Source: Candidatus Omnitrophota bacterium
GTDB taxonomy: Bacteria; Hinthialibacterota; Hinthialibacteria; Hinthialibacterales; JAKPRU01
Direction of reading: 5' to 3'
NCBI GenBank assembly: GCA_029570205.1
Contig: JAKQSI010000130.1
Span: 1-36,600, forward strand
DNA length: 36,600 nt
Both the position numbers and the translations under genes were made by a program. The notes under the pieces are model-generated. The model was not told where the DNA came from. It did not search any database and saw nothing but the letters and a program-made list of their open reading frames with translations. Positions 1 through 36,600 of the stretch are shown here, piece by piece; position 1 is the first letter of the stretch; each line of letters opens with the position of its first letter.

Positions 1-166
1 TCAACCCGTCCACATCCTCTTCCTCAAAACGGTGAATCCCTTTGTACCCCGTCTTTCGGCTGATTCCGTAACACCGGCACAAATCCGATATCGTGTATTC
101 TCCACTCAAATACTCTCCGATAAACCGAATCCGTTCTTCCATGGCACTGCTTTCCTTCCATGGCAT
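1..166 (-). CDS. IS481-like transposase, N-terminal part (runs off left edge)
   Basis: The minus strand is open from an ATG at 166 to the window edge, giving 55 codons. It begins MPWKESSAMEERIRFIG and continues with LCRCYGISRKTGYKGIHRF. This matches the start of IS481/integrase-core transposases: an MPWK opening, then a winged helix-turn-helix with a YGISRKTGYK recognition helix that binds the element ends. The catalytic DDE domain would lie outside the window. A strong ribosome site, AAAGGAGG, sits 6 bases before the ATG. The usual W of YKW is G here, which may mean drift. Whether the element is intact cannot be seen. Confidence 0.8.
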   Translation of the reverse strand, partial: MPWKESSAMEERIRFIGEYLSGEYTISDLCRCYGISRKTGYKGIHRFEEEDVDGL

Positions 167-201
167 AGGCCGCCTCCTTTCCGGCTGCTATCCCATGCCA
201 A

Positions 202-247
202 TCTGTTACCCATGTGATCGGTCTATTCTGTTACCTATGTGATCGGT
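202..247. repeat. Iterated end sequence of the IS481-like element
   Basis: A 21-base sequence, TCTGTTACCCATGTGATCGG plus T, occurs at 202-222 and again at 227-247 with one mismatch, giving a 25-base period. It lies just upstream of the transposase start, between the transposase and the first pseudopilin gene. Iterated TGTTACC-type motifs at this place are consistent with transposase binding sites in the element's terminal region. The exact outer boundary and any target duplication cannot be set because the other end is outside the window. Confidence 0.6.
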
Positions 248-321
248 TCATATCCACCGTGCATGGTCTACGCCACCGTCAACAGGTTGGAAAACCCCCA
301 AAAGAATTTCTCCCCTCCGTC

Positions 322-350
322 TTGACAATTTCTCTCCGGTGCGGTATTCA
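322..350 (+). promoter_or_regulatory. Sigma70-like promoter before the first pseudopilin gene
   Basis: A perfect -35 box TTGACA (322-327) is followed after 17 bases by TATTCA (345-350), a partial -10 box. It lies 46 bases before the GTG start of the pseudopilin gene at 396 and outside the iterated IS end. The -10 match is only moderate. Confidence 0.5.
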
Positions 351-395
351 TAAAACCGTACTTTACAACTCATTGGGACCGCAAAGGAGTTCGCC

Positions 396-1049
396 GTGCA
401 TCGTCGAGGGTTTACATTGATTGAACTTCTGATTGTGGTTGCGATCATCGGTATACTGGCCGCGATTGCGGTGCCTAATTTCTTGAACGCTCAACAGAAA
501 GCCAAAATCAGCCGGACCGTGGCGGATATGCGTGCGGTCTCCCAGGCCATTCTCCAGTTTCAAGTGGAACGCGGCACCATGCTGATCGACTTCTGGGATG
601 ATGGAACACCCTGGTCCCATGAGCGTTGGGTCAATTTCTTCAGTAAGGTCGGTCCGGATCCTCTTGCCACTTACCATCGCTTCGAGGAATGTTTCTATCC
701 TCTCACCAGCCCGGTTTCTTATCTGTCATCCGTTCCCCATGATCCCTTCGCTGTTTCCGTTCACTCGGTGGGATTCAGCGCGGATGAACAGGGACTTTCG
801 TATATCTATAATGATGAAGACCCTGAAGGAATCGCGAACGGCAGCCCCGGGAACTATGGAGTCGCAGTCAAACCGGCGCTCAGACCGGGAGATCATTTTC
901 TGGTCAGTATCGGGCCGGATGGCTATATCGGGATCAACAGCAGCGGCGACAAGCGTGGAACCCCGTATGATCCCTCCAATGGCGTCGCCAGCAAGGGGGA
1001 TTTGATTCGGCGCGGCGATGGCGGAGTGGCGTACGACCCCTACCGCTGA
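396..1049 (+). CDS. GspG-like pseudopilin (prepilin-type N-terminus)
   Basis: A protein of 217 residues starting MHRRGFTLIELLIVV. It has the short basic leader, G-FTLIE cleavage site and conserved Glu5 of type IV prepilins and type II secretion pseudopilins, followed by a helix ending in AVPNFLNAQ. It would be cleaved and N-methylated by a prepilin peptidase at the inner membrane and added to a periplasmic pseudopilus. The C-terminal half has a GPDG segment and a YDPSNGVASKGDL motif shared with the other three pseudopilins in this window. The GTG start is supported by AAAGGAG six bases upstream; no in-frame ATG near this position fits the leader. No secretion or pilus machinery genes are adjacent, so its assembly system is unknown. 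Confidence 0.88.
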   Translation: MHRRGFTLIELLIVVAIIGILAAIAVPNFLNAQQKAKISRTVADMRAVSQAILQFQVERGTMLIDFWDDGTPWSHERWVNFFSKVGPDPLATYHRFEECFYPLTSPVSYLSSVPHDPFAVSVHSVGFSADEQGLSYIYNDEDPEGIANGSPGNYGVAVKPALRPGDHFLVSIGPDGYIGINSSGDKRGTPYDPSNGVASKGDLIRRGDGGVAYDPYR

Positions 1050-1118
1050 TCGGGAACAGCCGGATTCTTCGGCCAAGAACGGTAAGTTTCCAGTTCGTTA
1101 TCAGGAGGCCGATCGATA

Positions 1119-1679
1119 ATGCGCCGTCCGAGAGCGTTCACGCTGATCGAATTGCTCATTGTTGTGGCCATCATCGGCATTCTTGCCGCGATTGCCGTGC
1201 CGAATTTCCTGAATGCCCGCATCCGGGCGAAAGTTGCGCGGGCACAGGCGGATGAGCAGGCCATCGGAGTCGCGCTCGAGACCTATCGTTTGGATCAGAA
1301 TAACTACCCCGAAGGAACCGCTTCTGCCGGTGCAGGGTTCGGTCTGGATCGGCTCACTTCCCCGGTCGCTTACATGGGAAGCCTGCCCACCGATCCGTTC
1401 GAGTACAAATTCGATGTCAAGGCGGACGGATATGCGTGGTTTCCCGAGATTGTGCCGAATTACGTTTATTTCTACACAAAAGGGGGACGGAGTGATCTGA
1501 GCCGGGATTACTTTGTCAATATCGGCGTAATGAAAGACCCGAACGGGCCGGTTCCCCGCATTGTCGATAAATGGCAGTTGCGCAGTATTGGCCCGAATGC
1601 GCAGGGAGACTACGCAATTGCCTATGACATGAGCAACGGGCTGATGAGTATCGGCGATATTTGCCGCTTCGGGCCTTGA
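1119..1679 (+). CDS. GspG-like pseudopilin
   Basis: A protein of 186 residues starting MRRPRAFTLIELLIVV, with an AVPNFLNAR helix end. Its N-terminus is nearly identical to the preceding gene, so the two are paralogues, but the residue before the cleavage site is Ala instead of Gly. The C-terminus has SIGPNAQGD followed by YDMSNGLMSIGDI, the same signature as its neighbour. CAGGAGG lies ten bases before the ATG. The 69-base gap to the previous gene suggests co-transcription. It converges on mfd with only 19 bases between the stop codons, and no clear terminator is visible there. It is probably a minor pseudopilin of a secretion or pilus-like fibre. Confidence 0.87.
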   Translation: MRRPRAFTLIELLIVVAIIGILAAIAVPNFLNARIRAKVARAQADEQAIGVALETYRLDQNNYPEGTASAGAGFGLDRLTSPVAYMGSLPTDPFEYKFDVKADGYAWFPEIVPNYVYFYTKGGRSDLSRDYFVNIGVMKDPNGPVPRIVDKWQLRSIGPNAQGDYAIAYDMSNGLMSIGDICRFGP

Positions 1680-1698
1680 TTCGCAGTCCGGTTACCGA

Positions 1699-4600
1699 TT
1701 ACCTGAAAACCCCCAATCTCTTTCCATCGAATCGCCGGTTTTTCTTCTTCTGCGGTTTTTCCGCAGCGGGTTCGGATTTGGGAATGGGTTCATTGGTGGG
1801 AGGCTGTTGCAACTCCGCGATCAGGTTCAGCATTTTCGCGGGCAGGTTGTTCCCCCCGGTTCTGTCTTCCACATCAATCACAATGTTCTCATCCCGGGTG
1901 GAAATGGTGAGTTTCAGTCCGTTCTTGCTGTCCATCTGCAAAACGCGAGTCGGATTGAATTTCTCGACCTGCGTGGTGTGGTAAATCAGGTGTCCGCGAT
2001 TCTTGCCGACATTGACCACCTCAAATCCCGCCTCATGTCCGGCCACCCGCAGGTGAAGGCCGAGCAGAAGACGCTCCACTTCCTCCGGGGGCTTCCCATA
2101 GATGTCGGTCAGTTCTTCTCGAAAATCCTCTATTTCCTCCGCCTTGAGGATTTTCAGCGCCCGCTGGTGAAGCGTCATCCGCTGCTGATTGCTCTCCACG
2201 TAATACGGCGGAATAACTCCCTTCGGCGCCATTTCCAAACTCGTTTCCCAGATTTCCGTCGCCTGCTTTTTCCCTTTCAAACGGGCAACGGTTTCGCGCA
2301 AAAGTTTGCTGTACAGGTCGAACCCAATAGCGGCAATATGCCCATGCTGCTGCCGACCCAGGATATTCCCGATTCCCCGAATCTCCATATCCCGCATGGC
2401 GATCTGGTATCCCGCTCCAAGCTCGTTATGTTCCTGAATCGCCAACAGGCGGCGTCTCGCGATGGCCGTCAGGGTCCGTTTCGAGGGAACCAGCAGGTAG
2501 CAGTAAGCCCGGTGACGGTCACGGCCCACCCGTCCACGCAGCTGATACAGCTGTGCCAGTCCGAAATGGTCCGCCCGGTTCACAATGATCGTGTTGACAT
2601 TGGGAATATCCAAACCGTTTTCGATGATCGTGGTCGCCACCAGCACATCGTATTCCCCGCGAATAAAGCGCGTCATAATGGCCTCCAGTTCCCGCTCCGA
2701 CATCTGACCATGAGCGATGGCGATCCGCGCTTCCGGGACAATTCGCTGAATCAGGCTCGCCATGGAAACGATACTTTCCACCCTGTTGTGGACCAGGTAT
2801 ACCTGCCCCTCGCGGGCCATTTCGCGAAGGATCGCTTTCTCAATCACCTCTTTCGACCATTCCATGACATACGTTTCGATGGGGAGCCGGTTTTTCGGAG
2901 GTGTGTTGACAACACTCATATCCCGAATGCCGGACAGAGAAAGGTACAGTGTGCGCGGGATGGGCGTCGCGGTCAGTGTCAGCGTATCGACCAACATTCG
3001 AAGTTGGCGAAGTCGTTCCTTGTGCTTCACTCCGAACCGCTGTTCCTCATCAATAATCACAAGCCCCAAGTCCGCAAATCCGACGTCCTTTGAAAGGAGT
3101 CGATGTGTGCCGACCACAATGTCGATCTTATTCTCTCTCAAGTCCCTCACGATATTCTTCTGTTCGACCGGCGAACGGAACCGGGAAAGCATTTCAACAC
3201 GGACCGGGTAATCCGCCAGGCGTTCGCGGAACGTATTGAAGTGCTGTTGCGCCAGAATGGTGGTCGGAACAAGCACAGCGACCTGTTTGCCGTCCATTAC
3301 TGCCTTGAATGCCGCGCGGATGGCAACTTCCGTTTTCCCGAATCCGACATCCCCGCAGATCAGGCGGTCCATCGGTTCCGGCGCTTCCATATCCCGCTTC
3401 ACCTCCTCAATGGATCGCCACTGATCGGGAGTTTCCTCATACAGAAAGGCGGATTCGAACTCATGCTGCCAGGGCGTGTCGGAGGCAAATCCATGGCCTT
3501 TTTTCATCTCGCGGGTCGCATAGATTTCCAGGAGTTCCCCAGCCATATCCTCTATCGCCTGCCTTGCCCGGCTTTTGGATTTCTCCCAGGTCTTGGTTCC
3601 CAAATGCGCCAGGACGGGCGGATTCGCCTCGCTTCCGATATAGCGCCCGACCCGGTCGATCTGGTCGATGGGCACATAAAGAACATCACGATCGGCATAC
3701 TCCAATTCGAGGTATTCGCCGGTCTTCCCACCGGTCGAAAGGGCTTTCAGTCCCCGAAACTTGCCGATTCCATGGTCGATATGAACCACAAAATCACCGG
3801 GACTCAGTTCCACAAGGTCCACAACCGGCAGCGCAATACCTTCCCGGTGCGGAGTTCGGAACCGACGGTATCGACCAAAAACTTCACGGTCCGTAATCAA
3901 ATCAAGACGCAGCAGCGGGACGGTGAATCCACGGCAGAGTTCTCCCACCAGTGTGTGCAAATCACCCGGATTGTCCGGCAAATGCTGGTTCCTTGCGACA
4001 TGAGCCACCAGCTCCTGAAAGCGCGTCTCCTGGCCTTTGTTGTCGCAGATAACAAACGTGGATCTTCCTTCCACAGCTCCGTTGAGAATCTGCAAAATGC
4101 GATCCGAGGAGTCCTCCGCGGTGAATGTCGGACTCTGGGTGCCGCAATTGACCGTGTCCGGTTCGGGAGGCAGGAAAAACTCCGTGAGATGGAGGCATCG
4201 CGCTTTTTTGCATAAATCCGAAAATTCGCTCGGATGCAGGTAAAGTTCCTCCGGCGAGCGCAAAAGAAGCCTCTGGTGCGGATGCAGTTCTTCTTCACCC
4301 AGCACCAATTCCTCTTGCTCGCGCCCTTCCAGCGCCTCGCGATATCCCCGATTCACAAGCGCAAAATAGGTTTCCAGCTCATTCTCGATCCGCTCCGGCT
4401 CATCCAGGACAATCAGAGGATTCGGCAAAAGTGAGGTGAGATAGTCCACCAGCGGCTTCTCCTCTTTTTCAAGCGCGCGGGCGATCAGCAGATCTTCATT
4501 ACTGGGATACAGATGGACCTCTTCCATTCTCTCGACGGATCGCTGCGTGGAAACATCAAACGTTCGGATGGAATCCACTTCATCCCCGAAGAACTCGATT

Positions 4601-5229
4601 CGAACAGCGCTGTGAAACGAAAGCGGGTAAATATCCAGGATGCCGCCACGGATAGAAAAATCGCCGCGTCGCGAGACCAGTTCCCGGAATTCATAGCCTT
4701 GCTCAACCAGCCATCGACCGACAGATTCCCGGTCCGCTTCCCGGCCGACCTGGAATACCAGACCCATTTCCGGGAACCGCGCCGGAGGCAGACCACGTTT
4801 CAACAGGGCCGGGGCGCAGGTCACAATAACCGTCGGTGTCCGGGGCGCATCGATTCGCCACCACTGCTCCCAGGCGTGACGGATCGTCAACATGCGTTCA
4901 AGACGAACGGTGAGTTCGGGACTTTGTGCCTCATAAGGAAGCACTTCCGGATGCGGATAAACAAGGACCTCTACCGGAAAATCCGTCTCCTGGAGAAAAA
5001 AACTGAGATCGTCCAGATGATGATAAATCTCCGATTGCTCCGCTGTTATGAACAGGATCGGCCGGTCGAGTGTCAGAGCAAGGTGCGAAACCACAAGCGC
5101 TTTTGAGGAACCGGCCAATTGTCCGGCCGAAGTGCCTTGTGAATCGGCACACCTCTCCGCGATCGTACGGAATGCCTCGGTATTCCGTATTTTGTCCAGC
5201 GCCTTGCGAAAAAGTCTTGAGTTCTGCAT
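1699..5229 (-). CDS. mfd: Transcription-repair coupling factor Mfd
   Basis: A protein of about 1176 residues, near the usual length of Mfd. Mfd binds RNA polymerase stalled at DNA damage, pushes it forward with a RecG-like translocase, and recruits UvrA. The order is complete: a UvrB-like N-terminal region (about 1-340), an RNA-polymerase interaction region around 475-545 with VVHIDHGIGKF, helicase motif I GDVGFGKT at 626-633, the DEEQ box at 727-730, the TATPIPRT and RGRVGR helicase motifs, and a C-terminal TRCF domain. An upstream TTG at 5244 is in frame, but the ATG at 5229 is preferred because homologues start close to the RLFRKAL segment; neither has a good ribosome site. It is transcribed away from the exb operon. 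Confidence 0.96.
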   Translation of the reverse strand: MQNSRLFRKALDKIRNTEAFRTIAERCADSQGTSAGQLAGSSKALVVSHLALTLDRPILFITAEQSEIYHHLDDLSFFLQETDFPVEVLVYPHPEVLPYEAQSPELTVRLERMLTIRHAWEQWWRIDAPRTPTVIVTCAPALLKRGLPPARFPEMGLVFQVGREADRESVGRWLVEQGYEFRELVSRRGDFSIRGGILDIYPLSFHSAVRIEFFGDEVDSIRTFDVSTQRSVERMEEVHLYPSNEDLLIARALEKEEKPLVDYLTSLLPNPLIVLDEPERIENELETYFALVNRGYREALEGREQEELVLGEEELHPHQRLLLRSPEELYLHPSEFSDLCKKARCLHLTEFFLPPEPDTVNCGTQSPTFTAEDSSDRILQILNGAVEGRSTFVICDNKGQETRFQELVAHVARNQHLPDNPGDLHTLVGELCRGFTVPLLRLDLITDREVFGRYRRFRTPHREGIALPVVDLVELSPGDFVVHIDHGIGKFRGLKALSTGGKTGEYLELEYADRDVLYVPIDQIDRVGRYIGSEANPPVLAHLGTKTWEKSKSRARQAIEDMAGELLEIYATREMKKGHGFASDTPWQHEFESAFLYEETPDQWRSIEEVKRDMEAPEPMDRLICGDVGFGKTEVAIRAAFKAVMDGKQVAVLVPTTILAQQHFNTFRERLADYPVRVEMLSRFRSPVEQKNIVRDLRENKIDIVVGTHRLLSKDVGFADLGLVIIDEEQRFGVKHKERLRQLRMLVDTLTLTATPIPRTLYLSLSGIRDMSVVNTPPKNRLPIETYVMEWSKEVIEKAILREMAREGQVYLVHNRVESIVSMASLIQRIVPEARIAIAHGQMSERELEAIMTRFIRGEYDVLVATTIIENGLDIPNVNTIIVNRADHFGLAQLYQLRGRVGRDRHRAYCYLLVPSKRTLTAIARRRLLAIQEHNELGAGYQIAMRDMEIRGIGNILGRQQHGHIAAIGFDLYSKLLRETVARLKGKKQATEIWETSLEMAPKGVIPPYYVESNQQRMTLHQRALKILKAEEIEDFREELTDIYGKPPEEVERLLLGLHLRVAGHEAGFEVVNVGKNRGHLIYHTTQVEKFNPTRVLQMDSKNGLKLTISTRDENIVIDVEDRTGGNNLPAKMLNLIAELQQPPTNEPIPKSEPAAEKPQKKKNRRFDGKRLGVFR

Positions 5230-5260
5230 GGAGTAATACGACAACTAGAAAACACACATA

Positions 5261-5291
5261 GCCCGGGTTCGTCGGAAACCGGGCACTTTTT
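5261..5291 (+). terminator. GC-rich hairpin with T run in the mfd-exb intergenic region
   Basis: GCCCGG...CCGGGC (5261-5284) forms a hairpin with a short inner extension and one bulge, followed by TTTTT at 5287-5291 on the plus strand. No plus-strand gene ends here, so it may stop antisense transcripts leaving mfd, or be part of the mfd 5' leader when read on the minus strand. The base pairing is clear; the role is uncertain. Confidence 0.45.
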
Positions 5292-5407
5292 CAGTATATC
5301 ATTCAAGCCTTTTTCGCGAAACCACGTCCTCAAGATATGGCCTGTGGGCTGAAATTGGGGGCTGCGTTCGGATTTTGGTCGTAAACTTGAGTTGACGTTA
5401 CTCCCAG

Positions 5408-5436
5408 TTGTCATTGGCGTTAGAATGTATTACGAT
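5408..5436 (+). promoter_or_regulatory. Sigma70-like promoter of the exbB-exbD-TPR-VWA operon
   Basis: TTGTCA (5408-5413) and TACGAT (5431-5436) are separated by exactly 17 bases, with 5/6 and 4/6 matches to consensus. The predicted start, near 5443, coincides with the first hairpin of the leader and lies about 150 bases before the exbB start codon. Confidence 0.55.
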
Positions 5437-5442
5437 GCACCT

Positions 5443-5596
5443 GTTTGCCTGACAGCGAGGCAAAAGATTCGGGGGAAATCGCCCGCACCGTGGAGCGGTC
5501 CCCCAATCCGTTTCGATAAGCACGTGCAATTCACAAACCGCAGGCGCCAAGGTCCCGCGCAGGGGGCAGCCGGATCGGACAGAAATCGGGAACCAA
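5443..5596 (+). ncRNA. Structured 5' leader of the exb operon
   Basis: The leader opens with a perfect 7-bp hairpin, TTTGCCT (5444-5450) with AGGCAAA (5458-5464). A second hairpin spans 5466-5508: GATT-GGGGG pairs with CCCCC-AATC and an inner CCGC pairs with GCGG. The rest (5509-5596) is GC-rich and may also fold. I do not recognise it as a known riboswitch or small RNA class. Together with the hairpin at 5261 and the promoter, it accounts for the 350-base gap between mfd and exbB. The structure is visible; the regulatory role is inferred. Confidence 0.4.
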
Positions 5597-6346
5597 ATGG
5601 ACGGCAAATTGTTGATCTTCAAGCAATTCCCACGGAGAACTTTCTGGATTGCGGCAATGCTGTTTTATTCATTGCCCGGCCTGTGTCAGGAGTCATCACC
5701 CGAATTGGCCGACGAGGGCATGACTCTCTATGAGTTATTAAAAGCCGGCGGATGGACCATGGTTCCTCTTGCATTGCTTTCGCTGCTTGCCTTGGGGCTG
5801 ATTTTCTACTTCTTCTTCGCATTGACCCAACGCCGTCTCATGCCGAACGATCTCTTTCTCCAACTGCGGGGGCTGGCTCGTGATGCGCGATGGGATGATG
5901 TGTACCGGATCTGCAATGTCACACGCGGACCGCTGCCGAGCATGATTATGTCCGGTATCCGGCAGGCGGAAATAGACCCCAATAACATTGTAGAGGCCAT
6001 GCAGAACGCCGGAGACCGGGAAGTGCAAAAAATTATGCGCCAGGTTCGTTATCTCTCCGAAGTGGCCACTATCGCCCCCCTCCTGGGACTGCTTGGAACG
6101 GTGCTCGGAATGATTGATGCGTTCAGTTTCATCGCGGTCGATATCAGCATGGCCAAGCCCGTTACGCTTGCCATGGCGGTCGCCAAGGCTCTTGTGACCA
6201 CGGCCGTCGGACTGATTATTGCCATCCCCGCCATGGCGTTCTATTTCTATTTTCGCGGGCGAGTCCAGTCCATTTTCTCTCGCATCGAGGAAGCCGCGCA
6301 GGAGCTGGCCGATCGGATTCGCCAGGAACCACCGGGCAGGAGATGA
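5597..6346 (+). CDS. exbB: MotA/TolQ/ExbB-family proton channel protein
   Basis: A protein of 249 residues. After a signal-like N-terminal segment (about 14-32) it has a membrane helix near 53-75, a cytoplasmic loop, and two C-terminal helices. The helices carry LLGLLGTVLGMIDAF, with the pore threonine at T168, and LVTTAVGLIIAIPAMA with T201/T202, which mark the ExbB/TolQ family. ExbB pentamers with ExbD dimers form an inner-membrane channel that turns proton flow into work on a TonB or TolA-like protein. It is the first gene of a four-gene operon; exbD starts 6 bases after its stop. The Shine-Dalgarno sequence is weak. TolQ is an alternative name, since the two subfamilies cannot be told apart by eye. 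Confidence 0.9.
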   Translation: MDGKLLIFKQFPRRTFWIAAMLFYSLPGLCQESSPELADEGMTLYELLKAGGWTMVPLALLSLLALGLIFYFFFALTQRRLMPNDLFLQLRGLARDARWDDVYRICNVTRGPLPSMIMSGIRQAEIDPNNIVEAMQNAGDREVQKIMRQVRYLSEVATIAPLLGLLGTVLGMIDAFSFIAVDISMAKPVTLAMAVAKALVTTAVGLIIAIPAMAFYFYFRGRVQSIFSRIEEAAQELADRIRQEPPGRR

Positions 6347-6352
6347 ACAATC

Positions 6353-6784
6353 ATGAGACTCGGCAGACACATGATGGAGGAAGAACCGATCTTCATGATG
6401 GCTCCCATGATCGATATCGTTTTCTTGCTCCTGATATTCTTTTTGACAACCTCTCTCTTTGCCCGAATGGAGAATGAGCTCTCCATCACGGTGCCGACAG
6501 CAGACCAATCGCAGCCCCCTCGCCGCACTCCCGGCGAGATCATCATCAACCTCACCAAAGAGGGAACCATTATAGTAAATCAACGCCGGCTGGAACTCGA
6601 CCAGCTGGAGGATATCCTGGTCAAGATCGGTAAACTATATAAGGATCAGTCGGTGATTATTCGGGGAGACAAGGACGCCCTGTTCGGTCGAGCTGTTGCC
6701 ATTTTGGATGCCTGTGCAAAAGCCGGGATCTGGAACGTGTCATTCGCCGCCGTCCAGAGCGAACTCGGAGCCTCTCAGGGATGA
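6353..6784 (+). CDS. exbD: ExbD/TolR-family biopolymer transport protein
   Basis: A protein of 143 residues: a short cytoplasmic N-terminus, one membrane helix (about 18-37) and a periplasmic domain. The helix starts MAPMIDIVFLLLIFFLTTS, in which D21 corresponds to the proton-carrying Asp25 of E. coli ExbD and Asp23 of TolR. The periplasmic part ends with the usual IRGDKDALFGRAVAILDAC segment seen in ExbD/TolR. AGGAG overlaps the end of exbB, so translation is probably coupled. It forms the channel with the upstream ExbB. All residues needed for proton conduction that I can check are present. Confidence 0.92.
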   Translation: MRLGRHMMEEEPIFMMAPMIDIVFLLLIFFLTTSLFARMENELSITVPTADQSQPPRRTPGEIIINLTKEGTIIVNQRRLELDQLEDILVKIGKLYKDQSVIIRGDKDALFGRAVAILDACAKAGIWNVSFAAVQSELGASQG

Positions 6785-6841
6785 TGGTCTCCCCCTGGAA
6801 TCGAAACAGGGAGGCGGATCGACAAAGCGTTCGAGGTCAAT

Positions 6842-9289
6842 ATGGGACACAAGGTCCTGCTGTTTCTTTGCTTCGCCGTTCCGGGAATGGTCGTTGTCGC
6901 CGTTCCGGGATTCTCCCAGGACACGACACGCCCCGCACAGGTCCCGTCTGTCCCCACACCGGATAAGGCACAGAACCAGTTGGATTTCGCCGATGGCCAG
7001 TATCAGCGAAACCTGTTCCTCGGCGCCGCAGAGGAATACGCCCGGTTCATCGAATCGTATCCCAACCACGAGAAAGTCCCCGTCGCATTGTTCCGTCGCG
7101 CGGAATGTCTCTATCAGGCTTCCTTTAAAGACCCGGCCAAACGTATGGATCTTCTCAAACAGGCGGAAGAGACTTTACGAACCCTCCTGGAACGGTATCC
7201 CCAGAACGAACGCCGTACGGAGGCCCTGTTGCGTCGGGGCGAGATTCTTTGCCACCTGGATCGCGCAGCAGAAGCGTCACCCCTGTTGTCGGAGCTGCTG
7301 AAAGCGCCGCTTTCCGAAAAGGTCGAGGAAGCGGTCCGTTTTCATCTCGGACAGGCTTACTACGCCGAAGGCAAGATTCCGCTCGCCGAAAAAGAATGGG
7401 AAACCCTTCGCCGAAAATTCCCCAAAGGAAATCTGTACGCGCCCGCCACTTATTCCCTGGCGCTGATCAAAAAACAGAAATCTCAGCCGGATGCGGCCAT
7501 CGCGCTTCTCAACGAGTTGATCACGGCCAATCCTCCGTTCCCGTTACCCGAAAACAGTCCGATCCCGGGCGATTCACGGATCCTTCTCGCGCAGATTTAT
7601 ACGCAGATGGGCGACCACGCGCGCGCCGCCGCACTTTATGAAGAAGCAAGCCGCGAACCGCGTCACCGAATCAATGCTTTATACTTGCGCGCCTGGTCTC
7701 TGTTTCAACAACAGAAATTCCCGGAGACCATTGACCTCTCTCAAAAGCTACTTGAGGAACCCACTCTCGGCGATCACCAGGCCGGCGTGCTGTTCCTCTT
7801 GGGAACATCCCTGTATGAAACCAAAAACTACAAGAAGGCCATCGAACCGCTTCGACAGGTAACCGTCCATCCCAAAGCCGCCGAGTTCCGCACCCAGGCC
7901 TGGTATCGACTGGTCTGGGCGCTCTTTCTCACCGAAGACTACGAAGAAGCCAAACAGCAGGCGCAGGAACTGCTGAAACTGAAACTCGACCCCGCCCTCG
8001 CGGGCGATGTACATTTTCTCCTGGGGCAGATTGCCGCCGCCGCGAAACAGTACTCGGAAGCGGCAGTGCAGTATCGCACGGTAGTCGAACAGTTCCCCGC
8101 CTCCCGGTTTATCGAAAAAGCCGCATACGGAGTCGGCGAGATGGAATACTCCAACCGTGCGTTCGACCGCGCCGCGCAGGCATTTTCTGCTTTCTTAAAA
8201 GCCTTTCCGGAAAGTTCACTATACAATGAAGCCTTACGGTGGGTGGCCGAATCCCTCTTGCAGGCCGGCCAGGCGGCAGAGGCCGCGCAACGGTTTTCGG
8301 AACTGATTCAGCGCTGTCCCGATCATCCGGATTTGTCCCGATTCCTGTACCTCCAGGGATTGGCCCTGCATAAAAGCGAGCAGAAGGAAGCGATGCGGAA
8401 ACCGCTGGAGGACCTGCTGCAACGGTTTCCCAAATCGCCCGATGCTCAGAAAGCCTTGTATTGGCTGGCCTGGCAGGATGACGAAACCGGAAACAAGGAA
8501 CGCGCATTACAGGAATATGAACGACTCTTGAAAGAGTACCCGGAGTCCGAGTACGCCCCCATCGCCCGCAGACGCCTGGCTATTGGGAATATCCACGCAG
8601 GTCGGCTCGATCTGGCCCTTCCCATGTTGCTGGAAGTGCTTGCGGATACCGAGGAAGCCAAAAAAGTCGGCCCGGAAATCTACTTCCGAATGGCTATTTA
8701 TGCCTCCGATCAGGGAAAACACGATGAGGCGCTGACGATGCTGAATCGTGTAACCGAGGTACACCCGCAGCCCGAAGTCATCGAACGCGCTTTGATCGAA
8801 CAGGGCCGGGAAGCGGTTGTAACCGGACAATGGGCAAAGGCCATGGCCCAGGCAAATGAGTTTTTTGAGAAGTTCCCCAACAGTCCATATCGCCCGGAAG
8901 GGTGCTGGATCCGCGCCCGCGCACTCCAGGGCTTGAACCGGCTTGATGAGGCCGAACAGGCTTTCCAGGAAGGCCTTGCGGCTCTGGCAAATCTTGGAAG
9001 TCCCGATCCGGCTTTCGAGGCAACCTTGCATTTGGATTGGGCCAAGCTGCTCGAAGCGCGGAATCGCCCGGAAGACGCGCTGAAAGAATACCTGTACGTA
9101 GACATTCTGTTTCCCGGTCCCAAAACCTCACCCGAAGCCTTGTTCCGCGCCTCCGCTTGCCAGGAACAATTGGGACGGATCGAAGAGGCCAAAGCAACGC
9201 TTCGGCAATTAGTCGAAATGTTCCCCAATACGCCCGAAGCCCAGAAAGCCGCCCAGCGTCTGGAACAATTCGGAAAAACGGCGGGATAA
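6842..9289 (+). CDS. Secreted tetratricopeptide-repeat protein of the exb operon
   Basis: A protein of 815 residues with a signal peptide ending near GFSQ (residues 1-26), followed by TPR and TPR-like repeats over almost the whole length. Recurrent pieces include PNHEKVPVALFRRAE, PKSPDAQKALYWLAW and FPNTPEAQKAAQRL, the last resembling the C-terminal TPR of CpoB/YbgF, which belongs to the Tol-Pal system. TPR arrays are protein-binding scaffolds, so a periplasmic adaptor role for the energised complex is likely. It follows exbD by 57 bases with GAGG before the ATG, and the VWA gene starts 3 bases after its stop. No catalytic domain is seen. An outer-membrane link is possible but not shown, and there is no lipobox. 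Confidence 0.88.
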   Translation: MGHKVLLFLCFAVPGMVVVAVPGFSQDTTRPAQVPSVPTPDKAQNQLDFADGQYQRNLFLGAAEEYARFIESYPNHEKVPVALFRRAECLYQASFKDPAKRMDLLKQAEETLRTLLERYPQNERRTEALLRRGEILCHLDRAAEASPLLSELLKAPLSEKVEEAVRFHLGQAYYAEGKIPLAEKEWETLRRKFPKGNLYAPATYSLALIKKQKSQPDAAIALLNELITANPPFPLPENSPIPGDSRILLAQIYTQMGDHARAAALYEEASREPRHRINALYLRAWSLFQQQKFPETIDLSQKLLEEPTLGDHQAGVLFLLGTSLYETKNYKKAIEPLRQVTVHPKAAEFRTQAWYRLVWALFLTEDYEEAKQQAQELLKLKLDPALAGDVHFLLGQIAAAAKQYSEAAVQYRTVVEQFPASRFIEKAAYGVGEMEYSNRAFDRAAQAFSAFLKAFPESSLYNEALRWVAESLLQAGQAAEAAQRFSELIQRCPDHPDLSRFLYLQGLALHKSEQKEAMRKPLEDLLQRFPKSPDAQKALYWLAWQDDETGNKERALQEYERLLKEYPESEYAPIARRRLAIGNIHAGRLDLALPMLLEVLADTEEAKKVGPEIYFRMAIYASDQGKHDEALTMLNRVTEVHPQPEVIERALIEQGREAVVTGQWAKAMAQANEFFEKFPNSPYRPEGCWIRARALQGLNRLDEAEQAFQEGLAALANLGSPDPAFEATLHLDWAKLLEARNRPEDALKEYLYVDILFPGPKTSPEALFRASACQEQLGRIEEAKATLRQLVEMFPNTPEAQKAAQRLEQFGKTAG

Positions 9290-9292
9290 GCG

Positions 9293-11188
9293 ATGCGGTA
9301 TGAATATCACATAGAACGGAAGCCGTTTCTCGAGCGGCCCTCACTGGCCGAGCCGGTCACAAACGTTCTGCTGATTCTTTCCCTTCTGCTTTCTCTCCTG
9401 ATTCATGTTCTGTTCCTATTCGAATCCAGGCGGATTCGCGTGGGTATTGTCGGCAAAATGGAGCAACAGATCGGGCATATCTTTAATGTCCGTTTTGACG
9501 ATATCGGCCGCATACCGGAGGCGACAACACGTCAGGCGCCGGAAGAAATCCAGAGAGAACGGGATCAGGTGTTTCGCGAGAATTTGCAACAGGCGCAGGC
9601 GGTCCCACCTCCCCGGTTGGAAGAAGAATTGGAAAATCTCCTGTCGGAGGCGGGGGAGCCGATGGAAACTCCCCTGACTCCCGGCGAGACTCCTCAGGGG
9701 GAAGCCGCCAGTGGAACCATCGCCGGAATTCCCCTGGCTCCCGGCGAAATCCCCCAGGGATTGGCCGCCGGTGGAGCCGTCGGTGTCCCCGAAGTCATTA
9801 CCAGTGAGGCCGGGGTGCGTCAACTGGGTCGCCTGGCCGATGGTTTTTTACAGGGAGCCATCCAAGACACCATTACGGTGAACCGCCCGACACTCGGTTC
9901 CGGCAGCGCCTATCGGCAGCAACGAATCCTGGAGGGCCTTCCTTCCAACCTCATCGAAGTGCCGTCGGACAAGCCATCCACTGCTCTGGCCGCGCCGCCG
10001 ATGGGAGTCCCTATTCCCGATTTGAACCTCCGCCCAACCCTGTTGAATCTCGCCCCGCCGCAACCCGAATTGCCGGGACAACCCCTTGATCTCAGCGCAA
10101 TCTCCCCCGGATCCTTGCCGACCGAAGACCAGGTCAAGAACGATATCAAGGACCGATTCGTTCGCCTGGATAATGTAATGAACGTCGAAATCATTACCTA
10201 CCGAGAGCGCCCCGGCAGCGGCTATTTTCTCCTCCGCATTACTCCGCGACGAGCGGCCGACCGCTTGCAGCCCCTGCCGAAAGATGTAATCTTCGTGCTG
10301 GATGCCTCGGCGAGTATGGGCCGTCGAACCCTGGAAATAATCAAACAGGCCGTTAAGGAATCCCTCCGCGAACTGAACGAATCGGATCGGTTCAACCTGG
10401 TCGGATTCAAAAGCCGTGTCGAAATCCTCTCCCAGAATCTGGTCCCGGCCACTCCGCTGAATATCTCCGAAGCATGGACCTTCATCAGTCGGCTGGAAGC
10501 CTCCGGCATGACCGATATCTATACCTCCCTCGAACCCCTGATGACTATGGGAACAGAACGGGCACGCCCGTTCTCCATCTATCTGTTCTCCGACGGCCGT
10601 CCGACATTGGGCGTAGTCAACAGCCGCGCGATTATTAACCGATTATCGGAACGCCGCGGCCCCAGTACCTCGGTCTTTGCAATCAGCGCGGGGGATGATG
10701 TGAACCGCTACCTCTTGGATTTCCTGGCTTATCGAAACCGGGGAAGAGTCTGTTTTATCGAATCAAAAGATTCCATCGTCGAGGAATCCGTGCGATTTGT
10801 GCGCACACTGAAATATCCTTTACTTCTCCGGGTGAGCGCGGATTTCGGTAAGGTGAACCGCGATGAGGTGTATCCGCACGACCTCCCCGATCTGTACCGG
10901 GACATGCCGATGGAAATCTACGGAAGATTTTCCGATGAACAAGAGTTGACCGTCCGACTGGTCGGCGAGGCCTTCGATGAGCAGAAAGAACTGCTTGTGA
11001 ATCTGCCGATACCCGACAAGGATCTGGGCGGACCCGAAATCGCAAAGGGGTGGGCGTTGCGGAAAATTTACTACCTGATTTCTCTCATCGTCCAGCACGG
11101 CGAACAGCCGCCGATCATCGGCGCGATCAATCGGCTGAGCGAACAATACGGAATTATCACACCGTACCACTCACAGTTCAGAAAATAG
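9293..11188 (+). CDS. TonB/TolA-like membrane-anchored VWA-domain protein
   Basis: A protein of 631 residues. The N-terminus is cytoplasmic, with one membrane helix at about 25-43 containing S34-LLI-H38, the S-x3-H motif that lets TonB and TolA couple to ExbB/TolQ. A long Pro/Gly/Glu-rich linker (about 90-310) follows. The von Willebrand factor A domain has a full metal-binding site: DASAS at 337-341, T407 in SGMTD, and D434 in FSDGRPT. The C-terminal 120 residues form another beta-rich segment. It starts 3 bases after the TPR gene and is clearly co-translated. There is no TonB C-terminal domain. By family knowledge VWA domains bind protein partners through Mg2+; that the channel drives this one is inference. 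Confidence 0.85.
   Translation: MRYEYHIERKPFLERPSLAEPVTNVLLILSLLLSLLIHVLFLFESRRIRVGIVGKMEQQIGHIFNVRFDDIGRIPEATTRQAPEEIQRERDQVFRENLQQAQAVPPPRLEEELENLLSEAGEPMETPLTPGETPQGEAASGTIAGIPLAPGEIPQGLAAGGAVGVPEVITSEAGVRQLGRLADGFLQGAIQDTITVNRPTLGSGSAYRQQRILEGLPSNLIEVPSDKPSTALAAPPMGVPIPDLNLRPTLLNLAPPQPELPGQPLDLSAISPGSLPTEDQVKNDIKDRFVRLDNVMNVEIITYRERPGSGYFLLRITPRRAADRLQPLPKDVIFVLDASASMGRRTLEIIKQAVKESLRELNESDRFNLVGFKSRVEILSQNLVPATPLNISEAWTFISRLEASGMTDIYTSLEPLMTMGTERARPFSIYLFSDGRPTLGVVNSRAIINRLSERRGPSTSVFAISAGDDVNRYLLDFLAYRNRGRVCFIESKDSIVEESVRFVRTLKYPLLLRVSADFGKVNRDEVYPHDLPDLYRDMPMEIYGRFSDEQELTVRLVGEAFDEQKELLVNLPIPDKDLGGPEIAKGWALRKIYYLISLIVQHGEQPPIIGAINRLSEQYGIITPYHSQFRK
9671..9790 (+). repeat. 60-bp tandem duplication in the VWA protein linker
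   Basis: Two adjacent 60-base units (9671-9730 and 9731-9790) encode PLTPGETPQGEAASGTIAGI and PLAPGEIPQGLAAGGAVGVP. The duplication keeps the reading frame and lengthens the periplasmic linker by 20 residues. The copies have diverged at many positions but remain obviously related. Confidence 0.75.
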
Positions 11189-11259
11189 AGGCCCTCACTC
11201 GTAACGGAGGAATAAACACTTTCAGGCAAAATAAATCCGAATCGGATAAGGAGACAGAA

Positions 11260-12564
11260 ATGACTAACAGCGTGAATATCGATCGGCGGAGTTTTTTGAA
11301 ACACACCGCGGGAAGTACCCTTGCCGCCTGCCTGGCAACCGGTACCGCCCCGGCGTACGGCGTGGTCGGCGCGAACGACCGCATCAACCTGGGATTCATC
11401 GGGACAGGGGGCCGAAATCAATTTCATATCGGCCAGTACAAAAAGATGCCGGATGTAGCAATCCTTGCGCTCTGCGACGTGGATCGCTCGCAGCGGGAGA
11501 AAGCCGCTTCCCAGTTGGAGCAGAAACCCGCCCTGTTCGAGGATTTCCGACAGGTACTCGATCAGAAAGACATCGACGCCGTGGTGATTGGCACACCGGA
11601 TCACTGGCATGTTATTCCCGCTATGCTGGCCTGCGAGGCCGGCAAGGATGTCTACGTCGAGAAGCCGATAGGACACAACATCAAAGAAGGACGCGCGCTT
11701 GCCGAGGCGGCGAAAAAATACAACCGCGTTGTACAAATCGGCACACAACAACGCAGCGGACCGCACTGGATCGAGGCCGTCGAGATTGTTCGCTCCGGAA
11801 CGCTCGGCAAGATTGCCGTCGTCCGTTGCTGGAACGCCTGGGGAATTAACGAAATGGGCGGGAAAGGACTTCAGGGCATCGGCAACCCCGCAGACTGCCC
11901 TCCACCCGATGGGGTCAATTACGACTTATGGCTCGGTCCCGCTCCGCTTCGACCGTTCAATCCTGCAAGATTCCATTTTTATTTTTACTTCTTCTGGGAT
12001 TATTCCGGAGGCATGGTAACCGCGTGGGGCGTTCATTTACACGATATCGTACTCTGGGCAATGGGATACGATATCAAAGCCGTTACCTGTACCGGTGGAA
12101 AATTCGCATTCGATGACTGCCGGGATACGCCCGATACGGCGGATATCATCTTCGAATGCCCGCAGTATTCCTTTACCTACTCCGTTCGTCACTCGAACGG
12201 GCGCCCCGTGACCGGCAACATGGATCATGGAATCGAGTTCTCCGGAACGGACGCATCTCTATTTATCAATCGCGATGAATACCGCATCTATCCGGAGAAC
12301 GACCGGGAACATCCGAAAGTCGTCCAGTCACAGCCGATGGAATTACCGCACAAACAGAATTTCCTGAACTGTATTCGAACCCGCCAACGTCCGAACGCGG
12401 ATCCGGAAACAGGTCACCTTGCCGCGATCCCAAGCCACCTTGCGAATATCTCATACCGCGTGGGGCGACGAATCGCGTGGGATGCGGACAAAGAAACGAT
12501 TCCGGGCGACGAAGAAGCGTGTGAGCTCCTCGGCCGGACATACCGTCAGCCATGGCATCTCTAA
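11260..12564 (+). CDS. Tat-exported Gfo/Idh/MocA-family oxidoreductase
   Basis: A protein of 434 residues from the ATG at 11260, chosen because AAGGAG lies 6 bases upstream and because a twin-arginine signal begins there (NIDRRSFLKHTAGS); the frame is open further upstream but without support. The N-terminal Rossmann fold shows LGFIGTGGRNQ, and the family EKP motif is at 134-136 within VYVEKPIGHN. These enzymes oxidise or reduce sugar hydroxyls with a tightly bound nicotinamide cofactor, as in periplasmic glucose-fructose oxidoreductase, which is also Tat-exported. It lies 71 bases after the VWA gene and 42 before the ThuA gene, so it opens the sugar-type cluster. The substrate is unknown. 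Confidence 0.9.
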   Translation: MTNSVNIDRRSFLKHTAGSTLAACLATGTAPAYGVVGANDRINLGFIGTGGRNQFHIGQYKKMPDVAILALCDVDRSQREKAASQLEQKPALFEDFRQVLDQKDIDAVVIGTPDHWHVIPAMLACEAGKDVYVEKPIGHNIKEGRALAEAAKKYNRVVQIGTQQRSGPHWIEAVEIVRSGTLGKIAVVRCWNAWGINEMGGKGLQGIGNPADCPPPDGVNYDLWLGPAPLRPFNPARFHFYFYFFWDYSGGMVTAWGVHLHDIVLWAMGYDIKAVTCTGGKFAFDDCRDTPDTADIIFECPQYSFTYSVRHSNGRPVTGNMDHGIEFSGTDASLFINRDEYRIYPENDREHPKVVQSQPMELPHKQNFLNCIRTRQRPNADPETGHLAAIPSHLANISYRVGRRIAWDADKETIPGDEEACELLGRTYRQPWHL

Positions 12565-12606
12565 ATCATACAATTTGCAACGATTACAGAATGCGAGGTG
12601 TGTAAC

Positions 12607-13359
12607 ATGATTCAACGATTCCTTCTAATCACTACAGCCGGTGTCTTGATCGGATGCGCAATCGGATGCGGCGGCCAAAAGGCCGCCGCGCCGATTCATG
12701 TATTAATCGTGACCGGTGGGCATGACTTTGAACGGGATCCCTTCTTTAAAATGTTCGATGCCATGGAGGGCATCACATGGCAGGAGGTCCAGCACCCGAA
12801 TGCCGCCGCGATGTTTTACCCGGAAAAGAGCGGCGATTATGATGTACTTGTTCTGTACGACATGTACCAGGATATCACCGATGCCGATAAGCAAGCCTTT
12901 GCCGATCTCATTAAAAATGGAAAAGGCCTGGTGGCGCTGCATCATTCCATCGCCGACTACAACAACTGGCCGGAATACGAACAGATCATCGGAGCGCGTT
13001 ATTTCCTTAAGGAAACAGTAGAGAACGGTCAAACAATTCCGCCGTCGACATACAATCATGATCAGGATATTAATGTTCGTGTTCTCGATCCGACTCACCC
13101 AATCACCCAGGGTATCCAGGACTTCACAATTCGCGATGAGACCTATGGCGGATTTCGCGTGCTGGACACGATACATCCGTTACTGGAGACAGATCATCCG
13201 TTGAGCGGGAAGACCCTGGCGTGGTGTGGGAATTACGGCGAGGGGCGAACCGTGTACATTCAGTTGGGGCACGATCATCTCGCTTACGAGAATCCCAATT
13301 ACCGCCAACTGGTCCTTCAGGCGATCCGCTGGGTAAACGAAGGTTCCAAAGGAAAATAA
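12607..13359 (+). CDS. ThuA-domain lipoprotein
   Basis: A protein of 250 residues. The ATG at 12607 is preferred to the in-frame GTG at 12598 because GAGGTG sits 6 bases before it. A lipoprotein signal ends at VLIGC, so the protein is probably anchored on the periplasmic face of a membrane. The ThuA fold, resembling class I glutamine amidotransferases, is seen in HVLIVTGGHDFERDPFF, KGLVALHHSI and a final YIQLGHDHLAYENPNY segment. ThuA acts with a Gfo/Idh dehydrogenase (ThuB) in the 3-ketotrehalose route of rhizobia. Here too it sits directly beside a Gfo/Idh gene, which supports a role in keto-sugar processing. The exact reaction is unknown. Confidence 0.85.
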   Translation: MIQRFLLITTAGVLIGCAIGCGGQKAAAPIHVLIVTGGHDFERDPFFKMFDAMEGITWQEVQHPNAAAMFYPEKSGDYDVLVLYDMYQDITDADKQAFADLIKNGKGLVALHHSIADYNNWPEYEQIIGARYFLKETVENGQTIPPSTYNHDQDINVRVLDPTHPITQGIQDFTIRDETYGGFRVLDTIHPLLETDHPLSGKTLAWCGNYGEGRTVYIQLGHDHLAYENPNYRQLVLQAIRWVNEGSKGK

Positions 13360-13399
13360 CCGGATTCGGCGAATACAGCGGTGGATAAGCAGACGCGAA

Positions 13400-13861
13400 A
13401 TGGCCGGTGAGTTGCAGACGGTAGCAACATACAGCTATCCGATCCAGGCCCAGCTGGCAAAGGCTCAGCTGGAAGCGCAGGGAATCGAGTGTTTTCTCGC
13501 GGACATAGAAACCGTCTACACGAATACATTCCTGTCCAATGCCGTGGGCGGGGTGAAAGTACAGGTTTACAATTCGGATGCTTTCCGCGCCGGAGTCATC
13601 TTACAGAACTGGGAGAAGGGGGCGCTGCGGCCTGCACGGGACGAAACCCGTCCGCATTGCCCGGACTGTTTTTCTCAGGAAACACACCGGGCGCCGTTCA
13701 GTCGATCCGTGATGGCGTTTGGCCTCCTGACATTGTTCCTGTATTATTTGATTCCCAACCCTTTTGTATTGCTGATCCCGGTTTTTGCTGTTTTGTATGC
13801 CCTGCGCAGAGAAGAATGGAAATGCGGCCAATGCGGCCGTCGCTTTCGCCCGGCAAAGTAG
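13400..13861 (+). CDS. DUF2007-like protein with membrane hairpin and split zinc ribbon
   Basis: A protein of 153 residues. The first 70 resemble DUF2007 (putative signal-transducing fold), with TYSYPIQAQLAKAQLEAQGI and a VKVQVYNSDAFRAGVIL segment. Then CPDC (around 91) is separated from CGQCG near the end by two hydrophobic segments, so the two halves of a zinc knuckle would meet on the cytoplasmic side with a membrane hairpin between them. It has no clear Shine-Dalgarno sequence. Its function is unknown; it is downstream of the ThuA gene by 40 bases and may be co-transcribed. The DUF2007 assignment rests on pattern resemblance only. Confidence 0.72.
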   Translation: MAGELQTVATYSYPIQAQLAKAQLEAQGIECFLADIETVYTNTFLSNAVGGVKVQVYNSDAFRAGVILQNWEKGALRPARDETRPHCPDCFSQETHRAPFSRSVMAFGLLTLFLYYLIPNPFVLLIPVFAVLYALRREEWKCGQCGRRFRPAK

Positions 13862-13876
13862 AGATTTTGTTTGCGG

Positions 13877-14896
13877 CTAATCCATTTCTTCCAGCCAGGT
13901 TTCAAATACCGCTTCGATATTCTCCCGCGGATCGTTTACGCCCCATTCGCATTCCGCGATCACGCCGCCGGTTCCATCATCCAGCGCCCGCCTCACGCGA
14001 CGAACCGCGGCCCTCACATCTTCTACCGTTCCCCGTGGAAGAATCCATTGACGGTCAATCTCGCCCCAAAAAGTAATCTTCCCCTTGTATTTCGCAGCCA
14101 AGTCCTCGATATCCATGCAAAATAATTGTGAATTCAACGCATCTACGCCGATTTCTATCAGGTCGGGATAAATCGCCGCAATATGCCCGTCGGAGTGAAA
14201 CCACGCATGTTTTCCGGCTCCGTGAATGATATCGCAGTAATCTTTATAGAGCGGCTTGTAAAACTCTCGCCAGAGTTCGGGAGAGACCAGCAGCGTGGTC
14301 TGGCTCCCCCAATCGTCCATAAATGAAATCCCGTCAATATCGGTTTTGACCAGCCTTTCCATATCGCGCATATTAAACTCATGGATCATGTCCCGCAATT
14401 GGTAGACCTCTCGACAGGCGTACCCCAAATCGAGGTACAAATTCTCTGAGCCTCGAAGAAATTGCATTCGCTCAAATGGCCGAGCGTGGGAGCCGACTTT
14501 CATGTACAGATCGCTATTTGCGCAGGCCCGGTTAACCTCGGAAAAGTCCGCATTGTCAAGTACCTCCCACGGAGGCTGGTAATGGGCCAAATCCGCCCAA
14601 TCCTTCAGCGGAGGCTGTTTTACCTCGCCGACGACACCGGGTTCGGCGACCTCCCACAGACAGCCCCACTCATCCACATACCGTCCGGTCTTTCCCGCAA
14701 GAGCAACGGCGCGTTCCGATTTCCCGTACTTCACCGGGGGGCAATCGAAATCCGGGGGAAATCGTTTAAGAGTCGCCCGGTATTCCTCGGTTCGATAAAG
14801 TATAACACCCGGCAAGGCCCAGAGATCCCGGGGCGCACGGTCCGGGTAATCGAATTCAAGCGCGCATCTGACCCGTTCTCGACCGGTCATAGTCAT
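13877..14896 (-). CDS. Uroporphyrinogen decarboxylase-family protein (methyltransferase-like)
   Basis: A protein of 339 residues starting MTMTGRERVRCALEFDYPDR, the usual opening of URO-D-superfamily proteins outside haem synthesis (MtaA/CmuA-like). Later segments include FMDDWGSQ, WFHSDGHIAAIYPDLIEIG and DALNSQLFCMDIEDLAAKY, typical of the TIM barrel. True HemE binds uroporphyrinogen with an N-terminal RQAGR-type loop that is not present, so a methyl-transfer or demethylation role is more likely. GGGAG lies 6 bases before the ATG. It is the last of a minus-strand set with a second URO-D gene and a Gfo/Idh gene upstream, although 189 bases with a repeat separate it from the next one. Confidence 0.83.
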   Translation of the reverse strand: MTMTGRERVRCALEFDYPDRAPRDLWALPGVILYRTEEYRATLKRFPPDFDCPPVKYGKSERAVALAGKTGRYVDEWGCLWEVAEPGVVGEVKQPPLKDWADLAHYQPPWEVLDNADFSEVNRACANSDLYMKVGSHARPFERMQFLRGSENLYLDLGYACREVYQLRDMIHEFNMRDMERLVKTDIDGISFMDDWGSQTTLLVSPELWREFYKPLYKDYCDIIHGAGKHAWFHSDGHIAAIYPDLIEIGVDALNSQLFCMDIEDLAAKYKGKITFWGEIDRQWILPRGTVEDVRAAVRRVRRALDDGTGGVIAECEWGVNDPRENIEAVFETWLEEMD

Positions 14897-14973
14897 AACG
14901 ATCTCCCTGGCTGCGACAGGCCAGCTTAGTCTTTACGCCCTCCCGCCTCCTTTACCTCGGGGCTGCGCCCTGT

Positions 14974-15085
14974 CCTTCCGGGAGAGGGTTAAAGCTATCC
15001 CCAACCGCCGGATGAAATCGAGACATTGCGAGCGCATGTCTCGGAACGAGAGCGCATAGTAGCCGGTCACGGAGGGGGGGGGTGA
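14974..15085. repeat. CTCTCC-type repeat fragment and G9 tract
   Basis: The 189-base gap between the two URO-D-family genes contains CCTTCCGGGAGAGGGTT (14974-14990), a fragment of a repeat also found at 22635, 34802, 35255, 35498 and 35697. A run of nine G follows at 15074-15082, immediately beside the stop codon of the upstream gene. No gene is seen in the gap. Confidence 0.5.
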
Positions 15086-16333
15086 CTAACGCCCCTCTCT
15101 GGCCCGCGCGACTTCCTCCCGGCAAATGTCGGTCCAAACAGTCAGCCGTTCCGGTTGTCCCTGTACCGTATGCGTATCCTTAAGAATCATTTCCACCACA
15201 CAATCTTTCGTGATGTCAAGCGTCTCCCGGATGATCCTTCGGATATGGTCGGGATCATAGTCTCCGGCTACCATGACAGGATTCGGTTTCCAGGAGTAGA
15301 CATAGCGGTCCTGTAACTCTTCCGCCGCGATCCTTCGATCCGTAAACGGACTCACCGAGACCCGCCGCAGCCGAGGGACTTTCTTGATTCCCGCGAACTT
15401 CCGGGAAATATCCTCGCAGCAGTTGTAGCAATTCAGGCCGAATTCTTCGAGCAACGGGATCTGATACCGCAGGCAAAACTCCTCGTGCATCTGCGGAGAA
15501 ATCTCCGACACCTCCTGGGCCTCGGCAAATCCCCACGTGTCTTTTAATCGAACATGAACCCCATCGAACCCCGAAGACGGTAATTCATTCGTGTACCCCA
15601 GCCCGCCCGATCCGACAAAATGATCCCGGTTATTCAGCTCGAGCAGGTTCAGAGCCTCCGCCTGTTTGAGCAGTCGGTGCGCCCCCTCGGAGAAAAAAGC
15701 CATCGCTTCATGTACCCATTCGGGGCGGTCGTACAGATCAAGCAGGAGCTGATCCATCCCGCGCAATTCCGCGAAACAGCCGACCACGCTGGCCGGGTTC
15801 CACCAGCTGCATCCCCGCCGCCTCACCTCGATCCGATCTCCGATCGCATCCTGTACCGCTTCCAGCTCGCGGTTCGCCTTTTCCTCGTCATAAACAATTT
15901 CGGGAAAATGGAGTTTGGAAAGATCGTTCGGATCCGTAAGAGGCGGGTCCCATTTCCAGGCGTGTGTCGGATCCCCCGTGCCTCTTCGCGGAGTCTTCAT
16001 ACCCCAGCCTGTGTCCCGAATCTCGTTGGGAATACGGAACACCGGCTCGATAGCACGGTCGTCATGGAGCAATTCAAAATGCCGAACGAGAGCCTTCAGT
16101 TCCCACTCGATCTCTGCCCAGAATGGGTCCCGAATGGTTAATGAATCATGCGGAAGAATCTCGCGCCATGCCCCTTCCGGGGAACACAGTATCAGCGGTC
16201 CCACTTTCTCCAGCCGGTTGTGTCGGGTCCACAGATTCCTTCGCTCTTCCTGGATGGGTTCGGCCGCAATGTCGGCTGCTTTTGAGGCGAATTCCCGCAG
16301 CAGTCGGCGTTCGGGAGGTTGCAGTGCAATCAT
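15086..16333 (-). CDS. URO-D-superfamily protein, larger divergent type
   Basis: A protein of 415 residues. The C-terminal two thirds look like the URO-D TIM barrel: FGLNCYNCCEDISRKFAGIK, then SPFTDRRIAAEEL and YSWKPNPVMVAGDYDPDHIRRII. It is longer than ordinary URO-D proteins and has an N-terminal extension with QEERRNLWTRHNRLEKVGPL that recurs in this subfamily. The Cys residues in NCYNCCEDI and nearby His could bind zinc, as in corrinoid methyltransferases. It starts 3 bases after the stop of the Gfo/Idh gene at 16337, so the two are almost certainly one transcript, linking this family to sugar or methylated-sugar metabolism. The function is not known. Confidence 0.75.
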   Translation of the reverse strand: MIALQPPERRLLREFASKAADIAAEPIQEERRNLWTRHNRLEKVGPLILCSPEGAWREILPHDSLTIRDPFWAEIEWELKALVRHFELLHDDRAIEPVFRIPNEIRDTGWGMKTPRRGTGDPTHAWKWDPPLTDPNDLSKLHFPEIVYDEEKANRELEAVQDAIGDRIEVRRRGCSWWNPASVVGCFAELRGMDQLLLDLYDRPEWVHEAMAFFSEGAHRLLKQAEALNLLELNNRDHFVGSGGLGYTNELPSSGFDGVHVRLKDTWGFAEAQEVSEISPQMHEEFCLRYQIPLLEEFGLNCYNCCEDISRKFAGIKKVPRLRRVSVSPFTDRRIAAEELQDRYVYSWKPNPVMVAGDYDPDHIRRIIRETLDITKDCVVEMILKDTHTVQGQPERLTVWTDICREEVARAREGR

Positions 16334-16336
16334 CGG

Positions 16337-17653
16337 TCAAATCTTTTTCGGAATCGCATACGGGCTGCGGTAACGTCGATCTTTATCCTGAAGAATGTCG
16401 TTAGCCTTTCGGTTATCAAGACATCGCTCCTTTTCCGGGTCGAAATGAAGCGTACTCTCAACACGATAAGCGGCATTTGCCAGATGGCATAATCCGGCGG
16501 AAAGGTGTCCTTCCAGAATCTCGGCATCAAGGTCCTCGCGTTTCCGGCTCTTAACGCATTGGATGAAATTCGTGAACGTATCTCCATTCGAACGATTCGC
16601 CGGTCCCGGTGTCCGTTCCTTTCCAAAAAATACCTTGTAGCCGAAATAACCGCTTGAAATCATAATCCCTTTGGAGCCGAGGAATACATTGCCGATGACA
16701 TTCTCCTTGCTGCCGAGCTGTAGTTCATCATTCGTGATCCAATGACGCACCTCGAAAACCAGCATCTTGTTCTCATCGGGATATTTGAACGTGGCCACGA
16801 GCGTATTCGGGGTCTCCTGATCGTCATCGAACATGAAATGCCCCCCGGCCGCCTGGGCAAGTTTGGGAAGCCCGACACCCAGGCCGCACCGCGCAATATC
16901 CATCTCATGCACACCCTGGTTGCCGATATCGCCGCTCCCGTAGTCCCACTGCCAGTGCCAGTTGTAATGGAACCGGTTGCGTGTGAACGGCCGCTTGGGG
17001 GCCGGTCCCATCCAGTAATCGTAATGCACACCATCGGGAACCGGCTCTTCCGGCGCATGTCCGATCGTATCGCGCCATTTGTAACAGAGACCTTTCGCGT
17101 AATAGACCTCTCCGATTGTCCCGTCGCGCAGCATCTGCATCGCCTCTTTAAACGCGGAGGAACTGCGGGCCTGGGTTCCGTGCTGGACAATGCGATCATA
17201 CTTCCGCGCGGCCTCAACCAGCTTTCGGCCCTCGTAAAGATTGTGCGAACAGGGCTTCTCCACGTAGGCATCTTTCCCCGCCTGGCAGGCCCAGATTCCC
17301 ATGATGGAATGCCAGTGATTCGGCGTGGCGATAGACACCGCGTCAATATTCGGGTCCTCCAGCATCTCTCGATAGTCCGTATACGTTTTCACAGGCTGCT
17401 TGAGATACTTGGCGTGAGATTCCAGACGCTGCTTAATCACGGATTCATCCACATCGCATAAAGCCACCACAGCGGCGTCTTTCATCCCACCGAACGCCTC
17501 GATATGGCTTCTCCCCCGGCCTCGGATGCCCGCGACCCCGACGCGAACGACCTGATTGGCATCGCCGAGCGCTTTCAGACCGCTCAATACCCCAAACCCG
17601 ATCACCGTGCCGGTGGTACTTTTCAGAAATGTCCGTCGATTGTTCTGCTCCAT
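16337..17653 (-). CDS. Tat-exported Gfo/Idh/MocA-family oxidoreductase
   Basis: A protein of 438 residues. The ATG at 17653 is chosen because it follows GAGAAGGAAC and starts a twin-arginine signal, MEQNNRRTFLKSTTGTVIGF; an in-frame ATG at 17764 would bury that signal inside the protein. The Rossmann segment is RVGVAGIRGRGRSH, and the EKP motif is at 132-134 in YVEKPCSHN. It also has the IATPNHWHSI segment common in exported members of the family from Planctomycetota and relatives. It is a paralogue of the gene at 11260 but only distantly similar. It is coupled to the URO-D-family gene that follows it. The expected activity is nicotinamide-dependent sugar oxidation in the periplasm. Confidence 0.9.
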   Translation of the reverse strand: MEQNNRRTFLKSTTGTVIGFGVLSGLKALGDANQVVRVGVAGIRGRGRSHIEAFGGMKDAAVVALCDVDESVIKQRLESHAKYLKQPVKTYTDYREMLEDPNIDAVSIATPNHWHSIMGIWACQAGKDAYVEKPCSHNLYEGRKLVEAARKYDRIVQHGTQARSSSAFKEAMQMLRDGTIGEVYYAKGLCYKWRDTIGHAPEEPVPDGVHYDYWMGPAPKRPFTRNRFHYNWHWQWDYGSGDIGNQGVHEMDIARCGLGVGLPKLAQAAGGHFMFDDDQETPNTLVATFKYPDENKMLVFEVRHWITNDELQLGSKENVIGNVFLGSKGIMISSGYFGYKVFFGKERTPGPANRSNGDTFTNFIQCVKSRKREDLDAEILEGHLSAGLCHLANAAYRVESTLHFDPEKERCLDNRKANDILQDKDRRYRSPYAIPKKI

Positions 17654-17815
17654 GGTGTGTTCCTTCTCTTTGAATTCCCCCGGTTGCGTACCGGGTGAAA
17701 CCTGCCACAATCGGGTACGATCGCTGCCGGACCGTTCGGACCGGCATGGATACCGATTCCTCATCCATCATAATACGACCCGGATTGAACGTACATGCCT
17801 GGACAGGATTTTATT

Positions 17816-19417
17816 TTACAAAGAAGGTTTTCCGGGAACTCGATAGATTGTGATGGGTGGCGTGGCGTCCAACTCAGCAACTTTCATCAGTCCGAGCGCT
17901 TCGGGATCGACATCCAACGCCTCCACTCCGGGAGTATGGGTCCCCCCGCCACGCTGCTGAAACACATAGGCCACACCTCTCGATTGAAGGTACTCCATAA
18001 GGCGGGAGCCATTCTTTTCCCATGGCAGCCAAACCGTTCTGCGTTCACCGAAAGCATCATCCAGAAGGCTTGTCGAAGCGATTATCTCATCCGGTGAGGT
18101 ATTCTCCACCAGCCAGTCATGGACACGCATTCGGTGTAAATCCAGAGGCCGCCGTTCGTTGCGATTTGCCATATCCAGCCGGTGTGTTTCCAGGCCGGCG
18201 TACGCCAGGCAGCCGATAACCCAGGAAACCAGTACACACAGCATAACACGGTCCGCCGAAAAAAACGGCAGACGCCTCAGGTGAGACAGGCCCACCGCCG
18301 CCAGAACCGCCAGAACCGGGATCAGCGGACCCGCCATTCGACCGGGATGAAACGAAGGCTGCGCCAGGGAGACAAAAAACGGTGGAAAGAGAATCAATAC
18401 AACGGGCGAACACAACAACGCCAGAAATACCCAACGGCGTTCCCTGCCCAATGAGACAGCTCCGATACAAGCCGCCAATAACAGCGGTAAGGCCCCCGGC
18501 GACAAAATCGACATTCCTTCCCGCACATTCCGACAATAAACACACATAGCACGAAACGGGTCTTCCAACAGATAACCGGCAAATCCGTCCTTCGATGACA
18601 AAAAAGACAAATTGCCCTGCGAATCCAGGGAAAAAGCCTGCTCGTAAACCCACTTCAGCTCTTCGGCATGATCCTTCGTTTCTGCCTTGGCGCGCGCGTG
18701 CAGCAAATTGAGCGGGGCTTTCCCCGATATCATCCAGTGGCCGGTTCGCCGGCCAAGGAATATCCCGTACGGCATGCCCATCAGGAAAATAACCGCCCAA
18801 ACCGTCACCCACAGCCACACCCGTGGCCCCAATGGAATCTTTCGAATTAACAACATGCCGATTACACACTGCGTCGCCACAAGCACAAGCGCTTCCGGCT
18901 TGGTTTGTACAGCCAGGCCGGAACACACGGAAAACAGAAAGTACAACCCGTACTTGTCGGTGCGACAGGCCTCCAAGAAAGCCCACAAAGCTGCGGTGAT
19001 AAGAAAAATAAACAGGGAGTCCGCCAGGCATTCCGCCGAGAGACCCAGCAACAGCGGCGAACACGCCGTTAAAGCCCAGGCAGTCCAGGCTGTCCGCTCG
19101 GAAGCAAAAATCCTGGTGATTCCCCACACAAGAAACGGAATCAATGATCCGAACAACACAGAAACCAGAACCAGGGACCCTTCCAACCACAACAATGGCC
19201 GAAAAACCGCCACCAAAAGAGGATATCCGGGCGGGAACAGCAGCAGATAATCATGCGCCGTCCCAAACCGATAAAAATGCTCCGCAATGGCCGCATAAAA
19301 AAGCCCGTCTCCCCAGGGAAATCCGTGCCGCCAGAGAAGCCGGACTCCGGCTCGAAGCGCCAGGGGAACCCCGATCAGCGCCGCATATCGCATCACCCGG
19401 GGGATATTCCAGGTCAT
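17816..19417 (-). CDS. GT-C membrane glycosyltransferase (PMT/ArnT-like)
   Basis: A protein of 533 residues starting at the ATG at 19417, where AAGGAG lies nine bases upstream; the open frame extends further upstream, but that part is low-complexity and contains intergenic repeat sequence. It has about ten or more membrane helices. The first periplasmic loop has GDGLFYAAIAEHF followed by FPPGYPLLVAVF, the acidic and Pro-Pro pattern of GT39/GT83-type enzymes, which use polyprenyl-phosphate sugars. A soluble C-terminal domain (about 430-533) has VHDWLVENTSPDEIIAS. It probably transfers a sugar to a lipid or protein on the outer face of the membrane. The acceptor cannot be inferred from its neighbours. 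Confidence 0.82.
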   Translation of the reverse strand: MTWNIPRVMRYAALIGVPLALRAGVRLLWRHGFPWGDGLFYAAIAEHFYRFGTAHDYLLLFPPGYPLLVAVFRPLLWLEGSLVLVSVLFGSLIPFLVWGITRIFASERTAWTAWALTACSPLLLGLSAECLADSLFIFLITAALWAFLEACRTDKYGLYFLFSVCSGLAVQTKPEALVLVATQCVIGMLLIRKIPLGPRVWLWVTVWAVIFLMGMPYGIFLGRRTGHWMISGKAPLNLLHARAKAETKDHAEELKWVYEQAFSLDSQGNLSFLSSKDGFAGYLLEDPFRAMCVYCRNVREGMSILSPGALPLLLAACIGAVSLGRERRWVFLALLCSPVVLILFPPFFVSLAQPSFHPGRMAGPLIPVLAVLAAVGLSHLRRLPFFSADRVMLCVLVSWVIGCLAYAGLETHRLDMANRNERRPLDLHRMRVHDWLVENTSPDEIIASTSLLDDAFGERRTVWLPWEKNGSRLMEYLQSRGVAYVFQQRGGGTHTPGVEALDVDPEALGLMKVAELDATPPITIYRVPGKPSL

Positions 19418-19546
19418 CACACGCCGCTCCTTCCACAATAATCCGCCCCGACAGGATTCCAGGCAAGGATTCTCCCCGCCCGGAGGCAATTGTGCCAAGT
19501 CACAGAGGGGAATCCTCAAAAACCCACGAATGTCCGCAGATTTCTC

Positions 19547-19592
19547 CTCCAGGGATTGGGAAGACAGAAAGAGGGTTGAATTCATTAGACCT
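19547..19592. repeat. Copy of the GAGGGTTGAATTCATT repeat
   Basis: This stretch matches 25579-25627 over about 45 bases, with the block GAGGGTTGAATTCATT identical in both. It lies just upstream of the glycosyltransferase gene, inside an over-extended reading frame that is therefore not coding. Confidence 0.6.
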
Positions 19593-19650
19593 GTGAAATT
19601 TGCTCCAATCCCTCACCGTCCGGGTGGTGAAAGAAAATAGGCATAGGGCA

Positions 19651-19679
19651 GTGACGGATGCACAAATAGAGGGTATAGT
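19651..19679 (+). promoter_or_regulatory. Probable promoter of pssA
   Basis: GTGACG (19651-19656) and TATAGT (19674-19679) are separated by 17 bases, with 4/6 and 5/6 matches to the sigma70 boxes. They lie about 40 bases before the pssA start, in the gap divergent from the glycosyltransferase gene. Confidence 0.45.
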
Positions 19680-19718
19680 AAGAATAAGAGAATAGTGATT
19701 TTGACGGCGGGAAAAACC

Positions 19719-20525
19719 ATGCGACCCTTCCGAAACGGATTGAAAAAACCTTTGAAACCGAAACGGTATCGCGGAGCGCACCTGCTCCCAAACCTGCTCA
19801 CCTGTTCCAGCATTGCCTGTGGACTGTTGGCAATCATTTATACCATGGATGGAAAATTCGAGATGGCATCCTGGATGATCCTCGTCGCTTTTGTTTGCGA
19901 TGGATTGGATGGGAAAGTGGCGAAGCTGTTTAAGGTAAGTTCTCCGCTCGGAGTGGAGTTGGACTCACTTGGCGATGTGATCTCATTTGGGGTAGCCCCG
20001 TCACTTCTGCTCGGACGGATGCTGTACCCGGAATGGCAGAAACTGGGAATCTCGCTCATGTTGGTTTATGTGCTGTGCACCGCTCTGCGACTGGCCCGAT
20101 ACAATGTCATGGCTCATATCGCGCGGCGGCCCCATTTTACCGGTTTGCCCTGCCCTGCTGCCGCCGGTTTATTGACCTCCCTCGTGCTGATGCTGAGTTT
20201 CTATAATGTGGACCTGGCTCATATTCGACCCCTGCGCGTGGGAATCCACGTATTGACTGTTATCCTCGCCGTTCTGATGGTCAGTCGTATCCGATATGTC
20301 GATCTCGCCGTCCGGTACGTGGAGCGGGGAAATGTGTTCAATCATTCGGTGGTTCTGGCGTTGGGGCTGGGGCTGGGTGCATTGCATCCCCAAATTACGC
20401 TCTTCTGTTGTTTCGCGGGATATATTATTCTAGGTCCCTTGCCTTTGCTCAAAATGAATAAACTTAAAGTCGAGGAAGGCGCGGAACAGGGAATTCAACC
20501 GACTACGGGAGACTTAAAACCATGA
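19719..20525 (+). CDS. pssA: CDP-diacylglycerol-serine O-phosphatidyltransferase
   Basis: A protein of 268 residues, a normal length for this enzyme. It joins CDP-diacylglycerol and serine to make phosphatidylserine, the precursor of phosphatidylethanolamine. The CDP-alcohol phosphotransferase motif is complete: DGLDGKVAKLF, then GVELDSLGDVISFGVAPS, giving the metal-binding Asp residues; Lys replaces the usual Arg in DGRVAR. LPNLLT near the N-terminus is also typical. About seven to eight membrane helices follow. The ATG at 19719 is preferred, but an in-frame GTG at 19695 is possible, and neither has a strong ribosome site. The stop overlaps the next gene by four bases. The expected partner, phosphatidylserine decarboxylase, is not in the window. 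Confidence 0.92.
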   Translation: MRPFRNGLKKPLKPKRYRGAHLLPNLLTCSSIACGLLAIIYTMDGKFEMASWMILVAFVCDGLDGKVAKLFKVSSPLGVELDSLGDVISFGVAPSLLLGRMLYPEWQKLGISLMLVYVLCTALRLARYNVMAHIARRPHFTGLPCPAAAGLLTSLVLMLSFYNVDLAHIRPLRVGIHVLTVILAVLMVSRIRYVDLAVRYVERGNVFNHSVVLALGLGLGALHPQITLFCCFAGYIILGPLPLLKMNKLKVEEGAEQGIQPTTGDLKP

Positions 20526-20809
20526 GTGAGTATGGTGTGTGCACCAAGTGCGGATTGACCGTATTCGCCATTCAAGAGGTATGTCCGTCTTGCGGCGCCC
20601 GAACCGCTCCGGAACCGGACTCCTCCATGATCGAGGAATGGCATGAAAAACGGGAAGGTGTTTGCTGCGATTGCATGGCAAAAGGCCGGGTCCGTCGCCT
20701 CGTGAAGGCAAAGGGATACAACGCCCTCACAAAAATACCGGAATTCCGCTGTCTCACATGCAGTGAGAAGAAACTCGCGGAAATTCGGGCGCGTGGTGTG
20801 CCGGTCTGA
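20522..20809 (+). CDS. Small protein with four CxxC zinc-ribbon pairs
   Basis: A protein of 95 residues with four Cys pairs: C7/C10, C21/C24, C48/C51 and C77/C80. The spacing fits two zinc ribbons, one at each end. There is no signal peptide or membrane helix, so it is cytoplasmic. The start codon overlaps the pssA stop (ATGA), so it is translated by coupling with pssA. The Cys pattern and the overlap support a real gene; the longer antisense frame here lacks such support. The function is unknown: a nucleic-acid or protein-binding role is possible, and a link to phospholipid synthesis would be by position only. Confidence 0.78.
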   Translation: MSEYGVCTKCGLTVFAIQEVCPSCGARTAPEPDSSMIEEWHEKREGVCCDCMAKGRVRRLVKAKGYNALTKIPEFRCLTCSEKKLAEIRARGVPV

Positions 20810-20833
20810 TCTCAACTCCCAAAATCGTCGATA

Positions 20834-20842
20834 CCCCCCCCC
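20834..20842. repeat. C9 homopolymer between convergent genes
   Basis: Nine consecutive C lie in the 171-base gap between the zinc-ribbon gene and pgi. No gene or clear terminator hairpin is seen in this gap. Confidence 0.6.
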
Positions 20843-20980
20843 GCCGCCCGTCAGGCGCAATGCCGCTCCGTAATGCCGAATGACACGGTTGTAGCGCAGG
20901 TCCGGCCCGTGCGAACTCCGTTACCCGCCGACGTCCCTTTTACTTTAATGTCAGGCGCACTTATCGACCCCATTCACAAA

Positions 20981-22603
20981 TCAATTCCATTTCCTGAACC
21001 ACCGTATCAGCTGATTCGTCGAGGAATCATGCCGCAACTCCGGCGGTGTCTCCGATTCCAGTTCGGGCAGAATGCGATTCGCCAAAACCTTCCCCAATTC
21101 CACTCCCCACTGGTCAAAACTGTTGATCCCCCAGATCACACCCTGCACAAAGATTTTGTGTTCGTACATGGCAATCAATGATCCCAGCACTTCCGGAGTC
21201 AATTTCTCCGCAAGGATCGTGTTGGTCGGACGATTCCCCTCAAAAACCTTGTGCGGAACGAGATCGGCGGGAACGCCCTCGGTCTCAACCTCCTCGCGCG
21301 TCTTGCCGAACGCCAGTGCCTGGGTCTGCGCGAACAAATTAGCCATTAAAATCGAGTGATGATTCCCGATGGGATTCAAACTGCGCGCAAAACCGATGAA
21401 GTCGCACGGGACGAGCTTGGTTCCCTGGTGCAGGAGTTGAAAAAAGGCATGTTGCCCGTTGGTTCCCGGTTCCCCCCAGATAATCGGGCCGGTCTGATAA
21501 CCCACCCGCCTCCCGTCTACTGTAATCGACTTCCCGTTCGATTCCATATCTCCCTGCCGGAAATACGCGGCAAAACGGCTCAGGTATTGATCGTACGGCA
21601 GAATCGCATGGCTTTGCGCACCAAAAAAATTGTTGTACCAGATTCCCAATAGCGCCAGAACGACCGGTACATTTTTCTCAAACGGCGTTCGTCGGAAATG
21701 GCAATCCAGCGTGTAATAGCCGTCCAGCATCCGGTTGAAATTCTCCGGACCGACGGCAATCATCACGGAAAGACCGATGGCGGAGGGAAGACTGTACCGC
21801 CCGCCGACCCAGTCCCAGAACTCAAACATGTTTGCATCTGCATCAATACCGAATCTCTTGACACCCTCGCGGTTTGTAGACAATGCGACAAAATGCCTCG
21901 CTACCGCCACATCGGCCCCCAAACCGCTTACCAGCCAGGCCCGCGCCGAATTCGCGTTCCTCATAGTCTCCTGGGTGGTAAATGACTTGCTCGATACAAT
22001 AAACAGCGTCTCCGCCGGATCGAGATCCCGCACCGCCTCCGCCAGGTGGGTTCCATCCACATTCGACACAAAACGGATGGTTAGCCGACGGTCGCTGTAA
22101 TACCGCAGCGCTCCGTATGCCATAACCGGACCCAGGTCCGATCCGCCGATCCCGATATTGATTACATTCCGAATCGGTTTCCCCGTGTATCCTTTCCATT
22201 CGCCCGCGCGCACACGAGTAGAGAAATCCGCCATTTTGGCCAACACCGCGCGCACACCCGGCATGACATCCTCTCCATCGACATAGACCGGCTCTTCCGA
22301 ACGATTGCGCAATGCCGTATGCAACACAGCCCGTTTCTGCGTAACATTGATTTTCTCCCCTGTAAACATCCGCTCAACAGCATCTTTCAAACCGCGGCTC
22401 TCCGCCAAGGCACACAGCCCGCCCATCGTCTCGGCGGTAATTCGATTTTTCGAGTAATCCAACAGAAGCCCGCAGGCCTCGATGGTGAATCGTTCCGCAC
22501 GCTGCGGATCGTCCCGAAACAAATCCCGAAGATGCACGGAACGTATCCGCTCGTAATGCTCCTGTAGATGTTTCCATTCCTGTCTTTCAGTCAATGTTAT
22601 CAT
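20981..22603 (-). CDS. pgi: Glucose-6-phosphate isomerase
   Basis: A protein of 540 residues, full length for the E. coli-type enzyme. It interconverts glucose 6-phosphate and fructose 6-phosphate in glycolysis and gluconeogenesis. Both family signatures are present: [20 protein letters not shown], and [18 protein letters not shown] near the C-terminus. [12 protein letters not shown] and EGNRPTNTI, which form the active site, are intact. It starts at the ATG at 22603 with only a weak GAGAG upstream. It is convergent with the pssA set and lies downstream of the symporter gene on the same strand, across a 147-base gap with tandem repeats, so it is probably transcribed separately. Confidence 0.97.
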
Positions 22604-22634
22604 AACTAATTCTCTCGCAATTCCATCAGAGATT

Positions 22635-22671
22635 CCCCCCTCTCCATTCTTGGAGAGGGGGCCGGGGGGTG
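22635..22671. repeat. CTCTCC/GGAGAG palindromic repeat
   Basis: CCCCCCTCTCCATTCTTGGA is followed by GAGGGGGCCGGGGGGTGAGG. The arms CCCCTCTCC and GGAGAGGGG pair, and the right flank resembles the GGGTGAGG tail seen at 35255, 35498 and 35697. It is one copy of a dispersed intergenic family in this window. Confidence 0.7.
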
Positions 22672-22752
22672 AGGACAGACGTGGCCGGGGGGTGAGAATA
22701 AACGGCGCCGGGGGGTGCGGATAGACGCCGCCGGGGGGTGCGGATAACCATT
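22661..22752. repeat. Four-copy 23-bp tandem repeat
   Basis: GCCGGGGGGTG begins at 22661, 22684, 22707 and 22730, an exact 23-base period. Each copy continues with a related G-A-rich stretch (GAGGACAGACGTG, GAGAATAAACGGC, CGGATAGACGCC and CGGATAACC). The array starts from the tail of a CTCTCC repeat and ends at the symporter gene's stop. It appears to have grown by tandem amplification of the repeat's tail. Confidence 0.8.
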
Positions 22753-24520
22753 ACCCGATCCGAACTCTTCCACTCTTCCAGCTCATCAAGCCGCCGATAA
22801 TGAACAGCGTTAATCCGAAAAACAGGTTCAGCCCGATAGACATCGCGCCCGTGATCCAGGGAAGTATTCCCAGCAGCATCAATCCGATCAACAGGATGCA
22901 AATCCCCACAACGAAGAACGGAGACAGAATCTCACGGCCTTCACCGACCTTGATCTGATCTTCTTCCAATTCCCCGATGGGGGTCTCCAATCGTTTCCGA
23001 AAGGATTCGACCCGGGCGCGATCTTCCGCGCTCATCGGCTTGAGCATACTCACAACCATCATGACTACAAAAGTAACCAGGGCATTACATGCGAATAGAA
23101 CAACCTCCATTTTCAAACGAAGGCCTGCAATCAAGAGCTCGTCCTTATCGGGATTCCAGATCATCCCCCAGATCGGAGTCTCCTGCCCTTTCGGCAGCCA
23201 AAAATAGAACCGGAGAAACAGGTACAGACCGACTCCAAACCCGCAGACAAATCCCGCAATCGCCCCGAGATTGGTCACTCTCTTGGACAGCAGCCCCAGG
23301 ATCATCGGAACGGCTACCGGCGCCGTCGCAATCCCGAACAGGGTTACCATTGTTCGGAACAGGCCCTCGCCCGTTCCGCGCAACATGATGAATGCCACCC
23401 CCAGCGCAACGATACCCACAAGCAAAGTCATAATGCGTCCTACAAATACGAGTTCTTTCTGCGAGGCATTCGGACGGATAAGCCGTCGGTACACATCGTT
23501 CGTCAATACGCTGGCACAGGCATTGTAATCGCCGCTCAAAGTAGACATTGTCGCGGAAAACATCGCGGCCGCCATCAGTCCCAACATGCCGGCCGGAAGA
23601 AGAAAAGCGCACAGGCGGGGATAGACTTCTTTGGGAGCGATATCCGGTAGAAAATGCGTGGCCGCCATCGCGGGGATGAACATTAACGGCGGAGTGATGA
23701 TATTCAGAACCACAACACACCAGCCGGTCTTAAGAGCCTCCTTCTCATCCCGCACACAGTAATACCGCTGAATCAGCGGCCACTTGACGCTGCTCCAGGC
23801 AAGGCAATACAGCACAACAAGCAACCCGACATAAATCCAGTTATATTCTTCATTAACAATCTGGTGGAAACTCTCCGTCCGGACAAGCACGTCCCATCCG
23901 CCGGCTTTACTGATCGCTAACGGCAACAGAACAAAAATGGCGACAGCCATCACCACAAACTGGACAAAATCTGTGACGGCGACCGCCCACAGGCCGCCCA
24001 TGAACGTGTACGCCAGCATGATCACACCCGCGCCGAACATACTGTAGGCCAGGGGCAGGCCCAAACCCGCAGATAGAAACGTCCCGATGGCTACCAGTTT
24101 CAGACTGTCGTCAATCAGAATCACCGGCACTCCCTGCCAGGCAACCAGCTGGCGCAGAAGCGGACTGTAACGGGTTTCGAGGTACTCCACCGGGCTGTCG
24201 ATCCGCGCGCGCCGCCAGCGCTTCGCAAAAAACACAACACTGAAAATCGTGGCCGGCACCGTCACCCAGTACAGCGTCACCGCCACCCACCCGTACTGGT
24301 AGGCCAGCGCAGAATAAAAAACAAACGCAAACGCGCTGAAACTCGTCATGTAAAACGATGTCCCGCTCAACCACCACGGAATCGTGTTTCCCCCGCTGAA
24401 ATAGTCCTTCATCCCATGCATGTAACGGTAAAAATATATCCCGATCCCCAGCATCAAAATAAAATAGCCGATCAGCATAATGTGGTCCGGTGTCTGTACA
24501 TGGCCCTGTATTGCATCCAT
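22751..24520 (-). CDS. Sodium:solute symporter (SSS family)
   Basis: A protein of 589 residues with about thirteen to fourteen membrane helices, a full-length SSS transporter. It begins with HIMLIGYFILMLGIGIYFYR and YFSGGNTIPWWLSGTSF, then IDSPVEYLETRYSPLLRQL and the AMFSATMSTLSGDYNACASV segment, whose Ser/Thr residues bind sodium in this family. Such proteins import sugars, inositols, amino acids or sialic acid with Na+. GAGGAG is 8 bases before the ATG. Next to it on the same strand, 29 bases upstream, is a TIM-barrel isomerase-like lipoprotein gene, so the pair probably forms one transcript and the cargo is probably a sugar or keto-sugar. Confidence 0.92.
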   Translation of the reverse strand: MDAIQGHVQTPDHIMLIGYFILMLGIGIYFYRYMHGMKDYFSGGNTIPWWLSGTSFYMTSFSAFAFVFYSALAYQYGWVAVTLYWVTVPATIFSVVFFAKRWRRARIDSPVEYLETRYSPLLRQLVAWQGVPVILIDDSLKLVAIGTFLSAGLGLPLAYSMFGAGVIMLAYTFMGGLWAVAVTDFVQFVVMAVAIFVLLPLAISKAGGWDVLVRTESFHQIVNEEYNWIYVGLLVVLYCLAWSSVKWPLIQRYYCVRDEKEALKTGWCVVVLNIITPPLMFIPAMAATHFLPDIAPKEVYPRLCAFLLPAGMLGLMAAAMFSATMSTLSGDYNACASVLTNDVYRRLIRPNASQKELVFVGRIMTLLVGIVALGVAFIMLRGTGEGLFRTMVTLFGIATAPVAVPMILGLLSKRVTNLGAIAGFVCGFGVGLYLFLRFYFWLPKGQETPIWGMIWNPDKDELLIAGLRLKMEVVLFACNALVTFVVMMVVSMLKPMSAEDRARVESFRKRLETPIGELEEDQIKVGEGREILSPFFVVGICILLIGLMLLGILPWITGAMSIGLNLFFGLTLFIIGGLMSWKSGRVRIG

Positions 24521-24549
24521 TCGTCTCGCTCCTCATGGTAAAATTGAAA

Positions 24550-25416
24550 TCACTCGAAATCTCCTAACGAACGAACATACGCAACCGATTCCGCGATGTA
24601 TTCTTTCGTCTCCTGTTCACTCCACTCCACTCCCTTGATCCCCTCTACCTCAATGGTAACAGGTCCCCTGTACTTGTGTTCCCGCAGAATTCGGACCACC
24701 TCCGGAATATTGACAACCCCGCGTCCGAGCGCCGGAAAGTTCCAGGTCTCGTACTCGCCGTTGTGGTCCTTCAACTCCACTGTCGCAACGTAGTCGATTA
24801 TCTTTTTCAACTCGGTCGGCGCATCGGTTCCTTTGTTGTAATAGTGAATATTGCCCGTGTCGAAGTTGACCCGAATATTCGGATGATTGATCTGACGCAT
24901 CGTGTCCAGATGCACATCGCCGTTTGTCCCGAGGTCCGGGTGCGTCTCCAGCGCGATAATCACACCGTGTTTTCGGGCAACATCTCCGGCCCGGCGAAGA
25001 CGCTCGAAAATGACCTCTTTCGGCGCATCATGGCGCTTCGGAGAAAAAAACATATACTTTGCGCCCATCTTCTCACAGGTTTCCAATTGGACCTCGAGCT
25101 CCGCAATACAAGTTTCCTTGGAAAGATCCGTGTCCCCCCGCATTACAGGAATCTTGAGAGCGTGCGTTTTCAACTTCTGCACGATCGCGTCCATCTCGTC
25201 GGGTGTCGGCACGTTGATAAAAACAGAATGTACCCCGATGGACTCCAGATGATCCCACGCGGCATCCTGGTACTTCCCATAGCTGGCGAGCCGGACTCCG
25301 AGGGAATTCCTGGTCTCCTTCTCTCCGAACCCGCAAAATGGGCAGGTTCCACACCCCATCATCAGGGGCACGAGAAAAATCAGCAAAAGAAATCTGCACA
25401 GAATCGGGAACGGCAT
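24550..25416 (-). CDS. TIM-barrel sugar isomerase/epimerase-like lipoprotein
   Basis: A protein of 288 residues from the ATG at 25416, which follows AAAGGAA; it starts the lipoprotein signal ending LVPLMMGC. The mature part is an AP-endonuclease-2/xylose-isomerase-type TIM barrel: GVIIALETHPD, VNFDTGNIHYYNKG, ATVELKDHNG and PVTIEVEG supply the Glu, Asp, His and Glu that bind the divalent metal. Relatives are usually cytoplasmic isomerases; this one should sit on a membrane outside the cytoplasm. It precedes the symporter gene. Reactions on free sugars or elimination of keto-sugar glycosides are possible. A Cys-rich CGTCPFCGFG segment follows the lipidated Cys. Confidence 0.87.
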   Translation of the reverse strand: MPFPILCRFLLLIFLVPLMMGCGTCPFCGFGEKETRNSLGVRLASYGKYQDAAWDHLESIGVHSVFINVPTPDEMDAIVQKLKTHALKIPVMRGDTDLSKETCIAELEVQLETCEKMGAKYMFFSPKRHDAPKEVIFERLRRAGDVARKHGVIIALETHPDLGTNGDVHLDTMRQINHPNIRVNFDTGNIHYYNKGTDAPTELKKIIDYVATVELKDHNGEYETWNFPALGRGVVNIPEVVRILREHKYRGPVTIEVEGIKGVEWSEQETKEYIAESVAYVRSLGDFE

Positions 25417-25570
25417 TACTGTTTTCCTTTCCGGGCTATCTCTCATTATCCGCGATAATTTGCTGTATTCGTTTTTAGAATCAACCTGGTATCATCTCAC
25501 AATTCCCGTGTCCAATGTAAGACCATGGGCCAATCCCAACCCAAATCCATGTCGAGAACCACAAGTATGC

Positions 25571-25629
25571 GTACAAACCTCTCCCCCAAGATAGGGGAAA
25601 ACAGAATGAGGGTTGAATTCATTGGACTT
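25571..25629. repeat. Second dispersed repeat family (GAGGGTTGAATTCATT type)
   Basis: CTCCCCCAAGATAGGGG is followed by AAAACAGAATGAGGGTTGAA. A close relative is at 19547-19592 (GGGAAGACAGAAAGAGGGTT and the same TTGAATTCATT continuation), and a shorter relative is at 31512-31550. The arms CTCCCCC and GGGG form a weak hairpin. The 228-base gap here, between a ceramidase-like gene and the lipoprotein gene, holds nothing else recognised. Confidence 0.6.
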
Positions 25630-25644
25630 ACTCACACCTTCAAC

Positions 25645-27123
25645 TCACCTTGTCCTCTTCACCAGCTCCTGCACTTTCCCCACCACCGCTTCTTCGATCG
25701 TGAGCGCAAATCCGCCCGGCAGCCCGTAAAATCCTGCCGAATGGAACGCTTCATATCCGCCCTCTTCCAGCACACGGCGTGACGGAAGGTATCCGAACAC
25801 ATCATTGCAGTATCCCGCCACCCAGACCGGCGACCCTGCAAGCTCTCTCTTGAGACGCAGAGAATAATCCACCGTCGCCTCACCGGACAGGGCGATCAAA
25901 GTCAGATCATTGCCAAATCGGACCACTTGGGCCAGATACGGATAGCTGATTCGGATATTTCCGGTCTTTTCCAGCTCCTCCAGCAGCATCTTTGCATGGT
26001 CTTGCTCATACTTGCCGGGCGATTGGGCCTGCTTCTCCAGGTCCTCCTTCGTGGGAATCTTCGCAAAATCCAGCGGGACCGTATCAATCGTGGCCCGCAG
26101 GGGAGCGTGAACCGTGCGGGGGTAGGCGTGCAGCGCGGCCTCCACCCCATTGGCCAGCGCGCGCCCATGCTGCTCAGCAAGTTGCACTGCCCCCCGTGGA
26201 ACCAGGTAGACAACCGAATCTTCCGGATGTTGCAGCCTTCTGAAACGTGCAGGGTCGGGAATCCCACGGGGCTGCGGATTTTGGTCACCCCCGCACCCGA
26301 TCATAAACATCGCCGTCACTCCCGGATGTGATTCCTCCACATACTGCTGCGCAAATCCGGCATAATCGCCGCAGAACTGATAGAAATCCAGCGTCGTGTT
26401 ATGGCAGGCATACCCGAACAACACAGCCCGTAGCTCCCCGCCAGGCTTGTCTACCCGAAGCGCCGGGACATCATGATCCACCGGCCCATCAGGATAGGGT
26501 CGATTCTCCACCCCGTGTTCGGTCGGCTGGCGGCGGTTCATGGCGAATCCCGCGCGGGCATGGGTGTAGGCCAGCTCCGCCGGAGCCAGGTTCGCCAAAC
26601 TCTCCCCGATAATCCGCACAATCTTCTCCTGCAATAACGGGACATACTCCCTGATGCGTTCCACATACTCCGGAGACACTCCGGAAATCTCGGCAGCGTC
26701 CGCCCGCAACTCCGGCCCGCAGTGTGTATGAGAGGCGTTCATCAGCAGTCCTTCCGGTGGAAGATCGTAAAGACGCTTGGCCTCCCGTTCCACAAAGTCA
26801 CGCATACTTCGTGTCACTCCCAATAGATCCATCGTAACAATCACCAACCGTGTCCCTTGCGCGTCCTCCAATGCCAGCGCTTTCGCGTGAAGGTCATGGA
26901 CTTTCCCCTCCGAGGGTTTATTGCGGGCGGCGTATCCCGCCATCCACATCGGCTGCTCGGGTGTGATTGTCACCGTGGCAACCCCCGCCTTCCATTCCGT
27001 CGCCGTATCTTCCGCCGAAATAAAGGCAGGTGGTGAAATCACCCATCCCACCAAATGAAACACCATCAGAAAACGCACACATCTTTTCACAAGTGGACTC
27101 TTGCGTCTCTTTTGAACATCCAT
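25645..27123 (-). CDS. Secreted ceramidase-like protein (N-terminal domain only)
   Basis: A protein of 493 residues from the ATG at 27123, preceded by GGGAG and starting a signal peptide (RFLMVFHLVGWVIS). The mature part resembles the N-terminal catalytic domain of neutral/alkaline ceramidases: KAGVATVTITPEQPMWMAGY, NASHTHCGPE with zinc-ligand His residues, and FGYACHNTTL. Ceramidases have GDVSP with a catalytic Ser; here the matching place reads GCGGDQNPQP, so that Ser is missing. The C-terminal domain of ceramidases is also absent. Such shortened members are common in environmental bacteria and may act on other amides or sugars. A regulator gene lies upstream on the same strand, but 560 bases of repeats separate them. 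Confidence 0.83.
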   Translation of the reverse strand: MDVQKRRKSPLVKRCVRFLMVFHLVGWVISPPAFISAEDTATEWKAGVATVTITPEQPMWMAGYAARNKPSEGKVHDLHAKALALEDAQGTRLVIVTMDLLGVTRSMRDFVEREAKRLYDLPPEGLLMNASHTHCGPELRADAAEISGVSPEYVERIREYVPLLQEKIVRIIGESLANLAPAELAYTHARAGFAMNRRQPTEHGVENRPYPDGPVDHDVPALRVDKPGGELRAVLFGYACHNTTLDFYQFCGDYAGFAQQYVEESHPGVTAMFMIGCGGDQNPQPRGIPDPARFRRLQHPEDSVVYLVPRGAVQLAEQHGRALANGVEAALHAYPRTVHAPLRATIDTVPLDFAKIPTKEDLEKQAQSPGKYEQDHAKMLLEELEKTGNIRISYPYLAQVVRFGNDLTLIALSGEATVDYSLRLKRELAGSPVWVAGYCNDVFGYLPSRRVLEEGGYEAFHSAGFYGLPGGFALTIEEAVVGKVQELVKRTR

Positions 27124-27224
27124 TTCCTGTTCTCCCGTTGTTTCGAATGAATTCAATCTCTTAAATATCCATGAAAAAACCAAAAGCCTCAATGGAAGGC
27201 TTACAGCGAAACGGCATTGGATAC

Positions 27225-27323
27225 GTGCGGATAAATGACATTCGTACGGCAGGAATGGCAGAGTTCCCATCCAATACGTTGTGGAGTCCAGTGCGGATGA
27301 ATGACATTTGTACGGCAGGGATG
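27225..27323. repeat. 33-bp direct repeat pair
   Basis: GTGCGGATAAATGACATTCG continuing to GGAATG (27225-27257) recurs at 27291-27323 with three mismatches. The starts are 66 bases apart, exactly twice the unit length. It lies upstream of the ceramidase-like gene. The core ATGACATT resembles the ends of the inverted-repeat element at 27541. Confidence 0.7.
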
Positions 27324-27540
27324 ACCGGATAATACATTTGTGTTTTAATTTTTAATTCCTGATTCCCTCTCCCTGTCCCTCTCGCCTCTCCCCCTGCCTC
27401 TTTCCCCAATGTCATTCAGTTAAACAATCCTGTAATTCACGAGGAAAACTCCGGAATGACGGCATCTCAGGTTAATGCGTATGGGAGGCAGGGTCGGGGT
27501 CGACTAATCCCTCCCCCGAAAGTCGGCGGATCTCAGGTGG

Positions 27541-27643
27541 CAATGTCATTAGGTTAAACCATCCTGAGACGGGCCGGTTCTCAATCTTATCGAGAGGCCG
27601 TTCCTTCCCATCCTGCTGTCTTCCCCTTAACTTAATGACATTG
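27541..27643. mobile_element. 103-bp inverted-repeat element (MITE-like) with a nearby solo end
   Basis: The ends CAATGTCATTAGGTTAA (27541-27557) and TTAACTTAATGACATTG (27627-27643) are inverted copies with one mismatch in 17. A third copy of the end, with the same downstream AAC-ATCCTG, lies at 27407-27432. The interior has no coding capacity. The structure fits a small non-autonomous transposable or folded repeat element. With the 33-bp repeats and low-complexity stretches it fills the 563-base gap 27124-27686, in which no gene is seen. Confidence 0.5.
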
Positions 27644-27686
27644 CTTCCTTCCCCCCTTTTGGGATTCTTTATTTGTTTTTTAATTC

Positions 27687-28718
27687 TTAATTGTCACCCC
27701 CGTGCGTGGCAATCCGTGGCCGCTGTATCCGATACGAAGAAAACCTCAGGCAGGAGCCTTTCACTTTCCCCGTATACACATCAACCAACAGATCCACCGC
27801 CATACGGCCCACTTCCTCCTGGAAATATTCGCCATAATAGCTGACATCGGCCAGCGGAGCCACTGAGGCATTCTCCCGAAGACATCCGAACTTCACTTGC
27901 GGACGTTGGATCATAATGAGGGGCAGCGCGGCAATGGAAAGATTCCCACCCATCACAATCACCCCCTCCACTCCGAGATCCTCTGCGAGAAGGTCCTTCA
28001 CAACCGCACCGATTGTTTCTTCGTTGGCATCCCGAATCAATCGGAATCCCAGCCCGAGATCCGCTATTCCCTCCAGGTATCCATCACGGCTTGTCCGGTG
28101 ATCAGGACGATAGAGATTTCCGATAAACCCGATTCGCCGATAGCCGTCCTCACGCATGGCGCGAACCAGGTCCCGTGTGCAATCTTTCCGGTTTTCGGTG
28201 ACAAAATAGTCTCCCGGCGGGACATTCGTTCCCACCACCACAAGCGGACGGCCCAACTTCCCAGCGGTGATATACGTGTCGTACTGCGTCGGCCCAATGC
28301 AGATAAAACCGTTGGCGTTTGTGCCCTGAAGCTGCATCCATTCCGCAGAGGCCATATCGCTCCCAAGCAGATAGTGAATACTTGATTCCACTCCAAGTTC
28401 CGTTGTGCGCCCCAAAATCCCTCGAATGTAATCGCTGAGCGCTCTGTTGGTATCCCCCGCTCGGACCGAAACCACGATCGCAATCTTGCGCAACCGAAGC
28501 GCCTGCGTAGATACAAAACTCCCAATTCGCTCCCGACGTTCCACCAGGCCTTCTTTCACCAACTCCTGAAGCGCACGGTTGGAGGTAATCGGGCTGACCC
28601 CGAATTCCCTCGCCAGACGGGTATGTCCCGGAATGCGCGATCCCGGCGCATAATCGCCATGGCTGATCCGTTTCCGAATCTCGTCGGCTATTTCTGTATA
28701 TAAATGTTTCCGGTTCAT
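27687..28718 (-). CDS. GntR-type regulator with LacI/PBP1-like sensor domain
   Basis: A protein of 343 residues. The N-terminal GntR winged helix is clear: LYTEIADEIRKRI, then GSRIPGHTRLAREFGVS and ALQELVKEGLVERRERIGSFV. From about residue 75 the rest resembles a periplasmic-binding-protein/LacI sugar sensor (IAIVVSV, GFICIG, GYRRIGFIGN, GVEGVIVMGG), as in AraR of Bacillus. The start is put at 28718 (MNRKHLY) because the twelve codons upstream would cover a perfect palindrome that looks like an operator. There is no good ribosome site. It probably senses a sugar or derivative and controls the nearby sugar-related genes, a link that rests on location only. Confidence 0.9.
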   Translation of the reverse strand: MNRKHLYTEIADEIRKRISHGDYAPGSRIPGHTRLAREFGVSPITSNRALQELVKEGLVERRERIGSFVSTQALRLRKIAIVVSVRAGDTNRALSDYIRGILGRTTELGVESSIHYLLGSDMASAEWMQLQGTNANGFICIGPTQYDTYITAGKLGRPLVVVGTNVPPGDYFVTENRKDCTRDLVRAMREDGYRRIGFIGNLYRPDHRTSRDGYLEGIADLGLGFRLIRDANEETIGAVVKDLLAEDLGVEGVIVMGGNLSIAALPLIMIQRPQVKFGCLRENASVAPLADVSYYGEYFQEEVGRMAVDLLVDVYTGKVKGSCLRFSSYRIQRPRIATHGGDN

Positions 28719-28727
28719 TGTGCTACT

Positions 28728-28739
28728 GTGTATATACAC
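28728..28739. promoter_or_regulatory. Palindromic operator candidate before the GntR-type gene
   Basis: GTGTATATACAC is a perfect 12-bp palindrome whose near edge is 9 bases before the regulator's start codon. Its TGTATATACA core is like sites used by GntR/AraR-type proteins, so autoregulation is likely. No second copy was found in front of other genes by eye. Confidence 0.5.
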
Positions 28740-28861
28740 TTTAAACATCTCCAAATCAAGACCTGTTCATGCCGAACCAAATCACATCAAAAACCTCGCG
28801 AGAATCGAGACAGAAAAACCTCGCGAACCTCCAATACGCCTCGAAAACAGGAACTCAAAAA

Positions 28862-28880
28862 TGGATTTTCCGAAAATCCG
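28862..28880. repeat. Short inverted repeat GGATTTTC/GAAAATCC
   Basis: An 8-bp inverted repeat with a one-base centre lies in the 575-base stretch between the regulator and the first jelly-roll gene. It could be a protein-binding site. A further hairpin, GATGCC/GGCATC, lies near 28979-29001. The stretch has no convincing gene. Confidence 0.3.
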
Positions 28881-29128
28881 CTCACCTTTCCACAAGATGA
28901 TTCCTTATCAAATCATTTGTGCAATAATTTCATATCTCCTGTATTATGAATTAGTTATGTCTATGAGTGGTTTTCATAGATGCCTTTGAGAAAATGGCAT
29001 CCATCGGCATAGACACCGCAACGGGCATCATCCCTGGGTTTTCACTTCCCGTGGACAGATTCGAACACACAGCGAATTCAATAAATCGATTTTCTGAAAA
29101 AAAAGAGCAAGAAATTTCTTTTACCCTA

Positions 29129-29158
29129 TGGACAAGCGTGGAAAAGTTGTTATATCAT
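29129..29158 (+). promoter_or_regulatory. Probable promoter of the jelly-roll/pseudopilin genes
   Basis: TGGACA (29129-29134) and TATCAT (29153-29158) are separated by 18 bases, in AT-rich DNA unlike its surroundings. It lies about 135 bases before the start of the first secreted protein gene. Confidence 0.4.
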
Positions 29159-29293
29159 AGAATGCACAGAAGGCAAGGTGAAAATAAACATCGAACAGGA
29201 AAGCAGGGCAAGACCCCCAAAAGCGAAACCGTACGGGACACATTCTCACCGGATGATCCGTGAAGAATCAAGCTGCGCGTGGAGGCACAAACA

Positions 29294-30115
29294 ATGAAAC
29301 ACCAGGGTTTGACATGTCCGGCAATTCTGGCAGGTTTGTTTTTCTTGCCCACTGCTTACGCGGTGGATCGCCTGCCGATTGACTTCCCCAACGGCGGCTT
29401 TGAAGAAACAACCGAGCAGGTGTCGTCCGACGGGACCCAGACCGCAATCTATCCTGCCCGGTGGAGTGTCACCAACGGATTCACCCATGATGGCGCGTAT
29501 GGTGATATCAACGCGATCATTGAATTGGACCCCACAAACGTTCGCCCCGGATCGCCCGGCAAACAATCCCTCCATATCAAACACCCGCCAAGCCGCTTCC
29601 CCACTCGATATCAAAGCCACCTCGCTTCCTCCGCTACCAGCGAAATCGAACTGACCGGCATGACCTTCGATGCCGAAGTCTGGGTGAAAACACAGGACTG
29701 GTGGGGCAGCAACAGCCATTATTTTCATATCTGGCTGATGCCGATTGATTATGACGGAATTGTATTCGATAACATGCAATCCTTAAGCCCGTGGGCAATC
29801 CACCTCGGCCCGGCATCGGATCGGTGGAATGAACTGCTCAATGAGCCGGTTCAGGCCCGCATGGTCGCAAACACAATCTGGGGCACAACCCCCTGGACCA
29901 AATACCGTCTCGAAAATATCCCCATCGAGGACCCCGGAGTTTACGGTTTCTTCATTCAAATGACTGCATGGTACAACAATACGGACAATGGCCAACGAAC
30001 GGACCAGCCGGAGTTTGAACTTACCGGCGATTGCCACGTATGGATCGACGATCTGAAATTGGTTATCCCGTCAGGATCAGACCAGCAGGATGTCTCCGGC
30101 TGGATGCTCCACTAG
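29294..30115 (+). CDS. Secreted jelly-roll-like protein (unknown function)
   Basis: A protein of 273 residues from the ATG at 29294, which has GGAGG eight bases upstream. A signal peptide ends at PTAYA. The mature protein opens with LPNGGFEE-like wording (FPNGGFEETTEQ) followed by ARWSV, the N-G-x-F-E...W start of galactose-binding or CBM4/9-type beta sandwiches, and ends with CHVWIDDLKLVIPSG, the matching last strand. These features suggest a carbohydrate-binding or structural surface protein. It is followed after 40 bases by a second secreted protein of similar design, then by two pseudopilin genes, so it may be a cargo or partner of the pseudopilus. The family is not recognised for certain. 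Confidence 0.7.
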   Translation: MKHQGLTCPAILAGLFFLPTAYAVDRLPIDFPNGGFEETTEQVSSDGTQTAIYPARWSVTNGFTHDGAYGDINAIIELDPTNVRPGSPGKQSLHIKHPPSRFPTRYQSHLASSATSEIELTGMTFDAEVWVKTQDWWGSNSHYFHIWLMPIDYDGIVFDNMQSLSPWAIHLGPASDRWNELLNEPVQARMVANTIWGTTPWTKYRLENIPIEDPGVYGFFIQMTAWYNNTDNGQRTDQPEFELTGDCHVWIDDLKLVIPSGSDQQDVSGWMLH

Positions 30116-30155
30116 AGAACGCCAGACCTCTCAGCGAAAGGAGACGTTGCAGCAG

Positions 30156-30836
30156 ATGAAAACAAAGTTAGTGGTGGGTTTCGGAATCTTGGCGGTGTTG
30201 ATGATCGTCACACCGGGAACGCAGGCCCAAACCGCCGCAGAATTGGGGTTTGAGGCAGGTGTGGACGCCGCCGGACTGCCGGCCGGATTCCCAAGCAGCG
30301 GCGTGTATGGGGATGCCACCGTAAAAATCCTCCAGGATGCCTCAAAAGCCCGAAGCGGAACCGGAGTCCTCGAAATACGTGCCAAGGCAGGCGGCGCAGC
30401 CAACTCGCAGGCTTACCTGATCCGCCAGGTCGATGCCTCCTCTCTCGGTCCCGATGGAGCAATGCTGACAGTATCCGTATGGTTTAAGGTGACCGGACTG
30501 GATGCTTCCTCCATCGCTCAGGTGTGGATTTACCAGTGGTCGCCCGAATGGGCGCTGTTGGACTACACCAAGGGTTCCACAATCGGCGCGGCTTACAATG
30601 ATGCCGGTTGGGTCCGCGGATTTCATACCATTAAGATCGGGTATGATGCCAAGGGATTGCCCTTTTTCCCCGATGCCACGGTGGGAAAAATCGACATGCG
30701 GCCCTGCCACGCCTACTTCAGTGAAGACAAGAACGAAGACGGCAAAGATGCCGTAGTCCTCCTGGATGATGTGACCATTGCGACAAATCTGCCCACAGCC
30801 AGCAGCGTGGAAGTCGACTGGGCGCTGTATGAATGA
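30156..30836 (+). CDS. Second secreted jelly-roll-like protein
   Basis: A protein of 226 residues from the ATG at 30156, with a signal peptide ending near TQAQ. AAAGGAG lies 12 to 18 bases upstream, a little far. The mature part has LGFEAGVDAAGLPAGF, an FE opening as in the previous protein, then ARSGTGVLEIRAKAGG, and ends DAVVLLDDVTIATNL, again a final strand with the DD pair. The two proteins look like distant members of one beta-sandwich type. No catalytic residues are apparent. A 130-base gap with two hairpins separates it from the pseudopilin gene downstream. Confidence 0.7.
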   Translation: MKTKLVVGFGILAVLMIVTPGTQAQTAAELGFEAGVDAAGLPAGFPSSGVYGDATVKILQDASKARSGTGVLEIRAKAGGAANSQAYLIRQVDASSLGPDGAMLTVSVWFKVTGLDASSIAQVWIYQWSPEWALLDYTKGSTIGAAYNDAGWVRGFHTIKIGYDAKGLPFFPDATVGKIDMRPCHAYFSEDKNEDGKDAVVLLDDVTIATNLPTASSVEVDWALYE

Positions 30837-30881
30837 GACCGAGAGCCGGTCCTGTTCGGCGGACCGTGACAACAGAAACAA

Positions 30882-30923
30882 GGGCAGGCGCTGTTTGTGC
30901 AAACCGCCGGGCAGCGCCTGCCC
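30882..30923 (+). terminator. 12-bp stem hairpin between secreted protein and pseudopilin genes
   Basis: GGGCAGGCGCTG (30882-30893) and CAGCGCCTGCCC (30912-30923) pair perfectly around an 18-base loop. There is no T run, so it may be an RNA-stability or partial-termination element rather than a classic terminator. A shorter CGGTCC/GGACCG hairpin precedes it near 30848-30866. Confidence 0.4.
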
Positions 30924-30966
30924 CCAATCCCTCAAACGGGATGGGTGTTTCGACGGAGTCTTATGG

Positions 30967-31500
30967 ATGTTCAAAAAACGGTGCGCTTTCACGTTAATCG
31001 AGTTGTTGATCGTGGTTGCGATTATCGGTGTCTTGGCGGCCATCGCCGTGCCGAATTTCCTCAATGCACAGATGCGGGCGAAAGTGGTCCGGGCGATCTC
31101 CGATATGAAAAGCGTCGCCCATGCGATTTCCTGCTATCGCATCGACAACAACAAACTGCCGGAAATCATTTACGGCTATGTCCCCCGTGTCACCACTCCG
31201 ATTTCCTACATCGCATCCGTTCCGCTTGATTATTTCAACCAATATTACAAAGAAATCTTCGGATACCCTCCTCCCTACTATTTCACCGATAAAGAACGAT
31301 GCGCGAACGAGGCCTATTTCAACGCTTTCGAGGCGTACGGTCCGGGGCATGACTTCATGATGTATTCCTACGGTCCGGATACACACTCCACTACGGTAAC
31401 CAACAACACCGGCAAGGGCGTCCCGGGCGGCATTTTGATTATCTACGATATGTCAAACGGCGTCCGCAGTGACGGCAGTCTTTTCTATTTCAGCGATTAA
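30967..31500 (+). CDS. GspG-like pseudopilin
   Basis: A protein of 177 residues from the ATG at 30967, supported by GGAG eight bases upstream; the open frame continues upstream without sense. It starts MFKKRCAFTLIELLIVV with Ala before the cleavage site and has the AVPNFLNAQ helix end shared with the genes at 396 and 1119. The C-terminal part has YSYGPD and YDMSNGVRSDGSL, the window's pseudopilin signature. It follows the two secreted jelly-roll proteins and precedes another pseudopilin. It would be an inner-membrane pseudopilin processed by a prepilin peptidase encoded elsewhere. Confidence 0.87.
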   Translation: MFKKRCAFTLIELLIVVAIIGVLAAIAVPNFLNAQMRAKVVRAISDMKSVAHAISCYRIDNNKLPEIIYGYVPRVTTPISYIASVPLDYFNQYYKEIFGYPPPYYFTDKERCANEAYFNAFEAYGPGHDFMMYSYGPDTHSTTVTNNTGKGVPGGILIIYDMSNGVRSDGSLFYFSD

Positions 31501-31511
31501 ACATCACAATT

Positions 31512-31550
31512 ACCTCCCTCGAAGATCGGGGGAAGTGAGGTGGGGGTTGA
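31512..31550. repeat. Short copy of the second dispersed repeat
   Basis: CCTCCCTCGAAGATCGGGGG is followed by AAGTGAGGTGGGGGTTGA. It resembles 25579-25617 in order and wording, including the GGTTGA end. It starts 12 bases after the pseudopilin stop. Confidence 0.5.
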
Positions 31551-31627
31551 CCGGACATCGCAAGACTCCTCAGTATCCACTGAGCGGCGCTGTTCTATCA
31601 CCACTTTCTCAAGAGCGATGAAATTGA

Positions 31628-31670
31628 GTAGGGGCGAACCTTTCTTCGCCCCTACGACTCTTCTTTTTGC
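31628..31670 (+). terminator. Strong terminator-like hairpin after the third pseudopilin
   Basis: GTAGGGGCGAA (31628-31638) pairs perfectly with TTCGCCCCTAC (31645-31655) around a 6-base loop, followed by a T-rich CTCTTCTTTTTG tail. It could end the transcript from the jelly-roll and third pseudopilin genes. The GTAGGGGCG arm also appears at 35361, so it may equally be a dispersed repeat used as a terminator. Confidence 0.6.
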
Positions 31671-31742
31671 CTCCTCCGCTCTTCTCCCTCCCCTCGATAA
31701 GCTTTAATATAAAGCAGCGCTTCACCAAATAGGAGACCGGAT

Positions 31743-32309
31743 ATGAAACGCTTTTACAAAGAATATTGGAACCGTCTTGGATTCACTCTCATTGAGCTTC
31801 TGATCGTTGTCGCGATTATCGGCATCCTGGCCGCCATCGCCGTACCCAACTTCCGAAAGGCCCAACACCGGGCCATGATTTCCCGTGGGCTGGCAGACAT
31901 GCGCTCGGTCGTGCAGGCCTATCGCATGTATTTTTTGGACAACAACGGCTGGCCCGACCACAGCGACCTCCCCTGGGCAATGAATCCCCTCACGACACCG
32001 ATCGCCTATCTGAACACGCTGATCTATGATGTATTCACTCTAACGGACCCCTCCAATAAGAGCAAAGCCCCCAAAGATATGATCCATGGGGGTATTCCCC
32101 ATTTCGAATCGGGCTGTGGTTGGTTCAAGAGCGGTCCCGATGGAAAACACCTCGCCGCTTATCAGGAGTCCGATCGAATGCTTTTCCTGCACGGTCCCAA
32201 CGGCTACGCGAACATCTATGCGGCAAGCAACGGCACATTCAGCAACGGCGGCCTCTGGTATATGATGACCAAAGACGGCAAGCCCCGCTGGGGAGACGAG
32301 TTTCACTGA
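31743..32309 (+). CDS. GspG-like pseudopilin
   Basis: A protein of 188 residues with a longer leader, MKRFYKEYWNRLGFTLIELL, and the canonical Gly before the cleavage site. The helix ends AVPNFRKAQ. The C-terminal half has FKSGPDG and YAASNGTFSNGGLW, a degenerate form of the signature in the other three pseudopilins. AGGAG lies about 9 bases before the ATG. A terminator-like hairpin separates it from the third pseudopilin, so it may have its own promoter. It converges with a metallophosphoesterase gene. Confidence 0.87.
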   Translation: MKRFYKEYWNRLGFTLIELLIVVAIIGILAAIAVPNFRKAQHRAMISRGLADMRSVVQAYRMYFLDNNGWPDHSDLPWAMNPLTTPIAYLNTLIYDVFTLTDPSNKSKAPKDMIHGGIPHFESGCGWFKSGPDGKHLAAYQESDRMLFLHGPNGYANIYAASNGTFSNGGLWYMMTKDGKPRWGDEFH

Positions 32310-32324
32310 GTTTGCCGGTATAGA

Positions 32325-32356
32325 GGCGCATGGTCGCGCGACCCTGCCGCCGGTAA
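32325..32356. terminator. Hairpin between convergent genes
   Basis: The perfect palindrome GGTCGCGCGACC (32332-32343) is flanked by GGCGCA and TGCCGCC arms that extend the stem with a bulge. It lies between the ends of the fourth pseudopilin and the metallophosphoesterase gene and could stop transcription from both sides. There is no T run. Confidence 0.4.
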
Positions 32357-32372
32357 AGAACCAGAGGACCGA

Positions 32373-33251
32373 TTATTCCTTTACCCGTATATTTGTGTCC
32401 TGTATCCCCTCACACATTAAGATGGCTACTCGCGGGCCTTCGTCTGTCATGGTAATCCAGAGAATATGATCGAATTCGCCGTACTCGATACCGCGCAGCT
32501 GACTGGATCCCCCCGTCGTTGCCACCGTGTAGTACTCCCGTCCGTAGCGGATGCTTTTCGTGTAATTGTGGACATGACCCGCAATGACCGTGTACGGGCG
32601 ACCCTGAAGATTCTGTTCAAAGGTTGTCCAGCCATACACTTCTTTTTCCTCCCATAGCGGTCTGTGCAGAAATACGAAAGTCCAGCGGACATCGCGGTTG
32701 TCCCGGAGCGCCTTCGCCAGGTAAGCATTTTGCTCATCCGTCATGTTGGGGCGTTTCTCCGTGGGGTCCTCCGAGTTCACGATCAGAAACAGCACATCCC
32801 GATAAACAAAGTGATAATAGGTCCGACCATGCCGCTCATGTCGATAGTCCGCCATCATCCGATTGGTGTAATCATGATTGCCGGTAACGTAGAAAAACGG
32901 CATTTCCAATTGGGAGACATAGCCGTCCAGCTCATCCCATTGCCGAATGACTTCATCCTTGTTTTCCTCATAACCTTGAATCAAATCCCCCACGCTCATC
33001 ACAAACTCCGGTTGCAGCAGATTGATCTTGGGCATCATCTTGTCGAAAATGCCGGGCCGTTCGCCGCCTCCACGATCCGAAATCACAACGAATTGGAAAT
33101 TATCCGGATCGTTTTTGAATTCCAGATGGGTCCATGGATTTGCCCCTGGCTCGATCGTAATGACCGGATTCGCCCGCTGCGATGGACTCAAGCTCGCACA
33201 GCTCCACAAACCAAGGCACACAAGAATCAGTAGAACTTGGGTTTTCTTCAT
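32373..33251 (-). CDS. Calcineurin-like metallophosphoesterase lipoprotein
   Basis: A protein of 292 residues with a lipoprotein signal (GLWSC, lipidated C18). The metallophosphoesterase motifs follow in order: D59-R-G, GDLIQGY (G88-D89), GNHD (124-127), H196 in FLHRPLW, and GHVHNY (225-230). They bind two metal ions and cleave phosphate esters. The first motif is DRG rather than the usual DxH, so one metal ligand is changed; the following GGGERPG segment looks conserved in a subfamily, which argues against simple decay. The enzyme should act outside the cytoplasm on an unknown phosphoester. The gene for a secreted propeller-like protein lies 34 bases upstream on the same strand. Confidence 0.88.
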   Translation of the reverse strand: MKKTQVLLILVCLGLWSCASLSPSQRANPVITIEPGANPWTHLEFKNDPDNFQFVVISDRGGGERPGIFDKMMPKINLLQPEFVMSVGDLIQGYEENKDEVIRQWDELDGYVSQLEMPFFYVTGNHDYTNRMMADYRHERHGRTYYHFVYRDVLFLIVNSEDPTEKRPNMTDEQNAYLAKALRDNRDVRWTFVFLHRPLWEEKEVYGWTTFEQNLQGRPYTVIAGHVHNYTKSIRYGREYYTVATTGGSSQLRGIEYGEFDHILWITMTDEGPRVAILMCEGIQDTNIRVKE

Positions 33252-33285
33252 AACGTCAATCTTTTCTCCTGTTTCCGATGAACGG

Positions 33286-34692
33286 CTAGTTTACAAATTC
33301 CTGCCATTGGGGTAACCGAACCAGCTGCATTTCATAAACCATTTTCTCGGTTTCAGCCGGCGCTCCGGACTTCCGAGCCGCCTGGAGAGTCTGAATCCGT
33401 TTCGGATCGCTTACCTCTACCCAGGCCACGGTATAAATGCAATCGTCCGGACCGATCGCAATGCTTTCGGAAAAGAAAACCCGATCCATGTTCTCGGTAA
33501 AGATCGGACCGTGGTTTGTATAGGTATCGCTGTCGATTTGATAAGTAATGAGATAAAGCGCGGACTGCACTTCCGGCTTGTTCTTGATCACTACCGCCGG
33601 ACCGTGCGCCAGGTAGAAAATGGTATTCTTCGGGCCGATCATAAATCCCAACTGGCTGATTTCAGGATTTCTCGGCTGTCCCCGATACGCTTCCGGCCTC
33701 AAATCCGCCACCGTGCGGAGGTAGCCGGTTTTCGGAACAAACTCAAACAGGGATGTAGTTTCCCATTGAATCCCCCAAAAACTATCCGTAGACGGATTCC
33801 ATTCAATGACGCGCCAATTATATTGGAAATCGCCTTTGAGAGTTTCCCCGGTCGATTGGGCAAAAGGAAGATGGGTGAGGTCCAGTCCCTCCAGAAAGCG
33901 AATGGGACGGAACTCTGCAGGATCGTATTTCCAGATTGCGCCATCCATGGTCGATCCGTAGACGATTCCATCCGGGTCCACCCCGAGCGTGCGACAGATC
34001 CGGTCCCACTCATACGGATGCTGTCCCCATTCTCCCCGGCCCTGGACGGCGCCCCAGTAACGCAGATCGGCTTTGTTAATGTTATATGAAATAAGAAGTC
34101 CCGAAGGCCAGGTCTGTCCGTAGAGGATTTCATTTTTTGGATCGAGAATGGCGGTAATGATCCCTTCGTTGTCAAACACTTTCGCCAAGTCCTGAAACTC
34201 CCCTGTCTTGAGATCGTAGTTCATGAAGTGCCCGCCGGGGTAGGTCTTCCGACCGCCGGTATCGATACCCGGCAGTTCGCCGCTGCTGTAAAACGAGGTA
34301 TGTGTGGCAAACCACAGTTTTCCCTTATGCTCGAATAAAGGCGTGTGAATTTTCCCCTGGGGCATATATTCCGATGCCGGTTCTTTGAGTACCTCGTCGA
34401 TTTTCCCAAGGAGTGTCGTCTGTTCGGTTTTCGGATCGAACCGATACAGACGGACACCGAAACTTGAATTGTGTGTATTAAGTGAAAAGTAGATGTTGCC
34501 GTCGGATGCGGCGGTGAGAGAGTGGTAATTACTGTCCGCTCCGGGAAAATCGTTTGGGTACGCCCTGGCCACGATATGGCGTGGCAGGGATTCGAATGAA
34601 ACCGTTTGCTTTCCGGTCTCCGGTTGAGCGCCGATAAGAATGGAACCAATCCACAGAAGAACTGGGATAAAGCAGAGAATCCTGCGGAACAT
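33286..34692 (-). CDS. Secreted beta-propeller-like protein
   Basis: A protein of 468 residues from the ATG at 34692, which has AAGGAG eight bases upstream and starts a signal peptide (MFRRILCFIPVLLWIG); an in-frame ATG at 34752 is not needed. The mature protein has repeated strands such as SDGNIYFSLNTHNSSFGVRL, KGKLWFATHTSF, DPDGIVYGSTMDGAIWKYDP and DDCIYTVAWVEV, each a G-x-hydrophobic-Y/W pattern of propeller blades. No family can be named. It could bind or cleave a sugar polymer. It is followed closely by the metallophosphoesterase lipoprotein gene, so the two may be a pair. Confidence 0.75.
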   Translation of the reverse strand: MFRRILCFIPVLLWIGSILIGAQPETGKQTVSFESLPRHIVARAYPNDFPGADSNYHSLTAASDGNIYFSLNTHNSSFGVRLYRFDPKTEQTTLLGKIDEVLKEPASEYMPQGKIHTPLFEHKGKLWFATHTSFYSSGELPGIDTGGRKTYPGGHFMNYDLKTGEFQDLAKVFDNEGIITAILDPKNEILYGQTWPSGLLISYNINKADLRYWGAVQGRGEWGQHPYEWDRICRTLGVDPDGIVYGSTMDGAIWKYDPAEFRPIRFLEGLDLTHLPFAQSTGETLKGDFQYNWRVIEWNPSTDSFWGIQWETTSLFEFVPKTGYLRTVADLRPEAYRGQPRNPEISQLGFMIGPKNTIFYLAHGPAVVIKNKPEVQSALYLITYQIDSDTYTNHGPIFTENMDRVFFSESIAIGPDDCIYTVAWVEVSDPKRIQTLQAARKSGAPAETEKMVYEMQLVRLPQWQEFVN

Positions 34693-34801
34693 CACGGCAT
34701 CTCCTTGACGGTAAAGATTGTCACATGTCGGCGCCGTCATCGTGCCCAACACGAATTTACGCGGATTCTAGCACAGACTCGCCCAGAAAAGGACCGGTCT
34801 A

Positions 34802-34836
34802 CTCCCTCTCCTTCTGGGAGAAAGTTGCGGGGAGAG
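34802..34836. repeat. CTCTCC/GGGAG repeat copy
   Basis: CTCCCTCTCCTTCTGGGAGA is followed by AAGTTGCGGGGAGAG. It is a diverged member of the first dispersed family, lying in the 171-base gap between the propeller-like gene and the ABM gene. Confidence 0.5.
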
Positions 34837-34863
34837 ATTTTAAGACGGTTCCAGCCTCTATTC

Positions 34864-35172
34864 TTATCCCAGGCGACTCAATTTGAGAACCTGCGGCGCT
34901 CCATCCAGCAGATCCTCCGCTCGCCTGACAAATCCCTGGAAATGCGGTGTTTGAACGTGTTTGTCAAGCGCTTCGGGACTCTCCCAAGTCTCGATAAAGA
35001 TGAAATGGCAGGGATCATCCTGCGAAATGAACAGTTCGTATTCCTGGTAGCCCTCATCGGATCGGGTCGGTGCGATCAGGGAGAGCAGAACTCTTTCCAG
35101 TTCGTCCCGTTTGCTCGGTTTGGCGTGGATATGCGCGATGATTTTCAGACTTTTCGGCGGTGTCGGTCCCAT
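34864..35172 (-). CDS. ABM-domain protein, putative quinol monooxygenase-like
   Basis: A protein of 102 residues from the ATG at 35172, preferred to a GTG three codons upstream because GAGGTG lies 6 bases before it. It shows the full antibiotic biosynthesis monooxygenase (ABM) domain: LKIIAHIHAKPSKRDELERV, then EGYQEYELFISQDDPCHFIF and ETWESPEALDKHVQTPHF. The family forms small ferredoxin-like dimers, often using no cofactor, as in YgiN. A quinol or aldehyde-related role is possible; the real substrate is unknown. The gene stands alone, with repeats on both sides. Confidence 0.9.
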   Translation of the reverse strand: MGPTPPKSLKIIAHIHAKPSKRDELERVLLSLIAPTRSDEGYQEYELFISQDDPCHFIFIETWESPEALDKHVQTPHFQGFVRRAEDLLDGAPQVLKLSRLG

Positions 35173-35254
35173 GGTATTCACCTCTCAAGGAAATATGTGA
35201 GAATCACCATGTCCTTTTGTGCCCATGTTGTCAAGCAAAGAGGAGCGCATGCCC

Positions 35255-35334
35255 ATCCCCTCTCCGTCCGGGAGAGGACTAGGGTGAGGAGGTTTCCTGT
35301 CGGGGTGGCGCCGGCATCTTGCCGGTGGGGAATT
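35255..35334. repeat. CTCTCC/GGGAGAGG repeat plus CCGGCA/TGCCGG palindrome
   Basis: CCCCTCTCCGTCCGGGAGAG with an AGGGTGAGG tail is a well-kept copy of the first dispersed family. Immediately after it, CCGGCATCTTGCCGG (35311-35325) forms another hairpin. These lead into the 199-bp tandem repeat. Confidence 0.7.
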
Positions 35335-35788
35335 GTCGCACGGGCGTCCCGCCCGTGGCCCGTAGGGGCGCACGGCGCTGCGCCCATGTGGGTTGTGTAT
35401 CCTTGGAGTGCTGAAGTGGAGCTTCAGCCTTTGCCCAAGGCGGAGCAGGGTAGCTGTCGCCTTGGCTCTTTCACAATTCTCTATCCGTTATTCCCTTTCC
35501 CACCGGGAGAGGGTTTGGGTGAGGGGCCTTCGCGTCGCACGGGCGTCCCGCCCGTGGCCCGTAGGGGCGCACGGCTGTGCGCCCATGTGGGTTGTGTATC
35601 CTTGGAGTGCTGAAGCGGAGCTTCAGCCTTTGCCCAAGGCGGAGCAGAGTAGCTGTCGCCTTGGCTCTTTCACAATTCTCTATCCGTTATTCCCTTTCCC
35701 ACCGGGAGAGGGTTTGGGTGAGGGGCCTTCGCGTCGCACGGGCGTCCCGCCCGTGGTCCGTAAGGGCGCACGGCTGTGCGCCCATGTG
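35335..35788. repeat. 199-bp tandem duplication of composite palindromic units
   Basis: Two full copies (35335-35533 and 35534-35732) differ at about four bases, and a third partial copy runs from 35733 to 35788. Each unit holds several hairpins: CACGGGCG/CGCCCGTG, GGGCGCAC/GTGCGCCC, GCTGAAG/CTTCAGC and a CTCTCC-family piece (CCCACCGGGAGAGGG). Reading frames through it give the GRDARAT-like strings often predicted from such repeats, so they are not genes. With 35255-35334 it fills the gap 35173-35881, where no gene is seen. Confidence 0.9.
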
Positions 35789-35881
35789 ACTGCTCTTTTT
35801 CGTGTTCCGTTCGTGACTTCGTGATTCACTGCATTGGCGCCGAGACGCGTTACCTTGGTGAAGGCCCTACGATTCCGTATC

Positions 35882-36304
35882 CTACCCGCCAACCCGTTCC
35901 TCACTTTCCGTTTTAAAAACAGATTTGCATCTGTAACATACGCTATCGCCGCGATTGACAGACATGCCACATTGCGAACAAATAGTAGTTTCATACTCCA
36001 TCAGGTCAGGTTGAGATAAAGTGCCTCCATACTTCTCACCAGCCAGCTTCTTCAAAAGCCGAAGCACATCAGCAAATGCCCCGCAAAAGATATACAAGGT
36101 AATTCCCGGAATCAAAGAACCGATGCCCAATGCGATCCAAAGCAAGGATTCATCCGGATTTCGATTGAGTGCAAGGAGGGCCAACACCACAGCTACAAAG
36201 CACGTGATAATGCTGATAACCAGGTAGAAAATCCCCAGTCCGGACAGCAATCCTTCTCGCCCACCTTCGTATCGGATTTCCTTATTGACTATTTTCGTGG
36301 CCAT
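35882..36304 (-). CDS. Small membrane protein with C-terminal zinc ribbon
   Basis: A protein of 140 residues. Two membrane helices (about 22-48 and 54-80) are followed by a cytoplasmic linker and a zinc ribbon, ICSQCGMSVNRGDSVCYRCK. GGGAGG lies 8 bases before the ATG at 36304. The design, a helix hairpin with a rubredoxin-like knuckle, resembles the DUF2007-like protein at 13400 in general plan but not in sequence. The function is unknown; it could sense metal or redox state or bind a protein at the membrane. It is not obviously in an operon. Confidence 0.75.
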   Translation of the reverse strand: MATKIVNKEIRYEGGREGLLSGLGIFYLVISIITCFVAVVLALLALNRNPDESLLWIALGIGSLIPGITLYIFCGAFADVLRLLKKLAGEKYGGTLSQPDLMEYETTICSQCGMSVNRGDSVCYRCKSVFKTESEERVGG

Positions 36305-36361
36305 GGTGATGTCCTCCCTGGAACTACCGTGAGCGCCGATCTTCTATCGTGCGTTCAACCA

Positions 36362-36600
36362 TTATTGAAGCTCGCTCAGGAGTTCTTGTCTTACGAAGTC
36401 AGACGGGTTCGAATTGAAATAGAATCGCCACTCGGTTGACCCGTTATTCTCCTCAATACACCCCTCTATGCCAACATTCCCTGAGACAACCTCCTGTGAG
36501 AAATTAGTGTAGAAACGGAGGTTAAAGATGAAGATGATAAGAAGACGAAAAGAAAGGTCGGAGGAATGCGATGGGGGAGTCCTGAAGTGGAGTGAAGAGG
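36362..36600 (-). CDS. Possible 3' end of an unidentified gene (no start visible)
   Basis: The minus strand is open from the window edge to a TAA at 36362. Its last 45 or so codons look coding, ending TEWRFYFNSNPSDFVRQELL and SELQ. No ATG is in frame within the window, and the part nearest the edge looks low in complexity, so this may be the remnant of a gene cut at its 5' side or a gene continuing outside. The strand opposite has a start codon with a good ribosome site at 36528, which conflicts with a full-length minus gene. Confidence 0.3.
   Translation of the reverse strand, partial: SSLHFRTPPSHSSDLSFRLLIIFIFNLRFYTNFSQEVVSGNVGIEGCIEENNGSTEWRFYFNSNPSDFVRQELLSELQ
36528..36600 (+). CDS. Possible start of a gene running off the right edge
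   Basis: An ATG at 36528 is preceded by ACGGAGG with 6 bases of spacing, an excellent ribosome site. The 24 visible codons, MKMIRRRKERSEECDGGVLK and WSEE, have no stop before the edge. The stretch is too short to identify. It would run divergently from the minus-strand fragment at 36362. Confidence 0.35.
   Translation, partial: MKMIRRRKERSEECDGGVLKWSEE

What the first reader, a model, noticed from the sequence alone, without database searches (positions are those of the whole stretch)
5597..11188. ExbB-ExbD channel linked to a TonB/TolA-like VWA protein and a TPR protein
Four genes are packed with gaps of 6, 57 and 3 bases. The last protein has one N-terminal membrane helix with S34-x3-H38, the motif by which TonB (S16, H20) and TolA couple to ExbB/TolQ, but it ends in a VWA domain with an intact metal site (DASAS 337-341, T407, D434) instead of a TonB or TolA C-terminal domain. 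This suggests proton-driven motion of a periplasmic VWA head, with the TPR protein as partner. It would resemble a cross between Tol-Pal and the Bat aerotolerance operons.
Basis: partly seen in the sequence, partly recalled or inferred. Interest (0 to 1): 0.75.

Follow-up and report, generated by a model that had tools for sequence, protein, structure and literature searches.

The report
Proton-motor-linked VWA force transducer operon
These four genes most likely build a little-known envelope machine, in which a proton-driven membrane motor of the TolQR/ExbBD type pulls on a metal-binding VWA adhesion-type head through a TonB-like helix; the general class was proposed in 2025, and this operon is a well-supported, distinct single-ExbD version of it.

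Summary
In detail: exbB–exbD–TPR–VWA at the stated coordinates, gaps 6/57/3, with S34-x3-H38 in the single N-terminal helix and an intact MIDAS. Of 73 non-VIT homologous loci with a readable N-terminus, found with VWA-domain patterns only, 73 keep the histidine and 72 the serine; background is about 1 in 154. Of 52 loci with 4 kb or more upstream, 32 carry exbB+exbD+TPR and 12 TPR only. Where exbBD is not adjacent, 16 of 17 genomes examined hold a matching exbBD pair elsewhere. All ExbBs tied to this VWA form one clade (SH-aLRT 94) free of other systems. One linked homologue has Tyr in place of His. The head is a VWA+hybrid module like ITIH heavy chain 1. The host, inferred to be Candidatus Hinthialibacterota, has separate TolQRAB and MotAB. 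The class itself, vWA force transducers, was proposed by Williams-Jones et al. 2025 (PMC12204202). This operon differs in single ExbD, gene order, longer linker and head type, so it reads as a new variant. What the head binds, and any movement, remain unshown.

The parts
5597..6346 (+). exbB/tolQ-like motor subunit (249 aa), member of a clade found only with this VWA family
   Evidence: Pfam PF01618 E 9e-29; pore Thr168/Thr202 kept; ExbB tree
6353..6784 (+). exbD/tolR-like subunit (143 aa), proton-site Asp D21
   Evidence: Pfam PF02472 E 5e-28; D21 identical in 37/37
6842..9289 (+). TPR solenoid protein (815 aa) with predicted signal peptide, YbgF/CpoB- and BamD-like repeats; predicted periplasmic
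   Evidence: TPR_6 E 2e-53, NCBIfam YbgF repeat match; AF2 pLDDT 90, 42 helices; signal peptide judged by eye, not by a predictor
9293..11188 (+). vWA transducer (631 aa): coupling helix, linker, vWA+hybrid head
9353..9427 (+). coupling transmembrane helix, residues 21-45, with S34-x3-H38
   Evidence: AF2 helix 21-45; H38 47/47, S34 46/47
9476..9505 (+). candidate motor box (HIFNVRFDDI, residues 62-71): alternating hydrophobic strand-like segment kept across homologues; inference
   Evidence: alignment print; definition of motor box from PMC12204202
9650..10075 (+). low-complexity linker (residues 120-261), predicted disordered
   Evidence: pLDDT below 50 throughout
10157..11182 (+). vWA + hybrid-type head (residues 289-630) with MIDAS D337/S339/S341/T407/D434

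Best explanation
A dedicated proton-driven motor (ExbB pentamer with ExbD dimer, by analogy) holds the VWA protein by its N-terminal helix through S34/H38. Proton flow through ExbB T168/T202 and ExbD D21 is passed through a largely disordered linker to a metal-binding vWA+hybrid head in the periplasm, which grips a partner on the peptidoglycan or outer-membrane side and pulls or releases it. The periplasmic TPR solenoid is the most likely docking scaffold or regulator of that head. Shown here: gene content, near-invariant motif, a motor clade specific to this family, conservation of the metal site, head fold by prediction. Inferred: complex formation, force, the partner, and the role of TPR. 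The physiological task is not known; envelope maintenance or surface adhesion/motility are the leading guesses.
For: 80 loci were found with patterns from the VWA domain only. 5 are VIT-type paralogues without the motif and 2 are cut at the N-terminus; of the 73 others all have x3-H in the helix and 72 have S-x3-H, two of them read across frameshifts. Background about 1 in 154. H38 is one of 14 invariant columns in 47 sequences. 32 of 52 loci with 4 kb upstream have exbB+exbD+TPR, 12 TPR only. ExbB tree: all VWA-linked ExbBs plus the unlinked ones tested form one clade, 53 rows, SH-aLRT 94, no foreign member. In 16 of 17 genomes with unlinked VWA a high-scoring exbBD pair sits elsewhere. Two further full-length members found outside the phylum in a 386-genome sample both have exbB-exbD-TPR-VWA. 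ExbD D21 37/37, ExbB T202 36/36. Candidate motor box. VIT-type paralogues lack both helix motif and exbBD neighbours. Own genome has separate TolQRAB and MotAB, so this motor has no other obvious client, and an Omp85, so probably an outer membrane.
Against: G166 (L325) has Tyr in place of His although exbBD and TPR are linked. L050 and L328 have Ala in place of Ser. 20 of 52 loci have no adjacent exbBD, and for one such genome (G062) no intact partner motor was found. The L and second S of the full SHLS motif are not kept at the TonB spacing in the window protein. No complex was modelled, and no experiment exists. The ExbB tree is a quick tree; the careful search did not finish.
Confidence: 0.8

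Rival explanations
1. The helix docks on the motor only to anchor or regulate it; the VWA head is a static adhesion or assembly factor that reports on ExbBD activity, and no force reaches it.
For: Motif and linkage show docking, not movement; VWA heads commonly act as static binding modules; head and metal site match ITIH/VWA adhesion folds.
Against: A long disordered linker between helix and head, plus proton-path residues all intact, is the anatomy of TolA/TonB, where force is transmitted.
Confidence: 0.15
2. On the task of the machine: Tol-like envelope maintenance. The system duplicates or specialises Tol-Pal, moving an outer-membrane or peptidoglycan lipoprotein, with the TPR protein in the place of CpoB.
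For: TPR repeats resemble YbgF/CpoB and BamD; motor resembles TolQR.
Against: The genome already has TolQ-TolR-TolA-TolB; no Pal- or TolB-like gene in this operon.
Confidence: 0.35
3. On the task of the machine: surface adhesion or gliding. The head acts on an outer-membrane adhesin complex, as suggested in PMC12204202.
For: vWA+hybrid heads are adhesion modules; suggestion in the paper.
Against: No adhesin or motility gene in the operon; no phenotype known for the phylum.
Confidence: 0.25
4. A Bat/MoxR-type system in which the VWA and TPR genes are the active part and exbBD is a neighbour by chance.
For: VWA plus TPR also occurs in Bat operons (general knowledge).
Against: Recurrent exbBD order across several phyla, dedicated ExbB clade, coupling motif; no MoxR adjacent.
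Confidence: 0.02

Closest known systems
vWA force transducers of Williams-Jones et al. 2025 (Mol Biol Evol msaf138, PMC12204202), Tichowtungia-type family
   Same: N-terminal helix with the Ser/His motor motif, linker, vWA head, next to TPR and TolQ/TolR-like genes, PVC-group distribution
   Different: The paper describes a pair of tolR-like genes, a domain II of about 100 residues and a YfbK-like head; here one ExbD in 36 of 36 linked loci of the 80-locus set, order exbB-exbD-TPR-vwa, linker up to about 230 residues, ITIH-type head. Operons matching the paper's wording (L214, L236, L271) fall beside, not inside, this ExbB clade, and their vWA aligns only over about 76 columns. Whether the paper's set also includes the present family could not be checked (no supplements).
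TolQ-TolR-TolA / ExbB-ExbD-TonB
   Same: Motor subunits, S-x3-H helix, disordered linker, possible motor box
   Different: Head is vWA+hybrid, not a TonB_C/TolA C-terminal domain
VIT-vWA proteins (TIGR03788 marine sortase target; ITIH heavy chains)
   Same: Head residues 304-627 match TIGR03788 at E 2e-45; fold matches ITIH heavy chain 1 over 293-629, Z 22.9, rmsd 3.5, 326 residues
   Different: VIT domain absent, replaced by coupling helix and linker; score far below the TIGR03788 cut-off (155 vs 552 bits)
TPH-vWA proteins with TolQ only (second family of PMC12204202)
   Same: Membrane-tethered vWA with TolQ-like motor
   Different: They carry a pore Asp and no exbD; the window helix has no Asp and an exbD is present

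Membership tests
vWA force transducers (PMC12204202) | single N-terminal TM helix with conserved motor-binding His (and Ser) | tested here: met
vWA force transducers (PMC12204202) | disordered/Pro-rich linker followed by a vWA-fold head | tested here: met
vWA force transducers (PMC12204202) | synteny with TPR and tolQ/tolR-like genes | tested here: met
[quoted passage not shown]
   one ExbD in the window and in 36/36 linked loci of the 80-locus set; stated by the paper as frequent, not as required
vWA force transducers (PMC12204202) | predicted motor-box strand after the helix | tested here: inconclusive
   conserved alternating segment at 62-71, but AF2 gives helix/low confidence there
vWA force transducers (PMC12204202) | direct relation to the Tichowtungia vWA family by sequence | not testable with these tools
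   paper's sequences and supplements not available
TonB / TolA | TonB_C or TolA C-terminal domain | tested here: not met
   no TonB_C/TonB_2/TolA match in the VWA protein; the genome's own TolA-like gene is elsewhere
TonB / TolA | S-x3-H in the coupling helix | tested here: met
TIGR03788 / ITIH (VIT-vWA) | VIT domain before the vWA | tested here: not met
   no VIT domain in Pfam scan; match starts at profile position 245
TPH-vWA with TolQ only | pore-lining Asp in the helix and no exbD | tested here: not met
   no Asp in residues 21-45; exbD at 6353-6784
Bat aerotolerance operons | MoxR ATPase beside VWA genes | tested here: not met
   neighbours are mfd and Gfo/Idh/MocA genes

The most novel reading that the evidence does not exclude
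A separate lineage of proton-driven envelope machines, with its own motor clade, in which an ITIH-like vWA+hybrid adhesion head was joined to a TonB-type helix in place of its VIT domain, and works as an energised, metal-dependent catch-and-release hand with a TPR scaffold; not covered by the published Tichowtungia-type family.
Probability: 0.35. Interest if true: 0.75.

Novelty: new variant of a known kind. Interest (0 to 1): 0.5.

Why it matters
Among envelope systems powered by 5:2 proton motors that transmit force across the periplasm, Tol and Ton are the well-studied ones. A further kind with an adhesion-type, metal-binding head, present in all 14 sampled genomes of one candidate phylum and recurring across PVC-related phyla, widens what such motors may drive. 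The near-fixed histidine and the motor clade make the claim directly testable by two point mutations.

Tried and rejected
Search of viral contigs found no relative. Rfam found no RNA element in the window. Bat/MoxR reading: no MoxR beside the operon. TPH-vWA reading: no Asp in the helix. Chance linkage: rejected by recurrence and by the ExbB tree. G011 appeared to fuse TPR and VWA in one 1564-aa frame; the frame also runs through exbD in another phase and the joint reads like a frameshift, so it was not used as fusion evidence. Initial impression that H38 is strictly invariant was corrected by G166 (Tyr). Co-folding of ExbB, ExbD and the helix was not possible with the tool (single chains only). 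The careful version of the ExbB tree was not completed. The wanted check against the paper's own sequence set was not possible (supplements not held).

Full report
What is there. Four + strand genes, 5597-11188, with gaps 6, 57 and 3, encode ExbB, ExbD, a TPR protein and a VWA protein. They lie between mfd (1699-5244, - strand) and a Gfo/Idh/MocA gene. The genome is a draft of 4.39 Mb in 131 contigs. One genome of its phylum set, G010, has a contig (C52) of the same length, 56,423 bases, and with the same match as a record named Candidatus Hinthialibacteria OLB16; several other genomes of the set are deposited as Omnitrophota. I read the host as Candidatus Hinthialibacterota, by this inference.

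The VWA protein. S34 and H38 sit in the only N-terminal helix (21-45). Residues 120-261 are predicted disordered and 289-630 form a confident head. The head matches the ITIH heavy chain 1 vWA and following domains over 293-629 (Z 22.9, rmsd 3.5, 326 residues) and archaeal ArnB/VWA2 with similar Z but larger rmsd. By sequence the nearest models are TIGR03788 and ITIH H4. The metal site is identical in all 47 aligned homologues.

Test 1, the motif. The genome scan used patterns from the VWA domain only, so the helix was not selected for. Of 80 loci, 5 are VIT-type and 2 lack the N-terminus. All 73 others have a histidine at this place and 72 have S-x3-H (L054 read from a second frame, L058; L050 has Ala). 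The rate in other N-terminal hydrophobic stretches of the same loci is 2 of 155, one of which is L058 itself. An additional search of 386 genomes gave, outside the phylum, two full-length members: one keeps S-x3-H, the other, L325, has Tyr in place of His. So the histidine is nearly, not strictly, fixed.

Test 2, the neighbours. Of 52 loci with 4 kb or more upstream, 32 have exbB+exbD+TPR, 12 TPR only, 8 none. I then asked whether the genomes without adjacent exbBD have a matching motor elsewhere. Thirteen such genomes were searched for MotA_ExbB and the phylum as well. A pair whose ExbB scores 199-294 bits against the family model was found in twelve of the thirteen; G062 gave only a fragment at a contig end. 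Within the phylum, G005 has an unlinked pair (285 bits) and family f4 (G010, G012, G013) has unlinked pairs at 166-183 bits. ExbB tree of 130 rows: VWA-linked and these unlinked ExbBs form one group of 53 rows, SH-aLRT 94, with no member from another kind of operon; three rows labelled 'other' there are the window's own ExbB, G002's copy on a short contig, and G010's unlinked copy. This is a quick tree; the careful one did not finish. The pairs of G069 and G073 were scored later and are not in the tree.

Neighbouring groups in that tree. The nearest group (L214, L236, L271) has two ExbDs and another vWA protein (the copy in L214 is cut off before the domain), of which L214 and L236 carry S-x3-H. 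Its gene order fits the description in PMC12204202 better than the window does. The next has two ExbDs and a protein with an alpha/alpha-toroid-like domain. The two vWA families align only in the vWA core.

Other motors in the genome. G000 holds three MotA_ExbB genes: TolQ with TolR, a TonB_2-type TolA and TolB, MotA beside flagellar-type genes, and the present one. An Omp85 is present, so an outer membrane is likely.

Distribution. All 14 genomes of the phylum hold the VWA protein. In the wider sample the matches split into full-length ones starting at model position 13 or lower and head-only ones starting at about 229 or higher (G010, which starts at 179, is cut by a frameshift). The head-only ones examined are VIT-type proteins with no exbBD; one further protein, in G143 (L328), has a helix with A-x3-H but no exbBD nearby. 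A parsimonious reading, by inference, is that a secreted VIT-vWA protein gained a coupling helix in place of its VIT domain.

The TPR protein. Repeats resemble YbgF/CpoB and BamD models; the model is one continuous solenoid of 42 helices, pLDDT 90. Most homologues start with a signal-peptide-like stretch (read by eye). It is the most constant neighbour of the VWA gene (44 of 52 loci).

Possible motor box. After the helix, one short segment with alternating hydrophobic residues (window 62-71) can be traced in the 47 homologues while the rest of the linker is poorly alignable. TolA and TonB have a predicted strand, the motor box, in this place. AF2 does not show a strand here, so this is a lead.

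Literature. Full-text searches found one paper on the subject, PMC12204202, which proposes vWA force transducers with the SHLS motif, TPR and TolQR neighbours, and a suggested motility role. The present work adds a test of the motif against an unselected set, a motor clade, the unlinked-motor result, a new phylum and the ITIH-type head. It adds no proof of force.

Noticed in passing
L254:338-2023, L264:165-1688, L238:111-1808: Operons with TPR, ExbB, ExbD genes (two in most) and a membrane protein with an alpha/alpha-toroid (squalene-cyclase/prenyltransferase/TED-like) domain; their ExbBs form a clade (SH-aLRT 100). Possibly another kind of motor-driven protein.
   Followed up: partly
L214, L236, L271: TPR, ExbB, ExbD, ExbD, vWA operons whose ExbB group is nearest to the window family; probable match of the published Tichowtungia-type family.
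   Followed up: partly
L325 (G166): VWA transducer with Tyr at the histidine position although exbBD and TPR are adjacent.
   Followed up: partly
L168, L170, L176, L229: Tandem ExbB genes, a long one (491-653 aa) followed by a short one, in genomes that also have TonB_C genes just downstream.
   Followed up: no
window 396-1049, 1119-1679, 31743-32309: Several prepilin-type proteins with nearly identical N-termini (TLIELLIVVAIIGILAAIAVPNF).
   Followed up: no
L034:6676-11370: TPR and VWA genes of G011 appear in one open frame of 1564 aa; joint looks frameshifted.
   Followed up: partly
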